NCBI GenBank assembly: GCA_017533915.1
Contig: JAFWHX010000005.1
Coordinates: forward strand, 1 to 64,000
Direction: 5' to 3'
Origin: Eubacterium sp.
GTDB lineage: Bacteria > Bacillota > Clostridia > Peptostreptococcales > Anaerovoracaceae
Length of the DNA stretch: 64,000 nucleotides
The notes beneath the pieces were generated by a model. That model made no database searches. It was not told the DNA's origin and worked only from the letters and a program-made list of their open reading frames with translations. Below, in pieces: positions 1 to 64,000 of this stretch (position 1 is the stretch's first letter; each line of letters opens with the position of its first letter). A program made the position numbers and the translations under genes.

Positions 1-13
1 AGGAGAAAAAGTA

Positions 14-1207
14 ATGGCAAGAGAACATTTTGAAAGGACGAAGCCGCATATCAATATCGGAACCATCGGCCACGTAGACCATGGAAAGACAACACTGACA
101 GCGGCGATCACATCAGTACTTCGCGACAGGTACGGACTTGGCCAGGACGTAGCATTCGACCAGATCGACAAGGCACCTGAAGAGAAGGCAAGAGGAATAA
201 CCATCAGTACAGCACACGTAGAGTATGAGACACCGAACAGACACTACGCACATGTAGACTGCCCGGGACACGCTGACTATGTAAAGAACATGATCACAGG
301 AGCAGCTCAGATGGACGGAGCGATCCTGGTAGTAGCAGCGACAGACGGACCGATGCCACAGACAAGAGAGCACATCGTACTGTCAAGACAGGTAGGAGTA
401 CCATACATCATCGTATTCCTGAACAAGTGCGACATGGTAGACGACGAGGAGCTTCTTGACCTGGTAGAGATGGAAGTAAGAGAGCTTCTTAGCGAATACG
501 ACTTCCCGGGAGACGACACACCGATCGTAAGAGGATCAGCGCTGAAGGCACTTGAGGACCCATCAAGTGAATGGGGAGACAAGGTAGTAGAGCTGATGGA
601 GATCGTAGACGAGTACATTCCTGAGCCGGAGAGAGACAACGACAAGCCGTTCCTGATGCCAGTAGAGGACATCTTCAGCATCACAGGTCGTGGAACAGTA
701 GCGACAGGAAGAGTAGAAAGAGGAGTACTGAAGGTCGGCGAAGAGGTCGAGATCGTAGGACTGACAGACGAGAAGCGCAAGGTAGTAGTAACAGGACTCG
801 AGATGTTCAGAAAGACGCTTGACTTCGCAGAGACAGGAGACAACGTAGGATGCCTGCTGAGAGGCGTACAGAGGACAGAGATCGAGAGAGGACAGGTACT
901 TGCAGCACCGGGAACGATCCATCCGCATACAGAGTTCAAGGGCCAGGTATACGTACTGAAGAAGGAAGAGGGCGGACGCCACACACCGTTCTTCAACGGA
1001 TACAGACCACAGTTCTATTTCAGAACAACAGACGTAACAGGAGACCTCAGCCTTCCAGAAGGAACAGAGATGTGCATGCCTGGAGATAACGTAGTGATGC
1101 AGATCAAGCTGATCACTCCGATCGCTATCGAAGAGGGACTGAGATTCGCTATCAGAGAAGGCGGAAGGACAGTAGGATCAGGAGTAGTTACCGAGATCAT
1201 CGAGTAA
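14..1207 (+). CDS. tuf: Elongation factor Tu
   Basis: EF-Tu is the GTPase that delivers aminoacyl-tRNA to the ribosomal A site in the cytoplasm. The 397-residue product has the family length and all G motifs: GHVDHGKT at residues 19-26, DCPGH near 82-86, and NKCD near 136-139, followed by the two beta-barrel domains that bind tRNA. AGGAG at positions 1-5 precedes the ATG by a normal distance. In Clostridia tuf usually follows fusA, so the window probably begins just after fusA. A strong terminator follows, so tuf ends its operon here, about 14.6 kb before rpsJ rather than adjoining it. Identification is certain. Confidence 0.99.
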
Positions 1208-1251
1208 TACTGAAAACACTGTTACAGACGACAGTAATCAGGCTGATAAAG

Positions 1252-1279
1252 GCCCGGGTCAAATGACCCGGGCTTTTTT
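1252..1279 (+). terminator. Rho-independent terminator of tuf
   Basis: A 10-bp perfect stem (GCCCGGGTCA / TGACCCGGGC) with a 2-nt loop is followed directly by six T residues. Confidence 0.9.
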
Positions 1280-1540
1280 ATGCTCTGCGTGTTCTGCCGG
1301 CAGACGCATAGGCAAGCCATGAGCTGGGCCGCCTGATATAGACAGAGGTAAGACTGTTCGATACAGTCATGAATATGAAAAGTAGGAGCAAACTCCTACT
1401 AAAACAGGGATCTGACTCCTACAAAAAGGGGTAAGGAGGCAGGTCAGAGCTGTAATTTTCGCCGTCAAAACGAGATTTTGGTAGGAGCAAGCTCCTACTT
1501 CTTCAGTTACAAGGTACCGAAAAGTCTGGATACACAGTAT

Positions 1541-1646
1541 TGGAAAGGGCGCACCTGGCATTTGAATATATGAACTTGGCATCGGAAAGGGTGCACACGA
1601 CATCAGAAAGGGTGCACTTGGCATTAGAAAGGTGCACCCGGCATCG
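1541..1646. repeat. Imperfect 21-bp tandem repeat
   Basis: The core GAAAGGGTGCAC followed by (T/C)GGCAT recurs at about 1542, 1583, 1604 and 1625. The last three copies are spaced 21 bp apart. Copies differ by a few substitutions and one by a deletion. No gene overlaps it. Confidence 0.6.
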
Positions 1647-1703
1647 GATGGGATTCGCTGGCATCTCTACAGGAGAGTACATGACTACGGACATAGCGCG
1701 GTA

Positions 1704-1731
1704 TTGACGGAAGATGGGAAATCTGTAATAA
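1704..1731 (+). promoter_or_regulatory. Predicted sigma-A promoter for ecfA1
   Basis: TTGACG at 1704-1709 is followed after 16 bases by TAATAA at 1726-1731, about 38 bases before the ecfA1 start codon. It is predicted from consensus alone. Confidence 0.5.
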
Positions 1732-1769
1732 TAGAAAAGTTAAGGTTATAAAAGCGACGAGGGATCTAA

Positions 1770-2618
1770 ATGTCAGAAGAAGCAATGATTAAATGTGAAG
1801 ACCTGGTGTTTGAGTACAGGTCGGAGCAGGGTGCTGTCCGTGCGCTGGACGGTGTTTCTTTGACTGTGGGAAAAGGTGAATTCGTCGCTATAGTCGGAAG
1901 GAACGGCTCGGGGAAGACGACGCTTGCCAAGTGCCTGAACGCGCTATACATTCCTGACAGCGGGAAGGTTTTGATCGATGGGATGGACACAAAGGATGAC
2001 AGTCATCTCTGGGACATCCGTCAGACATGCGGTATGGTGTTCCAGAATCCGGATAACCAGCTCGTTTCTTCGATAGTAGAAGATGACGTTGCATTCGGGC
2101 CGGAGAATCTGGGACTTCCACCTGCTTTGATCGAGACAAGGGTCAGGGATGCACTCGACGCGGTCGGAATGTCGGAGTACGCAAAGCGCGCACCGCACAT
2201 GCTTTCCGGCGGACAAAAGCAGAGGATCGCGATCGCCGGAGTCCTTGCGATGAAGCCGAGATGCATAATCCTGGATGAGCCGACTGCGATGCTGGACCCG
2301 AAAGGGCGAAAGGAAGTCATGGGCATTATAGATATGCTCATGAAAGAGGATATCTCGATCGTCCTGATAACACATTTCATGGATGAGGCGGTAAAAGCCG
2401 ACAAGATCTATGTCATGGACCTGGGCAGGGTGATCAGAGAAGGAACACCAGAACAGATCTTCAACGATCATGAGATCGCGGAAGCATTCGGTACGGATCT
2501 TCCGTGCAGCGTCGTGATCGCGAAGAAGCTTAGAGAAGGCGGGATGGAAGTTCCGCGTGATATCGTGACGGAAGAAGCCCTTGTGGATTTTCTTGCGGAT
2601 AGGGAAGCCGACAGGTAA
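1770..2618 (+). CDS. ecfA1: ECF transporter ATP-binding protein A1
   Basis: This is an ATPase subunit of the energy-coupling factor module, which powers uptake of vitamins and metals bound by separate S components. Visible motifs in the 282 residues are Walker A GRNGSGKT at 43-50, the Q-loop, the LSGGQKQR signature and a Walker B that reads CIILDEPT, then the H-loop (ITH). It starts the operon ecfA1-ecfA2-ecfT: three bases separate it from ecfA2 and ecfT overlaps ecfA2. No S component is encoded nearby, so this is the shared module of a group II ECF system. In many Firmicutes these genes follow rplQ; here they sit behind tuf instead. Confidence 0.95.
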   Translation: MSEEAMIKCEDLVFEYRSEQGAVRALDGVSLTVGKGEFVAIVGRNGSGKTTLAKCLNALYIPDSGKVLIDGMDTKDDSHLWDIRQTCGMVFQNPDNQLVSSIVEDDVAFGPENLGLPPALIETRVRDALDAVGMSEYAKRAPHMLSGGQKQRIAIAGVLAMKPRCIILDEPTAMLDPKGRKEVMGIIDMLMKEDISIVLITHFMDEAVKADKIYVMDLGRVIREGTPEQIFNDHEIAEAFGTDLPCSVVIAKKLREGGMEVPRDIVTEEALVDFLADREADR

Positions 2619-2621
2619 CAA

Positions 2622-3497
2622 ATGTCTATACAGGTCAGAAATATCAGATATGTATATAATGAGGGGCTGCCTGACGAGACTGTCGCGCTGGACAACGTCA
2701 GCTTCGATCTTTTTGATGGGGAGATAGTGGGCATGATCGGCCACACGGGGTCGGGCAAGTCAACTATGCTTCAGCAGCTCAACGGGCTGTTCAGACCCAC
2801 TGAGGGAACGATCGTGGTAGACGGCAGGGATATCACTAGACCAGACGCCTCGCTCCGCGACGTGAGGCGTAGCGTCGGCCTTGTTTTCCAGTACCCGGAA
2901 TATCAGCTTTTTGAAGAGACGATAGAAAAGGATGTTGCTTTCGGGCCGCGTAATATCGGCGTTCCGGAAGATCAGATAGAGGAAAGAGTAAGAAAGTCGC
3001 TCGAACTCGTGGATCTTGATTTTGATGAGATCCGGGGAAGGTCTCCATTCGATTTGTCTGGCGGGCAGAAGCGGAGAGCAGCGATAGCCGGCGTGCTCGC
3101 GATGGAGCCTCATGTGCTCGTGCTCGATGAGCCTACTGCCGGTTTGGACCCGGAGGCTCACGGCGAGATAATCGCGATGATAAAGAGGATACACGAGGAG
3201 CGGAACGGCATAATCGTCTTTGTTTCTCATAACATGATGGACGTGGCGGCGCTTTCAGACCGAATCATCGTGATGGACCGCGGAAGAGTGATCACAGTCG
3301 ACACGCCGCGGAACGTGTTTGCGAACAGAAGCCTGCTTAAAGGGATCGGGCTCGAAGTCCCTCCTGCGGCGGCTCTCATGTGCGCTCTTAAAGAGCGGGG
3401 TATAGACCTGAATACTAATGTGCTTACCTATGACGAGGCGTCAGATGAGATCCTGAAGCATTTCGGGTATAAAACAGCCGAAGGGGGTGAGCGGTAA
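2622..3497 (+). CDS. ecfA2: ECF transporter ATP-binding protein A2
   Basis: This is the second ATPase of the energy-coupling factor module, expected to pair with EcfA1 on the cytoplasmic face of EcfT. The 291 residues carry Walker A GHTGSGKS, signature LSGGQKRR, Walker B VLVLDEPT and the switch histidine in VSHNM. The C-terminal region of about 60 residues is the usual EcfA dimerisation tail. The start ATG lies three bases after the ecfA1 stop and the last base of its stop codon is shared with the ecfT start, which indicates translational coupling. Confidence 0.95.
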   Translation: MSIQVRNIRYVYNEGLPDETVALDNVSFDLFDGEIVGMIGHTGSGKSTMLQQLNGLFRPTEGTIVVDGRDITRPDASLRDVRRSVGLVFQYPEYQLFEETIEKDVAFGPRNIGVPEDQIEERVRKSLELVDLDFDEIRGRSPFDLSGGQKRRAAIAGVLAMEPHVLVLDEPTAGLDPEAHGEIIAMIKRIHEERNGIIVFVSHNMMDVAALSDRIIVMDRGRVITVDTPRNVFANRSLLKGIGLEVPPAAALMCALKERGIDLNTNVLTYDEASDEILKHFGYKTAEGGER

Positions 3498-4297
3498 TGC
3501 TTAGAGATATCACCCTCGGCCAGTACTATTCGTCTGACTCGCTGATACACAGGCTGGACGCCCGTGTCAAGATCATAGCGACGATACTGTTCATTATCGA
3601 GCTTTTCCTGGTGAAGACATTCACAGGCTTTGCGGTGTGCGCGGGCGCGCTCGCGCTCGTGGTCATCATCTCCGGAGTTCCGCTGAGGTTCATCCTAAGG
3701 GGTCTGAAGCCTGTGCTGCTGATCCTGCTGTTCACGTTTTTACTGAACATCTTCATGATCCCGGGCACTGTGATCTGGGAACTGGGATTCATCCAGGTGA
3801 CGATCGAGGGGCTGAAGCTCGCGGCGTTCATGTCCATCAGGCTGATCCTGCTCATAATCGGATCGTCCATGCTCACGCTGACTACGACTCCGCTCCAGCT
3901 GACTGACGGCCTCGAGATGCTTTTTACACCTCTCAGTCTGATCAAAGTCCCCACGCACGAACTCGCGATGACTATGTCGATCGCGCTCAGGTTCATCCCG
4001 ACGCTGCTTGAGGAGACGGACACAATAATGAAGGCGCAGCAGGCGCGAGGCGCTGATTTTGAGAGCGGGAATTTCATAAGGAGAGCAAAGGCTCTGGTGC
4101 CTGTGCTGCTTCCGCTTTTCATCAGCGCATTCAGGATAGCGCAGGATCTTTCGTTCGCGATGGAGGCAAGATGCTATCGCGGCGGGATCGGAAGGACGCG
4201 TATGCATAAGATGAAGTTCAGCCCGGCAGACTATGCGGCACTTCTGCTTATGATCGCTTTTTTCGCAGCTGTAATCTACTGGCGTGGGATACTTTAG
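3497..4297 (+). CDS. ecfT: ECF transporter transmembrane protein T
   Basis: EcfT is the membrane scaffold that couples ATP hydrolysis by EcfA1/A2 to substrate release from an S component. The 266 residues form several hydrophobic segments with the long cytoplasmic helices typical of CbiQ/EcfT proteins. The coupling motifs are recognisable as A-Q-Q-A-R-G (in KAQQARGADF) and A-M-E-A-R (in AMEARCYRGG), both A-R-G-type motifs that dock into the ATPases. The start overlaps the ecfA2 stop. Unlike many Firmicutes, truA does not follow; trmB does. Confidence 0.95.
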   Translation: MLRDITLGQYYSSDSLIHRLDARVKIIATILFIIELFLVKTFTGFAVCAGALALVVIISGVPLRFILRGLKPVLLILLFTFLLNIFMIPGTVIWELGFIQVTIEGLKLAAFMSIRLILLIIGSSMLTLTTTPLQLTDGLEMLFTPLSLIKVPTHELAMTMSIALRFIPTLLEETDTIMKAQQARGADFESGNFIRRAKALVPVLLPLFISAFRIAQDLSFAMEARCYRGGIGRTRMHKMKFSPADYAALLLMIAFFAAVIYWRGIL

Positions 4298-4321
4298 GAA
4301 CGAATGAGATTTTGATGAGAT

Positions 4322-5140
4322 ATGAGACAGCGTAAGATAAAAAACCTTGAGGAGAAAATGGAATATCTGTCGGACCTCGTCGCTGAAGACCCGGCATCGG
4401 TAAAGGGAAGATGGCGTGAGCTTTTCGATGGCCAGGGACCGGGGGAAAACGCAGATGACAAGCGCGGCGAGGATCAGGTGACTGATGGGCGCGGCGGAGA
4501 CAGAGCGGAGACCGGAAACGATGACAGGGTGCCGTTCTACGCGGAAGTCGGATGCGGGAAAGGCAAGTTCATCCAGAACATGGCTTTGATACATCCGGAG
4601 AGAAGATATGTAGCTTTCGAAGGGAACCAGAGCGTCGTGTATCACGCTATGCAGAAAGCGGATGAGAGCGGCCTTGCTAATATCCGGTTCGTGACGGATT
4701 ACATAGATATGATGGATGAGTTTTTTGACAGCGGCGAGCTGGACGGGATATATCTCAACTTCAGTGATCCGTGGCCGAAATATAAGCATGAGAAAAGACG
4801 CCTTACCGCAGGGAAGCGGCTTGACAGTTATGTGAAGGCTGTGAAGCCCGGAGGATTCATAGAATTCAGGACAGACAACGACGACCTGTTCGAGTACACG
4901 ATGAACGAGCTCATGGAGCAGAGCGGTATAAAGATAGTCGCTGTGACGAACGACCTTCACGGAGAGATCCATGAGATCGCGTCAAGGATAGATCTGGGAG
5001 AGCTCACAGACTGCGGTTTCGAGGACGGTGTGGACGAGAAGCTGACGACGCTTGAAGATCTATCGGTCACGAGCGAATATGAGGATAAATTCTCGTCGCA
5101 GGGCAAAGGCATAAACTTCGTCCATGTGAAAGTGATATGA
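4322..5140 (+). CDS. trmB: tRNA (guanine-N7)-methyltransferase
   Basis: This SAM-dependent enzyme makes m7G46 in the tRNA variable loop. The start matches the family beginning (MRQRKIKNLEEK). The SAM-binding motif EVGCGKGKF, the family signature FSDPWPKYKHEKRR and the later FRTDND motif are intact. At 272 residues it is longer than the usual 210-230. The extra length is a charged Gly/Asp/Arg-rich insertion at about residues 38-62 before the SAM motif, and it looks disordered. It lies 24 bases behind ecfT and is probably co-transcribed, with only a weak ribosome binding site. Confidence 0.95.
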   Translation: MRQRKIKNLEEKMEYLSDLVAEDPASVKGRWRELFDGQGPGENADDKRGEDQVTDGRGGDRAETGNDDRVPFYAEVGCGKGKFIQNMALIHPERRYVAFEGNQSVVYHAMQKADESGLANIRFVTDYIDMMDEFFDSGELDGIYLNFSDPWPKYKHEKRRLTAGKRLDSYVKAVKPGGFIEFRTDNDDLFEYTMNELMEQSGIKIVAVTNDLHGEIHEIASRIDLGELTDCGFEDGVDEKLTTLEDLSVTSEYEDKFSSQGKGINFVHVKVI

Positions 5141-5219
5141 AGATGCATAACAATGCATATGTATGACGTCTGACAGCATTCTAAAGAACAGGCAGTACAA
5201 TAGTATATAAAATATGGAC

Positions 5220-5248
5220 TTGTAATCAAGTAGAAAAAAGAGTATAAT
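5220..5248 (+). promoter_or_regulatory. Predicted promoter of the aminotransferase gene
   Basis: TTGTAA at 5220-5225 is followed after 17 bases by a consensus TATAAT at 5243-5248, about 75 bases ahead of the start codon. Confidence 0.6.
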
Positions 5249-5322
5249 ATTTCATAAATTTGCATAATATACACAGCTCTGTGCAGGGACTTATGCACAG
5301 GCACAGCCAGGAGAGGAATAAC

Positions 5323-6558
5323 ATGAGTAAATATATAATGGCAGAACAGAATGGAAGGATCATTCCTGACGAGGACGTGATCTTCGGCATCAACAAGAGA
5401 GCGAACGAGATGATCAAGGTGCGCGGCGTGGACAATGTGGTCAACGCCACCATCGGCATGCTCCTTGACGACGAGGGGCAGCTTATGGTGCTCTCAGCTG
5501 TCGCGGCTACATACAAGAGCCTCGCTCCGAGTGAGTTCGCGCAGTACGCTCCGATCGGGGGCACGCCGGGATTCTGCAAGGCAGTAAAGCGCGCCGTATT
5601 CAGAGACTACGAGCCGAAGGGCGAGCTCAGAGCTGTGGCGACACCGGGCGGTACCGGATCGCTCCATAATATAGTCGTCAACTACAGTAAAGGCGGCGAC
5701 AGCATACTCACAAGCGACTGGCACTGGTCACCGTACAACTCGATCGCGGCAGATGCAAGACGTACGGTCGAGACTTTCCAGCTCTTTAACGATGAGAGAA
5801 AGTTCAACATCAAAAACTTCAGGCGCAAGGTGGAGTTCCTTCTTGGCGAACAGGATTCACTGCTCATCATTCTGAACACACCTGCTCACAATCCGACGGG
5901 GTACGCCATGACAGATGAGGACTGGTATGGTGTAAGAGACGTCATGAAAGACATCCCTAAGGACAAGAGAGTCACACTCTACGTCGATATAGCATATATA
6001 GATTTTGCCGGGGACGAGAACAAATACAGATCGTTCCTCCCGATCCTCGAGACATTCCCTGAGAATGTTCTGCCGGTGCTCGGATGGAGTGCGTCAAAGA
6101 CGATGACAGGGTACGGCATGAGATGCGGCGCAATGGTCTGCCTCGCTCCGAATGCGGAGATCGCCGACGAGTTCGTGAAAGTATGCGAATTCACCTGCAG
6201 AGCTACCTGGTCGAACAGCCCTAAGGCTGGCCAGGTCGTGATGGAGAAGATATTCTCAGACGACGCGCTGCTGGCAGAAGTAAGGCGCGAGCGTGAAGAG
6301 ATCAGGAACCTTCTGATCAGGCGCGGCAAAGCTTTCGAGGAAGAAGCGCAGAAGGCCGGCCTTGATATCCTTCCGTTCGACAACGGCTTCTTCACAACGA
6401 TCCCGTGTGTGAACTCAAAGGAAGTCAGCCGCAAGCTCGAGGAGGAGGGCATATTCCTTGTGCCTCTCGCTAAAGGCCTCCGCGTATCCATCGCGTCCAT
6501 CTCAGAAGAGAAGTGTCGCATGCTTCCGGAGAGGATCATGCGTGCGATGGGCTACTAG
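5323..6558 (+). CDS. PLP-dependent aminotransferase, class I/II
   Basis: The 411-residue protein is a fold-type I aminotransferase that would move an amino group from an amino acid to a 2-oxo acid using pyridoxal phosphate. Motifs seen are the N-P-T-G loop in NTPAHNPTGY, the aspartate in YVDIAYIDF that contacts the PLP ring nitrogen, and the PLP lysine in SASKTMTGYGMR. The ATG at 5323 is chosen because GGAGAGGA precedes it; an upstream in-frame ATG at 5260 lacks a site. Overall layout resembles aromatic or aspartate aminotransferases of Firmicutes, but substrate cannot be read from sequence. It has its own promoter and a small downstream hairpin. Confidence 0.88.
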   Translation: MSKYIMAEQNGRIIPDEDVIFGINKRANEMIKVRGVDNVVNATIGMLLDDEGQLMVLSAVAATYKSLAPSEFAQYAPIGGTPGFCKAVKRAVFRDYEPKGELRAVATPGGTGSLHNIVVNYSKGGDSILTSDWHWSPYNSIAADARRTVETFQLFNDERKFNIKNFRRKVEFLLGEQDSLLIILNTPAHNPTGYAMTDEDWYGVRDVMKDIPKDKRVTLYVDIAYIDFAGDENKYRSFLPILETFPENVLPVLGWSASKTMTGYGMRCGAMVCLAPNAEIADEFVKVCEFTCRATWSNSPKAGQVVMEKIFSDDALLAEVRREREEIRNLLIRRGKAFEEEAQKAGLDILPFDNGFFTTIPCVNSKEVSRKLEEEGIFLVPLAKGLRVSIASISEEKCRMLPERIMRAMGY

Positions 6559-6583
6559 ACCGAACAAAACCAACGAAGTACAC

Positions 6584-6607
6584 GCCCGGCTTTACAGCCG
6601 GGCTCTT
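6584..6607 (+). terminator. Probable terminator after the aminotransferase
   Basis: GCCCGGC and GCCGGGC form a 7-bp perfect stem around a 6-base loop, followed by TCTTC. The weak T tract lowers confidence. Confidence 0.5.
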
Positions 6608-6718
6608 CATCGGCTGTATTATTGTAATTGTATCGTCCAGAGGACAAAACGTATTTCCGGCGTTTTCTCATGGACAGACTGCACAGAAATAAATCTTCGC
6701 AATAAGCTGCAGCTGCAC

Positions 6719-6747
6719 TTGCCAACACGCGGTTCAATGGTTATAAT
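6719..6747 (+). promoter_or_regulatory. Predicted promoter of tRNA-Gly
   Basis: TTGCCA at 6719-6724, a 17-base spacer and TATAAT at 6742-6747 lie 38 bases before the tRNA 5' end. Confidence 0.65.
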
Positions 6748-6785
6748 AATAAGGCAAGATAAAACAATCAAATAACACAGAACAC

Positions 6786-6856
6786 GCGGGCGTAGTTTAA
6801 TGGTAAAACACCAGCTTCCCAAGCTGGAATCGAGGGTTCGATTCCCTTCGCCCGCT
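6786..6856 (+). tRNA. tRNA-Gly (anticodon CCC)
   Basis: A complete cloverleaf can be folded. The acceptor stem is GCGGGCG at 6786-6792 with CGCCCGC at 6849-6855. The D arm lies at 6795-6809. The anticodon stem CCAGC/GCTGG flanks the loop TTCCCAA, giving anticodon CCC. The T arm carries GGTTCGATTCC. The CCA tail is not encoded. A T run follows immediately. The T-arm and 3' end are partly copied, in both orientations, just downstream (see the repeat at 6834-6925). Confidence 0.95.
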
Positions 6857-6925
6857 TTTTTGATGAAGAGAATCGAACCCGCAAGGTGGATCCTCTTCGC
6901 CCCGCTTTTTTGATGAAGAGATTCG
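6834..6925. repeat. Direct and inverted copies of the tRNA-Gly 3' end
   Basis: Bases 6834-6849 of the tRNA are repeated in inverted orientation at 6865-6880 with one mismatch in 16. Bases 6846-6875 (tRNA 3' end plus CTTTTTTGATGAAGAG) recur directly at 6895-6925 with one inserted C and one substitution. The second copy ends four bases before the sigma factor start codon. Confidence 0.8.
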
Positions 6926-6928
6926 CTT

Positions 6929-7540
6929 ATGCCCAGGGACGTCACACAACAACTGAATGACGACGAGCTGTACCAGAACTTCCTTTCAGGCGACACTGAT
7001 TCATACGATCAGCTCATGATCCGCTACGGCGACAGTCTGACGAAGTATCTTTACGGATACCTGAAAAGCTGGGAAGATGCTGAGGACATGATGATCGAGG
7101 CATTCGCCAGGATAATGGCAAAGGCTCCGCAGATCGCTGACGGGGCGTTCAAGGCTTACCTGTACAAGACAGGAAGAAATCTGTCGATACGGTTTCATGA
7201 GCGGATGCTGCACCTTAAGTCGTTCAGCATGGACGGGCTTGAAGAAGAAGCTCTGGACAGCCTGCTCTCTCAAGCTTCTGAAGAAAGCAGTGATACGAGT
7301 CCTGAAGAGGAAGAACTGAGCGAGGAAGAGCGAAAAAGGATCCTGATCACGTGTCTGGATCAGATAGAACCGAAACTAAGGGAAGCGCTCTGGCTGATCT
7401 ATGCCGAAGACTTGTCATACGCGCAAGCCGCTGCGGTCATGGGAGTGAATACCAAAAGGATCGACCACCTGCTGACGAGAGGCAAGCGGGTGATGAAGAA
7501 TGAACTTAAGAAGGAGGGGATCACCGATGCATACGAATGA
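6929..7540 (+). CDS. ECF-type RNA polymerase sigma factor
   Basis: This is a sigma-70 family factor that would direct RNA polymerase to a small regulon. The 203 residues contain a region 2 (the stretch around YGYLKSWEDAEDMMIEAF, about residues 30-70) and a region 4 helix-turn-helix near the C terminus (SYAQAAAVMGVNTKRIDHLL). A variable acidic linker of Glu and Ser separates them, as in ECF (group IV) factors without region 3. It is the first gene of a tight operon: the next gene starts 14 bases before its stop codon. Downstream membrane proteins and a PrsW protease suggest control by proteolysis of a membrane anti-sigma factor. No strong ribosome binding site precedes the ATG. Confidence 0.92.
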   Translation: MPRDVTQQLNDDELYQNFLSGDTDSYDQLMIRYGDSLTKYLYGYLKSWEDAEDMMIEAFARIMAKAPQIADGAFKAYLYKTGRNLSIRFHERMLHLKSFSMDGLEEEALDSLLSQASEESSDTSPEEEELSEEERKRILITCLDQIEPKLREALWLIYAEDLSYAQAAAVMGVNTKRIDHLLTRGKRVMKNELKKEGITDAYE

Positions 7541-7871
7541 TGAGCGAATAGCGCTGATGCACGACCGGGCAAAAAAGCTCAGACGTGAGGAGCGCTCGCG
7601 TTATGTCCGCGTGATGCAGACATTGAGCGCGGCGGCTTCATTTGCCGCGGTCATCCTTCTCGCTGTTTTCATGCCTAAGACGAGCGGATTCTCAGCAGGG
7701 ATCTCCGGAGCCGCTTCGAGCGGAATGCAGGGAAGCATGCTGAGCGGTACAAATGCTCTCGGCTATGTAGTGATCGCGTTTATCGCATTCATTCTGGGGA
7801 CATCAGTCACGATATTCTGTATCAGGCTGAAGAAATGGAATGAGGAAAAGGACAAAGAGGACAGGCTTTGA
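7527..7871 (+). CDS. Small two-TM membrane protein, candidate anti-sigma factor
   Basis: No family was recognised. The 114 residues have a charged N-terminal segment (about 1-30), one hydrophobic helix at about 33-47, a Gly/Ser-rich loop and a second helix at about 76-99, then a basic-acidic tail. The start is set by AAGGAGGGG at 7510-7518. It overlaps the sigma gene, the arrangement typical of sigma/anti-sigma pairs, but the short cytoplasmic N terminus carries no zinc-binding anti-sigma motif. A clear paralogue lies at 9380-9676. The 3' end, including the stop codon, is duplicated (7852-7911). The anti-sigma role is inferred only from position. Confidence 0.75.
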   Translation: MHTNDERIALMHDRAKKLRREERSRYVRVMQTLSAAASFAAVILLAVFMPKTSGFSAGISGAASSGMQGSMLSGTNALGYVVIAFIAFILGTSVTIFCIRLKKWNEEKDKEDRL

Positions 7872-7911
7872 TCGAGAGAACAACAAAGAGGACAGGCTTT
7901 GATCGAGAGAA
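7852..7911. repeat. 31-bp tandem duplication across a stop codon
   Basis: A 29-base identical block starts at 7852 and again at 7883 (period 31). Each copy holds AGAGGACAG, then CTTTGA, which is both the stop of the upstream gene and, as TTG, a start for the next. The period is not a multiple of three. Confidence 0.9.
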
Positions 7912-8573
7912 TTGACAACATCATTCAGCTTGTGACGACCGGCACGTGCGCTGTAGTTGCTTTGTATCGGGCAGTCAGATTGAAAGACCGCGCATGGAGC
8001 GTGCTCGGTCTGTTTTCTGGTGTATATTTTCTCGGCATTCTTTACTGGCTTCTGTTCCTGCTTTTTTACGGACATACTACAGAGTACAGTTATATACCGG
8101 ACCTGTGCTGGTACTCATCATATCTGTTCCTCATGCTTCTCAATATCTATGTCAGAGAGGAGAGCAGCGGGAAAGATTCTTTTCCTGTAGGGCCAGGCGC
8201 AGAGATGAGGGAGATCATCCACAGTATAAGGCCTTCGCTCTGGCTGGTTCCGGTATTCACCGCAGCAATGTGCATATTTTACATGCAGTACGGTGATTTC
8301 CTCAGCAATATCATCGCCGCGCTTCTCATGACAGGACTGATCTGGCATGCATCGGCGGGATTTTTATCATCCGGCGAGGAGAAAGGCAAGAACAAAAACA
8401 GAGGGGTCTATGCGGTAACGCTTCTTTTCTGCTTTACTGAATACGCACTATGGACGACATCGTGTTTCTGGATGGGCGATACACTGGCGAATCCGTATTT
8501 CTGGTTCGATCTTCTGCTGTCGATAACGTTCCTGCTGTTCATCCCGGCACTTAGAAAGGCGGCGGGGAAATGA
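7899..8573 (+). CDS. Polytopic membrane protein, sigma-factor operon
   Basis: Unrecognised integral membrane protein of 224 residues with about six hydrophobic segments (for instance around 38-56, 69-82, 117-135, 138-156, 175-190 and 203-215). A start at TTG 7899 is chosen because AGAGG stands at the right distance and no in-frame ATG lies nearby upstream. The stop overlaps the PrsW gene start (ATGA). The tight spacing ties it to the sigma-factor module. It could be the sensor or the anti-sigma partner; nothing in the sequence decides this. Confidence 0.75.
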   Translation: MIERIDNIIQLVTTGTCAVVALYRAVRLKDRAWSVLGLFSGVYFLGILYWLLFLLFYGHTTEYSYIPDLCWYSSYLFLMLLNIYVREESSGKDSFPVGPGAEMREIIHSIRPSLWLVPVFTAAMCIFYMQYGDFLSNIIAALLMTGLIWHASAGFLSSGEEKGKNKNRGVYAVTLLFCFTEYALWTTSCFWMGDTLANPYFWFDLLLSITFLLFIPALRKAAGK

Positions 8574-9202
8574 GCTATATCGAGAACATTTTTGTCTGCC
8601 TCGCAGCGCCGCTTCTCATCGCTGCACTCTGCATGGCTCCCAGGGGAAGGAAGATGGTGATATTCACCCTGAGCGGTATGACCGTATGCCTGTTGTCGTC
8701 TTACATCAGCACGTTCCTGGCGTCGATACACGGTATGAGCCTGATGTATGCTTCGGTCGAGATCACACCGATGGTAGAGGAGATCATGAAATTCCTTCCG
8801 ATCCTTTTCTACCTGCTCGTATTCGAGCCGAAGAGGGAGGAGATCGCTGACAGCGTCCTGATGACGTCTGTCGGGTTCGCGACGTTTGAGAACGCATGCT
8901 ATCTGATAAACAACGGAGCCGCCAATATCTTTTATCTCATTATCCGCGGCTTCAGTACAGGTACCATGCATGTGGTGACAGGATTTCTTGTAGCCCTGGG
9001 GCTGATTTATCTCTGGGACCGCATCTGGCTTAGGGCGGCTGGAACGATCGGCCTGCTTTCAGTAGCTATGACGTTCCACGGTATCTATAACATCCTCGTG
9101 TCCCAGACAGGCCCGGCTGCATACGCGGGATATATAATCCCGATGATCACATTCATAGCCGGACTCATATTCAGCAGACGCTCATATTCAAGACAAGAGT
9201 GA
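8570..9202 (+). CDS. prsW: PrsW-family intramembrane protease
   Basis: PrsW proteases cut membrane anti-sigma factors (RsiW in Bacillus subtilis) to release a sigma factor. The 210-residue polytopic protein carries the expected motifs within membrane helices: a Glu-Glu pair followed by Lys at residues 70-74 (PMVEEIMKF), then GFATFENACYL, HVVTGF and FHGIYN, which supply the conserved Glu, Asn and His residues. Its start overlaps the preceding gene by four bases. The operon with an ECF sigma factor supports a role in site-1 cleavage of a local anti-sigma factor; the substrate is an inference. A terminator follows at 9311. Confidence 0.88.
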   Translation: MSYIENIFVCLAAPLLIAALCMAPRGRKMVIFTLSGMTVCLLSSYISTFLASIHGMSLMYASVEITPMVEEIMKFLPILFYLLVFEPKREEIADSVLMTSVGFATFENACYLINNGAANIFYLIIRGFSTGTMHVVTGFLVALGLIYLWDRIWLRAAGTIGLLSVAMTFHGIYNILVSQTGPAAYAGYIIPMITFIAGLIFSRRSYSRQE

Positions 9203-9310
9203 AAAATCAGATCCGCAGATCAAAAAGCAGATCCGGCAACTGGGAGGGCATCCGCGCAGACAGAAAGCATGTCCGGCAGCCAGACTCAAAGCAAATAATA
9301 AAAAAACAAA

Positions 9311-9331
9311 GCGGGGAGATCCCCGCTTTTT
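9311..9331. terminator. Terminator of the sigma-prsW operon
   Basis: GCGGGG/CCCCGC stem with loop AGAT, flanked by an A run on the left and TTTTT on the right, so it may work in both directions. Confidence 0.8.
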
Positions 9332-9379
9332 GGTATCTGTATATATGAAAGCTGAAAGACTGCTTGAGAGGATAATGTG

Positions 9380-9676
9380 ATGAAAACTGATAGTGAAAGG
9401 TTGATCAGGCTGCACAGGCGGGCAGCGGAGCTGAAGGATCAGCGGGAGCGGCGCGGGATCGCTTTGTCCGGCGGCGTGTCTCTTGTTTTTGCTGTTCTTC
9501 TGATCGCGGCACTGACAAAGACTGACAGATTCTATCAAAGCGTCACAGGCAGCGGCTTTACCGGCTCATCTCTATTAAGCGACAGTACAGGAGGGTATAT
9601 ACTTGCAGCAGTTATCGCATTCTTCGTCGGAGTGATACTGACGGCGGTCATATACAAGATCAGGAAGAGGCGGTGA
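9380..9676 (+). CDS. Small two-TM protein, paralogue of the 7527 gene
   Basis: The 98-residue product has the same plan as the protein at 7527-7871: a charged N terminus with an LHxRA core (LIRLHRRAAEL against IALMHDRAKKL), a helix rich in Phe-Ala-Val-Leu, a Gly/Ser loop, a second helix with GYILAAVIAFFVG against GYVVIAFIAFILG, and a basic tail. The ATG at 9380 is chosen over the GTG directly before it because AGAGG lies eight bases upstream. It sits between two terminators, so it is transcribed apart from the sigma operon unless readthrough occurs. Function unknown. Confidence 0.8.
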   Translation: MKTDSERLIRLHRRAAELKDQRERRGIALSGGVSLVFAVLLIAALTKTDRFYQSVTGSGFTGSSLLSDSTGGYILAAVIAFFVGVILTAVIYKIRKRR

Positions 9677-9741
9677 CCTGTCGGCAGTGCGCCGGGATGC
9701 AGGATCAAAACCATATTGTACTGAGAACAGAACCATGAGCA

Positions 9742-9773
9742 GGCCGGTCATCGAAAGATGACCGGCCCTTGTT
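9742..9773 (+). terminator. Terminator before the exonuclease III gene
   Basis: An 11-bp perfect stem (GGCCGGTCATC/GATGACCGGCC) with a GAAA loop is followed by CTTGTT. Confidence 0.8.
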
Positions 9774-9797
9774 ACGTTTTCAAACCAGTGTTATGAT
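9769..9797 (+). promoter_or_regulatory. Predicted promoter of xth
   Basis: TTGTTA at 9769-9774, 17 bases, then TATGAT at 9792-9797, 30 bases before the start codon. Confidence 0.55.
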
Positions 9798-9827
9798 GAA
9801 AGCAGCAGAAAGAAAGAAGGTAGGCCT

Positions 9828-10577
9828 ATGAAACTTATTTCTTGGAATGTCAACGGACTGAGAGCCGTATTGAATAAAGGCTTTGAAGATATCGCACAGG
9901 GTTTTGATGCTGACGTGATAGCACTGCAGGAGACTAAGATGCAGCCGGGGCAGGCAGAGGTCAACATGCCGGGGTATGAGCAGGTGTTCTGCAGCGCCGA
10001 GAAGAAAGGATACTCCGGGACTGCGGTATTCACGAAGATGACGCCGCTTTCCGAGCAGCTCAACTTCGGAGAGCATACCGACGAAGGCCGCGCGATCACG
10101 ATGGAGTATGACAAATTCTATTTTGTCGATCTTTACGTACCGAACTCACAGGATCAGCTGAAGCGGATAGATTACCGCATGAAGTGGGAAGATGATCTTA
10201 GAGATTACGTAACGGAGCTGGACAAAGTGAAGCCGGTGATAATCTGCGGCGACATGAATGTGGCGCACGAGCCGATAGATCTGAAGAACCCGAAGTCGAA
10301 TGAAGGGAACGCCGGTTACTCCGAGCAGGAAAGAAACAAGATGACCGAGCTTCTTGACGCCGGGTTCACCGACAGCTTCAGATACCTGTATCCTGACCGG
10401 GAAGGCATATACAGCTGGTGGTCATACCGCTTCCGCGCCAGAGAGCACAACGCGGGATGGCGCATCGATTACTTCCTTGTGAGCGACAGGATCAAAGACA
10501 AGATAAAGGATGCGAAGATCCTTACCGACGTGATGGGAAGCGACCACTGCCCGGTCGAGCTGGATATAGATCTTTAG
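9828..10577 (+). CDS. xth: Exodeoxyribonuclease III (AP endonuclease)
   Basis: This endonuclease/exonuclease/phosphatase-fold enzyme cuts DNA at abasic sites during base-excision repair. The 249 residues begin with the standard SWNVNGLRA, followed by LQETKMQ (metal-binding Glu), the catalytic tyrosine in VDLYVPNSQ, GDMNVAHEPIDL (Asp and Asn), and the terminal SDHCPVE with the Asp-His pair. Length and motif order agree with the ExoA/XthA family. It has its own promoter and stands alone. Confidence 0.97.
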   Translation: MKLISWNVNGLRAVLNKGFEDIAQGFDADVIALQETKMQPGQAEVNMPGYEQVFCSAEKKGYSGTAVFTKMTPLSEQLNFGEHTDEGRAITMEYDKFYFVDLYVPNSQDQLKRIDYRMKWEDDLRDYVTELDKVKPVIICGDMNVAHEPIDLKNPKSNEGNAGYSEQERNKMTELLDAGFTDSFRYLYPDREGIYSWWSYRFRAREHNAGWRIDYFLVSDRIKDKIKDAKILTDVMGSDHCPVELDIDL

Positions 10578-10642
10578 AGCAGGTGCGTCCGGCGAGCACG
10601 GTCAGCCTGCTGCTCCGGCGAACACGTTATTGGAGATGATCA

Positions 10643-10720
10643 ATGATCCAGAGCCGAGTTCAGGCCGACGTGATCCGCCGCACCCTTTCCCATATGATCT
10701 ATATGGGGAAACTGATCTGA
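10643..10720 (+). CDS. Possible 25-residue small protein
   Basis: An ATG preceded by GGAG at 10632-10635 opens a 25-codon frame (N terminus MIQSRVQADV, C terminus MGKLI) that ends just before a terminator. No family is recognised. The frame is short enough to occur by chance, so this is only a weak call. Confidence 0.2.
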   Translation: MIQSRVQADVIRRTLSHMIYMGKLI

Positions 10721-10735
10721 TAACATAAAAACACT

Positions 10736-10785
10736 GCTTACGGATATGGTATAAAACTTACTATTATCCGTAAGCTTTTTTCTTT
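10736..10785 (+). terminator. Terminator in the xth-PC4 spacer
   Basis: GCTTACGGATA (10736-10746) pairs perfectly with TATCCGTAAGC (10765-10775) around an 18-base loop. A T-rich run of more than ten bases follows. Confidence 0.75.
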
Positions 10786-10862
10786 CTGTTTTGTATTGAC
10801 AGTGTATGGGGAAAAGACTAAGATGCGCCCAAGACGTGAGAAACGGCAGGCACGCTGCCCCG

Positions 10863-10993
10863 ATATACCATTTGATGTTCTTCTGCTGCACATTGATGAA
10901 CCATTCGATGCTCTTCTGTCACACCATTGATGTACCATTCGATGCTCTTTTGCTGCACCATTGATGTACCATTCGATGCTGTGTTGCTGCACC
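10863..10993. repeat. 34-bp tandem repeat, about four copies
   Basis: The core ACCATTCGATGCTC starts at 10867 (diverged), 10900, 10934 and 10968, each copy continuing with TT(C/T)TG(C/T)... and CACCATTGATG. The spacing is 33-34 bp with no unique spacers between copies. It fills most of the 534-base spacer between xth and the PC4-like gene; I see no gene in it. Confidence 0.8.
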
Positions 10994-11111
10994 TGATGGA
11001 TCCATGCGCTTAAAGAGCACAAGTATTGTCTAACCCCCAAGACCGCGTGCTCGCCGTCGCGCTCGCGCCGACTGCAATCAATTCATGACATTCGAAAGGA
11101 GTATTGTTGAA

Positions 11112-11597
11112 ATGGCTATGGAGAGAAAACAAAATGATACGGTCACCTGTGATATCGCTGACCATCTTACTGTGATCGCGGTGAAAGAGAATGGGTGGAG
11201 CAAGGAATTCAATCTGGTGAGCTGGAACGGGCAGCAGCCCCCGAAGTTCGACATCAGGGAGTGGTCGCCTGATCACACCAAGATGAGCAAGGGCATCACG
11301 CTGTACGACTATGAGATGAGGAAGATATGCAACGCATATATGAAATTCTGCAACGCCAGAACTGTATCGGAAGGGAGAAACAACAGGAACGCCGCGGCTG
11401 AGGCCGGAATGAGAGCTGGAGAAGAAGCGGCGAAGCAGCAGGAAGAGGCAGAAAGAGAAGATTTTGCTGGAGCAGAAATGAAAGCAGGCCAGGAGGCCGC
11501 CATCCAGCGGCAAGAAGCAGAAAAAGAAGACTTTGACGAAGCCAAAATCCAGCATGAAAGCGCAGACACAGAAGCTTCACCTGAAGCATTTAGCTGA
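11112..11597 (+). CDS. PC4/YdbC-like ssDNA-binding protein with coiled tail
   Basis: The first 80 or so of 161 residues match the bacterial YdbC/PC4 fold, which binds single-stranded DNA and is linked to transcription. The conserved stretch includes WSKEFNLVSWNGQQPPKFDIREW and the downstream KGITLYDYEM. The remaining half is unusual: an Ala/Glu/Gln-rich charged tail with two near repeats (EAAKQQEEAEREDFAGAEMKAG and EAAIQRQEAEKEDFDEAKI) that would form a coiled coil. Typical YdbC proteins stop after the first domain. ATG 11112 follows AAAGGAG by ten bases. DNA-binding is inferred from the family. Confidence 0.78.
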   Translation: MAMERKQNDTVTCDIADHLTVIAVKENGWSKEFNLVSWNGQQPPKFDIREWSPDHTKMSKGITLYDYEMRKICNAYMKFCNARTVSEGRNNRNAAAEAGMRAGEEAAKQQEEAEREDFAGAEMKAGQEAAIQRQEAEKEDFDEAKIQHESADTEASPEAFS

Positions 11598-11606
11598 TCC
11601 GCCATA

Positions 11607-11635
11607 TTGCGAAGGCGCCGTAACCCTGTTATATT
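11607..11635 (+). promoter_or_regulatory. Predicted promoter of the nucleoside kinase gene
   Basis: TTGCGA at 11607-11612, 17 bases, TATATT at 11630-11635, 25 bases before the start codon. Confidence 0.5.
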
Positions 11636-11659
11636 TGTATCAGAAGGAAGGACAGGGCA

Positions 11660-13336
11660 ATGAAGATAGAGCTTAAAATACCGGACGGTGACTTTGATGA
11701 GTATGAAGTAGAGAATGGCAGCACGATCGAAGACATCTACAACAAAGTCAGGGATAAGGCGCCTTACACTTGCGTCGCGGCGAAGGTGGACAACGAATAC
11801 CAGAGCCTCGATTATAAATTTGATGATACGGGAGGCAGCACCAGGCACAGAGTCGAGCTTCTGGACGTAAGGAATTCGGGCGCATGCAGGGTCTACCAGG
11901 CAGGGCTCTCAATGATTTTTCTGGCAGCAGCCAGAAAAGCAGCAGGGGACACAGTATTCGTGATCGCCAACACGCTGGCCCGCGGGATATTCATAAAAGT
12001 CGGGAACAGCAGAGGAGCGACTGACGAGATGGCAGATAGTATCCGTAAGGAGATGCAGTCGCTGATCGACAGGGATGTCGAATTCCGCAGGGAGTACATT
12101 ACACGTGAAGAAGCGCTGAAGAATGTAAAAGCGATAGGCGATAAAGAGAAGCTCAGCATACTTGAGAACAAGCCAGAGATACCGGGGCTTGAGATCTACG
12201 ATCTGGAAGGATACCGGGAATTCTTTTATCCGGTCATGGTACCGTCAGCGGGATATGTGAAAATATTCTCGCTGGAAAGATACAAGAAAGGGCTTTTGCT
12301 CAGATTCCCGAATCAGCGCGTACCTGACGGACTTCCGGAGTTCGTCGATGAGCCGAACATGTATAAGGCTTTTGCTGAACAGAACGAATGGGACAAGCTG
12401 CTTGGTGTAGATTATGTGTCTGACCTGAACAGGAAGATCGAGCAGGGCGGAAGCATGGATCTTATTCAGCTTTCTGAAGCACTGCATGACAAGAAGATAA
12501 CTGAGATCGCGGGCATGATCTCCAGACAGGGCAGGAGGCTGGTACTGATCGCGGGGCCGTCGTCATCGGGAAAGACGACATTCGCGAAGAGGCTTTGCAT
12601 ACACCTCCGAGTGAATGGCTGCAAGGCGCTGTACATGGGTACAGATGATTATTTCGTCGACAGAGATGAAATGAGACCTGATGAGAACGGGGAGATCGAC
12701 TATGAGAACCTGGACGCAGTCGACACCGGGCTGTTCAATGACAATATGCGCGATCTCCTGGACGGTGAGGAAGTGGATCTTCCTGAGTTCGATTTTATCG
12801 AAGGGAAAAAGATATTCGGGAAACGCAGGACAAAGATAGACAAAAAGACTGTGCTCGTGATCGAGGGGATCCACGCTCTTAACGAAGCCCTCACACCGGG
12901 GATAAAAAGAGAGGATAAATTCAAGATCTATATAAGTCCGCTGACCGGTCTCAACATCGATGCGCATAACAGAGTGCCGACTACGGACGAGCGCCTGTTC
13001 AGGAGGATAGTCAGAGACGAGAGGACGAGAGGACGCGGCGCAGCACAGACGATAGCCGACTGGCCGAAGGTCCGGCGCGGAGAGGACAGAAACATATTCC
13101 GCTATAATGATGAAGCAGACGTAATGTTCAATTCGTACCACGTTTATGAGATAGCCGTGCTGAAGAAATACGTGTGGCCGCTCCTCAAAGCGATACCAAG
13201 AGAAGCTCCCGAGTATGCAGAGGCGCAGAGGCTGCTGGACATGCTGAACTTCTTCCGCGAGATCAAAGATGACGCGCCTGTAAGCAACGACTCGATCCTT
13301 CGAGAATTCATCGGCGGCAGCATATACATGTCGTAG
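11660..13336 (+). CDS. Uridine kinase-like nucleoside kinase with TGS domain
   Basis: The 558-residue protein combines an N-terminal TGS-like domain (about 1-75), a domain resembling the second additional domain of threonyl-tRNA synthetase (about 75-250), and a C-terminal phosphoribulokinase/uridine kinase domain. The P-loop reads GPSSSGKTTFAK at about residue 300 and the kinase Asp motif is in MGTDDYFVDRDE. The family occurs in Clostridia and related bacteria and is predicted to phosphorylate uridine or cytidine; its exact substrate is not known to me. Start is fixed by AGAAGGAAGGA. It is a single-gene unit between a promoter and a bidirectional terminator. Confidence 0.9.
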   Translation: MKIELKIPDGDFDEYEVENGSTIEDIYNKVRDKAPYTCVAAKVDNEYQSLDYKFDDTGGSTRHRVELLDVRNSGACRVYQAGLSMIFLAAARKAAGDTVFVIANTLARGIFIKVGNSRGATDEMADSIRKEMQSLIDRDVEFRREYITREEALKNVKAIGDKEKLSILENKPEIPGLEIYDLEGYREFFYPVMVPSAGYVKIFSLERYKKGLLLRFPNQRVPDGLPEFVDEPNMYKAFAEQNEWDKLLGVDYVSDLNRKIEQGGSMDLIQLSEALHDKKITEIAGMISRQGRRLVLIAGPSSSGKTTFAKRLCIHLRVNGCKALYMGTDDYFVDRDEMRPDENGEIDYENLDAVDTGLFNDNMRDLLDGEEVDLPEFDFIEGKKIFGKRRTKIDKKTVLVIEGIHALNEALTPGIKREDKFKIYISPLTGLNIDAHNRVPTTDERLFRRIVRDERTRGRGAAQTIADWPKVRRGEDRNIFRYNDEADVMFNSYHVYEIAVLKKYVWPLLKAIPREAPEYAEAQRLLDMLNFFREIKDDAPVSNDSILREFIGGSIYMS

Positions 13337-13351
13337 AGTGATCTGTAAAAC

Positions 13352-13390
13352 AAAAAGCGCTCCCGCTTTCGACAGCAGGAACGCTTTTTT
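13352..13390. terminator. Bidirectional terminator between convergent genes
   Basis: AAAAAGCG...GGAACGCTTTTTT surrounds an interrupted stem. The A run and T run on both flanks allow it to serve the kinase gene (+) and desulfoferrodoxin (-). Confidence 0.75.
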
Positions 13391-13499
13391 GATGTTCGAT
13401 CTGGTTTTGATCTCATCCGCAGAACAACAGACGCTGTCAAGATGTACGGTAGATGTTTTGATCGATACCGCGCTGGATGAGCATCGCCTCGCCGCGGCG

Positions 13500-13877
13500 C
13501 TATACCTCAGCCTTCCAGAGATTGTGCTTGTTGCAGTATTCGTATGCAGCGATAAGCTTCTCGCCTTCTGCGAGAACGAACTTAGCCTCAGGGGCATCGC
13601 CCGGCTTGAGCTCTTTGAACTGGATGCCTTCGGATGTCTCGATCATGATCGGTGAGATATAATGATCTTCTACCATTGGATGAGGAACGTCGCCGACCTT
13701 TACCGTGACGATATTGCCTTCTACTTCTACTACTGGAACGTGCTTCTCTGCAGCGGCGTCTTCAGTGTTCGGAGTGAGCTCCATCATATCCTGCCCGCAG
13801 CATACCGGCGTGCAGCCTGTTGCCTTTACCTTAGCGACTACCTGACCACACTTCAGGCATTTATAGAATTTGAACAT
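13500..13877 (-). CDS. dfx: Desulfoferrodoxin (superoxide reductase)
   Basis: Desulfoferrodoxin reduces superoxide to hydrogen peroxide without making oxygen, a defence of anaerobes. The 125 residues begin with the desulforedoxin iron site (CLKCG near 7-11, then a Cys-Cys pair near 27) and continue with the catalytic Fe centre: His in EKHVP, HPM and DHYI plus Cys and His in EYCNKHNLW. AGGT lies in front of the ATG on the minus strand. It is divergent from rubrerythrin across about 160 bases, forming an oxidative-stress pair: superoxide to peroxide to water. Confidence 0.96.
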   Translation of the reverse strand: MFKFYKCLKCGQVVAKVKATGCTPVCCGQDMMELTPNTEDAAAEKHVPVVEVEGNIVTVKVGDVPHPMVEDHYISPIMIETSEGIQFKELKPGDAPEAKFVLAEGEKLIAAYEYCNKHNLWKAEV

Positions 13878-13971
13878 TTCATACCTCCATATCTTTTAAA
13901 CTAAATGATCTGTTCTGATTCAAGTATACCCCATAAGGCAGGTTATAACCATATGATTTGTCCGATATTGT

Positions 13972-13999
13972 TTGACTTTTAACAAGATGATGATAAACT
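13972..13999 (+). promoter_or_regulatory. Predicted promoter of rubrerythrin
   Basis: TTGACT at 13972-13977 and TAAACT at 13994-13999 with a 16-base spacer lie 37 bases ahead of the start codon. Confidence 0.5.
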
Positions 14000-14036
14000 G
14001 TAAATAAGATATATCTTTTTTGGGAGGTAAATAGAT

Positions 14037-14576
14037 ATGGATGAAAGATTAAAAGGAACAAAGACTCTGGAAAATCTGATGGCAGCATTCGCCGGTGAGT
14101 CGCAGGCGAGAAACAAGTATACATATTTTGCTTCCAAAGCAAAGAAAGAAGGATATGTACAGATCTCCAAGATCTTCGAGGAGACAGCAGGAAATGAGAA
14201 AGAGCACGCAGAACTTTGGTACAAGCTTGCTGTAGGGATCGGAACAACAGAAGAGAACCTGCTTGCAGCAGCTGAAGGCGAGCACGGCGAGTGGACAGAA
14301 ATGTATCCTCAGTTCGCAGACGTAGCTGACGAAGAAGGATTCCCTGAGATCGCAGCTCAGATGAGAGGCGTAGCAGCAATCGAAAAAGAGCATGAGCAGA
14401 GATATCTGAAGCTTGCTGAGAATCTGAAGAACGGCTCAGTGTTCCAGAAGGAAGAAGAAGTCGTATGGCAGTGCAGCAACTGCGGACACCAGGTAGTAGC
14501 CAAGAAGGCACCAGAGATCTGCCCGGTCTGCAAGCACCCACAGGCTTACTTCCAGGTAAAGCCTGAGAATTATTAA
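14037..14576 (+). CDS. rbr: Rubrerythrin
   Basis: Rubrerythrin is a diiron/rubredoxin protein that reduces hydrogen peroxide in anaerobes. The 179 residues show the ferritin-like diiron half with Glu motifs (AGESQARNKY, ExxH in EKEHAELWY, and AIEKEHEQRY) and a C-terminal rubredoxin domain with CSNCG and CPVCKHPQ. GGGAGG precedes the start. It pairs by position with desulfoferrodoxin. The last codons and stop (GAGAATTATTAA) are repeated twice more just downstream. Confidence 0.97.
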   Translation: MDERLKGTKTLENLMAAFAGESQARNKYTYFASKAKKEGYVQISKIFEETAGNEKEHAELWYKLAVGIGTTEENLLAAAEGEHGEWTEMYPQFADVADEEGFPEIAAQMRGVAAIEKEHEQRYLKLAENLKNGSVFQKEEEVVWQCSNCGHQVVAKKAPEICPVCKHPQAYFQVKPENY

Positions 14577-14641
14577 ACTCCGATCAGCATTCGAGAATTA
14601 TTAAACTCCATAGGATCGGTCTTTGAGAATTATTAAACTCC
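14565..14641. repeat. Tandem copies of the rubrerythrin 3' end
   Basis: GAGAATTATTAAACTCC, which holds the last three codons and stop of rubrerythrin, occurs at 14565-14581, 14593-14609 and 14625-14641. Linkers of 11 and 15 bases separate the copies. A degenerate fourth trace follows at about 14660-14690, where TCCATAGGATCGG recurs. Confidence 0.85.
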
Positions 14642-14750
14642 ATATAATCGAAATCAGAGGGTAATGATACTCCATAGGATCGGCTTGATGCCTGTACGTT
14701 GCGATAAAAACAACATCCAGGCAAGACCGATCAAAATCCAGCTTTCTGAG

Positions 14751-14778
14751 CCGGCGCCATTTTCTGGCGCCGGTTTTT
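14751..14778 (+). terminator. Terminator downstream of rubrerythrin
   Basis: CCGGCGCCA/TGGCGCCGG is a perfect 9-bp stem with a 5-base loop followed by TTTTT. Confidence 0.85.
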
Positions 14779-14867
14779 CTATACAACAAAGCATAAGGCG
14801 CCGGATGACAATCAGGCTGTAAACACGAGTCAGTACATATTTGCGGAATACATCTCTTATGCGTTAG

Positions 14868-15085
14868 GCCGATGTTGTACACACAAAGCAGGAAGTTGTA
14901 CAAATTGTACAAGGTTTTCGCTATTGTATATACACTTTGGGCCGATGTTGTACACGCAGAGCAAAAAGTTGTATAAATTGTACAAGGTTTTTGCTATTGT
15001 GTACACACTTGAGGCTAATGTTGTACACATAGAGCAGAAAGTTGTACAAAATGTACAAGGTTTTCGCTATTATGTATACACTTGG
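14868..15085. repeat. 73-bp tandem array of the TGTACA repeat family
   Basis: Three copies start at 14868, 14941 and 15014. Each contains GATGTTGTACACA, then AGTTGTACAAA(N)TGTACAAGGTTTTCGCTATT, then TATACACTT. The TTGTACAAATTGTACAA core is an inverted repeat. The unit shares GTACACATAGAGCA and TGTACAAGGTTTT with the array at 53.5-54.1 kb in the same orientation. Confidence 0.85.
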
Positions 15086-15453
15086 GACCGGGTCTGACCG
15101 CCAGCACAGACTCACGAGGTAAAGACCATGCCGTCAATTAAAGGTTGTTTTAATAATCGGGTGCCAATTCCGCATGATTCTACATCCCGACTCCACGTGA
15201 TTCCACATCTGATTCCAAATCTTCATTTACATCCCGATTTTCAGCTTGGTTTTACATGTTTTTACATCCTGGTTCTACATGATTCTACATATAGTATGGT
15301 CGGATCGTCATGGCGCAGGATATGGCGGTATGATACATGCGGATGAAAACGCGAGGACGCGTGTCAATGACAAATCCTTGTAACCGTTACAAATGCTGCA
15401 TCCGATCATGAAAAAACATCAAAAAAACTCTTCAAAAAAATTCTTAAAAAACC
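15086..15453. other. Non-coding spacer with degenerate short repeats
   Basis: No gene is supported here. From 15171 to 15291 the sequence is a degenerate chain of GATTCTACATCC-like words (about seven). A short A-rich tract follows at 15410-15450 just ahead of the S10 promoter and could act as an UP element. Confidence 0.5.
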
Positions 15454-15482
15454 TTGCATTCGCAGCCACTTTCATATATACT
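15454..15482 (+). promoter_or_regulatory. Main promoter of the S10-spc-alpha operon
   Basis: TTGCAT at 15454-15459, a 17-base spacer and TATACT at 15477-15482, preceded by phased A tracts. Transcription would begin near 15489, giving a leader of about 315 nt before rpsJ. No equally good promoter appears inside the operon. Confidence 0.75.
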
Positions 15483-15488
15483 AAAAAA

Positions 15489-15804
15489 GCTTGCTTTTGG
15501 CGAAGAAGCGGGAAGTTGCTGAGCTATCAGGTAATTTCCGCCGAGAATTGTCACCGCTTTGACGGTGGCGAGGGGAGTTCGCCGGTTTTTTGCTTTGTGA
15601 GTGAATAGTAGAAACGCACGGGGCAGTGTGCAAGAGCAGGCATTTGTCGCACACCTTGAAAACACAGCATTCTCGTTGCTTTTTATCAAAGCCGGGGTTT
15701 AGAAAAACGGTTTTGAGGAATGCGAAGTGCTTTCGGGAAAGGCCGACATTAAGGATTTCCCTGTACGAGAATAGCGAAAACAGTACAGAAAACAGGAGGA
15801 AGAA
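15489..15804 (+). promoter_or_regulatory. 5' leader of the S10 operon with possible attenuator
   Basis: Inside the leader CACCG (15552-15556) pairs with CGGTG (15563-15567), and the overlapping GGCGA (15567-15571) pairs with TCGCC (15579-15583), followed by GGTTTTTTG. The second hairpin plus T run looks like a terminator, and the first would compete with it. This is the layout of a ribosomal-protein leader under feedback control, but I cannot assign it to a known class. Confidence 0.45.
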
Positions 15805-16116
15805 ATGAGCGAACTACAGAAAATGAGAATCAGACTCAGGGCTTACGATCATGCGCTGCTCGACCAGTCAGCTGCAAAGATCGTGGAAGCTGCGAAGAAG
15901 ACAGGCGCTGATGTGTCCGGACCTATTCCACTTCCAACAGAGAAGGAAGTCGTAACGATCCTGAGAGCAGTACATAAGTACAAGGATTCAAGAGAGCAGT
16001 TCGAGCAGAGAACTCATAAGAGACTGATCGACATCACGAACGCGACTGTCGACACGACAAATGAGATCACAAAGCTCGAGATGCCTGCAGGCGTTGACAT
16101 CGAGATCAAGCTCTAA
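15805..16116 (+). CDS. rpsJ: 30S ribosomal protein S10
   Basis: S10 sits in the head of the small subunit and also acts as NusE in antitermination. The 103 residues have the standard length and motifs ([32 protein letters not shown]). AGGAGG lies eight bases upstream. It is first in the superoperon but is separated from rplC by an unusually long structured spacer. Confidence 0.99.
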
Positions 16117-16405
16117 TAAGAGACAGTGATCTTCAGGGTCAACACTGAAACTGCTTAGCGCCGCAGGGCGTTAAGGCATCAGGCCGGTATCCGCTGATGA
16201 AGCGGTGTGCCGGGCGAGGGATCCCGCAAAGCTGCGGGTCTTCGCAAAGAGCGTGTCCACTGCATGAGAATGCAGAGCGGACCTCCGCAAACAAAGGCAT
16301 GTTCGCAGATGGCAGCATCCGCTGCATGAAATGCTGTCAGGCCGCGAACCACTACACTGGAGCAAGTTCGCCGGAAGGGCGAACCAATACGAAAGAGAGG
16401 AACAA
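16117..16405 (+). ncRNA. Hairpin-rich spacer between rpsJ and rplC
   Basis: This 289-base stretch can form at least five hairpins in series: CTTAGCGCC/GGCGTTAAG near 16154-16176; TCCCGCA/TGCGGG(T) with loop AAGC near 16211-16228; CTGCAT/ATGCAG with loop GAGA near 16260-16275 inside GTCC/GGAC; GGCAGCAT/ATGCTGTC near 16311-16340; and TTCGCC/GGCGAA with a GGAAG loop just ahead of the rplC ribosome binding site (about 16368-16384). No T run follows, so it is not a plain terminator. A frame open upstream of rplC through part of this region lacks a ribosome binding site and is not family-like. A structured cis-RNA controlling L3 onward is an inference. Confidence 0.55.
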
Positions 16406-17044
16406 ATGAAACTGATTTTAGGAAAGAAGATCGGAATGACTCAGATCTTCGAGGAGACCGGAGAGGTCATCCCGGTAACGGTCATCCAGGCTGGTCCTGA
16501 AGTCGTGACACAGATCAAGACTGAAGAGACAGATGGCTACAATGCAGTCCAGGTTGGATATGAAGACCAGAAACCGCAGAGAGTCAACAAGCCAATGACA
16601 GGACACTTCGCAAAGAGCGGAGCGGATCCTAAGAAGTATCTGGCAGAATTCAGAAACGACGAGGGAGAAACATACGAACTCGGACAGGTGATCACAGTTG
16701 CAGACTTCGAGGAAGGCAAGAAGCTGGATATCACCGGAGTATCCAAGGGAAAAGGAACACAGGGCGCCATCAAGAGATGGGGACAGCACAGAGGCCCTAT
16801 GGGACACGGCACAAAGCATAAGAGACTGGCCGGTGCTCTTGCAGCAGCTACTTATCCATCAAGAGTATTCCCTGGAAACAAAGAAGCAGGACGCACAGGA
16901 CGTGATACAGTTACGATCCAGAACGTCAAGCTCGTGAAAGTCGACACAGACAGAAACCTGATGCTCGTTAAGGGCGCTGTTCCAGGAGGCAGAGGCGGCC
17001 TTCTGAAGATCAGATATGCCGTTAAGGGTCAGGAAGATAAATAG
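16406..17044 (+). CDS. rplC: 50S ribosomal protein L3
   Basis: L3 nucleates 23S rRNA folding near the peptidyl transferase centre. The ATG at 16406 after AGAGAGG gives a 212-residue protein that begins with MKLILGKKIGMTQIF as in the family; a longer upstream frame is not real. The conserved GHRGPMG-type loop appears as WGQHRGPMGHGT. Confidence 0.98.
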   Translation: MKLILGKKIGMTQIFEETGEVIPVTVIQAGPEVVTQIKTEETDGYNAVQVGYEDQKPQRVNKPMTGHFAKSGADPKKYLAEFRNDEGETYELGQVITVADFEEGKKLDITGVSKGKGTQGAIKRWGQHRGPMGHGTKHKRLAGALAAATYPSRVFPGNKEAGRTGRDTVTIQNVKLVKVDTDRNLMLVKGAVPGGRGGLLKIRYAVKGQEDK

Positions 17045-17068
17045 GACTGAGAAAGGAGGAACACGGAA

Positions 17069-17692
17069 ATGGCAACAGTAAAAGTCATCGACATGGAAGG
17101 TAAAGACTGCGGAACCATGGAACTCAACGATGAGCTCTTCGGTATCGAGCCTAATCAGAACGCCGTTCATGAAGTGGTCAAGAATTACCTGGCAGATCAG
17201 AGACAGGGTACTCAGTCCGCTAAGACAAGAGGAGAAGTAAGAGGCGGTGGCCGCAAGCCTTTCAGACAGAAGGGAACAGGCCGTCACAGACAGGGAAGCT
17301 CAACTGACCCGTCACAGATCGGCGGAGGCATCGTCTTCGCACCGAAGCCAAGAGATTACAGCTACTCGATCCCTAAGAAGGTCAGAAGGCTGGCTCTCAA
17401 GTCGGTGCTCTCAGCAAAGGTTCAGGACGGTGAGATGATCGTGCTCGACAAGCTCGAGATGGCTGCTCCTAAGACCAAGGAAATGGTCAAAGTTCTCGCG
17501 AACATCGGAGCTGCCAAGAAAGCTCTCATCGTAATGCCTGAGAAGGATGAGGTAGTCGTAAGAGCTGCACATAACATCCCGGGCGTGAGAACAACACTTG
17601 CCGCAAACATGAACGTCTATGAGATAGTAAACCACACAAGCTTCATCGTTACGAAGGAAGCTGTTGAGAAGATCGAGGAGGTGTACAGGTAA
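17069..17692 (+). CDS. rplD: 50S ribosomal protein L4
   Basis: L4 lines the peptide exit tunnel. The 207 residues include the tunnel loop with [19 protein letters not shown]. In Escherichia coli it also represses its own S10 operon. The stop codon overlaps the rplW start by one base, indicating coupling. Confidence 0.99.
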
Positions 17693-17979
17693 TGTCAGCA
17701 TACGATATCATCATTAAGCCTGTCATTACAGAGGGCAGCATGGATGCCACGCAGGAAAAGAAGTACACATTCAAGGTCGCTCCTGAGGCTAATAAGACTC
17801 AGATCAAGAAGGCCGTTGAAGAGATCTTCGGCGTGGACGTCAAGAAAGTAAACGTTATGAATTTTAACGGTAAACTGAAGAGAATGGGAAGAACACAGGG
17901 AAGGACCGCTGCCTACAAGAAAGCGATCGTCACTCTTACTGAGAACAGCAAAGAGATCGAGTTCTTCTCGAATCTGTAA
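17692..17979 (+). CDS. rplW: 50S ribosomal protein L23
   Basis: L23 forms part of the tunnel exit where trigger factor and SRP dock. The 95 residues carry the family pattern ([32 protein letters not shown]). Start overlaps the rplD stop (TAATG). Confidence 0.99.
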
Positions 17980-17996
17980 GATAGGAGGCTGGAATA

Positions 17997-18830
17997 ATGG
18001 GAATCAGAAAGTATAATCCGACTACTCCTGGCCTGAGAGGCATGACAGTCTCCACATTTGAAGAGATCACGGAGACAACTCCCGAGAAATCGCTGACGAC
18101 TCATCTGAAGAAGAACGCCGGCAGAAACACGAGAGGAAAGATCACCGTCAGACACAGAGGCGGCGGAGCTAAGGCAAGATACAGGATCATTGATTTCAAG
18201 AGAGACAAGGACGGCATCGCCGGAAACGTCACTACGATCGAGTATGATCCTAACAGAAGCGCAAACATCGCTTTGATCGTATACGCCGACGGCGAGAAGA
18301 GATACATCATCGCGCCGGACGGACTGAAGGTAGGAGATGTGATCTACTCTGGTCCGGATGCAGATATCCAGGCCGGAAATGCACTTCCGCTCGCAAACAT
18401 CCCTGTAGGTACTTTGATCCACAACATCGAGCTCAAGCCGGGCAAAGGCGCACAGCTCGCAAGGTCCGCAGGAAACGGAGCACAGCTGATGGCTAAGGAA
18501 GAGAAGTACGCACAGGTGAGACTTCCTTCCGGAGAAGTAAGAAAAGTGCTGCTCGTATGCAGAGCAACGGTCGGCGAAGTCGGAAATGTAGACCACTCCA
18601 ACATTTCGATCGGTAAAGCCGGAAGAAAACGTCACATGGGATGGAGACCTAAAGTCAGAGGTTCTGTAATGAACCCGAACGACCATCCACATGGAGGTGG
18701 AGAAGGTAAAGCTCCAGTAGGACGTAAGAGCCCGGTAACTCCTTGGGGTAAACCTGCTCTTGGTTACAAGACCAGAAAGAAGCACAAGGACAGCGATAAG
18801 TACATCGTAAAGAGAAGAAATGACAAGTAG
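17997..18830 (+). CDS. rplB: 50S ribosomal protein L2
   Basis: L2 is the large rRNA-binding protein needed for subunit joining and peptidyl transfer. The 277 residues include [17 protein letters not shown] and the near-catalytic [13 protein letters not shown] with the conserved histidine. AGGAGG lies just upstream. Confidence 0.99.
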
Positions 18831-18841
18831 GAGGGGAAGTA

Positions 18842-19114
18842 ATGAGTAGATCTATTAAGAAAGGCCCTTTCGTCGAAGCTAAGCTCCTGGCACGCATCGA
18901 AGCCATGAACGCCGCTAACGAGAAGAAGGTCATCAGAACATGGTCAAGATCGTCCACGATATTCCCTCAGATGGTAGGTCATACGATCGCCGTTCATGAC
19001 GGAAGAAAACATGTTCCTGTATATGTAACAGAGGACATGGTAGGACATAAGCTCGGAGAATTCGCTCCGACGAGAACATTCAGAGGTCATGCCGCTGATA
19101 AGAAGTCTAAGTAA
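18842..19114 (+). CDS. rpsS: 30S ribosomal protein S19
   Basis: S19 binds in the head of the small subunit with S13. The 90 residues begin [12 protein letters not shown] and hold [19 protein letters not shown], as in the family. Confidence 0.99.
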
Positions 19115-19132
19115 CAGGAAAGGAGATAAATC

Positions 19133-19492
19133 ATGGAAGCAAAAGCAGTTGCAAAGTATGTCAGAATGTCTCCGATCAAATTAAAGCCTGTTACAGACCT
19201 TGTAAGAGGTAAGGATCTGAACGAAGCTCTGACGATCCTCAAGTTCACATCAGGAAAAGGTGCTGAGCTTGTGGAGAAAGTTGTTCAGTCAGCTGCTGCA
19301 AACGCAGAGAACAACTTCGATATGAACCGTGACGATCTGTACGTTGCGGAGATCAATGCCAACCAGGGACCGACGATGAAGAGATGGAGAGCCGGTGCCC
19401 AGGGAAGAGGCATGGGGATCCTTAAGAGATCAAGCCACATCAGTGTGGTCCTGAGAGAAAAAGAATCCAAAAAAGAGAAAACGGAAGCTTAA
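19133..19492 (+). CDS. rplV: 50S ribosomal protein L22
   Basis: L22 reaches into the exit tunnel with a beta hairpin. The 119 residues have the tunnel loop region (NQGPTMKRWRAGAQGRGMGI). AAGGAG precedes the start. Confidence 0.99.
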   Translation: MEAKAVAKYVRMSPIKLKPVTDLVRGKDLNEALTILKFTSGKGAELVEKVVQSAAANAENNFDMNRDDLYVAEINANQGPTMKRWRAGAQGRGMGILKRSSHISVVLREKESKKEKTEA

Positions 19493-19510
19493 CAGGAGGT
19501 TCAAGAAAGT

Positions 19511-20380
19511 ATGGGTCAGAAAGTTAGCCCGCATGGGCTGAGAGTAGGCGTCATCAAAGACTGGAATTCCAAGTGGTACGCCGGAAAAGAAAACTTCGCG
19601 AGCTTCCTTGCTGAGGATGACGCGATCAGAAAAACTATAAAGAAGGCATATTACGGTGCCGGCATCTCCAAGGTCGTTATCGAGAGACCGTCTGCTGAGA
19701 AGCTGAAGATCAGAGTTCTCACAGCAAGACCTGGAATGCTTATCGGAAGCAACGGCTCTGGCATCGATGAGATGACAGCAAAGGTCAGGAAGCTCACGAA
19801 GAAGAACGTGAACATCTCGATCGAGGAGCTCAGAAGAAGCGAGCTTGACGCTCAGGTATCAGCTGAGAGCATCGCAGACGCACTCGAGCACAGATCATCA
19901 TTCAGAAGAGCCATGAAGCAGGCGATCGGCCGTACGATGAAGGCCGGAGCAAAGGGCTGCAAGGTCCTGTGCTCAGGAAGACTCGGCGGAGCTGAGATCG
20001 CCAGATCAGAAAAGTACAGTGAAGGAAACGTTCCTCTGCACACATTAAGAGCCGACATCGATTACGGTTTCGCTGAGGCGAACACCACTTACGGCAAGAT
20101 CGGCATCAAAGTCTGGATCAACCACGGTGAGATCCTTGACAAGGGACTGCAGAGCCCGATCCGCGAAGAGAAACGTGGAAACAAAGGCAAGTTCAAGAAG
20201 GACGACAGAAGACGCGACGGAAGAAGACGTGAAGGCCGCGGCGACAGAAACGACCGTAACGGAAGAAACGGCGGACGTCCTGAGATCGCCAAGACTGCTT
20301 ACGCAAGAAAGAGAGTCGTAAGACAGGCTGTGGAAGTAGGTCCTGAGACAACACCGGAAACATCTGAGACTAACGAATAA
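19511..20380 (+). CDS. rpsC: 30S ribosomal protein S3 with basic C-terminal extension
   Basis: S3 helps form the mRNA entry channel and its helicase activity. Residues 1-215 match the family with the KH motif ([17 protein letters not shown]) and the end of the core at [14 protein letters not shown]. At 289 residues it is about 70 longer than usual. The tail is rich in Arg, Asp, Gly and Asn ([18 protein letters not shown]) and then Glu/Thr-rich at the end. Such tails are known in some Clostridia and look disordered and RNA-binding. Confidence 0.98.
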
Positions 20381-20418
20381 GATTTTGCTTATCGGATCAT
20401 GAAAGGAGGAACTTAGCC

Positions 20419-20853
20419 ATGTTGATGCCAAAGCGCGTTAAGCATAGAAGAGTTCACAGAGGAAGAATGAAAGGAATTGCCACAAAGGGCAATACCGTCA
20501 CATACGGTGATTTCGGCCTCGTAGCAACGACATGCGGATGGATCACCTCGAATCAGATCGAGGCTGCCCGTATCGCTATGACAAGATACACCAAGAGAGG
20601 CGGTAAGGTATACATCAAAATATTCCCTCACAAGTCAGTAACAAAGAAGCCTGCTGAAGTACGTATGGGTTCCGGAAAAGGTGCTCCAGAGTACTGGGTA
20701 GCAGTAGTAAAGCCGGGAAGAGTTATGTTCGAGATCGGCGGAGTTACTGAGGAACAGGCGAGAGAAGCAATAAGGCTTGCAAGCCACAAGCTCCCGGTCA
20801 AATCCGAGTTCGTGGTCAAGGGCCAGGAAAAAGTGAGAGGCGGTGAAGCGTAA
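20419..20853 (+). CDS. rplP: 50S ribosomal protein L16
   Basis: L16 organises the A-site finger region of 23S rRNA. The 144 residues start [19 protein letters not shown] and contain the family motif [20 protein letters not shown]. The stop shares one base with the rpmC start. Confidence 0.99.
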
Positions 20854-21056
20854 TGGAATTGAATAAGATGAGAGAGATGACAGACGCTGAACTCGCAGCT
20901 GAGCTTGATAAAATGAAGAAAGAGCTGTTCAACCTGAGATTCCAGCATGTCACAGGACAGCTGGAGAACCCTCTCCAGATGAGAGAAGTAAGGAAGAACA
21001 TCGCAAGAGTTAAAACTATCATGAGAGAAAAAGAACTGGACAAGGCCCAGGCTTAA
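20853..21056 (+). CDS. rpmC: 50S ribosomal protein L29
   Basis: L29 lies near the tunnel exit with L23. The 67 residues show the coiled pair of helices (ELNKMREMTDAELAAELD... NLRFQHVTGQLENP). Start is coupled to rplP. Confidence 0.98.
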   Translation: MELNKMREMTDAELAAELDKMKKELFNLRFQHVTGQLENPLQMREVRKNIARVKTIMREKELDKAQA

Positions 21057-21072
21057 GAAAGGAGGATGAATC

Positions 21073-21333
21073 ATGGCAGACGAAAGAAACAGAAGAAAAG
21101 TCAAGGTCGGCACAGTTGTGAGCGACAAGATGGATAAAACTGTAGTCGTAGCTATTGAAGACTTTGTAAGACATCCTCTTTATGGCAAAGCTGTCAAGAG
21201 GACCAAGAAGGTCAAGGCTCATGACGAGAATAATGAATGCAGGATCGGCGATCGCATCCGTATCATGGAAACAAGACCTATCTCCAAGCAGAAGAGATGG
21301 AGACTTGTCGAGATCGTTGAGAAAGCTAAATAA
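21073..21333 (+). CDS. rpsQ: 30S ribosomal protein S17
   Basis: S17 is an OB-fold protein that binds 16S rRNA in the body. The 86 residues contain [17 protein letters not shown] and the [13 protein letters not shown] motif. GGAGG precedes the start. Confidence 0.99.
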
Positions 21334-21347
21334 AGGAGGCGCCGGAA

Positions 21348-21722
21348 ATGATACAGACAGAATCAAGACTGAGAGTCGCTGACAATTCGGGCGCCAAGGA
21401 ACTCCTTTGCATCCGTATCCTGGGCGGAACGAGCCGCAAGTACGCTAACATCGGCGACGTCATCGTATGCGCAGTCAAAGACGCTACACCTGGTGGAGTC
21501 GTAAAGAAGAGCGACGTGGTAAAGGCTGTAATAGTCCGCACCAAGACAGGAGTCAGAAGAGCAGACGGAAGCTATGTCAAGTTTGACCAGAACGCAGCCG
21601 TCATCATCAAGGACAGAGAAGACAAGACACCGGTAGGTACTCGTATCTTCGGGCCTGTCGCAAGAGAGCTGAGAGACGCCGGATTCATGAAGATCGTCTC
21701 CCTCGCTCCGGAAGTACTTTAG
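21348..21722 (+). CDS. rplN: 50S ribosomal protein L14
   Basis: L14 contacts the small subunit at an intersubunit bridge. The 124 residues carry the start [26 protein letters not shown] and a typical C terminus ending IVSLAPEVL. Confidence 0.99.
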
Positions 21723-21734
21723 GAGGTGTAAACG

Positions 21735-22040
21735 ATGAAGATCAAAAAAGATGATATGGTAGTCGTTATCGCCGGTAAAGACAAGGGAACGACAGGAAAA
21801 GTCCTCAAGGCTATGCCTAAAGAGAACAGAGTCATCGTGGAAGGTGTGAACGTTCAGACAAAGCACCAGAAGCAGACAAGAACAGAAAAGGCCGAGATCA
21901 GGCACATCGAAGGACCTATCAACGCATCGAACGTTGCTCTCTACGACGAGAAGTCCAAAGAGATCATCAAGATCGGATATGAGACCAGAGATGGCAAGAA
22001 GGTCAGAATCAACCGTAAAACCGGAAACGTTATCGATTAG
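21735..22040 (+). CDS. rplX: 50S ribosomal protein L24
   Basis: L24 is an early assembly protein. Its KOW motif ([18 protein letters not shown]) lies at the N terminus of 101 residues. Confidence 0.99.
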
Positions 22041-22057
22041 GAAAGGAGGAGAAAGAG

Positions 22058-22600
22058 TTGACAGCAAGATTGAAAGATACTTATAAAAATGAAGTATTCA
22101 AAGCTCTGCAGGAAAAGTTCCAGTACAAGAACGTAATGGAAGTTCCAAAGCTCGAGAAAGTCACGATCAACATGGGACTCGGCGAAGCCAAGGAAAATCC
22201 TAAGATCCTGGAGTCAGCTGTAAAGGAGATCGGACAGATCACCGGTCAGAGACCTGTCATCACAAAGGCCAAGAAGTCCATCGCGAACTTCAAGGTAAGA
22301 GCAGGAATGCCGGTCGGCGCCAAGGTCACACTCCGCGGCGACAACATGTACGTCTTCGTAGACAAGTTATTCAACATTTCTCTTCCTCGTGTAAGAGACT
22401 TCAAGGGCGTCAGCAAAAACTCATTCGACGGCCGCGGAAATTATTCCATGGGCATCAAAGAGCAGCTGATCTTCCCTGAGATCAACTACGATGAAGTCGA
22501 TACGATCAAGGGAATGAACATTGTATTCACCACAACGGCAAAGACTGATGAGGAAGCAGCAGAGCTTCTGAAGCTCCTCGGAATGCCGTTCGAGAAGTAG
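22058..22600 (+). CDS. rplE: 50S ribosomal protein L5
   Basis: L5 binds 5S rRNA and contacts the P-site tRNA. The 180 residues start at TTG 22058, ten bases after AAAGGAGG; no ATG is available. Family motifs include [12 protein letters not shown] and [18 protein letters not shown]. Confidence 0.98.
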
Positions 22601-22613
22601 AGGAGGTCGGACT

Positions 22614-22799
22614 ATGGCAAAGAAATCTCTCAAGATCAAACAGCAGAGAACGCCGAAGTATTCCACGAGAGCATACACAAGATGCAGCATCTGCGGAAGA
22701 CCTCATTCTGTGCTCAAGAAGTATGGGATCTGCAGGATCTGCTTCAGAGAGCTTGCTTACAAGGGTGAGATTCCAGGAGTCAAAAAGGCTAGCTGGTAG
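22614..22799 (+). CDS. rpsZ: 30S ribosomal protein S14, zinc type
   Basis: This is the short 61-residue S14 with a zinc ribbon of spacing C-x2-C-x12-C-x2-C (CSIC...CRIC), the C+ form used when zinc is available. No zinc-free paralogue is seen in the window. Confidence 0.98.
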
Positions 22800-22862
22800 A
22801 AACGTTTACTTATGCAGGCGGCGAGCATGCTCGCCGAACCACACGAGAAGGGAGTTTGTAAA

Positions 22863-23261
22863 ATGACAATGACAGATCCGATTGCGGATATGCTGACAAG
22901 AATCAGGAATGCTAATTCTGTAGGTCATGAGTCAGTCGACGTCCCTGCATCCAAGATGAAGAAGGCTATCGTACAGATCCTTCTGGATGAAGGCTACATC
23001 GCAGGTTATGACCTCGTTGAAGAGGGCGTTCAGGGCACCATCAAGATCACACTTAAGTATGGCGCCAACAAAGAAAGAGTTATCAGTGGGATCAAGAAGA
23101 TCTCAAAGCCGGGCCTGAAGGTCTATGCCAAGGCTGACGAGGTTCCAAGAGTTCTGGATGGACTCGGGATCGCGATCGTCTCCACATCAAAGGGGATCGT
23201 CAGCGACAAGAAGGCAAGAGAGCTTGGAGTCGGCGGTGAAGTTATCTGTTTCGTTTGGTAG
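22863..23261 (+). CDS. rpsH: 30S ribosomal protein S8
   Basis: S8 binds helix 21 of 16S rRNA and in E. coli represses the spc operon. The ATG at 22863, after GAAGGGAG, gives the usual 132 residues starting with [16 protein letters not shown]; the longer upstream frame is rejected. The 63-base gap before it contains GGCGAGC and GCTCGCC, which form a 7-bp hairpin near 22819-22836. Confidence 0.98.
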
Positions 23262-23273
23262 GAGGTATAAGGT

Positions 23274-23819
23274 ATGTCAAGAATAGGCAGAAAACCGGTT
23301 GAACTTCCTGCCGGAGTAGAAATCAAGGTCGATGGTCAGATGATCACCGTTAAAGGACCTAAGGGAGAGCTTACACAGGAGATCGGCGAGCAGATCACAG
23401 CAAAAGTAGAAGGAACTGAACTGATCTTCACAAGACCTTCAGATACTAAGGAAGATAAATCACAGCACGGACTTGCAAGAGCTCTGGTGAACAACATGGT
23501 CACAGGAGTAACGACGGGCTGGCAGAAGACACTGAAGATCGTCGGTGTCGGATACAGAGCTGAGAAGCAGGGAAAGAAACTCGTGCTCAGCCTCGGATAT
23601 TCACATCCAGTAGAGATGGAAGATCCTGAGGGCATCGAGACAGAAGTCCCAGATCCAAACACGATCATTATTAAAGGTATAGATAAAGCACTGGTCGGCA
23701 ACTATGCGGCAGTGATCAGAGACTGGAGAAAGCCTGAGCCATATAAGGGCAAGGGTATCAGATACATCGATGAGCACGTACGCAGCAAGGAAGGTAAAGC
23801 CGGCGTAGCCAAGGCATAG
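23274..23819 (+). CDS. rplF: 50S ribosomal protein L6
   Basis: L6 lies near the factor-binding site. The 181 residues hold the two repeated folds and the C-terminal motif [15 protein letters not shown]. Confidence 0.99.
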
Positions 23820-23835
23820 AAAGGAGTGAAGAGAC

Positions 23836-24201
23836 ATGGCAATTAAGACTAAAGAACAGAAGCGTGCCAAGAGACACGCCAGAGTCAGAAAAAATCTCTT
23901 CGGAACTCCTGAGAGACCAAGGCTCTGTGTTTACAGATCAAACAAGAACATCTCATGCCAGATCATCGACGATGTGAACGGCGTTACACTTGCAGCCGCC
24001 TCATCTCTTGAGAAAGAGCTGAAGGAAGCCATCGGATACGGCGGAAACAAAGAAGCCGCAAAGAAGGTCGGTGAGGCGATCGCTAAGAAGGCAGCAGCAA
24101 AAGGCATCAGCGAAGTATGCTTTGACCGTGGCGGATACATCTATCACGGAAGAGTCAAGGAACTCGCTGAAGGCGCTCGCGAGGGCGGACTTACATTCTA
24201 A
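23836..24201 (+). CDS. rplR: 50S ribosomal protein L18
   Basis: L18 binds 5S rRNA with L5. The 121 residues include [18 protein letters not shown] and end with [10 protein letters not shown]. Confidence 0.99.
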
Positions 24202-24214
24202 CGGGAGGTAGAAA

Positions 24215-24724
24215 ATGCGTAGAGATAATGATGCAGAAGCTTCCAAGCCGGAAATGACCGAGACTATCGTGAGCATCAGACGTGTTGCCAAGACTGTAAA
24301 AGGCGGACGTAACATGAGGTTCAGCGTTACCATCGTGGTCGGAGACCACAACGGTAAAGTAGGTGTCGGGCTCGGAAAGGCTCAGGAGATCCCTGAAGCC
24401 GTCAGAAAAGCTACGGAAGACGCAAAGAAAAATGTTGTAGATGTTCCAATGGTAGGAACAACTATTCCACACAAAATCATCGGTGTGCACGGCGCAGGCA
24501 GAGTACTCATCATGCCGGCTGCAGAAGGTACTGGAGTAATCGCAGGATCAGCTGCACGTACAGTACTTGAATCAGCAGGGATCAAAGACGTAAGAGCTAA
24601 ATCCACTGGTTCCAACAATATCGGCAACCTTGCATACGCCACACTTGAAGGACTCAAGGGTCTTGTTACGGTTGAGCAGGTAGCTAAGCTCAGAGGCAAA
24701 ACTCCTGAGGAGATCCTTGGTTAG
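24215..24724 (+). CDS. rpsE: 30S ribosomal protein S5
   Basis: S5 takes part in decoding accuracy. The 169 residues contain the conserved [18 protein letters not shown] loop where spectinomycin-resistance changes fall in other species, and the [20 protein letters not shown] end. Confidence 0.99.
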
Positions 24725-24735
24725 GAGGTACGAAA

Positions 24736-24918
24736 ATGGCTGATAAGAAGATCAAGATCACACTTACCAAGAGCCCGATCGGAGCTACTCCTAAGCAGAA
24801 GAAGGTCGTAGAGGCACTTGGTCTCAAGAAGATGCACCACACCGTGGAGCTGATCGACAACGCCGCGACGCGCGGAGCAGTTGAGAAGGTCAGGCATCTT
24901 GTGACAGTAGAAGAATAG
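24736..24918 (+). CDS. rpmD: 50S ribosomal protein L30
   Basis: The 60 residues match L30 ([26 protein letters not shown]). It is encoded 11 bases behind rpsE with a GGAGG site. Confidence 0.98.
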
Positions 24919-24931
24919 GGGGTGCATCAAA

Positions 24932-25372
24932 ATGAAAATAGAAGAATTAAGAGCACCTGAAGGATCGACGAGAGCCCGCAAGAGAAGAGGCCGTGGAAAC
25001 GCGACCGGACAGGGCAAGACAGGCGGAAGAGGAATGAACGGTCAGAAGCAGAGATCTGGCGGAAAGATCAGACTCGGCTTTGAAGGCGGACAGATGCCTC
25101 TTTACAGACGTCTTCCTAAGAGAGGGTTCACGAACATCTGGGGTACTACATATGCGATCATCAATGTAGGTGATCTCGCGGGATTCGAGAGCGGAGCAGA
25201 AGTAACGCCGGAAGTACTGAAGGATATGGGCATCCTCAAGAGACTTGAGGACGGCGTGAAAGTACTCGGCGAAGGAGAGCTCACAAACAGCATTACCGTG
25301 AAAGCCAGCAAATTCAGCGAGGCTGCGAAAGCAAAAATCGAGGCCGCAGGAGGAAAGGCTGAGGTGATCTAA
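24932..25372 (+). CDS. rplO: 50S ribosomal protein L15
   Basis: L15 is a late assembly protein. The 146 residues have the Arg/Gly-rich N terminus ([20 protein letters not shown]) and the [15 protein letters not shown] motif. Its stop abuts the secY start with no gap. Confidence 0.99.
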
Positions 25373-26656
25373 ATGGAAATGTTAAAGACCGTAAAAGAAG
25401 CCTGGGGAGTTAAAGAGCTGAGACAGAAGATGATCTTCACACTGCTCATGCTCGTAGTATTCAGGATCGGCTCCAACATCCCTGTTCCGGGAATGAACAG
25501 AGAAGTCCTGGCACAGGTGTTCGAAGGCGACAATATGGGCCTTTTCGAGCTCTTTAACCTGTTCTCCGGCGGATCATTCGCGAACTTTACGATTTTCGCG
25601 CTGTCGATCACACCGTACATCACGGCTTCGATCATAATCCAGCTCCTTACAGTCGCGTTCCCTTACTTCGAGAAACTTGCGAAGGAAGGAATGGAAGGCC
25701 GTAAGAAGATGGCCCAGATCACGAGATACTTCACAGCTGTGCTGGCAATAATACAGGCACTCGGACTTACGTTCGGACTGTTCCAGCAGGCTGTAGTCGA
25801 CAAGACAGCATTCAATTACATCGTGATCACGCTGATACTTACTGCGGGTACCTGCTTCCTGATGTTCATAGGTGAGCAGATCGACCAGAACGGTATTGGA
25901 AACGGAATCTCGCTCATCATCTTCGGCGGTATCATCGCCAGGATGCCGAGTGAGCTGGCAAGCATCTGGACAAGATACACAAGCGGAACACTGTCGATCG
26001 TGACACTGCTTCTCCTGGTGGTCTTCGGTATCGCTGTCATCATGGGAGTCATCATGATCCAGCAGGGAACCAGAAAGATCCCTGTCCAGTATGCAAAGAG
26101 AGTTGTTGGCAGGAAGATGTATGGCGGACAGTCCACACATATTCCTCTGAAAGTGAACCAGGCAGGAGTTATTCCTATCATCTTCTCACTTTCACTGCTG
26201 CAGTTCCCGCTGACGATAATGTACTTCTTCCCTGACACGCCATTCTACAAGTTCTGTGAGAAATGGCTGTCACCTGCGGGAAGCCCGGGCGTATGGGTAT
26301 ATGCGGTACTGAACGTACTGCTCATCATATTCTTCAATTACTTCTACACAGCGATCACATTTAACCCTGTAGAAGTAGCGAATAACATGAAGGCGAACGG
26401 CGGATTCATCCCTGGCATCAGACCGGGCAAAGCGACTGTGGAATACCTGACAAGAGTAATGTCAAGGCTTTCAATAGTCGGAGCTCTGTTCCTGGCTGTC
26501 ATCGCGACACTGCCGACGATCATTTCGCAGTACACAGGACTTCAGCTCAGCTTCGGAGGCACATCGCTTCTGATCGCTGTAGGAGTCGCGCTCGACGTAT
26601 ACAGAGCAATTGAGAATCAGATGCTCATGAGAAACTATCAGGGCTTCCTGAAATAA
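25373..26656 (+). CDS. secY: Preprotein translocase subunit SecY
   Basis: SecY is the protein-conducting channel of the cytoplasmic membrane. The 427 residues form ten membrane segments, with the family stretches IGSNIPVPGMN near the plug and the cytosolic loop GIRPGKATVEYL. The start directly follows the rplO stop, so the gene is likely translated by coupling. Confidence 0.99.
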   Translation: MEMLKTVKEAWGVKELRQKMIFTLLMLVVFRIGSNIPVPGMNREVLAQVFEGDNMGLFELFNLFSGGSFANFTIFALSITPYITASIIIQLLTVAFPYFEKLAKEGMEGRKKMAQITRYFTAVLAIIQALGLTFGLFQQAVVDKTAFNYIVITLILTAGTCFLMFIGEQIDQNGIGNGISLIIFGGIIARMPSELASIWTRYTSGTLSIVTLLLLVVFGIAVIMGVIMIQQGTRKIPVQYAKRVVGRKMYGGQSTHIPLKVNQAGVIPIIFSLSLLQFPLTIMYFFPDTPFYKFCEKWLSPAGSPGVWVYAVLNVLLIIFFNYFYTAITFNPVEVANNMKANGGFIPGIRPGKATVEYLTRVMSRLSIVGALFLAVIATLPTIISQYTGLQLSFGGTSLLIAVGVALDVYRAIENQMLMRNYQGFLK

Positions 26657-26668
26657 TAGGAGGATGAA

Positions 26669-27313
26669 ATGGTAAGAACGATTTTGTTAGGACCTCCGGG
26701 AGCGGGCAAAGGAACGCAGGCGGAGAGAATGATCGAGAAGTATGGCATCCCTCACATCTCGACGGGTGACATCTTCAGAGAGAATATCAAAAACGGTACT
26801 GAGCTCGGAAAGAAAGCCCAGGAATACATGAACAAGGGCGAGCTCGTTCCAGATGATCTCGTGTGCGAGATCGCGACAGACAGGCTTAAGAAGGATGACT
26901 GCAAGAACGGATTCCTTCTGGACGGATTCCCGAGAACTGTATATCAGGCTCAGAAGCTTGATGAGTTCCTCGCAGGCCGCGGAGAGAAGCTTGACAAGGT
27001 CATCGATCTGGAAGTAAGCGATGAGGAGCTTATGAAGAGGATCACAGGAAGACGCGTATGCAAAGAGTGCGGAGCGACATTCCACGTGGTCAACTTCCCG
27101 CCGGCAGTACCTGGCAAATGCGACAAGTGCGGCGGGATCCTGATCCAGAGAGCGGACGACAATGAGGAGACCGCAAAGAACAGGATCGACGTATACAACA
27201 GAGAGACAAAGCCTCTCGTTGACTACTACGAGAAGTCCGGCAATATCGTTCATATCGACGGCATGATCTCTCCGGATAAAACATTTGAAGACATTGTGAA
27301 GGTTCTCGGGTAG
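26669..27313 (+). CDS. adk: Adenylate kinase
   Basis: Adenylate kinase balances ATP, ADP and AMP. The 214 residues include the P-loop GPPGAGKGT, the DGFPRT motif and a zinc-binding lid with CKECGATFH...CDKCGG. In many relatives map follows; here infA does. Confidence 0.99.
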   Translation: MVRTILLGPPGAGKGTQAERMIEKYGIPHISTGDIFRENIKNGTELGKKAQEYMNKGELVPDDLVCEIATDRLKKDDCKNGFLLDGFPRTVYQAQKLDEFLAGRGEKLDKVIDLEVSDEELMKRITGRRVCKECGATFHVVNFPPAVPGKCDKCGGILIQRADDNEETAKNRIDVYNRETKPLVDYYEKSGNIVHIDGMISPDKTFEDIVKVLG

Positions 27314-27343
27314 CGTGGCTGCCGGAGATCAGTGAGGTGAAAT

Positions 27344-27565
27344 ATGGCGAAAAAAGACGTCATTGAAGTAATGGGCACCGTCGTGGACGCTCAGCCGAAT
27401 GCAATGTTCAAGGTCAAGCTTGAGAACGGGTTCGAGATTCTCGCACACATCTCAGGCAAGATCAGGATGAATTATATCAGGATCCTTCCGGGAGACAAGG
27501 TCAAGGTGGAACTTTCACCGTACGATCTTACGCGCGGCAGGATCACATGGAGAGACAAGGGCTGA
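27344..27565 (+). CDS. infA: Translation initiation factor IF-1
   Basis: The 73-residue OB-fold protein occupies the A site during initiation. Motifs [19 protein letters not shown] and [16 protein letters not shown] are typical. It directly follows adk; the usual map gene between them is missing. Confidence 0.99.
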
Positions 27566-27648
27566 TATCTCAGGGAGCAAAATCCTGACTGCACAGGTTG
27601 ACGAAGCCTGACAATGCAGGGAGCAAAGCCTGGAATGGAGGATCTAAA

Positions 27649-27762
27649 ATGAAAGTAAGAGCTTCAGTAAAGCCGATCTGCGACAAGTGCAAGGTCATCA
27701 AGAGACATGGCAAGGTCATGGTCATCTGTGAGAACCCAAAGCATAAGCAGAGACAGGGCTAA
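27649..27762 (+). CDS. rpmJ: 50S ribosomal protein L36
   Basis: A 37-residue protein with the zinc pattern C-x2-C and a later Cys/His pair (CDKCK, CENPKH). The start is fixed by TGGAGG. The 83-base gap behind infA holds two GGGAGCAAA(G/A) repeats. Confidence 0.97.
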
Positions 27763-27927
27763 ACAAATAAGATTTTGATTGATCGGCCGGCGGACAGAAT
27801 CATTCCGCCTGCCTGTCATCAGCGCTCCGGGGAGCCGGGTCCTCAGAGCTGTGTTAATATTTTTTCTAAGAACACCTGTCTATATCACTCCCGGAGTTGT
27901 GACGGAAGATAGGAGAAGGAGGAGCGT
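27763..27927 (+). other. Spacer between rpmJ and rpsM with hairpins
   Basis: This 165-base gap is long for the operon. GGCGGA/TCCGCC can pair near 27788-27810 and a run of six T occurs at 27858-27863, but the run does not directly follow the stem. It may carry a control RNA or weak terminator; nothing decisive is visible. Confidence 0.35.
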
Positions 27928-28305
27928 ATGGCTCGTATAGCTGGTGTCGATCTGCCTCGTGAGAAAAGAGTGGAGATCGGACTAACGTACATTTATGGTA
28001 TCGGCCTCACCTCATCCCGCAAGATCCTTGAGGAAGCAGGAGTTGATCCTGACATCCGCGTAAAAGATCTTTCGGAAGAAGATGCCGGCAAGATCAGAAA
28101 GATCATCGACAGCGAATACATGGTTGAAGGTGATCTCAGAAGAGAAGTCTCTATGAACATCAAGAGACTCATGGAGATCGGAAGCTACAGAGGAATAAGA
28201 CACAGAAGAAGTCTTCCGGTCAGAGGTCAGAAGACCAAGACAAACGCAAGGACACGCAAAGGTCCTAAGAAGACAGTTGGAAGAAAGAAAAAAGAAGGGA
28301 AGTAA
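27928..28305 (+). CDS. rpsM: 30S ribosomal protein S13
   Basis: S13 contacts the P-site tRNA and bridges to the large subunit. The 125 residues have [22 protein letters not shown]-type opening and the [21 protein letters not shown] tail. Confidence 0.99.
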
Positions 28306-28311
28306 AGTCTG

Positions 28312-28710
28312 ATGCCTAAAACACAGAAAAAAGCTGTAAGAAAAAAGAGAATACAGCGCAAGAACATCGTTAAGGGTCAGGCTCATATCCAGTCTACCTT
28401 TAACAATACACTGGTAACTTTGACAGACATGGACGGAAACGCTCTGTCATGGTCAAGTGCCGGATCACTTGGATTCAGAGGATCCAAGAAGTCCACTCCG
28501 TTCGCAGCACAGATGGCAGCCGAAGAGGCGAGCAAAGCTGCAATGGAGCATGGTCTTAAGACAGTTGAAGTTTATGTAAAGGGACCTGGCTCAGGCAGAG
28601 AAGCAGCTATCAGAGCTCTCGAAGCCGCCGGACTTGAGGTAACGATGATCAAAGATATCACTCCGATCCCTCATAACGGATGCAGGCCTCCGAAGAGAAG
28701 AAGAGTGTAA
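28312..28710 (+). CDS. rpsK: 30S ribosomal protein S11
   Basis: S11 lines the platform. The 132 residues include [19 protein letters not shown] and end with the conserved [11 protein letters not shown]. Confidence 0.99.
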
Positions 28711-28728
28711 CGGAAAGGAGGAATTGAA

Positions 28729-29316
28729 ATGGCAGTAAACAGAGATCCTATACTTAAGAGATGCAGATCACTCGCGATCGACCCAAGTCATCTCGGGATA
28801 TATAAGTCATCGAAAAGAACTCCTTTGCGGAGCAATAAGAAGATGAGCGAATATGGACTTCAGCTTCGTGAGAAGCAGAGAGCCAAGTTCATCTACGGAG
28901 TATTGGAAAAGCAGTTCAGAAACACATTTGACAAGGCAGCCAAGAAGAAGGGGATCACCGGTGAAAACCTCCTCATCATGCTTGAGACAAGACTTGACAA
29001 TGTAGTTTACAGAATGGGCTTTGCAGCTACAAGAAGAGAAGCAAGACAGCTCGTGACACACGGCCACTACACACTGAACGGCAAGAAGGTCAATTCACCT
29101 AGCCAGGAAGTAAAAGTCGGCGACGTCATCAAAGTAAAAGAGAAGAGCCAGAATTCTCCTAAGTTCAAGGAGATCAAGGAGATGCAGATCATGGTACCGT
29201 CATGGCTCTCAGCTGATGCAGAAAAACTCGAGGGCAAGGTAGTTGCTCTCCCGACAAGAGAAGAGATCGATACTCCTATCCAGGAGCACCTGATCGTCGA
29301 GCTCTATTCCAAGTAA
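28729..29316 (+). CDS. rpsD: 30S ribosomal protein S4
   Basis: S4 initiates assembly of the small subunit and often regulates the alpha operon. The 195 residues have the S4 RNA-binding domain ([34 protein letters not shown]). The N terminus has a single Cys, so it is the zinc-free form. Confidence 0.99.
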
Positions 29317-29376
29317 TATTTGCTTTTGCTGAAAGAAAAAAGCACTTTAAGTTTGGAATCACAAGGAGGTTTTTAA

Positions 29377-30318
29377 GTGATAGAATTCGAAAAACCAACC
29401 ATCAGTAAAGAAGTATCTGACGACGGTAAATATGGTAAGTTCACTGTTCAGCCTCTCCAGAGAGGATACGGCACTACGCTTGGAAATGCGATGAGAAGGA
29501 TCCTCCTTTCATCACTTCCGGGAGCAGCTGTTACCTCAGTGAAGATCGACACAGTTCTTCATGAATTTTCAACGATCCCTGGCATCAGAGAAGATGTCAC
29601 AGAGATCATACTGAACCTTAAGAATCTGGCACTCAGGCTTTATTCTGAGGATGAGGACGAAACAGTCGCAGTCATCGATGCGACCGGTCCGTGCGAAGTC
29701 ACGGCAAAGGACATCGTCTGCGGGTCTGATCTGGAGATCTTCAACCCTGATCTTCACATCGCCACTCTGGAAGAAAATGCCAAGCTCTATATGGACATCA
29801 CCATCGCGAAGGGCCGCGGATATGTCTCTGCAGAAGAGAACAAGACAGACAGCATGCCTATCTCAGTTATCCCTGTAGATTCTATCTTCACTCCTGTCCG
29901 CAAGGTGAATTACACGATCAAACCATATAAGGTAGGCCAGGGTGACATTCTGGAGCTGGAGATCTGGACAGACGGTTCCGTTTCTCCTGAAGAGGGAGTG
30001 TCCATCGGCGCAAAGATCATGCAGGAGCATCTGTCCCTGTTCATGTCTCTTGACGCCGCGGCCAACGGTCTTGAGTTCATGGTAGAAAAGGAAGAGAACC
30101 AGAAAGAGAAGGCTCTGGAAATGACGATCGAGGAGCTGGAATTCACCCAGCGTCCGCTGAACTGCCTTAAGAGAGCCGGTATCAATACCGTTGAAGAACT
30201 TATCAAGCAGAGTCCTGAGGACATGATGAAGGTAAGGAACTTCGGCAAGAAGTCGCTTGATGAAGTCAAGGCGAAGCTTGCTGAGCTCGGACTTTCAATG
30301 AATTCAGGGAACGAATAA
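29377..30318 (+). CDS. rpoA: RNA polymerase alpha subunit
   Basis: Alpha dimerises to start polymerase assembly and contacts UP elements through its C-terminal domain. The 313 residues have both domains (N-terminal [21 protein letters not shown]-terminal [13 protein letters not shown]). It starts with GTG 29377 after AAGGAGG. Confidence 0.99.
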
Positions 30319-30345
30319 TTTATACGGGAGATCGGAGGTAAGACA

Positions 30346-30687
30346 ATGCCAGGATATAGAAAACTGGGCAGAGAATCCGCTCACAGAAAGGCCATGCTGC
30401 GCAACCTCGTAACTGACCTTTTCAGAAATGAGCGCATTTCCACCACAGATACCAGGGCAAAGGAAGCGAAGAGAGAGGCTGAGAAGCTGATCACTGTCGC
30501 AAAGAAGGGCGGACTTCACGCAAGACGTCAGGCGCTGGGTTATATTTATGACGAAGCTGTCGTTACTAAGCTGTTTGACGATATCGCAAAGAGATATGAG
30601 TCAAGACAGGGCGGATACACCAGGATCCTCAAGCTTGGACCAAGAAGAGGTGACGATGCTGAGGTAGTATTCCTCGAGCTGGTGTAG
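30346..30687 (+). CDS. rplQ: 50S ribosomal protein L17
   Basis: The 113 residues match L17 ([37 protein letters not shown]). It is the last gene of the operon; a terminator follows and the ECF genes that often come next are elsewhere (1770-4297). Confidence 0.99.
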
Positions 30688-30722
30688 CCTGTGGAATTTT
30701 GACAGACTAGTTGACTGATTTC

Positions 30723-30750
30723 GGGCTGCGCTTCACGGCGCAGCCCTTTT
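30723..30750 (+). terminator. Terminator of the ribosomal superoperon
   Basis: GGGCTGCGC/GCGCAGCCC is a perfect 9-bp stem with a 6-base loop followed by TTTT. Confidence 0.85.
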
Positions 30751-30834
30751 CACATTATCGATCAAAATCTTCTGCATGAGGTTAGCGAGAGTGATATCGG
30801 TACTCGCTGATGCAGATATTATAAGGAGCATTTA

Positions 30835-31869
30835 ATGGAAATGGAGATGGACTTCATACGCAAGCTCCCTACGCCGCAGGAAATAAAGGAACAGTTTCCT
30901 GTGGATGCGGAGATCACGCGTGTGAAGGAGGAACGAGACGAGGAGATCGCGAAGATATTCTCGGACAATGAGGATAAGTTCATACTCATAATAGGGCCGT
31001 GCTCTGCGGATAACGAGGATTCAGTTTGTGAATATATGAGCAGGCTCGCTGAGGTTAGCGAGCACGTGAAGGACAGGCTGTTCATAATCCCGAGGTGCTA
31101 TACGGGCAAGCCGAGGACTGTCGGAGTAGGGTACAAAGGTATGGTGCACCAGCCTGACCCGGATAAGCCCGAAGACATGCTCGCAGGCCTCATCGCGATC
31201 AGGGGCATGCATACCAGGATCGCTAAAGAGACAGGATTCACATGCGCTGAAGAGATGCTTTACCCGGAGAATCACAGATATCTGTCGGACTTGCTCGCAT
31301 ATGTGGCTATCGGAGCACGCTCGGTAGAGGACCAGCACCACAGGCAGGTGGCAAGCGGTATAGGGGTCCCTGCGGGGATGAAGAATCCTACTGAAGGAGA
31401 CCTTTCTGTGATGATGAATTCGATACTCGCTGCTCAGCACGAGCACACGTTCATCTATCGCGGCTGGGAAGTAAAATCAAAGGGCAACTCATTTGCTCAC
31501 GCCATACTTCGCGGCTATGTTGACCAGTATGGACTCGCGCATCCTAACTATCATTATGAGGATCTGGAGCACCTGCTTCAGCTCTATAGTGAGAAGGATT
31601 ACAAGAATCCGTGCGCGATAATAGATACGAATCATTCCAATTCCGGGAAAAAGTATGAGGAGCAGATAAGGATAGCCAAGGATGTCATGCATTCCAGACA
31701 TGAGGATCCCGAGATCAGAAAGCTCGTTAAGGGACTGATGATCGAGAGCTATCTTGTGGACGGCTGCCAGCCTGCCGGAGGCGGGACGTATGGGCAGTCA
31801 ATCACAGATCCATGCCTGGGCTGGGAGAAGACAGAGAAGCTGATCTACGATCTTGCTGAGCTGGTTTAA
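30835..31869 (+). CDS. aroF: 3-deoxy-7-phosphoheptulonate synthase, class I
   Basis: DAHP synthase joins phosphoenolpyruvate and erythrose 4-phosphate in the first step of the shikimate pathway. The 344 residues show the class I (AroF/G/H) motifs: IIGPCSADN, PRCYTGKPRT, GARSVEDQHHR, ASGIGVPAGMKNPTEGD and DTNHSNSGK. AAGGAG lies 13 bases before ATG 30835. Which aromatic amino acid inhibits it cannot be told from sequence. It stands alone after the ribosomal operon. Confidence 0.95.
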   Translation: MEMEMDFIRKLPTPQEIKEQFPVDAEITRVKEERDEEIAKIFSDNEDKFILIIGPCSADNEDSVCEYMSRLAEVSEHVKDRLFIIPRCYTGKPRTVGVGYKGMVHQPDPDKPEDMLAGLIAIRGMHTRIAKETGFTCAEEMLYPENHRYLSDLLAYVAIGARSVEDQHHRQVASGIGVPAGMKNPTEGDLSVMMNSILAAQHEHTFIYRGWEVKSKGNSFAHAILRGYVDQYGLAHPNYHYEDLEHLLQLYSEKDYKNPCAIIDTNHSNSGKKYEEQIRIAKDVMHSRHEDPEIRKLVKGLMIESYLVDGCQPAGGGTYGQSITDPCLGWEKTEKLIYDLAELV

Positions 31870-31895
31870 TGCGTTAAAATAGTGTCTATAACAGG

Positions 31896-31923
31896 TTGAC
31901 TTTACTTGCTCTTATGGTACAAT
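31896..31923 (+). promoter_or_regulatory. Strong promoter upstream of the leader RNA
   Basis: TTGACT at 31896-31901, 16 bases, TACAAT at 31918-31923. Transcription would begin near 31930, over 300 bases before the next start codon. Confidence 0.7.
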
Positions 31924-31929
31924 GAAATT

Positions 31930-32115
31930 GCTAAGATTTTTTAAGTAAATCTTGCAGCTACATCAGAAAGGACCGGGATGGGTATGTTCATGAAAGCCTG
32001 CATGAAAACAGCCGGATTTGTCTGGACAGTCTGGATGACCGATTCTTTTGCATGCCGAAAATAATGTTATAACACCTGTCTGCATCAGTGAAAACGAAGC
32101 AGACGGGTTTTTGTT
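31930..32115 (+). ncRNA. Putative sRNA or attenuated leader of unknown class
   Basis: A stretch of about 185 nt runs from the predicted start to an intrinsic terminator and contains no credible reading frame. Local hairpins include AAGATTT/AAATCTT (near 31934-31954) and TTCATG/CATGAA (near 31988-32008). GTCTGGACAGTCTGGA is an internal direct repeat. I compared it with the consensus of common riboswitches from memory and none fitted; 6S RNA has the right size but the closing stem is not evident. Confidence 0.45.
32075..32115 (+). terminator. Intrinsic terminator inside the leader
   Basis: CCTGTCTGC (32075-32083) pairs with GCAGACGGG (32099-32107) with one G-T wobble; TTTTTGTT follows. Confidence 0.75.
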
Positions 32116-32246
32116 ATAAGGATGAACTATCTTTCTATATAACCTGAGATCAGGTCTGGACCCCCACTGGACCGGATGGACGGTAATAAAGGGAGATATT
32201 TCGGGATTACTGTTTTTTTGTTGTTAATGGTTCAAGGAGGAAAAGG

Positions 32247-35200
32247 ATGAGCAAGACAATGAAAAAAGTATCAGCACTGCTGCTCGCGCTGCTGATGATC
32301 ATCACGTTCATGCCTATGACTCAGGAAGCTGCTTTTGCTGCTAAAAAAGCAAAGAAGCCTGGTAAAGTAACCAAGCTAAAAGCCAAAGAAAAAGACGGCA
32401 AGATCACCGTTTCCTGGAAAAAGGCAAAGAATGCGAAGAAGTACACAGTAACTATCAAAGACAACACGACCAAGCTTTCTTCTAACAAGACTGTTAAGAA
32501 GACAAAGATGTCATTCAAGGGCCAGTTCAGCACAAAGTACACCATCTCTGTAAAGGGTGTAAACGGAAAGAAAAAGGGAAAGGCTGCGAAGACAACTATT
32601 CAGCTTGGAATGGATCCAACGATAGAGAAGGCATTGGAAGAAGCACTTGCTGCATATCTTGCACTGCTGATCGACAAGACTGCAACAGATGCGGAACTCA
32701 AGCAGGCCAAGAAGAATCTGGAAACTGCTCAGAAGGCATATGACAAGCTGGACCAGGAAGCAAGAGCTCAGCTCAGCACTGCTACTGAACTTGCACATTC
32801 AGATTGGAACCCAGAAGTAAAAGATGCCATCAACGCTATGATCACAGCTAACAAGGGCAAAGCTAACAAGTACGTCGTATTCGACTTCGATAACACATGC
32901 TCGATCTTCGACGTTGAGGAACAGCTCGCCATCTATCAGCTGCAGACAATGGCATTCGACGAGACAGTTGATGCTGCAAAGCTCGAAGATATGCTGAAGA
33001 CACAGCTCAAGCCAAAATACTTCAAGCAGGCAGCTCCAGCAAGCGGTGATTACTGCGATAATGCTGATGCTACATATCAGGATTGGATCGACGATATCAC
33101 AGCAGCATATCAGAAACTGCTGGATAAGGGCTATACATTCACACCTGCAGGCCTTTCAGAAGAAGACCAGGCTAAGATCCAGGCAGACGATGACTGGAAA
33201 GAATTTGCCACAAAGATGAGAGCTATGTATGACTGCGTATTCGATTCAGAATCCGCTGCTGTAGCATATCCTTGGGTTCTTTACTGGTTCACAGGCATGA
33301 CACACAAGGAAGTATACGACCTTGCGTTCAGATCACACAGCTACTACAAGAATGTACCATCCACTTATGAAACATGGGTGACCGCTGGCGAAGGATCCAA
33401 GATCGGTGCTGTATCATATGAATGGACATCAGGAACTCAGGTATCAGAGAATATCAATGAGCTCATGGCTGCTCTTGATAACAATGGAATAGACGTATGG
33501 GTATGCTCTGCATCCGCTACAGACCCGATCAGAGCTGCTATCGACGTTTGGGGACTCCATGACCACGTTACCGGAATGCTGGCTATGACCAACGTTTATG
33601 AGAACGGTGCATATGTAAATGAGTATGACTATGAGACAGGCTATGCATGCATCCCGACAAAGGGTGATGTATCCGAGGCTGGATGGACATACGGAACAGA
33701 TCCTACAAAGGCTCAGACACAGGGCAAGGGCAAAGTAACTGCTATCCAGAACGTATGCGGAAAGAAATATGGCTGCGGACCTATCGCAGGCTTCATGGAT
33801 TCCACAGGAGACTACAACTTCTGCACAGAGTTCGAAGACCTCGAGGTAGTTCTTTGCTTCAACAGAGCTAACCGTAAGGTTACAGACGGCGGCGGCGTCA
33901 TCGCTGAAGTTGCCTGCTATCAGGGTGATGTAGTATATGCCGATGCTGCTGACAGATATGCTGCAGCACGTACAGATGGCGATACACTGTATGTACTCCA
34001 GGGTCGTGAGGAGAATGGATTCAGAGGACTCAGACCTACAAGAAAGACTATGAGACTTGGCAAGGACAAGGAAGCACTCTTCAGAGAAGACAAGAATGAG
34101 CAGCAGCTTCAGTACATGATCGATGAAAAGATGGATGTAGAAGATGCTATCAATGAATTTGCTCGTAAGAAGGCTGCAGATGCTTCAACTAATGTTCTCG
34201 GATTCAAATATGGATTCCTGAAGAAGTACTCTGGATATCATTCACAGGGTGCAGCTCCAGAGGCTCCTGTATCAAAGCTTGAGCTTGACTCATGGAACAC
34301 AGAGGTCAAGGATGCTATCAATGATATGATCGCTAACAACGATGATCCTACAGCTTACGCAGTATTCGACTTCGATAACACATGCTCGATCTTCGACGTT
34401 GAGGAACAGCTCGCTATCTATCAGCTGCAGACAATGTCATTCGACGAGACAATTGATGCTGCAAAGCTTGAAGAAATTCTTAAGACAGAACTGAATCCTG
34501 ATTACTTCACAGAGCCAGCTCCTTACAGTGGTGATTACTGCAAAGATCACCCAGAAGCGACATATCAGGATTGGATCGATGATATCGTAGCTGCATTCAC
34601 AAAGCTCGATGAAACATATGACTTCACACCTGCAGGACTCACACCGGATCAGCAGGCGGCTATCCAGAAGACAGATGAATGGAAAGAATTTGCTACAAAG
34701 ATGAGAGCCATGTATGACCTCGTATATGATTCAGAGTCTGCAGCAGTAGCTTATCCATGGGTACTTTACTGGTTCACAGGAATGACTGAGCAGGAAGTTT
34801 ATGATCTTGCCAAGGCTTCACACACATTCTTCAAGTCAGTTGAATCTGAGTACAGGACCTGGGTAACTGAAGGTGAAGGCTCCAAGTGCGGCAGAGTCGA
34901 GTACGAGTGGACATATGGTACACAGGTATCTGAAAACATCAATGAGCTCATGAAGACTCTTGATGAGAACGGAATCGACGTATGGGTATGCTCAGCATCT
35001 GCTACAGATCCTATCAGAGCTGCTATCGATGTCTGGGGACTCCATGACTATGTAACAGGTATGATGGCTATGACCAACAAGCTCGATGCTGATGGCAAGT
35101 ACATCAACGAGTATGATTGGGAAGGCGGAAATGCCTGGTTAGCAGAACCTGACGGAGAATGGGAGAAGGATACAGAGCTTCAGAAGACACAGACACAGGG

Positions 35201-35783
35201 CAAGGGCAAAGTCCTCGCTATTCAGAACGTTCTTTATCCTAAGTATGAAGATCATGGCCCGATCGCAGGCTTCATGGATTCCACAGGTGACTACAACTTC
35301 TGCACAGAGTTCGACTCACTTGAAACTGTCGTCTGCTTCAACAGAGCTTCACGTAAAGTAACAGATGGCGGCGGCGTTATTGCTGAACTCGCTTGCTATC
35401 AGGCTGACACTCTTGGCTATGATTTCGCTAAGGCTAATCGTTCTGGTGACACGCTGTATGTACTCCAGGGTCGTGAAGAGAATGGCTTGAGATCACTCAG
35501 ACCTTCAAGAAAGACCATGAGACTTGGTAAGACTGAGGAGAAACTCTTCAGAGATGAACAGAACCAGGCACAGGTTGATAAGATGGTAGAGTTTAAGATG
35601 GATACAGAAACTGTCGTCAACGACTTTGCTATCAAGACAGCTGCTGATGATCCTAAGTATGCATTCCCATTCAAGTATGGATTCGTATATGGTAAGCCAG
35701 GTGAGGGACTTGGTCCTAAGTTCCAGGATGACAAGTACAATCCAGATGCACTTGACTTCAGCGGATATCATTCACAGGCATAG
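32247..35783 (+). CDS. Secreted protein with two tandem HAD phosphatase domains
   Basis: The 1178-residue product begins with a signal peptide (about 1-31, ending AAFAA), then a Lys-rich fibronectin III-like domain (about 35-115) and a short helical linker. Two long repeats follow, offset by about 495 residues, both with full HAD motifs: the DFDNT nucleophile site at residues 213-217 and 708-712, VWVCSASATDP (motif II), and GFMDSTGDYN with Asp 518/522 and 1011/1015 (motif IV). Both end in SGYHSQ. A secreted phosphatase, possibly for phosphocholine-like or other small phosphoesters, is inferred; the substrate is unknown. No cell-wall anchor is seen. AAGGAGG lies upstream. Confidence 0.85.
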   Translation: MSKTMKKVSALLLALLMIITFMPMTQEAAFAAKKAKKPGKVTKLKAKEKDGKITVSWKKAKNAKKYTVTIKDNTTKLSSNKTVKKTKMSFKGQFSTKYTISVKGVNGKKKGKAAKTTIQLGMDPTIEKALEEALAAYLALLIDKTATDAELKQAKKNLETAQKAYDKLDQEARAQLSTATELAHSDWNPEVKDAINAMITANKGKANKYVVFDFDNTCSIFDVEEQLAIYQLQTMAFDETVDAAKLEDMLKTQLKPKYFKQAAPASGDYCDNADATYQDWIDDITAAYQKLLDKGYTFTPAGLSEEDQAKIQADDDWKEFATKMRAMYDCVFDSESAAVAYPWVLYWFTGMTHKEVYDLAFRSHSYYKNVPSTYETWVTAGEGSKIGAVSYEWTSGTQVSENINELMAALDNNGIDVWVCSASATDPIRAAIDVWGLHDHVTGMLAMTNVYENGAYVNEYDYETGYACIPTKGDVSEAGWTYGTDPTKAQTQGKGKVTAIQNVCGKKYGCGPIAGFMDSTGDYNFCTEFEDLEVVLCFNRANRKVTDGGGVIAEVACYQGDVVYADAADRYAAARTDGDTLYVLQGREENGFRGLRPTRKTMRLGKDKEALFREDKNEQQLQYMIDEKMDVEDAINEFARKKAADASTNVLGFKYGFLKKYSGYHSQGAAPEAPVSKLELDSWNTEVKDAINDMIANNDDPTAYAVFDFDNTCSIFDVEEQLAIYQLQTMSFDETIDAAKLEEILKTELNPDYFTEPAPYSGDYCKDHPEATYQDWIDDIVAAFTKLDETYDFTPAGLTPDQQAAIQKTDEWKEFATKMRAMYDLVYDSESAAVAYPWVLYWFTGMTEQEVYDLAKASHTFFKSVESEYRTWVTEGEGSKCGRVEYEWTYGTQVSENINELMKTLDENGIDVWVCSASATDPIRAAIDVWGLHDYVTGMMAMTNKLDADGKYINEYDWEGGNAWLAEPDGEWEKDTELQKTQTQGKGKVLAIQNVLYPKYEDHGPIAGFMDSTGDYNFCTEFDSLETVVCFNRASRKVTDGGGVIAELACYQADTLGYDFAKANRSGDTLYVLQGREENGLRSLRPSRKTMRLGKTEEKLFRDEQNQAQVDKMVEFKMDTETVVNDFAIKTAADDPKYAFPFKYGFVYGKPGEGLGPKFQDDKYNPDALDFSGYHSQA

Positions 35784-36016
35784 TTTAAATAGCTTATCCA
35801 TTCCGACCTTGGGGGTCATAAGGCCAGAATGAGGCTGTTATAACAGAGAGCGTGAGCGCCGGGGATATTTCCCCGGCGCTCCGCTTTTCAGTTATTCATA
35901 ATTTGAGATCTATGTTGATGAAATTCCATGTAGGATATTCGTGCTGAGAAGAACGCCAGTCAGAAGAGCGTGCTCTGGGGAATTTAAAAATTGTTAGTAA
36001 AATATAACTCTCGCTC
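35784..36016. other. Spacer after the HAD gene
   Basis: Apart from the terminator at 35854-35889 no feature is supported. The base composition is AT-rich near 35950-36016. Confidence 0.5.
35854..35889 (+). terminator. Terminator of the secreted phosphatase gene
   Basis: GAGCGCCGGGG/CCCCGGCGCTC is a perfect 11-bp stem with an ATATTT loop, followed by CGCTTTT. Confidence 0.85.
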
Positions 36017-36045
36017 TTGACGAGCACCAAAAATGATTCTACAAT
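36017..36045 (+). promoter_or_regulatory. Promoter of the cobalamin riboswitch
   Basis: TTGACG at 36017-36022, 17 bases, TACAAT at 36040-36045. Predicted start near 36052, just ahead of the riboswitch. Confidence 0.7.
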
Positions 36046-36065
36046 TAAAGTGCAATTGAATATGC

Positions 36066-36235
36066 ATTCTATGTTCTTCCGAAAGGAAGCCAAGAGGGAA
36101 GCGGGTGAGAATCCCGCACGGTCCCGCCACTGTGAAATGAGGAGCGTGGTCTGCGGATGTCCACTGGCAGAAATGCCGGGAAGGTGCAGAGTCATGCGAT
36201 GATCCATAAGTCAGGAGACCTGCATAGAATAGTTT
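36066..36235 (+). ncRNA. Cobalamin riboswitch
   Basis: The conserved landmarks of the B12 riboswitch occur in order: GGGAAGCGGGTGAGAATCCCGC near 36096-36117, GGTCCCGCCACTGTGAA near 36120-36136, CCACTGG and GCCGGGAAGGTGC near 36161-36187, and the B12 box AAGTCAGGAGACCTGC near 36208-36223. The element binds adenosyl- or aquocobalamin in other bacteria and normally shuts off transport or synthesis genes. Here no intact reading frame starts for nearly 800 bases downstream, and terminators intervene. Confidence 0.93.
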
Positions 36236-36288
36236 GTCTCCGGCGGTGAACCGGATCGGCAGGCGTGTGCATTACCAGCGAATACGGG

Positions 36289-36312
36289 CTGTGGGCTGAC
36301 CACAGTCCTTTT
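36289..36312 (+). terminator. Possible expression-platform terminator
   Basis: CTGTGG/CCACAG with a GCTGA loop, followed by TCCTTTT, lies about 65 bases after the B12 box. Confidence 0.5.
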
Positions 36313-36385
36313 CGTATGTTTCCTTAGATCAATAATCTGATGTGAACTGTGGCGCCCCAATTGCTTTTCATTCTTTTTCTTTTTT

Positions 36386-36452
36386 GAGGCAGGACCCGTC
36401 ACCCTGCCTCGCTTGCAGGAACCGCCGGCACGTTCAAGCGTGCCGGCTTTTT
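36386..36452 (+). terminator. Two hairpins, the second a strong terminator
   Basis: GAGGCAGG/CCTGCCTC forms near 36386-36410. GCCGGCACG/CGTGCCGGC (36424-36447) has a TTCAAG loop and is followed by TTTTT at 36448-36452. Confidence 0.8.
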
Positions 36453-36662
36453 GTATAAATGAAAACCTCTCGTTCGACGCGGGGATGTGTTTTTGTATGT
36501 TGCCGTATAGATGAAAACAAGGTTGCCACATAGATGGAAACGCTGAAGATATCATATGCTTTGATTATTTGTGTTATACTGTAAGTACTTGCAATAGAAG
36601 AGGCCTGACATAGTAAATTATATCAATATGTATAGGCGAGGTTGGAATAATGAAACACATAA

Positions 36663-36893
36663 CAGAGACTGTCAGGACAGTATTACGAGCATACGCTTTA
36701 TCTGACTCCTACTGTATATACGGTTGAGAAGGGACATAAGATCAAGCTTCTTATTTTTGCACAGGATCCGTACAGATCTCGTTTGGATGAGGCGGAAGAT
36801 GCAACGCCGCAGTTCGACGATAATGCAAAAGATAAAGTATATTCGTTTAACATAGACAACGCGTCGATAGACGTAAAGCTTCCTCCCCGCTGA
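36663..36893 (+). pseudogene. 3' remnant of an Xaa-Pro dipeptidyl-peptidase-like gene
   Basis: An open frame with no start of its own encodes about 76 residues: a C-terminal beta domain with LYLTPTVYTVEKGHKIKLLIF, then AQDPYRSRLDE and a normal end at KLPPR followed by TGA. This matches the end of CocE/NonD or X-prolyl dipeptidyl-peptidase family hydrolases. The catalytic alpha/beta-hydrolase part is absent. A stop codon lies directly before the frame, and an ATG at 36650 begins a different frame of 25 codons. The gene is therefore a truncated relic. Confidence 0.75.
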
Positions 36894-36933
36894 TCACAGC
36901 AAAGCAATCTGCGGTCTTCAGAGGGTATTAGTC

Positions 36934-36962
36934 TTGAGTTTTAGTCTGGCGTGTAATAAAAT
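36934..36962 (+). promoter_or_regulatory. Predicted promoter of the zinc-ribbon gene
   Basis: TTGAGT at 36934-36939, 17 bases, TAAAAT at 36957-36962, 40 bases before the start codon. Confidence 0.55.
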
Positions 36963-37002
36963 CAAATTAAGGTAAAACAGGTATCGTATTGGAGGAAGAA
37001 AA

Positions 37003-38307
37003 ATGCTGAAGTGCCCTAATTGTGGAGCTGAATATAATGATAACACCTGGTTCTGTGTGAACTGCGGGACTATGCTGGATGTGCAGCGTGATAAGATCAA
37101 AGAGCAGCCTGACGAAGAACCGGAGAAGGTTGAAGAAGTTGCCGAAGAGTCAGAGCAGGTAGAAGAAATTGCCGCAGAGCCAGAGCAGGTAGAAGAAGCA
37201 GGAACCGAGCCAATCGAAGAGCCAGCTGAGGACGAGACAGAACCTGCCGAAGCGGCTCCTGTAGAGGAAGCAGCCGCAGAGCCAGAGCCAGTTGAGGAAG
37301 CTGAAGAGGAAACAGCTGAAGAGGCAGAGCCAGAGGAAGAAGCTGAGCCAGCTGAAGAACCAGTTGAAGAAACGGCTCCTGAAGAAGAGTCGGAACCGGC
37401 TGAGGAAGCTGTAGAAGAAACGGCAGAAGAAAACCCAGAGGAATCTCCTGAAGAGGAAGCTGCTGAAGAACCGACTGAAGAGCCAGCAGAAGAAGCGGCT
37501 CCTGAAGAAGAGGCTGAGCCAGCAGCAGAAGAAGCGGCTCCTGAAGAAGAGCCAGAACCGACTGAGGAAGCTGTGGAAGAGACAGCAGAAGAAAATCCAG
37601 AGGAAGCTCCTGTAGAGGAAGCTGCTGAAGAGGCAGTGACAGAGGAAGAGGCCGAGTCAGCTGAAGAGGCAGCAGAAGAAGCGGCTCCTGAAGAAGAAGC
37701 TGAGCCAGCCGAGGAAGCTGTGGAAGAGACGGCAGAAGACACTCTAGAAGAAGCTCCTAAAGAGGAAGCAGCCGAAGAGCTGGAGTCTGAAGAAGAAGCC
37801 GAGCCAGCAGAAGAAACTCCAGCTGAAGCTGAGATAATCGAACCTGCACCGGTACCGCCAAGAACACCAGGCAATAATATCATGGAAGATGAGAAGACTG
37901 AAGCACTGGATGTCAATGCAGATGAAGCTTACTCATCGTATGCAGGCGGAAGCGAGAACACGGACTATGATATCAAAACTGAAGGATCGGGCAATATTGA
38001 CTACGATGTGCAGACATATGATTATGATGATGATCCGGCAGCGCAAGATAAGGGAAGCGTAGGATGGGCCGTACTGGGATTTCTCATCCCACTGATCGGG
38101 CTGATTTTGTTCATTGCATGGCATAAGAGTAAGCCTAACAGCGCGAAGAATGCAGGCGCAGGAGCTCTTGTGAGGATCATCGTAGATATCGTTCTGCTGT
38201 TTATCGGATTTATCATTCTTGGCCTGGGAGCAACATTTATTGCTGAAACAGCGGATATGTCAGACTTTGCCACAAGTGTTGTAACAAATATTACGATGAC
38301 GCTTTGA
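37003..38307 (+). CDS. Membrane zinc-ribbon protein with long acidic linker
   Basis: The 434-residue protein opens with a zinc ribbon (CPNCG near 4-8, CVNCG near 24-28). Residues about 35-290 are almost entirely Glu, Ala, Pro, Thr and Val in loose EEA-EPEE repeats and would be extended and strongly acidic. Two membrane helices lie near the C terminus (about 348-370 and 388-412). Zinc-ribbon plus membrane domain proteins are common in Firmicutes, but the 250-residue acidic linker is unusual. Function is unknown. GGAGG precedes the start. The long Ser-rich frame on the other strand is a by-product of this composition. Confidence 0.85.
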   Translation: MLKCPNCGAEYNDNTWFCVNCGTMLDVQRDKIKEQPDEEPEKVEEVAEESEQVEEIAAEPEQVEEAGTEPIEEPAEDETEPAEAAPVEEAAAEPEPVEEAEEETAEEAEPEEEAEPAEEPVEETAPEEESEPAEEAVEETAEENPEESPEEEAAEEPTEEPAEEAAPEEEAEPAAEEAAPEEEPEPTEEAVEETAEENPEEAPVEEAAEEAVTEEEAESAEEAAEEAAPEEEAEPAEEAVEETAEDTLEEAPKEEAAEELESEEEAEPAEETPAEAEIIEPAPVPPRTPGNNIMEDEKTEALDVNADEAYSSYAGGSENTDYDIKTEGSGNIDYDVQTYDYDDDPAAQDKGSVGWAVLGFLIPLIGLILFIAWHKSKPNSAKNAGAGALVRIIVDIVLLFIGFIILGLGATFIAETADMSDFATSVVTNITMTL

Positions 38308-38369
38308 TCCTGACTGAGGTCATTTTGATCTGTTCGGGATCATATGAATAAGATTATAAGTGCATTACA

Positions 38370-38405
38370 GGCAGGATGGATAGTATCCGTCCTGCCATTT
38401 TTTAC
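38370..38405 (+). terminator. Terminator of the zinc-ribbon gene
   Basis: GGCAGGATGGATA pairs with TATCCGTCCTGCC with small mismatches; ATTTTTT follows. Confidence 0.85.
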
Positions 38406-38432
38406 CATTTTCAAGAATTCTATTAAGAAGTC

Positions 38433-38461
38433 TTTACGTGTGTTTTGTGGTGTGATATTAT
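38433..38461 (+). promoter_or_regulatory. Predicted promoter of the BMC shell gene pair
   Basis: TTTACG at 38433-38438, 17 bases, TATTAT at 38456-38461, 54 bases before the first start codon. Confidence 0.55.
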
Positions 38462-38480
38462 AAATATGTATCAAAATGAG

Positions 38481-38501
38481 GTGGACTGTAATTTAGTCCA
38501 C
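38481..38501 (+). promoter_or_regulatory. Hairpin in the 5' UTR of the first BMC gene
   Basis: GTGGACT/AGTCCAC is a perfect 7-bp stem with a 7-base loop, three bases ahead of the GAGGTAG ribosome binding site. It could modulate translation or bind a regulator; it has no T run. Confidence 0.55.
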
Positions 38502-38514
38502 GTGAGGTAGACCG

Positions 38515-38892
38515 ATGGAATTGGACAAGAATACTAGAGCACAAGGTCAGGTACGTATCGTACAGGAAACAGTAGCCGGTAAAGAGATCACTCTTTGCCA
38601 TATTATTGGTGGACCTCTTCCGATCGTGTATCAGAAGCTGGGACTCAACCCTGAGATCGACTACAGGACATCTGCAATTGGTATTATGAATATGACTCCG
38701 CCGGAGTCAGCTGTTATTGCATCCGATATCGCCGTTAAGAACGGCGACGTCTACCTTGGATTTGCCGACAGATTCAGCGGAACGCTTATTATTACAGGAG
38801 AGCTCTCCCAGGTCAAGGCCGCACTGCATGAGATATGCAGATATTTTGAGAATGATCTGGGCTATGTTGTCTGCCCGATAACGGAGCGCTAG
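38515..38892 (+). CDS. EutS/PduU-type microcompartment shell protein
   Basis: The 125 residues match the circularly permuted BMC-H shell proteins EutS and PduU: an N-terminal strand and hairpin (RIVQETVAGKEITLCHIIG), then the BMC core with AIGIMNMTPPESAVIASDIAVKNGDVYLGF and DRFSGTLIITG. Such proteins form hexameric tiles of ethanolamine or propanediol microcompartments. No signature enzyme, other shell gene or regulator is adjacent; only a second copy follows nine bases later. Start ATG 38515 follows GAGGTAG. Confidence 0.88.
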   Translation: MELDKNTRAQGQVRIVQETVAGKEITLCHIIGGPLPIVYQKLGLNPEIDYRTSAIGIMNMTPPESAVIASDIAVKNGDVYLGFADRFSGTLIITGELSQVKAALHEICRYFENDLGYVVCPITER

Positions 38893-38900
38893 CATAGTAA

Positions 38901-39362
38901 ATGGGTGTATATGCTGACAAAGGCGGAAAACTTTCCGCCGAAGGCCAGGCTATTCTTGATGAAATATACAAGGACGCATATGAGCGTGCGCAAGGCGGCC
39001 AGGTACGTATCACACGTGTAACCATACCGGGAAAAGAAATCACTCTGGCACACATCATCGGAGTTTCCCAGTATCCTGTATACAAGAATATGGCGCTGGA
39101 TATAGGTCTGCACCAGGGTGAGGACCCTACGGGAAAAGCACTTGGGATACTCCATATGTGCCCGTGGGAGTCGGTAGTTATCGGAGCTGATATCGCAGTG
39201 AAAATGGGCGATGTCGAGATCGGATTCATGGATCGTTTCTGTGGATCGCTCATACTTCTGGGCGAGAGAGAGGACATCAAGTCGGCGGTCTATGAGATCG
39301 TAAGATATTTCGGAGAAGATCTCGGCTACCCGGTATGCGAAATCACAGAACAGTGGAGATAA
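38901..39362 (+). CDS. Second EutS/PduU-type shell protein, N-extended
   Basis: The 153-residue product is a paralogue of the gene just upstream (VRITRVTIPGKEITLAHIIG; ALGILHMCPWESVVIGADIAVKMGDVEIGF; DRFCGSLILLGERED). It has an N-terminal extension of about 33 residues, predicted helical (EGQAILDEIYKDAYERA), absent from the first copy and from usual EutS; it may contact cargo or a partner. No good ribosome binding site stands before ATG 38901, so coupling with the upstream gene, eight bases away, is likely. A terminator follows. Confidence 0.87.
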   Translation: MGVYADKGGKLSAEGQAILDEIYKDAYERAQGGQVRITRVTIPGKEITLAHIIGVSQYPVYKNMALDIGLHQGEDPTGKALGILHMCPWESVVIGADIAVKMGDVEIGFMDRFCGSLILLGEREDIKSAVYEIVRYFGEDLGYPVCEITEQWR

Positions 39363-39368
39363 TTATGA

Positions 39369-39394
39369 GCCGGGATATGAGTCCCGGCTTTTTT
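39369..39394 (+). terminator. Terminator of the BMC gene pair
   Basis: GCCGGGA/TCCCGGC with a 6-base loop is followed by six T. Confidence 0.85.
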
Positions 39395-39425
39395 ATGCGG
39401 ACTACTTCGACATCTGAGAGAACAA

Positions 39426-39572
39426 ATGAAAAAAACTGTTTTTATGCGGCAGATGAGCTGTTCAGGAGAAGGCGTACAGGATGTCGTTGACTATCTGTGT
39501 GAGTATTCCGACAAGCTGTCGCTGGAGGAAGTAAAAGAAAACCAGAAAAAAAGGCTCAAAGACTGGGCTTAG
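39426..39572 (+). CDS. Short unrecognised protein or gene fragment
   Basis: A 48-codon frame from ATG 39426 encodes a mostly helical, charged peptide (GVQDVVDYLCEYSDKLSLEEV, then KRLKDWA). It lacks a clear ribosome binding site. The composition looks protein-like rather than random, so it may be a genuine small protein or the C-terminal remnant of a lost gene. Confidence 0.35.
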   Translation: MKKTVFMRQMSCSGEGVQDVVDYLCEYSDKLSLEEVKENQKKRLKDWA

Positions 39573-39630
39573 AGAGTTGCAGCCAAAAGTAAATATAAGT
39601 CAGAAACAGAATAATAAGTGAGGGACAATT

Positions 39631-40506
39631 TTGGATTTCAGGATCGGAAGAAATGACCCGTGCTGGTGCGGGAGCGGAAAAAAGTACAAAAAATGCCATT
39701 ATGATTTTGATCAGAAGATCAGGCAGATAGAGTCGGAAGGGCACATCGTACCGGACCACGACATGCTGAAGACCCCGGATGAGGTCGAGATGATCAAAAA
39801 GAGCGCGCACATCAACGTGACCGTGCTTGACGAGATCACCGAGCACATCCACGAAGGCATGCGCCTTTCTGAGATAGATGACCTGGTAAACGAGGTCACT
39901 GAAAAGATGGGCGGGATCCCTGCGCCGCTTAACTATGAGGGATATCCTTACAGCGTCTGCACATCCGTGAACGACCAGGTATGCCACGGCTTCCCGCGTC
40001 CTGAATACATTCTGAAATCAGGAGACATCGTGAACTGCGACTGCTCCACGATACTTAACGGATATTATTCCGACTCATCCAGGATGTACTGCATCGGCGA
40101 CGTCAGCCCGGAGAAGCGGAAGCTCGTCGAAGTAACTAAAGAGTGCGTCGAGCTCGGTCTTGAGAAAGTCCAGCCATGGGGATTCATGGGCGACATGTCA
40201 CATGCAGTAGACGAGCATGCTCGCGCCAACGGCTATAGAGTAGTAGAAGAATTCGGCGGCCACGGAGTCGGAGTGGAATTCCACGAGGATCCGTTCGTCG
40301 ACTACGTCAGCGAGCCTGGAACAGAGATGCTTCTTGTTCCGGGGCTCATGTTCACGATCGAGCCGATGATAAACATGGGCAGAAAAGACATCTATATAGA
40401 CAAAGACAATGGCTGGGAAGTTTACACTCAGGATCACAAGCCATCAGCTCAGTGGGAGATTCAGGTGCTCGTAACAGAAGACGGCCACGAAGTGATCAGC
40501 TGGTAG
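39631..40506 (+). CDS. map: Methionine aminopeptidase with N-terminal SEC-C motif
   Basis: Type I MetAP removes the initiator Met from new proteins. The 291 residues begin with a zinc-binding SEC-C motif (NDPCWCGSGKKYKKCH, about 8-23), thought to bring the enzyme to the ribosome. Then comes the pita-bread fold with metal ligands in CDCSTIL (Asp), SDSSRMY (Asp), HGVGVEFHEDP (His), FTIEPM (Glu) and a final Glu in QWEIQVLV. The start is TTG 39631 after GAGGG. It is the only map in the window and may replace the one missing from the adk-infA interval. Confidence 0.94.
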   Translation: MDFRIGRNDPCWCGSGKKYKKCHYDFDQKIRQIESEGHIVPDHDMLKTPDEVEMIKKSAHINVTVLDEITEHIHEGMRLSEIDDLVNEVTEKMGGIPAPLNYEGYPYSVCTSVNDQVCHGFPRPEYILKSGDIVNCDCSTILNGYYSDSSRMYCIGDVSPEKRKLVEVTKECVELGLEKVQPWGFMGDMSHAVDEHARANGYRVVEEFGGHGVGVEFHEDPFVDYVSEPGTEMLLVPGLMFTIEPMINMGRKDIYIDKDNGWEVYTQDHKPSAQWEIQVLVTEDGHEVISW

Positions 40507-40562
40507 GTGTTTCCGGGGCAGCTCCTGGGGACACAGGTACGCACAAAAGTACGCAAACAGAT

Positions 40563-41852
40563 ATGTATGAACTAATAGCTACGGCGACGTTCGGCCTAGA
40601 GGCTGTGGTACGCCGTGAGATCGAACAATTAGGATATAAAGTGACCAGGACCGAAGACGGTAAGGTCACTTTTTTGGGTGACGTCAGAGCGATAGTCAGG
40701 TCAAACCTCTGGCTTAGAGCGGCTGACAGGGTTTTGATCAAAATGGCGGAATTTCAGGCGGCGGAGTCGGAGGAGCTTTTCCAGCAGGTGAAAGGCATTG
40801 CCTGGGAGGATCTGATCCCGCCCGACGGAAAGTTCACTGTGAACTGCTCTACGGTGCGATCAAAGCTCAGGAGCGAGCCGAACAACCAGAAGACCGTAAA
40901 AAAGGCAGTCGTCGAAAGACTGTCGGCGGAGTATGGGATCGACAGGTTCCCGGAGACTGGCGCCGAATATACGATCAAAATCACCTTGCTTAAGGACAGG
41001 GCAACTATCACTGTGGATACGACAGGCGAGAGCCTTCATAAAAGAGGATACAGAGTGGCGCCTATAGCCGCGCCGCTTAAAGAGACTCTTGCCGCGGCGA
41101 TGATAGAGCTTTCATTCTGGCATGCAGACAGGGTTTTGATCGACCCATGCTGCGGATCAGGAACGATCCCGATCGAAGCCGCTTTGATCGGACGGAACAT
41201 AGCGCCTGGGCTGAAGCGGCACTTTGCTTCGGAGCGCTGGGACCTGATACCAGAAGAAATATGGCAGGAGGAGCGCGAGCGTGCGAAGAAAGAAATGAAG
41301 CCGGCGCTGAGGATGGACATCACGGCCTGCGACATCGACCCGAAAGCGATAGCTGCCGCAAAAAAGAATGCCGCAGCAGCGGGAGTGGCCGACACGATAA
41401 GATTCAGGACAGCCGACATCAGGGATACGCTTAATGCAGAAAACGATGCGGCAGCAAAGCCTGGATCAGGAGCCGGCAAGCCGAAGCGCGTCATGCCGGT
41501 CCATATAATCCGCCCGGACGGGACCGACAGAGGAGAGATAACGATGCCCGCAGAAACATTGAGATCGGTACTGAAATCAGATCAGGATGACCGCAGGCTC
41601 CCGAATAACGGCATAATCATAACGAACCCGGTATACGGCGAGAGAATAGGCGACCAGAAGCAGGCGGACTACGTGTTCGCCGCTATCCACGACTTCATGA
41701 CCGCGCGTCCCGACTGGTCAGTCTTCCTCATCACACCGGACAAAAAAACAGAAGAAAAAACGGCCGGCAGGCGCGCCGACCGCAGACGCAAACTGTATAA
41801 CGGCAATATCGAAGTGTGCTACTACCAGTTCCACGGCGAGAAGCAGCATTAA
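40563..41852 (+). CDS. THUMP-domain SAM-dependent RNA methyltransferase
   Basis: The 429-residue protein has an N-terminal THUMP RNA-binding region (about 45-160) and a C-terminal Rossmann methyltransferase with DPCCGSGTIPIEAA, as in RlmL-type enzymes that make m2G in 23S rRNA. Two oddities: an insertion of about 45 residues (Ala/Gly/Lys rich, near 298-345) before motif IV, and motif IV that reads NPVYGERI where NPPYGERL is usual. ATG 40563 is chosen because the protein then begins MYELIATATFGLE as in the family. No strong ribosome binding site is present. Confidence 0.88.
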   Translation: MYELIATATFGLEAVVRREIEQLGYKVTRTEDGKVTFLGDVRAIVRSNLWLRAADRVLIKMAEFQAAESEELFQQVKGIAWEDLIPPDGKFTVNCSTVRSKLRSEPNNQKTVKKAVVERLSAEYGIDRFPETGAEYTIKITLLKDRATITVDTTGESLHKRGYRVAPIAAPLKETLAAAMIELSFWHADRVLIDPCCGSGTIPIEAALIGRNIAPGLKRHFASERWDLIPEEIWQEERERAKKEMKPALRMDITACDIDPKAIAAAKKNAAAAGVADTIRFRTADIRDTLNAENDAAAKPGSGAGKPKRVMPVHIIRPDGTDRGEITMPAETLRSVLKSDQDDRRLPNNGIIITNPVYGERIGDQKQADYVFAAIHDFMTARPDWSVFLITPDKKTEEKTAGRRADRRRKLYNGNIEVCYYQFHGEKQH

Positions 41853-41858
41853 TGTGCG

Positions 41859-42845
41859 CTATATCAGCGGCAGCACATACTTTTCCACAAACTGGACTCT
41901 ATCGAAGATCTTCGGCTTGAGCGTTCCCGTAACGCCGACCGTGATCTTCTTTTCTTTATTCACGTAGATCAGATTTCCGCCGTCTCCCATTGCTGCGAAT
42001 ACCGGCTTGTCGATGTCCGGCGTGTACCAAAGATATCCGTAGTGCATGTTGCCGAAGTCTTCACCAAGATCAAGAATCGGCGATGTCATCTGGCGTATCC
42101 ATTCTTCAGACAGCACACGTTTACCATCGTACACGCCGCCGCAAAGCAGCATATGGCCGATCCTGGCCATATCGCGCGCCGACATACAAAGCCCCCATCC
42201 GGCGGTCACTCTCCCTGCGGGTTCTGTGTACCATTCATTTGTACGCGGCGATTTGGTCAACACATAATGCAGCTGATCTTCTTTTGAGCTGTCCCCGTGA
42301 GGAGCATGCTCGGGAATGCCAAGCGGAGCGAATAAGGCTTTGTTCGCAAGGTCAAGGCATCGCTCGCCCGTCGCATTCTCGATGATCCCGGCCAGGATCT
42401 GTATCCCAAGCGTCGCGTATTTGAACTCGCCGGTTATGCCCTTCCGCCCGCCGAGCAGATCGAGCGCCGCCTTCGTCCAGTCGTCCGACGTGCAGACTTT
42501 TACCCACGGCTCGGAACGGTATTTGTACGGCGCGGTCATCGTGAGAAGATGCCGGAGCGTCACATCAAAAATCGTCTTTTCGCCGCGCTTCACACTATAA
42601 TCCGGAAAGAAATCGAGCACTTTCTGATCAACGCTTCTGATGCATCCCATATCATACGCGATCCCCGCAAGGATCGACATCACACTCTTCGTGACAGACA
42701 TGACGTGCACCGCGTCGCCAGTATCAAAACCATGCCAGCAGTCTTCGTACACCGGCTCACCGTCCTTCAGCGCGTAGATCTGGCAGATGTTCTTCTCATT
42801 CACGCGGCTCGCCGCAACAAACTCATGCAGCTTCGTTTTGTTCAT
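41859..42845 (-). CDS. Serine hydrolase, class C beta-lactamase family
   Basis: The 328-residue cytoplasmic protein (no signal peptide) belongs to the serine beta-lactamase-like/esterase superfamily. The nucleophile motif SxxK is in VMSVTKSVMSI near residue 50. The region YATLGIQILAGI and the late GDGGNLIYVN are typical of this family. Such proteins act as esterases or D-aminopeptidases; true antibiotic resistance is not implied. The start at 42845 is selected because AGGAGG lies eight bases upstream on the minus strand; a longer upstream frame is rejected. It converges with the methyltransferase gene with only six bases between. Confidence 0.87.
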   Translation of the reverse strand: MNKTKLHEFVAASRVNEKNICQIYALKDGEPVYEDCWHGFDTGDAVHVMSVTKSVMSILAGIAYDMGCIRSVDQKVLDFFPDYSVKRGEKTIFDVTLRHLLTMTAPYKYRSEPWVKVCTSDDWTKAALDLLGGRKGITGEFKYATLGIQILAGIIENATGERCLDLANKALFAPLGIPEHAPHGDSSKEDQLHYVLTKSPRTNEWYTEPAGRVTAGWGLCMSARDMARIGHMLLCGGVYDGKRVLSEEWIRQMTSPILDLGEDFGNMHYGYLWYTPDIDKPVFAAMGDGGNLIYVNKEKKITVGVTGTLKPKIFDRVQFVEKYVLPLI

Positions 42846-43151
42846 TCCACGCCTCCTGCTTTCATGACGCCTTAGATATCGAACCATATGGCATACAAAT
42901 CTTTGTGTGCCCACGCCCAATCAAAACTTTATCGATCAACATTTCACGCCCGATCAAAACCTTATCGATCATCATTTCACGCCCGATCAAAACTCACCTG
43001 TTCCAAGAAAAGGCTAACCCTATTAAAAATGAATTTCAACAAAAATATTAAAACTATTCTGGTTGTAATGCGGCAGGACGAATCGCAAAACAGATCAAAA
43101 TTTGTTTAGGCGGATGCCACGTAGTGATGTGTAACCTTCCAAGACAGTTTT
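42846..43151. other. Spacer with a 33-bp repeat
   Basis: CACGCCCGATCAAAACCTTATCGATCA(A/T)CATTT-like units start at 42912, 42945 and 42978 (the third truncated). The remainder up to 43151 is AT-rich with no gene. Confidence 0.6.
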
Positions 43152-43690
43152 TTGTATCAAAAGGGCCAAGGTTTTGTCATATGTGTACACAAAAATGGGC
43201 TGAAATGGGCTTTGATCACAGTTAGGAGTGAAAAACATTGTATCAAAATGGCCAAAGTTTTGCTGCATGTGTACACAAACGTACCGAAATGTGTTTTGAT
43301 CGCACCAAGAGTGAAAGTTTTGTATCAAAATGGCCAAGGTTTTGTCATATGTGTACACAAAAATGGGCCGAAATGGGCTTTGATCGCAGTTAGGAGTGAA
43401 AAACATTGTATCAAAATGGCCAAAGTTTTGCTGCATGTGTACACAAACGTACCGAAATGTGTTTTGATCGTACCGAAATGTGTTTTGATCGCACCAAGAG
43501 TGAAAGTTTTGTATCAAAATGGCCAAGGTTTTGTCATATGTGTACACAAAAATGGGCCGAAATGGGCTTTGATCGCGGTCAGGAGTGAAAAACATTGTAT
43601 CAAAAGGGCCAAGGTTTTGCTGTATGTGTACACAAAGACCAGCCGAAATGTACACATTTCGCAGCCAAGGGGGAAAAGCGCTTGGCATTT
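43152..43690. repeat. Alternating 82/86-bp array of the TGTACA repeat family
   Basis: Units begin with TTGTATCAAAA at 43152, 43238, 43320, 43406, 43509 and 43595. Two types alternate: one holds AAGGTTTTGTCATATGTGTACACAAAAATGGGC, the other AAAGTTTTGCTGCATGTGTACACAAACGTACC. The 103-bp unit contains a 20-bp internal duplication. Read on the minus strand the unit contains TTTTGTGTACACATATGACAAAACCTTG, also found in the 53-kb array. Open frames on both strands here are repeat artefacts. Confidence 0.9.
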
Positions 43691-43786
43691 GAATAAGATT
43701 TTGTTCGGCGTGACACATCACTGCCAGATGCCTGGATAAACGGAAAGGCCATGTGTGTCCGAGACCTGGATCCAACGCGCATCTGA

Positions 43787-43815
43787 TTGTAATGTTGGCT
43801 GCATGGCGATATACT
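43787..43815 (+). promoter_or_regulatory. Predicted promoter of the alpha/beta hydrolase gene
   Basis: TTGTAA at 43787-43792, 17 bases, TATACT at 43810-43815. Confidence 0.6.
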
Positions 43816-43824
43816 ATAGGAAAG

Positions 43825-43847
43825 GATTATAGTCTGAATCTATAATC
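43825..43847 (+). promoter_or_regulatory. Operator-like dyad at the transcription start
   Basis: GATTATAG and CTATAATC form a perfect 8-bp inverted repeat with a 7-base centre, ten bases after the -10 box. Its position suits a repressor site. Confidence 0.45.
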
Positions 43848-43898
43848 GTAGTGATGGTGTCACATAGAACATGATCATAAATCAAGGAGGTAAGCATC

Positions 43899-44831
43899 AT
43901 GTTACATGAAGTAAGCTTCAAATCTTTTAATGAAAGGGACATGGTACAGGGCTGGGTATATGTTCCGGCGTGCGAGCCTAAAGGGATAATCCAGCTGGTA
44001 CATGGCTTCGGCGAGCATTCCAGACGTTATCTTCACATGATCGTCGCGTTCATGGACGCAGGATATATCGTAGCGGCGGACGATCACGTCGGCCACGGCA
44101 AGACTGCTGTCGTGAACGACTCGTGGGGAGACTGGGGCGATAAAGGCGCTCACACCATGATGGAGGACGAATACCAGCTCACAAAGATCGTCAAGGAAAT
44201 GTATCCGGGGCTTCCTTATTTCATTTACGGGCACAGCATGGGATCGTTCATCGTGAGAGATTACATCGCGAAATACGGTGATGAGCTGAAAGGCGCGACG
44301 ATCTGCGGAACCTGCGGCGTTATGCCGACTCTCGCAGACAGCAAAGCCGCGATCAAAGCCGCTGTCGACGCCGGGAAGGGCGATGATTCAGATCCGAATT
44401 TCACAGCAATGCTCTTTGGCTTCATGTTTGCCAGGATAGAGGAGCCTGTGAAGCTTGGAAATGAATGGATCTGCCACAGCAAATGGGTGCAGGAAGACCA
44501 CGCGGCTGACCCGTTCGATGCTTTTACAAAGCCGACAAACAACCGCGCGATGCTCTATCTTTGCGAGATGATGGAGTGCGTTCAGGGCGAGGAATGGGCG
44601 AACAAAGTCCCTGCCTCTCTTCCAATTTATAACATTGGCGGCGACGAGGATCCTGTAGGAAGCTGGGGAGTAGGCGTATATGAGACATCCAACCTGCTCG
44701 CTTCGACCGGCCACAAAGTAAAGACGAAGCTCTATCCGGGCTACCGCCACGAGATCCACAATTACGACGACATCAAAGCCGACGTCGAAAAGGGCATCAT
44801 CGACTTCTACAACAGCTGCATTGAGAAATAG
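43899..44831 (+). CDS. Alpha/beta hydrolase, monoacylglycerol lipase-like
   Basis: The 310-residue protein has the serine hydrolase fold of the Hydrolase_4 family. Seen are VHGFGEHSRRY (oxyanion region), the nucleophile elbow GHSMGS, an acid residue in GGDEDPVG and the late histidine in YRHEIHNY. Such enzymes act on monoacylglycerols, lysophospholipids or small esters; the substrate is unknown. CAAGGAGG precedes the start. The gene's last 37 bases, with the stop, are repeated three times behind it. Confidence 0.9.
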   Translation: MLHEVSFKSFNERDMVQGWVYVPACEPKGIIQLVHGFGEHSRRYLHMIVAFMDAGYIVAADDHVGHGKTAVVNDSWGDWGDKGAHTMMEDEYQLTKIVKEMYPGLPYFIYGHSMGSFIVRDYIAKYGDELKGATICGTCGVMPTLADSKAAIKAAVDAGKGDDSDPNFTAMLFGFMFARIEEPVKLGNEWICHSKWVQEDHAADPFDAFTKPTNNRAMLYLCEMMECVQGEEWANKVPASLPIYNIGGDEDPVGSWGVGVYETSNLLASTGHKVKTKLYPGYRHEIHNYDDIKADVEKGIIDFYNSCIEK

Positions 44832-44944
44832 GGTCATCGACTTCTATAATAGTTGCATTGAGAAGTAGGATCGTCGACTTTTACAACAGCTGCCTCGAGA
44901 AGTAGGGTCGTCGACTTTTACAGCAACTTTCTCGAGAGGCAGCG
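44797..44944. repeat. 37-bp tandem array that starts inside the hydrolase gene
   Basis: Four copies start at 44797, 44834, 44871 and 44908. The first is the 3' end of the coding sequence with its stop (TCATCGACTTCTACAACAGC... GAGAAATAGGG). Later copies drift (TCGTCGACTTTTAC) but keep TAG at the same place in copies 2 and 3. Confidence 0.9.
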
Positions 44945-44972
44945 TCAGACGGATCTGGCAAGACATCAAAAA

Positions 44973-45005
44973 CTCCCTGCCGCATGATACGGCGGGGAGC
45001 TTTTT
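44973..45005 (+). terminator. Terminator of the hydrolase gene
   Basis: CTCCCTGCCG pairs with CGGCGGGGAG (one T-G wobble) around a 7-base loop; CTTTTT follows. Confidence 0.8.
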
Positions 45006-45006
45006 G

Positions 45007-45178
45007 TGGCTTATGACAAAACGTGTTAGTTAAAACATCTCTTTGTGGCCGAAGAATCAAGGACTCACAATTTCGGCCACGATTTCCGTCAAAACCTTTC
45101 GCGCAGGCCACATAACTGCATCAATCCTCTAATAATCTGGCCTGGGATGACGACCAACACGTTTTGTCTTATAAGCCA
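45007..45178. mobile_element. MITE-like element with 22-24 bp inverted termini
   Basis: TGGCTTATGACAAAACGTGTTA (45007-45028) is matched in inverted orientation by CAACACGTTTTGTCTTATAAGCCA (45155-45178), with a 2-base indel. Inside, GTGGCCGAA/TTCGGCCAC forms a second hairpin near 45046-45084. The 172-bp non-coding unit has no transposase. Flanking target duplications were not evident, so this stays tentative. Confidence 0.4.
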
Positions 45179-45222
45179 TTTTTGCAGCTCCGGTGTGAGA
45201 TTGGTGCGCTGGTCGCTCTCTG

Positions 45223-46404
45223 CTACCCAAGGACGAAGTTAAAGTATGCGTCCATATCTTTTTTGTCTTTGAATTTTGCCATGTACACGTACCTGCCCAT
45301 GGACGGCCAGTCGATCGGTGGCATCTCTTCCTGAATGACGATGTCGTCGCCGTATCGGTCCATGATCTCTTCGTGGCTGTGCGTGAAAGCGTGCCCGTCT
45401 TTCCGGGCTGCATACGCGCAGTAATATTTCTCGCCGGATCCGGCTGCCAGTCTTTTGTCGCTGGTCACCATCTCGGCATATATCCTGAAGACGTCCACCG
45501 ACTGCGCGATGTTCATCATGTCGGGGTCGTGGCCGCCCGCAGGCCTCATGTTCACTTCCATAAGAGCAAAATCTCCTGCTTCTCCGATGCCGTCATAGCT
45601 TTTTTTCAGCTGAATGAACTCGAAATGAACAAAGCGGCGGTCAGCACCGAAGGCTTTGACAGCTTTGCGGCCGAGTAGCCGCAGCTTCTCGGGCATTTCC
45701 GGGCTGGTATAGTAATGGATGTCTTCGTCGTTGTTTACGGAGTCTATCACAGGAGGATATGTGCACATCGATTCAAAAAGCGGCTCGCATTTTGAATCGA
45801 TAACGGCGTCGTAAGTACAGATGTCGCCTTCAAGGAATTCTTCCATAACATATGGTTCTTCCGGAAGGTCGTTGTAGAAGTCGATCAGTTCATCTTCGGT
45901 TTTGATCTTCATGGCGCCGTTCGCGCCGACTCCGGTATCAGGCTTCACGATCACAGGATATCCCACTTCAGCCGTGAAGGCTTTGCCCGCGGAGAGATCG
46001 GATACGAGGTGCTGTCTCGCGGTCGGGATGCCTGCCGAAATGAATACGCGCTTCATCTCAGATTTTTTGACCAGCTCGCTGATCTTGTCGTCGCGCGTAC
46101 CGACACCGATGTTGAAATCAGTGCGGAGCCTGGCATCGGTCTGGAGCCAGTATTCGTTCATGGATTCGAGCCAGTCGATACGGCCGTATTTGTGGATGAA
46201 GAAAGCACACGCGCGGTATACTTTATCGTAGTCTTCGAGAGAATCAACATAATAGTATTCAGTAAGAGCATTCTTCAGCTCGCTGTCCAGCTCGTCGTAC
46301 GGATAGTCGCCTATCCCGAGGACGTTAACGCCGACGTCGCTCAGCCGCTCGCAGAAATACGTATATGTTATAGGATAAGCCGGCGATATAAAGACAAAAT
46401 TCAT
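45223..46404 (-). CDS. ATP-grasp family ligase
   Basis: The 393 residues have an N-terminal Rossmann-like pre-ATP-grasp region and an ATP-grasp core: the phosphate-binding loop VIVKPDTGVGANGAMKI, the hinge EEPYVMEEFLEGD, and metal ligands in FIQLK and LMEVNMRPAGGHDPDM. ATP-grasp enzymes join a carboxylate to an amine or thiol through an acyl phosphate. The match to the (R-P-G-G) end resembles carboxylate-amine ligases of the carbamoyl-phosphate synthase/biotin carboxylase type. Product is unknown. The start lacks an obvious ribosome binding site; GGGAGGA lies 40 bases further upstream. Confidence 0.85.
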   Translation of the reverse strand: MNFVFISPAYPITYTYFCERLSDVGVNVLGIGDYPYDELDSELKNALTEYYYVDSLEDYDKVYRACAFFIHKYGRIDWLESMNEYWLQTDARLRTDFNIGVGTRDDKISELVKKSEMKRVFISAGIPTARQHLVSDLSAGKAFTAEVGYPVIVKPDTGVGANGAMKIKTEDELIDFYNDLPEEPYVMEEFLEGDICTYDAVIDSKCEPLFESMCTYPPVIDSVNNDEDIHYYTSPEMPEKLRLLGRKAVKAFGADRRFVHFEFIQLKKSYDGIGEAGDFALMEVNMRPAGGHDPDMMNIAQSVDVFRIYAEMVTSDKRLAAGSGEKYYCAYAARKDGHAFTHSHEEIMDRYGDDIVIQEEMPPIDWPSMGRYVYMAKFKDKKDMDAYFNFVLG

Positions 46405-46887
46405 TGCTGTAATATGTGGCCAGGTGCTACGATGACCGGGCCATTTCCTCCCTCTGATATGAATTATACCATGTATATAAAGCTATATTCTATAGAGCAG
46501 GCAGTTTCTACGTTTTATAGAGTTTATTTTATAAAGGCAGGCAGCTTTCATGTTTTACAGTATCTACATATGTGCCGGACCCCGTTCACCAAAAAAACAC
46601 TTTACAAATCTGATGTAAATGTGGTATATACTTCTTGGTGGACGGTATTCCCCGAGGGAAACTATACCATCATATGATCAGGAAGAAAAAGGGCCGGACA
46701 GAAACAGGCCTGCATCCCGCAGCCGCATACAGCTGCAGCAGCGTTAAAGCAACAGTTGCAGCAACATTACATCAGCATTACAGCAATTGTAATGATCTGA
46801 GAATGCGAGTGCATTGGGAGCAGGACCACGAGAAGGAGCCGGAGAAGTATTCCGAGATATTATGAACGTCCATCCGCTGGTGAATAT

Positions 46888-47010
46888 GCCGAAGCGGATT
46901 TTTTGGTCCGCGAGGCGAAACAGTGCCGAAGCGGATTTTTTGGTCCGCGAGGCGAAACAGTGCCGAGGCGGATTTTTTAGTCCGCAAGGCAAAACAGTGC
47001 CGAAGCGGAT
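46888..47010. repeat. 37-bp tandem hairpin repeat
   Basis: GCCGAAGCGGATTTTTTGG-type units start at 46888, 46925, 46962 and (partial) 46999, each with GCGGA/TCCGC as a 5-bp hairpin and a T run in the loop, followed by GCGAGGCGAAACAGT. Confidence 0.85.
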
Positions 47011-47013
47011 ATT

Positions 47014-47046
47014 ACCGCTGAAGGCTTTTCTGTCAGCGGTTTTTTG
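47014..47046 (+). terminator. Hairpin terminator after the repeat array
   Basis: ACCGCTGA/TCAGCGGT with an 11-base loop followed by TTTTTG. Confidence 0.7.
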
Positions 47047-47140
47047 ATTGATGCAGAACGCATGACACGGCGGTTTTGATAACAGATCAAATAAGGTTTT
47101 GATCGGACGGCCGAAGCGCATGCACGAAAGGAGCAGTAAG

Positions 47141-47395
47141 ATGACTAGGGAAGAGAAGAATGCTCAGATAAAAAAGGAAGCCAGGGCGACGGCTATACTG
47201 TTCGCGATCTGCTTCCTCTGGCATGTCGGGACGGGGTATCTCCTGTCAGGCCTGGATGTAAAAGTGCTCGGTCTCCCTCTTTGGTGGGTGCTCAGCACGC
47301 CGGGCGTATTCGTTATAGCAGTCGTGGGAGTTGTATACCTCCTGAAGAAGGTCTTCGTGAATTTCAGCCTCGAAGATGAGGAAGAAGACAGATAG
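47141..47395 (+). CDS. YhdT-family small membrane protein
   Basis: The 84 residues show two membrane helices (about 14-32 and 44-65) and the DUF997/YhdT pattern (WHVGTGYLLSG, LPLWWVLSTPGVF). YhdT is regularly encoded just before the sodium/pantothenate symporter PanF, as here, and is believed to be an accessory subunit. ATG 47141 follows AAAGGAG by seven bases. Confidence 0.9.
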   Translation: MTREEKNAQIKKEARATAILFAICFLWHVGTGYLLSGLDVKVLGLPLWWVLSTPGVFVIAVVGVVYLLKKVFVNFSLEDEEEDR

Positions 47396-47534
47396 CGCCG
47401 CGGTGCTGCGGGCAGCGAGCTGGCGGCGCAGACTTGCAGGCAGCTGGCCGGCAAGTGTGGACTGGCAGGCGCGGCTGAACCGGCGGCGCAGCAGAAGACC
47501 AGAAAGATTTTGATGATCTGAAAGGAGATATGAC

Positions 47535-49079
47535 ATGAATGGAAATCAGATAGCGATCCTTGGGATCCTTGTCGGATATATGGCGCTGAACGCCATCATC
47601 GGAGTTTGGATGAGCCATGTCTCGGCGAAAGAAAACGCCGCGAGCGGATTCATTCAGAACTATTTTGTGGGCGGACGCACGATGGGCGGCGTAGTGCTCG
47701 CAATGACACTTATTGCAACTTATACGAGTGCAAGCTCGTTTCTCGGAGGCCCGGGCCTTGCGGCAAGCTGGGGACTCACACAGTCGTGGGTCGCGGTGAT
47801 CCAGATCGGCACGGCGTTCCTTACGCTTGGCGTGATCGGAAAGAAGCTCGGCATCATCTCGAGGCGCATCAAAGCCGTCACGATCTCGGACTATCTCAAG
47901 GCGAGATATAAATCACCGGCAGTCGTCATCCTCTGCAGCATCATGCTCGTGGTGTTCTTCATCACGCAGATGATCGCGCAGTTCAAGGGCGGCGCGACTT
48001 TGATCCAGACAGTTACAGGGCTTCCGTATATGACTGCTTTGATACTGTTCTCAGCGATAGTCATCATATATACTTCGTTCGGAGGGTTCAAAGCGGTAGT
48101 CATCACTGACACGATCCAGGGCTTCATCATGGCGTGCGGGACTTTCCTGCTGCTCTTCTTCGTGATCCGCGCAGGCGGCGGCATGGAGAGCATAATCGAA
48201 TTCAATAACGCGAACAACCCGGGCTGGGATCTCATCGGAAAAGGTGAGTTCGGCGCCGGCATAGCGTCGCTCCAGCCGGGATACCTGATCTCTTTCTGGG
48301 TCCTCGTAGGAGTAGGCGTGCTCGGTCTTCCGCAGACAGCTGTCAGGAGCATGGGCTTTAAGGACACTGAGTCTCTGCACAAAGCCATGATCTGGGGTAC
48401 TGTGGTAGTCGGCATCCTCATGATCGGAATGCATTTCGCGGGAGCGATGGCTTTTCCGCTGGTAGGTGAAGAGCAGCTCGCGAACACCGATTCGATCATT
48501 CCGTACGTGGTCAGCAAATACATGCCTGTATGGGCAGCCGGCCTGTTCCTTGCGGCGCCTCTTGCTGCTGTGATGTCAACGGTCGATTCGCTTCTGATCC
48601 TGGCGTCAGCAACGATCCTGAAAGACCTGTACGTTACATATATTGCAAAGAAGAATGTGGCTAACATCGTCGAAGCTGACGAGTCTGAAGACGAGACTGT
48701 AAGCGACAGCACAGAGAAGAAGCTCAAGTACTGGACATTCGCGCTCACGATCGTGCTCGGCCTTATCGTATTCATGCTCGCGATGAATCCGCCTTCGATC
48801 CTGGTATGGATCAACCTGTTCGCGATGGGCGGACTCGAGGCGACATTCTTCTGGCCTCTGATCGGCGGACTGTACTGGAAGCGCGGAAACGCGGCGGCGT
48901 GCATCGCATCGATCATCTGCGGCGTAGGCACATTCGTGTTCTTCAACCAGGTGAAGATCGCTCCATTCGGGATCCACGAGATCGTGCTCGGCCTCATCGC
49001 CGGCGGTATCGCATACTTCGCGGTCGGCATGATGAACAAAACCCCGTTGGACCAGGATGTGCTCGAGAACTGTTTCTAG
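47535..49079 (+). CDS. panF: Sodium/pantothenate symporter
   Basis: PanF brings in pantothenate, the precursor of coenzyme A, with sodium. The 514-residue protein has the sodium:solute symporter fold with about 13 membrane segments and the characteristic early region TLIATYTSASSFLGGPGLAA and LGVGTP-like IGKKLGIISRRIKAVTISDYLKAR loop. It starts 139 bases after its partner YhdT with AAAGGAG. An ECF energy module is also encoded in this window, but no link between the two uptake systems can be read from sequence. Confidence 0.9.
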   Translation: MNGNQIAILGILVGYMALNAIIGVWMSHVSAKENAASGFIQNYFVGGRTMGGVVLAMTLIATYTSASSFLGGPGLAASWGLTQSWVAVIQIGTAFLTLGVIGKKLGIISRRIKAVTISDYLKARYKSPAVVILCSIMLVVFFITQMIAQFKGGATLIQTVTGLPYMTALILFSAIVIIYTSFGGFKAVVITDTIQGFIMACGTFLLLFFVIRAGGGMESIIEFNNANNPGWDLIGKGEFGAGIASLQPGYLISFWVLVGVGVLGLPQTAVRSMGFKDTESLHKAMIWGTVVVGILMIGMHFAGAMAFPLVGEEQLANTDSIIPYVVSKYMPVWAAGLFLAAPLAAVMSTVDSLLILASATILKDLYVTYIAKKNVANIVEADESEDETVSDSTEKKLKYWTFALTIVLGLIVFMLAMNPPSILVWINLFAMGGLEATFFWPLIGGLYWKRGNAAACIASIICGVGTFVFFNQVKIAPFGIHEIVLGLIAGGIAYFAVGMMNKTPLDQDVLENCF

Positions 49080-49096
49080 CATAAATGATATATAAA

Positions 49097-49150
49097 TGCA
49101 GTCAGTGTGACCGGAGCCTGCAGTTCGGGTACCGCTGACTGCATTCGTTT
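49097..49150 (+). terminator. Terminator of panF
   Basis: TGCAGTCAG (49097-49105) pairs perfectly with CTGACTGCA (49135-49143) across a loop that can itself fold; TTCGTTTTTA follows. Confidence 0.75.
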
Positions 49151-49181
49151 TTATCTCAATTAATGATAGTAGGTAGAGATC

Positions 49182-50300
49182 ATGAATAAATACAAAGAAG
49201 TTTTTGATCCGGAAGTGTACGAGTTCTATAAGCCTGCTCTTGAAGGACCGGGTTTCGATGCTCCTTTTACCGTGGATGACATCGAATGGCTAAGGGAGGA
49301 TGAGGTGAAGAGACACGCCGCGCACACCGATCCATACGAAGTATTTGAGACTTTCGACAAGTTTATTCAGCGCCCGGCAGGCGAGGAAGGAAATGAGGAA
49401 AGTGGCGATGCTGACCCGCTCATGGTCAGGGTGTACATACCGAAAAGTGTACACGATATGACACTGGCCAGAAAGGCCGCAGCATCCGGGAAGACAAATG
49501 CTGCAGGACAGTGCGGTGTGGCGGCCGCAAAGACTGACGCCGCGGACAAGTGCGCCGAGGCCGCCGGGAAGATCTCTGCAGGAGCGCCGGTACTGCTGTA
49601 TTTCCACGGCGGCGGCTACGTTATGGGGTGTGTGGATGATCACGACCCGCTATGTGGTAAGCTCGCCGACGCGTGTGAAGCCGTCGTGATCTCGGTCGAG
49701 TACAGGCTCGCGCCGGAGCATCCTTTCCCTGCGTGCATCGACGACGCAGTTCTTGCTGCTGACTGGGCGTATAAGAATGCGCGGAAATTCGGAGGAGATC
49801 CTGACAAGCTGATGGCCGGAGGCGATAGCTCAGGCGCGAATATAAGCGCAGTGCTCGCTTTGCTCGGCAAGGCAGGAAAGGCCCCAAAGCTGTCATATCT
49901 TATCCTGTTCTACGGAGTATATGGATGCATAGATCTTGCAGATTCAGAGTCGGCAAAAGAATTCGGACAGGGAGGTTTTGTTCTTCCGGTCAACGCCATG
50001 AACGAAATGATGAAGATCTACCTTCCTGACGGTGCGGATCCTGAAGATATCAGGGTAGCTCCGGGGCTCGCAGAGGATCTGTCCGGAATGCCGCCTGCTG
50101 TCATAGTAAGCGCGGAGTTCGACCCGCTTAGAGACGATGGTGAAGAATTCGCAAGGAGACTTGAGAAAGCCGGTAACGACATTGAGCTCATCAGGATGGA
50201 CGGTATGATGCACGGCTTCATACTGTATTATCAGAGGTTCCACCGCGCAGAGGAGCTGCTGGAAAAGATCGGCGATGGCGTCAAAGCCAGGTTTGCGTGA
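49182..50300 (+). CDS. HSL-family esterase with Ala-rich insertion
   Basis: The 372-residue alpha/beta hydrolase carries the hormone-sensitive-lipase motifs: HGGGYVMG (oxyanion hole), the nucleophile GDSSGAN, an acid in VSAEFDPLRDDG and His in MMHGFI. Between the N-terminal cap and the core (about residues 88-130) lies an Ala/Gly/Lys-rich insert with two similar pieces (GKTNAAGQCGVAAAKTDAAD), absent from usual members. The substrate is a short acyl ester by family; unknown here. The 3' end is imperfectly repeated downstream (50286-50395). Confidence 0.88.
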   Translation: MNKYKEVFDPEVYEFYKPALEGPGFDAPFTVDDIEWLREDEVKRHAAHTDPYEVFETFDKFIQRPAGEEGNEESGDADPLMVRVYIPKSVHDMTLARKAAASGKTNAAGQCGVAAAKTDAADKCAEAAGKISAGAPVLLYFHGGGYVMGCVDDHDPLCGKLADACEAVVISVEYRLAPEHPFPACIDDAVLAADWAYKNARKFGGDPDKLMAGGDSSGANISAVLALLGKAGKAPKLSYLILFYGVYGCIDLADSESAKEFGQGGFVLPVNAMNEMMKIYLPDGADPEDIRVAPGLAEDLSGMPPAVIVSAEFDPLRDDGEEFARRLEKAGNDIELIRMDGMMHGFILYYQRFHRAEELLEKIGDGVKARFA

Positions 50301-50395
50301 ATACAAGTGAGGCCAGGTTCGCCTGAATATAAGCGGCTGTGCAGCTGGATCACATGACCGCGGCTGTGCAGTGGGTTCGCGTGAATACATTGCTT
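50286..50395. repeat. Degenerate copies of the esterase 3' end
   Basis: GCCAGGTTTGCGTGAATACAAG, with the stop TGA, begins at 50286. A second copy (GCCAGGTTCGCCTGAATATAAG) begins at 50312, and a partial third (GGGTTCGCGTGAATACA) at 50373. GCGGCTGTGCAG occurs twice between them. Confidence 0.75.
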
Positions 50396-52281
50396 CAGTT
50401 CCGGTGGGGGATGCAGTCCTTCATCGGGACTGGCTTTGAGAAGAGATATCCCTGAAGATAGTCGCTTCCTGCTTCGCGCATCATGGATGCGATCTCCTCG
50501 TTCTCGATACCTTCAGAGGTAATGGTGAACCCGAGCTTCTTTAGAGTGGAGATAAGAGACGGCAGGAGGATGTCTTTCTTTCTGCAGTAATCCCAGACCA
50601 CTTCCATATCTATTTTGATGTCTGCGAACGGAAGCTCGTTCAGCCTTGAGATATTGGAATATCCTTTTCCGTAGTCATCGAGCGACAGCCTGAATCCGGC
50701 TTTTATCAGCATGTCTATCTGCTGTTTCAGCTCTTCGATGTCCGACGTTGCCTGCTCCGTTATCTCGAGATGGATCTGCTCAGGGTCCACGTCATGCTTT
50801 TTCAGGATCTCAAGGAACTGGCTGCAGAGATTCCTGTTCATGAACTGAACCGGCGAAACATTCACGTTGATCCAGTCCATTCCCCAGTCCTGAGGGTGGT
50901 TCTCGCTGATGAATGCGCAGACCTTGTCAAGCACCTGCAGACCTATATCGTTGATCTGCCCGTTTCTTTCGGCAACAGGAATGAAGAGGTCCGGAGGTAT
51001 TATCTTTCCGTTCCTGCCTGTTATCCTGGATAATGCCTCAGCGTACTTAAGCTTTCTGGTGCTGGCATCAACGACCGGCATCAGATATACGTCGACCGAT
51101 TCAGTTGTGATCGCCTCCTCCAGAGCACGCTTCACGCCTGTAAGCGTTTCAAGCTTGTCGAAGAAGTCTGATTCCAGGATGTCTTCATCGCGGCGTTTTG
51201 ACGAGGAGGCTTCTCTCAGCGCTCCGTGAAGGTAATCTATGATCTTGTCTGTCGTATCAAATCTCTCATCTGGCTTAAGATACACATAGCCCGCCCTGAT
51301 ATAAATGTCGGCGGTGTCGACGATCCAGGGTTCTCTGAAATGTGCCATAAGCTTTTTGTGCAGCTCAGGGACAGCGGCCTCACTGATGCCTGTTACAGCA
51401 AAAGCTCCGTTGCCCAGGTAGAATACACACTGCTTCGGGAATGTCTCAGCCATGTACTGGCAGATCAAAGCGATGCATTTATCCATCTGCACTCCGCCGT
51501 AAAAACTTCGTGTCTCAAAATAATTCTTTACAGTAAAAGCGAAGATGCAGAAATCGTCATCATTCCGCTTCTCATCGATCATCTCGCGAAGCCCTGTAAG
51601 GTTAAAAGCGTTCCCTTCGCTGGCTCTGTAGATCCTCGGATTCTGGAACCCGAGGAACAGAACGAATATAGCCATAAGGCAGAACATATTCATGATGAGG
51701 ACGTTCGGGAAAAGGAACCTCGCGACGTTGCCTGTAAGAAGGATCAGCTGAGCTGCCAGAGCACTTACGAACTGGTTTTTGATCAGCTGGTCACGATGCT
51801 GTACGAGCAGGACGATAGAGTGTAGGATGTAGAAAACAAAACAGACATAGAGCACGTTATACAGCGGGCCTTTTTGGTATCCGTCTGCCTGGATGCTGAA
51901 GACCGCTCCTGTGAAAAAGCTCGACAGTGTGATCAGTTCTGAGATGATGAACACCGACGCGTTGAGGATAACGCCGCCGAAGTTCTTTTTATATGGAATA
52001 TGCAGGATAGAAGCATTGAATTCAAAGAAGCAGTAGACCCTTGCCAGGTATATCACGAAGTAGGCCATATTAAGGCAATACAGAGCAGCCGTGCTGTATG
52101 ACGTATAGTCGGTATCCGCATTGCTAGCTAGAAGATCGCACAGGACAACAAGGCAGTCACTAAGAACCACAGCCTGGAACGCCCTGTTCATTCTGACAGG
52201 AAGTCTCGGCCACGCATAGTAGAAACACTGTATGATCGCAAGGATCAACAGGCTTGGAAGCATAAAACTATAATCCCACAT
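50395..52281 (-). CDS. Membrane EAL-domain c-di-GMP phosphodiesterase
   Basis: The 628-residue protein has six to seven membrane helices (about 1-215), a central region that resembles a degenerate GGDEF domain without the signature, and a C-terminal EAL domain that hydrolyses cyclic di-GMP. Catalytic features are intact: YAEALSR (the EAL motif), the Asn in NVNVSP, Glu in HLEITEQ, LDDYGKGYSN with the Asp pair, Lys in IKIDMEV, and EGIENEE plus QGYLFSKP. It ends 95 bases from the convergent esterase gene. A GGDEF cyclase with a similar membrane part is encoded at 55209. Confidence 0.92.
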   Translation of the reverse strand: MWDYSFMLPSLLILAIIQCFYYAWPRLPVRMNRAFQAVVLSDCLVVLCDLLASNADTDYTSYSTAALYCLNMAYFVIYLARVYCFFEFNASILHIPYKKNFGGVILNASVFIISELITLSSFFTGAVFSIQADGYQKGPLYNVLYVCFVFYILHSIVLLVQHRDQLIKNQFVSALAAQLILLTGNVARFLFPNVLIMNMFCLMAIFVLFLGFQNPRIYRASEGNAFNLTGLREMIDEKRNDDDFCIFAFTVKNYFETRSFYGGVQMDKCIALICQYMAETFPKQCVFYLGNGAFAVTGISEAAVPELHKKLMAHFREPWIVDTADIYIRAGYVYLKPDERFDTTDKIIDYLHGALREASSSKRRDEDILESDFFDKLETLTGVKRALEEAITTESVDVYLMPVVDASTRKLKYAEALSRITGRNGKIIPPDLFIPVAERNGQINDIGLQVLDKVCAFISENHPQDWGMDWINVNVSPVQFMNRNLCSQFLEILKKHDVDPEQIHLEITEQATSDIEELKQQIDMLIKAGFRLSLDDYGKGYSNISRLNELPFADIKIDMEVVWDYCRKKDILLPSLISTLKKLGFTITSEGIENEEIASMMREAGSDYLQGYLFSKPVPMKDCIPHRN

Positions 52282-52531
52282 AAATACGATCCCTGACTGT
52301 ATACATTCTCCTCATATCGAGTATAACATCAGTACCATAGTAAAGCAAAGGAAAGCGGATAAAATGTCAAAACATCCGCCGGATGGATAAAATGTCAAAA
52401 CCATCTGCCTAATGGATAAAATGTCAAATCGCCTGCGGGACGTGCTATACTAAGGTAAAACATATATCGGCAGAAGCGTCGAAGAAGGAGGTAGATCCGG
52501 GCTGGAAAGATCAGGCCGGATAGTATGTAAT
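52282..52531. other. Divergent spacer with a 28-bp repeat
   Basis: GGATAAAATGTCAAA starts at 52357, 52385 and 52414, each followed by a diverged CATCTGCC-like stretch. It lies between the divergent EAL gene and the membrane protein gene, so it may overlap their promoters. Confidence 0.65.
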
Positions 52532-53368
52532 ATGGACAGAAAGCAGAAAATCATCGCAGCATGTGTTCTGGCTGCGTTAGCATTTATCTCATTTCTGGTG
52601 ATCGGGAGTATAGTGAAAAACCCGGAAACTTTCGGCGGGATAATCAAATCGCTGGACGAAAAAGCAGAGAACGTAATGGCGCTTACGGGAGCAGCTGCGG
52701 CATCAGCAGCCGCGATCACGCTTATCCCAGGTGACGTTGGTACGCCAATCGCTGAGAAGCTGGTGGATATGAGCGGCTATTTCATGATCATTCTTGCCGC
52801 TATCTACCTTGAGAAGTGGCTCGTTACCATTACCGGCGTAATAGCCTTTGCGGTTTTGATCCCGATATCACTCATCGGTCTCGCGCTGGATCTGTTCACC
52901 GCGGAGCACCCGTTCCGAAGCCTGTTCGTGAAGGTCATATGTTTTGCTCTCATCCTGTTCGCCGCGGTACCGGCTAGCGTTATGCTCGCTGAGAAAGTCG
53001 ACAAGACTTACGGCGTCACGGTCAAAGAGACTATAGAGGAAGCGGAAAAGAAATCCAAGGAGATCCAGAATCAGGCCGGAAACGAGACGAACAACAACGC
53101 ACTTGAGAAGATCTTCAACACTGTTAAGGGTGGCGTCAACGGCAAGGTCGAAGAGTTCAAGACGATCCTCAGCAAATTCATTCAGGCCGCGGCAGTGCTG
53201 ATCGTGACATCATGCGTCATTCCTATCGCCGTGATGGTCTTCTTTATCTGGATAATCAAAATGATCATAGGCATCCAGATCACGATCCCGACGATACACT
53301 TATCTGATCACATGAAGAATCCTATGAAAGAACCTATGAAAGAACCCGTGAAAGAGGCACAGAACTGA
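52532..53368 (+). CDS. Polytopic membrane protein of unknown function
   Basis: Unrecognised 278-residue protein. Hydrophobic segments lie at about 8-28, 48-66, 80-115, 128-150 and 215-250. A soluble Lys/Glu-rich region at about 155-210 could form a helix outside the membrane. The C terminus has a small repeat (KNPMKEPMKEPVKEAQN), and its DNA continues as tandem copies past the stop codon. No strong ribosome binding site lies before ATG 52532. The surroundings (c-di-GMP genes) give no clear role. Confidence 0.7.
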   Translation: MDRKQKIIAACVLAALAFISFLVIGSIVKNPETFGGIIKSLDEKAENVMALTGAAAASAAAITLIPGDVGTPIAEKLVDMSGYFMIILAAIYLEKWLVTITGVIAFAVLIPISLIGLALDLFTAEHPFRSLFVKVICFALILFAAVPASVMLAEKVDKTYGVTVKETIEEAEKKSKEIQNQAGNETNNNALEKIFNTVKGGVNGKVEEFKTILSKFIQAAAVLIVTSCVIPIAVMVFFIWIIKMIIGIQITIPTIHLSDHMKNPMKEPMKEPVKEAQN

Positions 53369-53447
53369 TGCCGTTGAGGCACAGAACCGATTCTGGGGGG
53401 CACCGAATCGATTCCGATGCCGATGAGGTACCGAACCGATTCCGGTA
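53354..53447. repeat. Copies of the membrane protein gene 3' end
   Basis: GAGGCACAGAACTGATGCCG (with the stop TGA) starts at 53354. Diverged copies start near 53376 (GAGGCACAGAACCGATTC), 53397 (GGGGCACCGAATCGATTC) and 53425 (GAGGTACCGAACCGATTC). Confidence 0.8.
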
Positions 53448-53485
53448 TCCCGCACGCCGCTCATCAAATGTCGAACATTTTGCGT

Positions 53486-54070
53486 ATTTGTGTATACATA
53501 GAGCAAAACCTTGTACAAAATTGTACAAGGTTTTTGCTTTGATACGGCCATATTGGGACATTTCGACTGATTTTTGTGTACACATATGACAAAACCTTGT
53601 ACAAAATGGTACAAGATTTTGTTTCAATACGGCCAGACCTATACATTTCGGCTGTTTTGTGTACACATAGAGCAAAACCTTGTACAAAATGCGACAAGAT
53701 TTTGTTTCAATACGGCTGGAGCGACACATTTCGGCTGTTTTGTTTCAATACGGCTGGAGCGACACATTTCGGCTGTTTTGTGTACACATAGAGCAAAACC
53801 TTGTACAATATGGTACAAGGTTTTTGCTTAAATATGGCGAGATTGGCACATTTTGACTGCTTTTTGTGTACACATAGAGCAAAACCTTGTACAAAATGGT
53901 ACAAGGTTTTGTTTCAATACGGCCAGATCGGGACATTTCGACTGTTTTTTGTGTACACATATGACAAAACCTAGTACAAAATGGTACAAGGTTTTGTTTC
54001 AAAACGGCCAGACCTATACATTTCGGCTGTTTTGTGTACACATAGAACGAAACCTTGTACAATATGGCAC
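53486..54070. repeat. 85-bp tandem array of the TGTACA hairpin repeat
   Basis: Seven units whose hairpin starts at 53505, 53591, 53674, 53795, 53881, 53966 and about 54050. The best units read AAAACCTTGTAC, a 6-base loop, then GTACAAGGTTTT, a perfect 12-bp stem. Linkers hold TTTCAATACGGCCAGAC, ACATTTCGGCTGTTTTGTG and TGTACACATAGAGC. The 121-bp interval contains a 36-bp internal duplication. Frames on both strands are by-products. Confidence 0.93.
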
Positions 54071-54091
54071 ACTTTTTGATACAAAATCTGT

Positions 54092-54097
54092 TATAAT
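54092..54097 (+). promoter_or_regulatory. Extended -10 promoter of the flavoprotein pair
   Basis: TGTTATAAT matches an extended -10 element (TGnTATAAT), 50 bases before the start codon. No good -35 box stands at the right distance. Confidence 0.5.
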
Positions 54098-54146
54098 AGT
54101 AATAAGTATAACTTTGATGAACAGGGAGGACAACTGGAGGACAGTT

Positions 54147-54734
54147 ATGAGAAAAGACCTGGGAGCACAGCCGGCGGTATTCCCGATGCCGGTTTTGATG
54201 GTTGCGGCATATGATGAGAATGGTACTGTTCAGGTGATGAACGCGGCATGGGGCATGATCTGCGGAATGGACAAGATCGCTTTGTTCATCGATGAGGATC
54301 ACGCAACGACCAAGGCGATAAGAAAGACGAAAGCTTTTACGGTTAGCATCGCGGACAGGGAGCATATGGACGCTGCGGATTATTACGGCATCGCTACGGG
54401 TAACAAGATCCCTGACAAATTCGCGAGGTCTGGCTATCACGCAGAGAAGAGCGCTCATGTGAACGCGCCGGTCATCACGGAGTTTCCGGTCGCGATGGAG
54501 TGCGAGCTTGCCGAGATCACGCAGACAGACAACATCCACGCTGTGGTCGGAACGATCAAAAATGTCAGCGCAGATGAAAAAGTCATTTCCGAAAATGGCA
54601 AGATCGATCCGATGAAGCTGAACGCACTTATCTTTGACCAGTTCCAGGCGGGCTACTATGTAGCAACGGAGAAAGCCGGACAGGCTTGGAACGCGGGAAA
54701 AGAAATGATGAAAGCTGCCAGCCAGGACAAGTAA
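54147..54734 (+). CDS. Flavin reductase family protein
   Basis: The 195-residue protein belongs to the FMN-binding split-barrel flavin reductase-like group: PMPVLMVAAYDENGTVQVMNAAW at the start, KAFTVSIAD, and the C-terminal FDQFQAGYYV. Members use NAD(P)H and FMN, or bind flavin in other redox roles. The ATG at 54147 follows CTGGAGG; longer frames run back into the repeat array and are rejected. It is followed after 29 bases by a PNPOx-like gene, so the two may act together. Confidence 0.88.
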   Translation: MRKDLGAQPAVFPMPVLMVAAYDENGTVQVMNAAWGMICGMDKIALFIDEDHATTKAIRKTKAFTVSIADREHMDAADYYGIATGNKIPDKFARSGYHAEKSAHVNAPVITEFPVAMECELAEITQTDNIHAVVGTIKNVSADEKVISENGKIDPMKLNALIFDQFQAGYYVATEKAGQAWNAGKEMMKAASQDK

Positions 54735-54763
54735 GAGCAGACAGGTATATAGGAGGTATCTTG

Positions 54764-55165
54764 ATGTCACCTATAGAAAAAGTGTATAATTTTTTAAATG
54801 AAGCGGGCGTGTATTATCTCGCCACGGAAGAGGGCGATCAGCCGAGGGTAAGACCGTTCGGAACTGTTCTTCTGAGCGGCGGAAGGCTTTACATCCAGAC
54901 GGGAAAGATCAAGGATGTCTCCAGGCAGATCGCGGCGGATCCGAAGGTAGAGATATGTACTTTTAAGGACGGCACATGGCTTCGCATCGCAGGCGAGCTG
55001 GTCAATGACGACGACCACGAAGTAAAGGTCGCGATGCTTGAAAAGATGCCTGAGCTCAAGGCGATGTACAGCGCTGATGACGACAACATGCAGATGCTGT
55101 ACTTCAAGAATGCGAAAGCAACATTCAGCTCGTTTACAGCGCCGCCAGAGACAGTCGAGTTTTAA
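54764..55165 (+). CDS. Pyridoxamine 5'-phosphate oxidase-like flavoprotein
   Basis: The 133-residue split-barrel protein matches the PNPOx-like family (VYYLATEEGDQPRVRPFG, LYIQTGKIKDVSRQI, GTWLRIAGELV). Such small proteins bind FMN or a deazaflavin and have redox or unknown roles; true PNPOx activity is not implied. AGGAGG lies eight bases before ATG 54764. Likely co-transcribed with the flavin reductase gene. Confidence 0.88.
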   Translation: MSPIEKVYNFLNEAGVYYLATEEGDQPRVRPFGTVLLSGGRLYIQTGKIKDVSRQIAADPKVEICTFKDGTWLRIAGELVNDDDHEVKVAMLEKMPELKAMYSADDDNMQMLYFKNAKATFSSFTAPPETVEF

Positions 55166-55208
55166 GATACGAAGAGACAGGAGAGATCAACTGCAAAGGT
55201 AACTAGTT

Positions 55209-56378
55209 ATGTTTGGTAAGCTGTATCTGTTTTTCTATATAGAGTCGATGGTCGTGTGCAGCGCCGTTTTTCTGATCCTGCTGCTGCATGATATCATCCG
55301 CGGAGAACGAAGTGAGAGCACGATGCATTTTGATAATGTGCTGGCTGCTCACATCATGTATTTTACTGTGGACTGTTTCTGGGCTGCCGTCATATCCGGG
55401 GCGATACCAAGGACTGCATTCACAGTAAGCTTCCTGAACTATGTTTTGCTCGTGCTGCTTTCGCTTATAGCGAGCACCTGGTTTGAATTTGCTCTTTCTG
55501 TCATGGATCTGCAATGGCGCAGCGAGAAGAAGGGGAGGCTGATGGTACAGCTCCCGACGATCCTTTCAGTAGTGATATCGTTTGTGCTTATCATCTTTTA
55601 TCCATCGGCACTGATCGACGATCAGCTGGAAACCACTACGCTTTATATGGTGCTGTTCCTTGCGGCGCCTGTATTCTATGTAGTATGTGGCTTCATTTAT
55701 TCAATGCGGGAAGCTTACAAGAAGGAGAACGTGCTCAAGCAGAAGCTGTTGTTTGTGCTGGGCATCTATCCGTTAACGGTTCTGCTCTCGGGGATCGTAC
55801 AGGCCCTCATACTGAAATTGCCGTTCTTCTGCTTTAACAGCATGATCATGATCATTTTGTTCAATCTTCTCACCATGGAAAGCCAGATCTCTGTCGATCC
55901 GCTGACAAAGCTGAACAACCGCGGAGAACTGATGCGCTTTGCTCTTCAGGGCTCGTCGATACATAAAGAGAGGCTGAAGACGTACGTCATCATGGTTGAT
56001 GCGAACGACTTCAAGAAGATAAATGACACCTACGGCCACGTTGAGGGCGACCGCGCACTGGTGATGATAGCGAACGCGCTGAAGAGGGCGGCCGGCAGTA
56101 TGGACAAGCCTCCGTTCATAGCGAGGTTCGGCGGCGATGAATTCGTGATAATTGCATACACAGATCCGGACGATGACATGTCGGAGATACTTTCTAATCT
56201 TATGGAATCATTGAACAGCAGCCTTGCGGATATGTGCGCCAAAAACAAGGTGCCGTATAAAGTCGCGCTCACTCTGGGCTGCGCTGAGCTGAAACGTGAT
56301 AACACATTCCAGGATACGCTCGTGCAGGCTGACGAAGACCTGTATAAGCGGAAGAAACGTATAGGTGTAGGCAGGTAG
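55209..56378 (+). CDS. Membrane GGDEF-domain diguanylate cyclase
   Basis: The 389-residue protein has an N-terminal part with six or so membrane helices (about 5-215) and a C-terminal GGDEF domain that makes cyclic di-GMP from two GTP. Seen are DPLTKLNNRG, VDANDFKKINDTYGHVEGD and the active-site RFGGDEFVII. The inhibitory RxxD site is not present before it. The membrane part resembles that of the EAL protein at 50395, so the two may be an opposing pair. The 3' end is followed by a duplicated block. Confidence 0.93.
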   Translation: MFGKLYLFFYIESMVVCSAVFLILLLHDIIRGERSESTMHFDNVLAAHIMYFTVDCFWAAVISGAIPRTAFTVSFLNYVLLVLLSLIASTWFEFALSVMDLQWRSEKKGRLMVQLPTILSVVISFVLIIFYPSALIDDQLETTTLYMVLFLAAPVFYVVCGFIYSMREAYKKENVLKQKLLFVLGIYPLTVLLSGIVQALILKLPFFCFNSMIMIILFNLLTMESQISVDPLTKLNNRGELMRFALQGSSIHKERLKTYVIMVDANDFKKINDTYGHVEGDRALVMIANALKRAAGSMDKPPFIARFGGDEFVIIAYTDPDDDMSEILSNLMESLNSSLADMCAKNKVPYKVALTLGCAELKRDNTFQDTLVQADEDLYKRKKRIGVGR

Positions 56379-56481
56379 CGGCAGGCGTCATGCTGTTGTC
56401 ATCAAAATCTCAACGGTCATGTGCGTGGAAGAAACGGCAAACGTCTTGCTGCTGTCATCAAAATCTCAACGGTCAGGTGTG
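56378..56481. repeat. 55-bp duplication behind the GGDEF gene
   Basis: GCGGCAGGCGTC...CATCAAAATCTCAACGGTCATGTG (56378-56424) recurs as ACGGCAAACGTC...CATCAAAATCTCAACGGTCAGGTG (56434-56479), with GAAGAAACG before both. It starts at the last base of the gene's stop codon. Confidence 0.8.
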
Positions 56482-56668
56482 AGCATGCTTGTGCAGCAGT
56501 CAGCAAAGAACACACATTGATACCGGAATCGATACTCACGATACAAAACAGGCTTCCTGAGGTGAGCCTGTCTTTCTTGTATTCAGATGATTTCTCTGTT
56601 AAAGCAGTTAGATTCATTTATCTATCCGATACAAAATAAATAGACGGTAAAAAATTACCTTTTGTCCA
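56482..56668. other. Spacer after the GGDEF gene
   Basis: This contains a terminator-like hairpin (ACAGGCT at 56548-56554 with AGCCTGT at 56565-56571, followed by CTTTCTTGT) and no supported gene. Confidence 0.55.
56548..56580 (+). terminator. Terminator of the GGDEF gene region
   Basis: A 7-bp perfect stem with a 10-base loop followed by a T-rich tract. Confidence 0.65.
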
Positions 56669-56697
56669 TTGACTCCTGTTTCATCAGAGTCTATGAT
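56669..56697 (+). promoter_or_regulatory. Promoter of the exonuclease-macro operon
   Basis: TTGACT at 56669-56674, 17 bases, TATGAT at 56692-56697; the start codon lies 97 bases downstream. Confidence 0.65.
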
Positions 56698-56794
56698 ATA
56701 AACAGTAGGAAGGATCCTGTATGTAACAGACAGGGGGATAATAGGATATGTTGCTATCGAAGATCAGAATGCTTAGCTCTTTGAGGGACAGACT

Positions 56795-57373
56795 ATGAAA
56801 TATGTTGTGATGGATCTTGAATTCAACCATCCGAGAAGGCGCGCGCTTATCAGTGTGAATAACGGAATAGAGCTGGACAGCGAGATAATAGAGATCGGAG
56901 CGGTACGGCTGAATGAATCGCTTGAGCAGGAGGACGAGTACTGTGCATATATCAGGCCGGCAGCGTACAAGACGATCAATGACGAAGTCAAAGAAGTTAC
57001 TGGCATAACCAATGAGATGATGTGGAGCGGGCGTGACTTTCCGACTGTTGTAAATGAATTCCTTGCGTGGTGCGGAGATGACTATGCATTCGTCACGTGG
57101 AGCGACAATGATATTTTTACGCTGGAGGACAACATGCTCTATCATGAAATGGACATAGATGGTCTTCCGGAGTGCTATGATATCCAGCCTATGTTCGACG
57201 ATCAGATTAGCCAGAATGAGAGGAGCATGGCTCTTAATTACGCGATCTGGAAGCTTGGAATCAAAGTGAGCGGGGATCATCTGCACGACGCTCTATGTGA
57301 CGCCAAAGAGACCGCAGAAGTTATGAAGAGGCTGGATCTGTCTGAAGGACTGGAGGATTATATAATAGAGTAA
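56795..57373 (+). CDS. DEDDh 3'-5' exonuclease
   Basis: The 192-residue protein has the RNase T/DnaQ-type DEDDh fold: DLEFN (Asp and Glu) at residues 7-11, the Exo II Asp in SDNDIFTLED and the late HDALCDAKETA, which supplies His and Asp. It resembles stand-alone exoribonucleases such as KapD-like proteins. Substrate (RNA or DNA) is not decided by sequence. The GAGGG site lies upstream. It is the first of three tightly spaced genes; the next starts one base after its stop codon. Confidence 0.9.
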   Translation: MKYVVMDLEFNHPRRRALISVNNGIELDSEIIEIGAVRLNESLEQEDEYCAYIRPAAYKTINDEVKEVTGITNEMMWSGRDFPTVVNEFLAWCGDDYAFVTWSDNDIFTLEDNMLYHEMDIDGLPECYDIQPMFDDQISQNERSMALNYAIWKLGIKVSGDHLHDALCDAKETAEVMKRLDLSEGLEDYIIE

Positions 57374-57374
57374 G

Positions 57375-57596
57375 ATGTCGATATTCGGAAAGAAAAAACA
57401 GTATCCCGGACTTCCGGAAGGTGATTATGACCTGGTTCTGCGCTGCAGTATCTGCAATGGTGAGCAGGTAGTCTGCACGAAAGATAAAGCCACCGGGGAG
57501 CTTCAGGAGCTCTATATGGTAACGGATCAGGATGACCTGGAAAGATTCTGCGAAGCAAATGGCATACAGGCAGAAATGATAAAGAAGGTGTACTAA
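57375..57596 (+). CDS. Small conserved-looking protein of unknown function
   Basis: The 73-residue protein begins MSIFGKKKQYPGLPEGDYDLV and has a C-x2-C pair (CSIC) and one more Cys, so a partial metal site is possible. No family is recognised. It lies between the exonuclease and macro-domain genes with one- and two-base gaps, which implies co-transcription and perhaps a shared job. Confidence 0.75.
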   Translation: MSIFGKKKQYPGLPEGDYDLVLRCSICNGEQVVCTKDKATGELQELYMVTDQDDLERFCEANGIQAEMIKKVY

Positions 57597-57598
57597 AC

Positions 57599-58111
57599 AT
57601 GTCGACAAATAATGGACTCAATATCTCTATAGAGATAGCCGATATTGACTGTGTGGTAAACGCGGCAAATGAAGGCCTGCGTATGGGAAGCGGCGTATGC
57701 GGTGCGATATTCAAAGGTGCTGGTCCAGACAAGCTTACTGAAGCATGCAGGAAGCTTCACGGCTGCCCCACAGGAAGTGCGGTGATAACACCGGGGTTCA
57801 ACCTTAAAGCGAAATATATCATTCATGCTGTCGGTCCTGTGTGGTCAGGCAGCAAGGAGGATCAGGAACTCCTTGCAGGGTGCTACAGAGAATCTCTTGA
57901 GAGAGCAAAGGAGAACGACTGCCATTCCATAGCGTTCCCGCTGATCTCGGCAGGAATATTCGGCTGTCCGGTTGATCAGGCATGGGAGCATGCTCTTCGG
58001 GGATGCAGGGAATGGATCGAACAAAACCCAGACTATGACATAAAGATCATATTCGCTGTTCGCAGGCAGGAGATCAAAGACAAAGGCGAAGCTATACTGT
58101 CGTCGCTGTAG
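57599..58111 (+). CDS. Macro-domain protein
   Basis: The 170-residue protein is a single macro domain that binds ADP-ribose or its derivatives: DIDCVVNAANEGLRMGSGVCGAIF near the start holds the N-A-A-N and Gly loop, then HAVGPVW and FPLISAGIFGCP. Such proteins often remove ADP-ribose from proteins or hydrolyse ADP-ribose 1''-phosphate. It is the last gene of the operon with the exonuclease, suggesting roles in RNA or ADP-ribosyl repair. A hairpin terminator follows. Confidence 0.93.
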   Translation: MSTNNGLNISIEIADIDCVVNAANEGLRMGSGVCGAIFKGAGPDKLTEACRKLHGCPTGSAVITPGFNLKAKYIIHAVGPVWSGSKEDQELLAGCYRESLERAKENDCHSIAFPLISAGIFGCPVDQAWEHALRGCREWIEQNPDYDIKIIFAVRRQEIKDKGEAILSSL

Positions 58112-58133
58112 AAAGCAGAATACAAAAGCTGAC

Positions 58134-58166
58134 AAAGCGTGGGCGTATTTGTCTGCGCTTTTTTGT
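58134..58166 (+). terminator. Terminator of the macro operon
   Basis: AAAGCGTGGGC pairs with GTCTGCGCTTT through several wobbles, followed by more T. Confidence 0.65.
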
Positions 58167-58237
58167 GGATCGATTTAGCGGTAAAAGCTATATGGAAGGT
58201 TGAGCAGTTGTAAAATTGATTACATTGAAATAATAAA

Positions 58238-58317
58238 ACAGCGGGCGGATAGGATGTGGGTGATGCTCTCTACTCAGCATCGAAAAGGTTGGCCATCCGT
58301 ATCCTGGTTCCCGCTGT
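58238..58317 (-). ncRNA. Candidate structured small RNA, unknown class
   Basis: The ends ACAGCGGG (58238-58245) and CCCGCTGT (58310-58317) close a long rod. Inside, GGATAGGAT pairs with ATCCGTATCC, and GATGCT/AGCATC forms a terminal hairpin. On the minus strand it is followed by TTTTATTATTT, so it could end a transcript coming from the ogt side. Strand and role are not certain. Confidence 0.45.
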
Positions 58318-58341
58318 AAACAGTTTAACACTTGAGGGAAT

Positions 58342-58373
58342 AAAAGAAAACAGGCGTTGTGATGACGCCTGTT
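58342..58373 (-). terminator. Terminator downstream of ogt
   Basis: AACAGGCGT (58349-58357) pairs with ACGCCTGTT (58365-58373), loop 7 bases. On the minus strand it is followed by TTCTTTTA. Between it and ogt lies a predicted minus-strand promoter (TTGTAG ... TATATT near 58480-58505) and no gene. Confidence 0.6.
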
Positions 58374-58546
58374 TATCTCATTGGTATTGTTTTATCGAGG
58401 ATTGATGAAGAATTGATTGATTTATTACTGTTTGATGCTGTCCTAAGGCGTTTCTCTCTCCTTTGGACAAGTATAATATAGCAAATCAGTATGTTACTAC
58501 AAGGGTATCCATGTGAAAAATAGTGAATGGTTTGTGAAGATTAACG

Positions 58547-59050
58547 TCACATATTCAGAAGACTTCCCTCAAGTGAAAGCAGCTTTTTCTTTCTTTCCAA
58601 TCCTCCTGCGTATCCAGTAAGTGTACCGTCTGCTCCGATCACTCTATGGCAGGGAATAATAATAGAAATTGGATTACGCGCTACAGCGTTTCCTACCGCC
58701 TGTGAAGAGAAATGATCCAGGCCTCGCTGTTTTGCTATCTCTGCTGCGATATCTCCGTAAGTCACAGTCTGGCCATAAGGTATAGCGAGCAGCAGATCCC
58801 AGACAGTTTTCTGGAATGGAGTGCCAGCAGGTGAAAACGGCGGTGTGAAGTCAGGCTCTTTCCCACTGAAATACTGATTGAGCCAAAGCTCGGTCTGCTC
58901 GAGCACTGGGACATGCTGCTCTGTGTGCTCATCTGATAGAGTGGATCCGAAGAATTTCTGCCCTTCGAACCACAGACCTGTTAATGACTCTCCATCACTG
59001 CTCAGAAGGATCATTCCGAGCGGAGAATCTATTTGTGTAATATGATCCAT
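58547..59050 (-). CDS. ogt: Methylated-DNA-protein-cysteine methyltransferase
   Basis: Ogt repairs O6-alkylguanine by moving the alkyl group to its own cysteine. The 167 residues include the active-site IIPCHRVIG with the acceptor Cys and the helix-turn-helix stretch (YGDIAAEIAKQRG, QAVGNAVARNP). AAGGAGA lies before the start on the minus strand. It stands alone between unrelated genes. Confidence 0.96.
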   Translation of the reverse strand: MDHITQIDSPLGMILLSSDGESLTGLWFEGQKFFGSTLSDEHTEQHVPVLEQTELWLNQYFSGKEPDFTPPFSPAGTPFQKTVWDLLLAIPYGQTVTYGDIAAEIAKQRGLDHFSSQAVGNAVARNPISIIIPCHRVIGADGTLTGYAGGLERKKKLLSLEGSLLNM

Positions 59051-59133
59051 ATTATTGTCTCCTTAATGTAATTATATGTCAGCGATAGGCAGTGTGATAG
59101 AATAATAAAGAGAAAAGTATATACTCAATATCA

Positions 59134-59400
59134 ATGTTTTCTAGAAATATGAATTATCTGATTATTATCAACATTATAACATTGGCTGCTTTCGGAATAG
59201 ATAAACTTGCAGCAATAAAGCATAGGCGGCGAATAAGAGAAGCTATATTGTTAGGGTTAGTAGTTATAGGCGGATCCGTAGGGGCTCTGATAGGGATGTA
59301 TATCTTTAATCATAAGGTGCACAAAGCGTTCTTTAGAGTTGGCATACCTTTGATGCTCATAATACAAATAGTGGTGCTTTACACTCTGGAGAATGTATAG
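59134..59400 (+). CDS. DUF1294 family membrane protein
   Basis: The 88-residue protein has the DUF1294 pattern: an N-terminal helix, FGIDKLAAIKHRRRIREAILL, GGSVGALIGM and FNHKVHKAFFRVG, then a C-terminal helix; about three membrane segments. The function of the family is unknown. The start at 59134 is tentative; ATG 59149 would remove five residues and neither has a clear ribosome binding site. Codon use becomes AT-rich from this gene on. Confidence 0.82.
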   Translation: MFSRNMNYLIIINIITLAAFGIDKLAAIKHRRRIREAILLGLVVIGGSVGALIGMYIFNHKVHKAFFRVGIPLMLIIQIVVLYTLENV

Positions 59401-59705
59401 ATTTGATCTATAGTCTTTAACAGTAATACCTAATGGCTGTTTTAATCAGGTAACATCTACTAGATATGTTGTCTATTTTGTTAATACAAAAGTAACTGTA
59501 ACTGAATTAAAGAGTGCCGTTGTTGAAACATTTATACATTATATATAAAGAGTATTGCTGAATGTTATATAAAGACACATGATTTTGACCCAAAACAGTC
59601 TTACGTGTATAAACAGTTGAAGTAACAATAGTAGAAAAGGACTTATTGTGTCAAGATTGACACTCCCTCTCAACAAGATTATTCTGTAGATGGAGGTGTA
59701 GTTTC
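59401..59705 (+). other. AT-rich spacer with the lipoprotein promoter
   Basis: No gene is seen. TTGACC at 59585-59590, 17 bases, TATAAA at 59608-59613 forms a promoter about 93 bases before the next start codon. Confidence 0.6.
59585..59613 (+). promoter_or_regulatory. Predicted promoter of the lipoprotein gene
   Basis: TTGACC and TATAAA are separated by 17 bases in AT-rich DNA. Confidence 0.5.
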
Positions 59706-60797
59706 ATGAAGATTTATTTCAAGACTATTAGCTTAATTACATCAGTGTTACTATTAGTCATCCTAGCGGGATGTGATCAAGGGGTAAAGACAGAAGATCT
59801 TACAGAAGTATTGAAGACTAAAAATATTGATGAGATAGTTGAGTTTATAGATTCATATAAAGAGCAAAAGAATAAAGCTGAGTTGGATGAAATAGTCGTA
59901 AAAGATTTTGAATCTATTGCCGAATCAACAGAATATGACGACTTCCTTTATATGGAGAACTTTGTTAAAGAAGTAAAGGACGAAGATTTAAAAAACAGTC
60001 TTCAAAGAGTAATTGATGATAATATAACGAATAAAGTTATAGCATTTACTTCTGGCAAGTGGGTTCGTAGAGATTATACGAATTTGGATGGCGCTGTAGC
60101 AGAAATAAAGTGGAACGATAAAAAGGGTACAGCAATTCTTACAGGAGTTAGTAAAACAATAAAAAATGATAGCCATTTTCAGAAAGGCGATGTGAAATGG
60201 AAAAACATTGAGGCTTTATCTGAGGAAGAGTTGGTGTATGAAGACCTATCCAAATCAACAGATTATGCAGATTATTATCAAGCATATGCTACGTTGGATT
60301 ATTCAAAAGGTCAACTTTTATGTAAGGTATCGGCTGAGAAAAGTGAATATGCTAATGGCAATACACAAGTATGGGTAAAAAAAGAATTTATTGATGCTGA
60401 AAAGGAAGTGGTAAAACGCTCAGACTTTGAAAAAGACGAAAACAAAAGGAGTTCATTGTATTGTTCCAGTATTAAGCAGAAAAAGAAAGGGGATAGGAAT
60501 ATAAGACTAAGAAAAGCCATCAAGATGAGAGCTAAACGTAAGGGCGTTATTGATAAGATGGGCTATGGTCATATACTATTTCAAGCCAATAAAGATGATC
60601 CAATATTTAAATATATATCCACTATACAGAATGCCGAGTGCCAAACTTTTGTAAATGATATTAAGAAAAGCAAGTATGCTGTTATTTATACTGGGGATGA
60701 TGATAGATTTATAAAAATGTATTTCAACTCAAAAGATCGCTTAATAGCTGTAGTGAAAGGCTATGATTATGATGGATTTGCTAAAAGAGTTGGTTAG
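59706..60797 (+). CDS. Lipoprotein of unknown function
   Basis: The 363 residues begin with a lipoprotein signal (VLLLVILAGC, lipobox LAGC, Cys at about 23). The rest is charged and rich in Lys, Glu and Asp, with many helices in the first 100 residues (EVLKTKNIDEIVEFIDSYKEQ). No family is recognised. GGAGG precedes the start. Base composition (AAA, ATT, GAT codons) differs sharply from genes before 58 kb, which suggests a separate origin. Confidence 0.78.
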   Translation: MKIYFKTISLITSVLLLVILAGCDQGVKTEDLTEVLKTKNIDEIVEFIDSYKEQKNKAELDEIVVKDFESIAESTEYDDFLYMENFVKEVKDEDLKNSLQRVIDDNITNKVIAFTSGKWVRRDYTNLDGAVAEIKWNDKKGTAILTGVSKTIKNDSHFQKGDVKWKNIEALSEEELVYEDLSKSTDYADYYQAYATLDYSKGQLLCKVSAEKSEYANGNTQVWVKKEFIDAEKEVVKRSDFEKDENKRSSLYCSSIKQKKKGDRNIRLRKAIKMRAKRKGVIDKMGYGHILFQANKDDPIFKYISTIQNAECQTFVNDIKKSKYAVIYTGDDDRFIKMYFNSKDRLIAVVKGYDYDGFAKRVG

Positions 60798-61102
60798 TAT
60801 TAAGGATACTCAAAATCACGAAGAATAAAACCTCAAGTAATAATTGATATTTCAATTCTAACTTTAAGATGGTATTGTTTATATCACACCGACAGGCAAA
60901 TGTTACCACAATCCAAATTGTTCTAGATGCTCAACCTTAAGCCCTATTTCTAGAAGGGAAGCACAAAGACGGGGGTTATCCCCTTGCTCTGTCTGTCATC
61001 CTGACTGGGGATGTTAATGTATTATAAAAACGGTGTTAAGCTATATAAGATATGATAAAATGCGAATAGGATATTATGTATTATTAGAATGGAGGTATAA
61101 TT
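60798..61102 (+). other. AT-rich spacer with a small GC-rich hairpin
   Basis: Holds AGAC-GGGG-GTTA-TCCCC-TTGCTCT-GTCT near 60965-60995 as a weak hairpin, and TATGATAAAAT near 61050 as a possible -10 for the next gene. Nothing else is supported. Confidence 0.4.
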
Positions 61103-61360
61103 ATGGCTTGGGATGATGTTACGGGAAGAGCTGAAGGCGCAGCTGGCGAAAAGTATGTTGTTTTACAAGTGGTCCTTACTGAGAAACTACTGGGTACTGG
61201 ATCTGGAACTACGAGTCTTACAAATCTACAGGCAGCAATTAATAAGCAAGCTGCTTTGGGGTATAGGCTTCACACTATAACAACAACTTCATCAGGCTCT
61301 AAGGGCTTTTTAGGTGGAGACAAAATACAGGCCACGATGGTATTCGAAAGAATAGATTAA
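61103..61360 (+). CDS. DUF4177-like small protein
   Basis: The 85 residues (YVVLQVVLTEKLLGTGSGT, LQAAINKQAALGYRLHTITTT, MVFER) fit the DUF4177 plan: a strand, a helix with a G-Y/W-x-L turn and a final strand ending in an Arg-rich motif. Function is unknown. GGAGG precedes the start. A bidirectional terminator follows at 61436. Confidence 0.78.
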   Translation: MAWDDVTGRAEGAAGEKYVVLQVVLTEKLLGTGSGTTSLTNLQAAINKQAALGYRLHTITTTSSGSKGFLGGDKIQATMVFERID

Positions 61361-61435
61361 TATAGCAATATTAACAATTGGATAATAACCATTTGAGAAT
61401 AATACAGTAAACAAAATGCAGTAACGCATTTTAGT

Positions 61436-61470
61436 CGCAAAAAGCAGACTTAACGATTAGTCTGCTTTTT
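61436..61470. terminator. Bidirectional terminator between convergent genes
   Basis: AAAAAGCAGACT/AGTCTGCTTTTT with an 8-base loop and A and T runs on both flanks. Confidence 0.85.
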
Positions 61471-61518
61471 CAAAACTGTTTTTATCGACCAAAGAATGAC
61501 CGCTTTTTTATTAGATAT

Positions 61519-61776
61519 TTATGCATTTGCAGGAATTATCACTTTAAAATACATAAAATAAAATGCTATCAGGAATACAATTACGAAAACTGCTTTACAT
61601 AGTGTGTAAATAGCATCATTTGAAATATGTGTAGCGTGTCTGCTAATTGCCTTCATGATAAACAATACAATAGCGCCAGCGATCAATCCTGCGATAACAC
61701 TTGGTATTAACGACATCAGGATATTAGTAAAAGCTTTGTTGGCAGTATCAGAAATCATATCGGTTACTTCGCTCAT
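61519..61776 (-). CDS. Small two-TM membrane protein
   Basis: The 85-residue protein has two hydrophobic segments (about 20-42 and 58-78) with a short basic loop (SRHATHISNDA). No family is recognised. The start at 61776 is chosen because GGAGGAGC lies nine bases upstream on the minus strand; the longer frame starting six codons earlier lacks that site. It lies 61 bases behind the lipase gene, on the same strand. Confidence 0.7.
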   Translation of the reverse strand: MSEVTDMISDTANKAFTNILMSLIPSVIAGLIAGAIVLFIMKAISRHATHISNDAIYTLCKAVFVIVFLIAFYFMYFKVIIPANA

Positions 61777-61836
61777 ATTATCAGCTCCTCCCACTGCAAT
61801 TAGTCTTAATAATCTGAATGAATAAGGGGTGTTTTT

Positions 61837-64000
61837 TTATTTGGTTTTTACTGACTTAACCCCGCTCCACTTGGAATAGAATGTTTTTCCTGAGGATATC
61901 ATATAAGTCCGGATGCGTACATAGTAGTATGTATTTTTCTTCAAGCCGGTTATTTTTTTGGTAGTCTTTTTATATCCTTTTATCTTGATGGCCCTGATGC
62001 TTTTTTCAAAATTTTTGTCTTTACTATACTGGATCTGATAGCCTGTTATGCGCTTTTTACTCATTTTTGATATTTGCTTTTTCCATTTCACAGTGATTGC
62101 TTTCTCTCCTCGTTTTGGAGTGAGAATGCTTGTAGGCTTTGGATTTATTTTAAATGTCTTACTAAGGGATCCTGTATATGATGCATTTTCTTCATCACTT
62201 GACAAAGCTACGAATGAGGCTTTTCCAACCCCTACGTTTTTGTTGTTCGAAAAGTGTACTTTATAAAGTGATGAATCTAGATCTGCACCTCCAAAGGTGA
62301 TAGTATATTCCGGTTTTTGTTTTTTCCCTGTATATGTCACGTCCCTTACTGTCACTTCTGCATTCTTAAGACTTATAGGCTCCTCTTCGCCATTTTCTTC
62401 TATAGATGATATTGCATAGCCGTTCTCGTTTAAAGTGCACATCTTGACTTTCTCAGGAGATAATTCGACATTCAAAGAAGTAATTATACTTTTATCGGGT
62501 GCTAGTTCTATATTATCGAAGATTATATCATCTGTCCCCGTAGAGATATTATTTACGGAGTATCTCATTTTTCCATTATTTGTCGCGGTTAATACAAGTT
62601 TGTAATCTGCGTTGTCTTTTATTGCGATATATTTTTCATCTTCCTCTACTGCTATAGGAATGGTTGTTATAGTCTCGTCTACTTCATTGTTAACGACTCG
62701 TCCAGATAGTATGCCGTTTCTATAAATGTCTACATTTACAGGGCAATGAACTCCAGCTATTTTCTGGGCTGATTTGATTTCGTAATACACCTCTTTGTTT
62801 TTTAGCGCATCAAGATATGTACTGATATGATGATCTCCAGTTGAAAACATCGATCCATTGTCGATATCCTTATAGAAAATGTCAATATGTCCATATTTGC
62901 CATATCTGGAGCATCCAGCAGCGCTTAAAGCGGCAGGCCATCCATTTGGACCGAAACTGTCATAATAATTTGTAATGTTGTGTATGTTCTCATATCCACT
63001 AGATATGGTCCCTTTAGTATCGATAGAATCGATGGCTCCAAACGTATATACATATATGTCATCATGGTCAAGTAAAGGTTCCCACCAGCTTTCTGTATCC
63101 GCAAACATTGTAAAGCGTGCTCCAAGGAGATTTGCTGCTGCGCCTCCTAGGCTGTGGCCTGTGATCAGAATCTTAAGTGGCATTTTATATATTTCAGGAC
63201 GGTTGTTACAGAATGAATTAATAAGATCCATCATGGATTCTTCGAACTTGTAAACCAAACCATACGCTTGCTCACCATAGAAATATGAGTCAGCTGTAGT
63301 AAAGTGATCACCCATCTTCTCATAATCTGTGAGTGTCCCTCTCGCATCGATGATAAGAAGGTTAGTATTATGCCCGTCGACGAAGATCTCTTTTCTAGCG
63401 ATCGAATAGGTAAGAGATGAAGTGCGGTTACCCTTTTCCAATATATCGGAATCTGGTATATCAAGTGCGTTATAAACGGATCTCATGGATGGCTTACCAT
63501 CGTCACCATATACAGCCCAGCTGAGCATTGCACTGAACATCGCCAGATCATTGTTACTTTTTGAAGCTGGATGCATATTTGAAAAGTAGTTTGAGTCGAA
63601 CTTAACACTTCGGCCGTCAAAGTCGAGATATTTCACTTCTCTTGACAGTTCCTTATGTGGTATGAATTCATGATGAAGGCCGTTTACAAATATTGAAAGA
63701 GGAGAGTCAAAATAGAAGTCCTCTACTTCATTAAGATCCAGAATAACTTTATTGCCTTTGAATGTTATTTCGCCAGAAAGCAACGACGAAGTGTCATTAA
63801 ACTCTGCTTTGTTCCAGTCTGTATAGGTAGCCTTTACGTATCCGTCAGTTCCGGTGAGTCTTAGAAAGAATATTTCCAGCAGGAAGGTTTTTCCATTATC
63901 ATTTTTTATTCGAATATAGTTATAACTGTCGAAATAGCCTAAATACTCTCTATATTCCTGGTGTTCGTCATCTTCGTTATCTTCGTTAAGGTATTTGTCA
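61837..64000 (-). CDS. Class 3 lipase with surface domains (partial)
   Basis: The frame is open to the end of the window, so the N terminus is outside; about 721 residues are visible. The central part is a class 3 lipase domain with the nucleophile motif ITGHSLGGAAAN, a probable Asp in YYDSFGPNG and His near DHHISTYLDAL. It is followed by beta-rich regions (a TYTGKKQKPEYTITFGG-type module near the C terminus) and a final fibronectin III-like domain (KAITVKWKKQ ... YYYVRIRTY). The modular plan suggests an exported enzyme, but the signal peptide is not visible. The final FN3 domain resembles that of the HAD phosphatase at 32247. Confidence 0.88.
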   Translation of the reverse strand, partial: DKYLNEDNEDDEHQEYREYLGYFDSYNYIRIKNDNGKTFLLEIFFLRLTGTDGYVKATYTDWNKAEFNDTSSLLSGEITFKGNKVILDLNEVEDFYFDSPLSIFVNGLHHEFIPHKELSREVKYLDFDGRSVKFDSNYFSNMHPASKSNNDLAMFSAMLSWAVYGDDGKPSMRSVYNALDIPDSDILEKGNRTSSLTYSIARKEIFVDGHNTNLLIIDARGTLTDYEKMGDHFTTADSYFYGEQAYGLVYKFEESMMDLINSFCNNRPEIYKMPLKILITGHSLGGAAANLLGARFTMFADTESWWEPLLDHDDIYVYTFGAIDSIDTKGTISSGYENIHNITNYYDSFGPNGWPAALSAAGCSRYGKYGHIDIFYKDIDNGSMFSTGDHHISTYLDALKNKEVYYEIKSAQKIAGVHCPVNVDIYRNGILSGRVVNNEVDETITTIPIAVEEDEKYIAIKDNADYKLVLTATNNGKMRYSVNNISTGTDDIIFDNIELAPDKSIITSLNVELSPEKVKMCTLNENGYAISSIEENGEEEPISLKNAEVTVRDVTYTGKKQKPEYTITFGGADLDSSLYKVHFSNNKNVGVGKASFVALSSDEENASYTGSLSKTFKINPKPTSILTPKRGEKAITVKWKKQISKMSKKRITGYQIQYSKDKNFEKSIRAIKIKGYKKTTKKITGLKKNTYYYVRIRTYMISSGKTFYSKWSGVKSVKTK

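Follow-up and report, generated by a model that had tools for sequence, protein, structure and literature searches.

In Salmonella, the permuted hexamer PduU has a small GTPase-like partner, PduV; the two proteins interact in two-hybrid tests, docking places PduV on the PduU barrel, and both are described as belonging to the main pdu operon, which has a single PduU (PMC4315436). PduV has been proposed to take part in filament-associated movement (PMC9132943). Isolated pduU-pduV pairs are already known from Acetobacterium woodii, in which clusters 2 and 3, both outside the main BMC locus, are each described as one PduU-type shell gene, with no B-like second gene, plus a gene of the PduV/EutP type (PMC7593272). 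In the definition of Axen et al., the shell genes of a satellite BMC locus are contiguous but do not make up a sufficient set (PF00936 or PF03319 alone); the same authors tabulated PduV near satellite-like loci, with PduV/EutP near 57% of them (PMC4207490). EutS, PduU, and CutR (PDB 4axi, 3i96, 3cgi, and 6xpi) are known permuted BMC-H proteins. EutS is reported to be dispensable for Salmonella assembly (PMC12487888).

The locus described here lies on contig C15 of a Eubacterium sp. genome (G000), within a stretch of 64,000 nucleotides that was analyzed as a whole (the window). It consists of two permuted shell genes, A and B, to which relatives add a third cassette member that was overlooked in the original prediction, an EutP/PduV-type small GTPase gene located after or between A and B. 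Compared with the A. woodii clusters, the cassette has two diverged tiles, and its GTPase gene is broken in the window; unlike PduU and PduV of Salmonella, the tiles of the window lie away from the main locus. The published satellite-like loci resemble the window in having shell genes only, with the main locus elsewhere, but the retrieved part of PMC4207490 describes no two-tile A-B-GTPase cassette. In a full-text literature search covering papers outside subscription, the text portions retrieved gave no description of the A/B duplication, the B helix, the near-constant three-gene cassette and its occurrence next to several BMC types, or the paralogous GTPases scattered elsewhere.

The two back-to-back permuted BMC-H genes that had been predicted were confirmed. 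Gene A (38515-38892, + strand) encodes 125 aa and gene B (38901-39362, + strand) encodes 153 aa; both are intact, and monomer structure prediction gave both proteins the permuted BMC fold of the EutS/PduU type. The models are of monomers, with low confidence for residues 1-20 of A; the N-terminal strand sequence is kept in A. The helical N-terminal extension of about 33 residues proposed for B was also borne out, with a helix predicted at codons 13-29 (38937-38987, + strand). The extension was considered as an encapsulation peptide but is not claimed as one, because its amphipathicity exceeded that of shuffled sequences only modestly (mean z 0.9, 28% above 1.5; 57 of 70 B sequences analyzed). 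A and B are set apart from EutS, PduU, and CutR by their scores below the curated cut-off of the NCBIfam EutS model NF012012 (A 83.6 and B 66.4 vs 123 bits) and B also by its helical extension; EutS1 of the main locus was narrowly under the same cut-off (119.2 vs 123 bits). The dN/dS values between the window and a related locus (L055) were approximately 0.035 for A and 0.027 for B, compared with 0.039 for the neighboring MetAP gene. Strong purifying selection acts on A and B.

The genome contains 13 BMC-domain matches, of which two are A and B on C15, nine are on contig C9, and two fall in one C7 protein. Both pentamers (BMC-P) are encoded on C9 and none on C15. The C9 locus is a complete eut locus with BMC-H, BMC-T, and BMC-P genes and enzymes. 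EutA (613.7 bits), EutB (662.5), EutC (297.9), EutL (326.3), acetaldehyde dehydrogenase (660.7), and EutP (145.2) exceeded the NCBIfam cut-offs, and EutT, EutH, and a PduL-type protein matched below them. The locus also carries its own EutS pair with a mutual identity of 74%. The pair had been called an orphan, which holds for C15, where A and B are without other shell genes, but not for the genome. The finding named in advance as making the pair a simple satellite was a complete eut/pdu locus that has an EutS of its own, and C9 carries such a locus. C15 encodes two BMC domains but no pentamer, the two shell genes are contiguous, and a main BMC locus exists elsewhere in the genome; the A-B locus is thus a satellite BMC locus in the sense of Axen et al. 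Separately, a lone PduB/EtuB-like tandem BMC-T gene was observed away from the eut locus (L012:9802-10596; C7:72802-73596; NF011944, 286.4 bits, over the cut-off; 3io0, E 2.6e-66). Its orthologues also stand alone in G008 (C31, 87% identical) and G009 (C14, 67%), and G011 (C20) has one that is 35% identical. EutB genes outside BMC loci were observed at L153:9301-11562 (G008 C15, 579.7 bits) and L154:4037-6419 (G009 C35, 572 bits), beside EutC-like and two-component-like genes named by eye; the first residues of the EutC-like proteins form a short segment that looks amphipathic and resembles an encapsulation peptide.

Within the genus, the pair was present in 7 of 17 genomes. An EutP/PduV-family gene lies 3′ of B in all six of the other genus genomes with the pair and is intact in G008, the closest relative. 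The GTPases of six genus cassettes scored 134 to 148 bits against PF10662 (cut-off 21), and that of G008 scored 118.4 bits against TIGR02528, under the stricter cut-off of 138.35. A scan with seven A orthologues yielded 114 relatives, and the best 80 of the 114 loci were kept. Among these best 80, a GTPase gene adjoins in 78, and the other two loci are cut by contig ends. Most loci (58) have the order A-B-GTPase, 14 have the GTPase gene between the tiles (A-GTPase-B), six are A-GTPase, and one each shows A-B or only A; contig ends cut the A-B locus, the A-alone locus, and one of the six A-GTPase loci, and the other five A-GTPase loci are of a more distant single-tile kind. Carriers among the best 80 of 114 include Lachnospiraceae, Clostridium, Hornefia, and Atopobiaceae. 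In the same set, 52 loci are without another shell gene (33 of them with full 10-kb flanks) and 28 are with one; 16 hold a pentamer gene, 9 lie by a glycyl-radical enzyme gene, 4 by eutH, and 1 by eutB. The cassette is found near several BMC types or alone.

These results are probably best explained by an accessory A-B-GTPase module, in which the shell tiles dock the GTPase on a shell made elsewhere and the local GTPase gene has decayed. A and B, from their predicted fold, would form EutS/PduU-type hexamers and become part of a shell whose main components are encoded at another locus, in this genome the eut locus. By analogy with PduU, the N-terminal segments of A and B would form a barrel over the pore, and the published PduU-PduV binding together with the near-constant gene linkage suggests that this barrel is where the GTPase docks on the outside of the shell. 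The docked GTPase may then act in organelle positioning, partition, or maturation, and the helix of B could be a second docking element. Published observations also count against the module. The isolated A. woodii pduU-pduV pairs are reported to show weak transcription (PMC7593272), in Salmonella the Eut BMC can be assembled without EutS and tagged EutP is described as cytosolic (PMC12487888), and mixed EutS/PduU hexamers are poorly supported in PMC12058022. Further points against it are two eut genomes of the genus without the pair (G003 and G015), one of 18 distant copies without an adjoining GTPase gene (L150), and the broken GTPase gene of the window.

As an alternative, A and B might be variants of the pore or surface, under separate regulation, that change how permeable the main shell is to certain substrates, with the GTPase linkage incidental or related to acetate kinase activity. 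Permeability tuning is what has generally been proposed for shell genes at satellite loci (PMC8217296), and it has also been put forward to explain the pduU pairs of A. woodii (PMC7593272). EutP has been published as an acetate kinase (PMC7593272, PMC12487888), and the A-B unit has its own intrinsic terminator (39367-39390, + strand). We regard this explanation as unlikely, because a GTPase gene that adjoins in 78 of the best 80 of 114 loci, beside different BMC types, is more than incidental; the PduU pore is also described as occluded (PMC7593272).

In the window, the GTPase gene is reduced to a 48-codon remnant of the EutP/PduV type (39426-39572, + strand), which sits just beyond the terminator, where relatives have the GTPase gene. 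What is left of the gene are its first codons and the final 35 residues, approximately 345 bp less than in L055. The P-loop, DxPG, and [TN]KxD motifs were absent from the three frames of 39363-39630. Among the GTPases of relatives, 93 of 95 have both the P-loop and DxPG, and 59 also have [TN]K[IVL]D. The comparison of the 35 remaining codons with L055 gave a dN/dS of 0.062/1.08, indicating that the deletion is probably recent or that the peptide is still constrained. L055 has the same terminator, between B and its intact GTPase gene, which means that the terminator was not created by the loss of the GTPase. The unit had been described as not a decayed fragment; this stands for A and B, which are under strong purifying selection, but not for the third gene, which has lost most of its length. 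The remnant, opposite an intact gene in the closest relative, would fit a module decaying in this lineage, with the GTPase gone and A and B carried as passengers or being lost. This is rather improbable, since the dN/dS of A and B (about 0.03) is like that of MetAP and two intact paralogous GTPases remain in tandem on contig C2. Under the accessory-module reading, these unlinked paralogues could supply the lost local function. The C2 pair (L048:8126-9180; C2:30126-31183) is PduV-type and lies beside histidine biosynthesis-like genes, and no shell gene was seen in the fetched 18 kb around it. A similar pair was observed in G008.

In the tile tree, B formed one clade (100/98) and A another (91/84), and the two were joined at 100/100. 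The EutS and PduU sequences, among them those of solved structures, formed a clade (100/99) that lay, together with the single-tile relatives, across the midpoint root from A and B. This suggests that A and B are the products of one old duplication rather than copies of the eut locus of this genome. The GTPase tree splits similarly into cassette and single-tile partners, with EutP outside. Within the cassette-GTPase clade (99/100), the C2 GTPases and the unlinked G008 and G009 copies formed one clade (100/99), apart from EutP. The trees were built from 137 and 165 columns and have long branches; the tile tree was thinned to 23 of 65 A and 23 of 70 B rows and the GTPase tree to about every third cassette GTPase. 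The single-tile relatives were not one clade in either tree.

In a class sample of 393 clostridial genomes, the A-like family was present in 50. The line between A-like and EutS matches was set by us at 130 bits from the score gap: A-like genomes scored at least 131.4 bits, the next match below was B of the window at 118.5 bits, and one B at 138.1 bits belongs to an already counted A-like genome. BMC-P was found in 50 of 50 A-like genomes compared with 49 of 343 others (Fisher 7.6e-36, nominal as the genomes are related). Genomes with only EutS-scoring matches (87-119 bits) had BMC-P in 19 of 20 cases; EutS marks a shell equally well, and the co-occurrence therefore shows the need of a shell rather than a special role. 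A pentamer gene lies within 15 kb of 18 of the 51 A-like copies but not of the remaining 33; among 18 of these 33 distant copies that were fetched, the GTPase gene was next door in 17, with L150 as the exception, and B was found in just two, those whose A was closest.

Among 50 chosen loci without nearby BMC-H or BMC-P, a pentamer was encoded elsewhere in 44 genomes; ordinary BMC-H genes were present in five of the six that lacked one, and the sixth, G017, has the same matches as G008. Within the genus, BMC-P was present in 6 of 7 genomes with the pair vs 2 of 10 without (p 0.015), and these two, the eut genomes G003 and G015, indicate that eut does not need the pair. The pentamers in all 50 A-like genomes, together with the two pentamers and EutS pair on C9, support the proposal that A and B complete a shell encoded elsewhere. 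The competing proposal of a two-protein assembly found no such support, the pair occurring without a pentamer or ordinary hexamer in one genome only (G008, 88% complete; again as G017). A pentamer-free BMC-like assembly of A, B, and the orphan PduB-like trimer, modeled on G008, where these are the only BMC-domain proteins beside four GTPases and an EutB gene, is highly improbable given the incompleteness of that genome, the pentamers in all 50 A-like genomes of the class sample, and the pentamers or ordinary BMC-H genes in the other isolated-cassette genomes.

Because the module is often apart from enzyme loci, yet every class-sample genome that carries it also has a set of shell genes, these results suggest that the tiles and the GTPase form one functional unit able to serve different BMCs. 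More tentatively, the cassette could be a general add-on independent of BMC type, in which two tiles serve as a dock and supply a dedicated small GTPase to whatever metabolosome shell is present (for ethanolamine, choline, or others), with a role in positioning, inheritance, or turnover; it would have been carried across Bacillota and into Atopobiaceae; in the lineage of the window, tiles and GTPases would then be kept at separate places. The role of the tiles and the GTPase becomes testable in tractable, harmless carriers, such as Lacrimispora and Clostridium ljungdahlii.

Upstream of A, a promoter-like site with an extended −10 (TG, TATTAT) lies at 38433-38461 (+ strand); the count of such sites is close to chance, and the −10 region is conserved in L055. 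The 5′ UTR hairpin (38481-38501, + strand) is not conserved there. A Cobalamin riboswitch (36054-36241, 113 bits) has no intact gene close behind it. An association of this riboswitch with the pair had been raised, but no sequence link to A-B was found: it lies 2.3 kb away, a zinc-ribbon gene and a terminator intervene, and the coding fragment behind it (36651-36893), which resembles the C-terminal end of a secreted hydrolase or peptidase, does not encode a shell protein. An EutV-type antiterminator motif (up to 2 mismatches) gave 43 matches in the window vs 36 by chance, with none in 35398-40171. Scanning the fetched eut, C2, and C7 stretches for regulatory RNA families gave none, and only 15 tRNAs in L009. 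The zinc-ribbon protein directly 5′ of A (37003-38307) has a long Glu/Pro/Ala-rich repeat, and a similar gene is upstream of the G008 cassette. A secreted-looking protein of 1178 aa (32247-35783) consists of two halves that resemble each other and matches HAD-like and fn3 domains weakly. Direct-repeat arrays with units of approximately 168, 37, 37, and 85 nt lie between ordinary genes at 43112-43636, 44796-44957, 46887-47013, and 53486-54071, and an S10-Clostridia ribosomal leader (RF03136, 39.5 bits) precedes ribosomal protein genes at 15495-15571.
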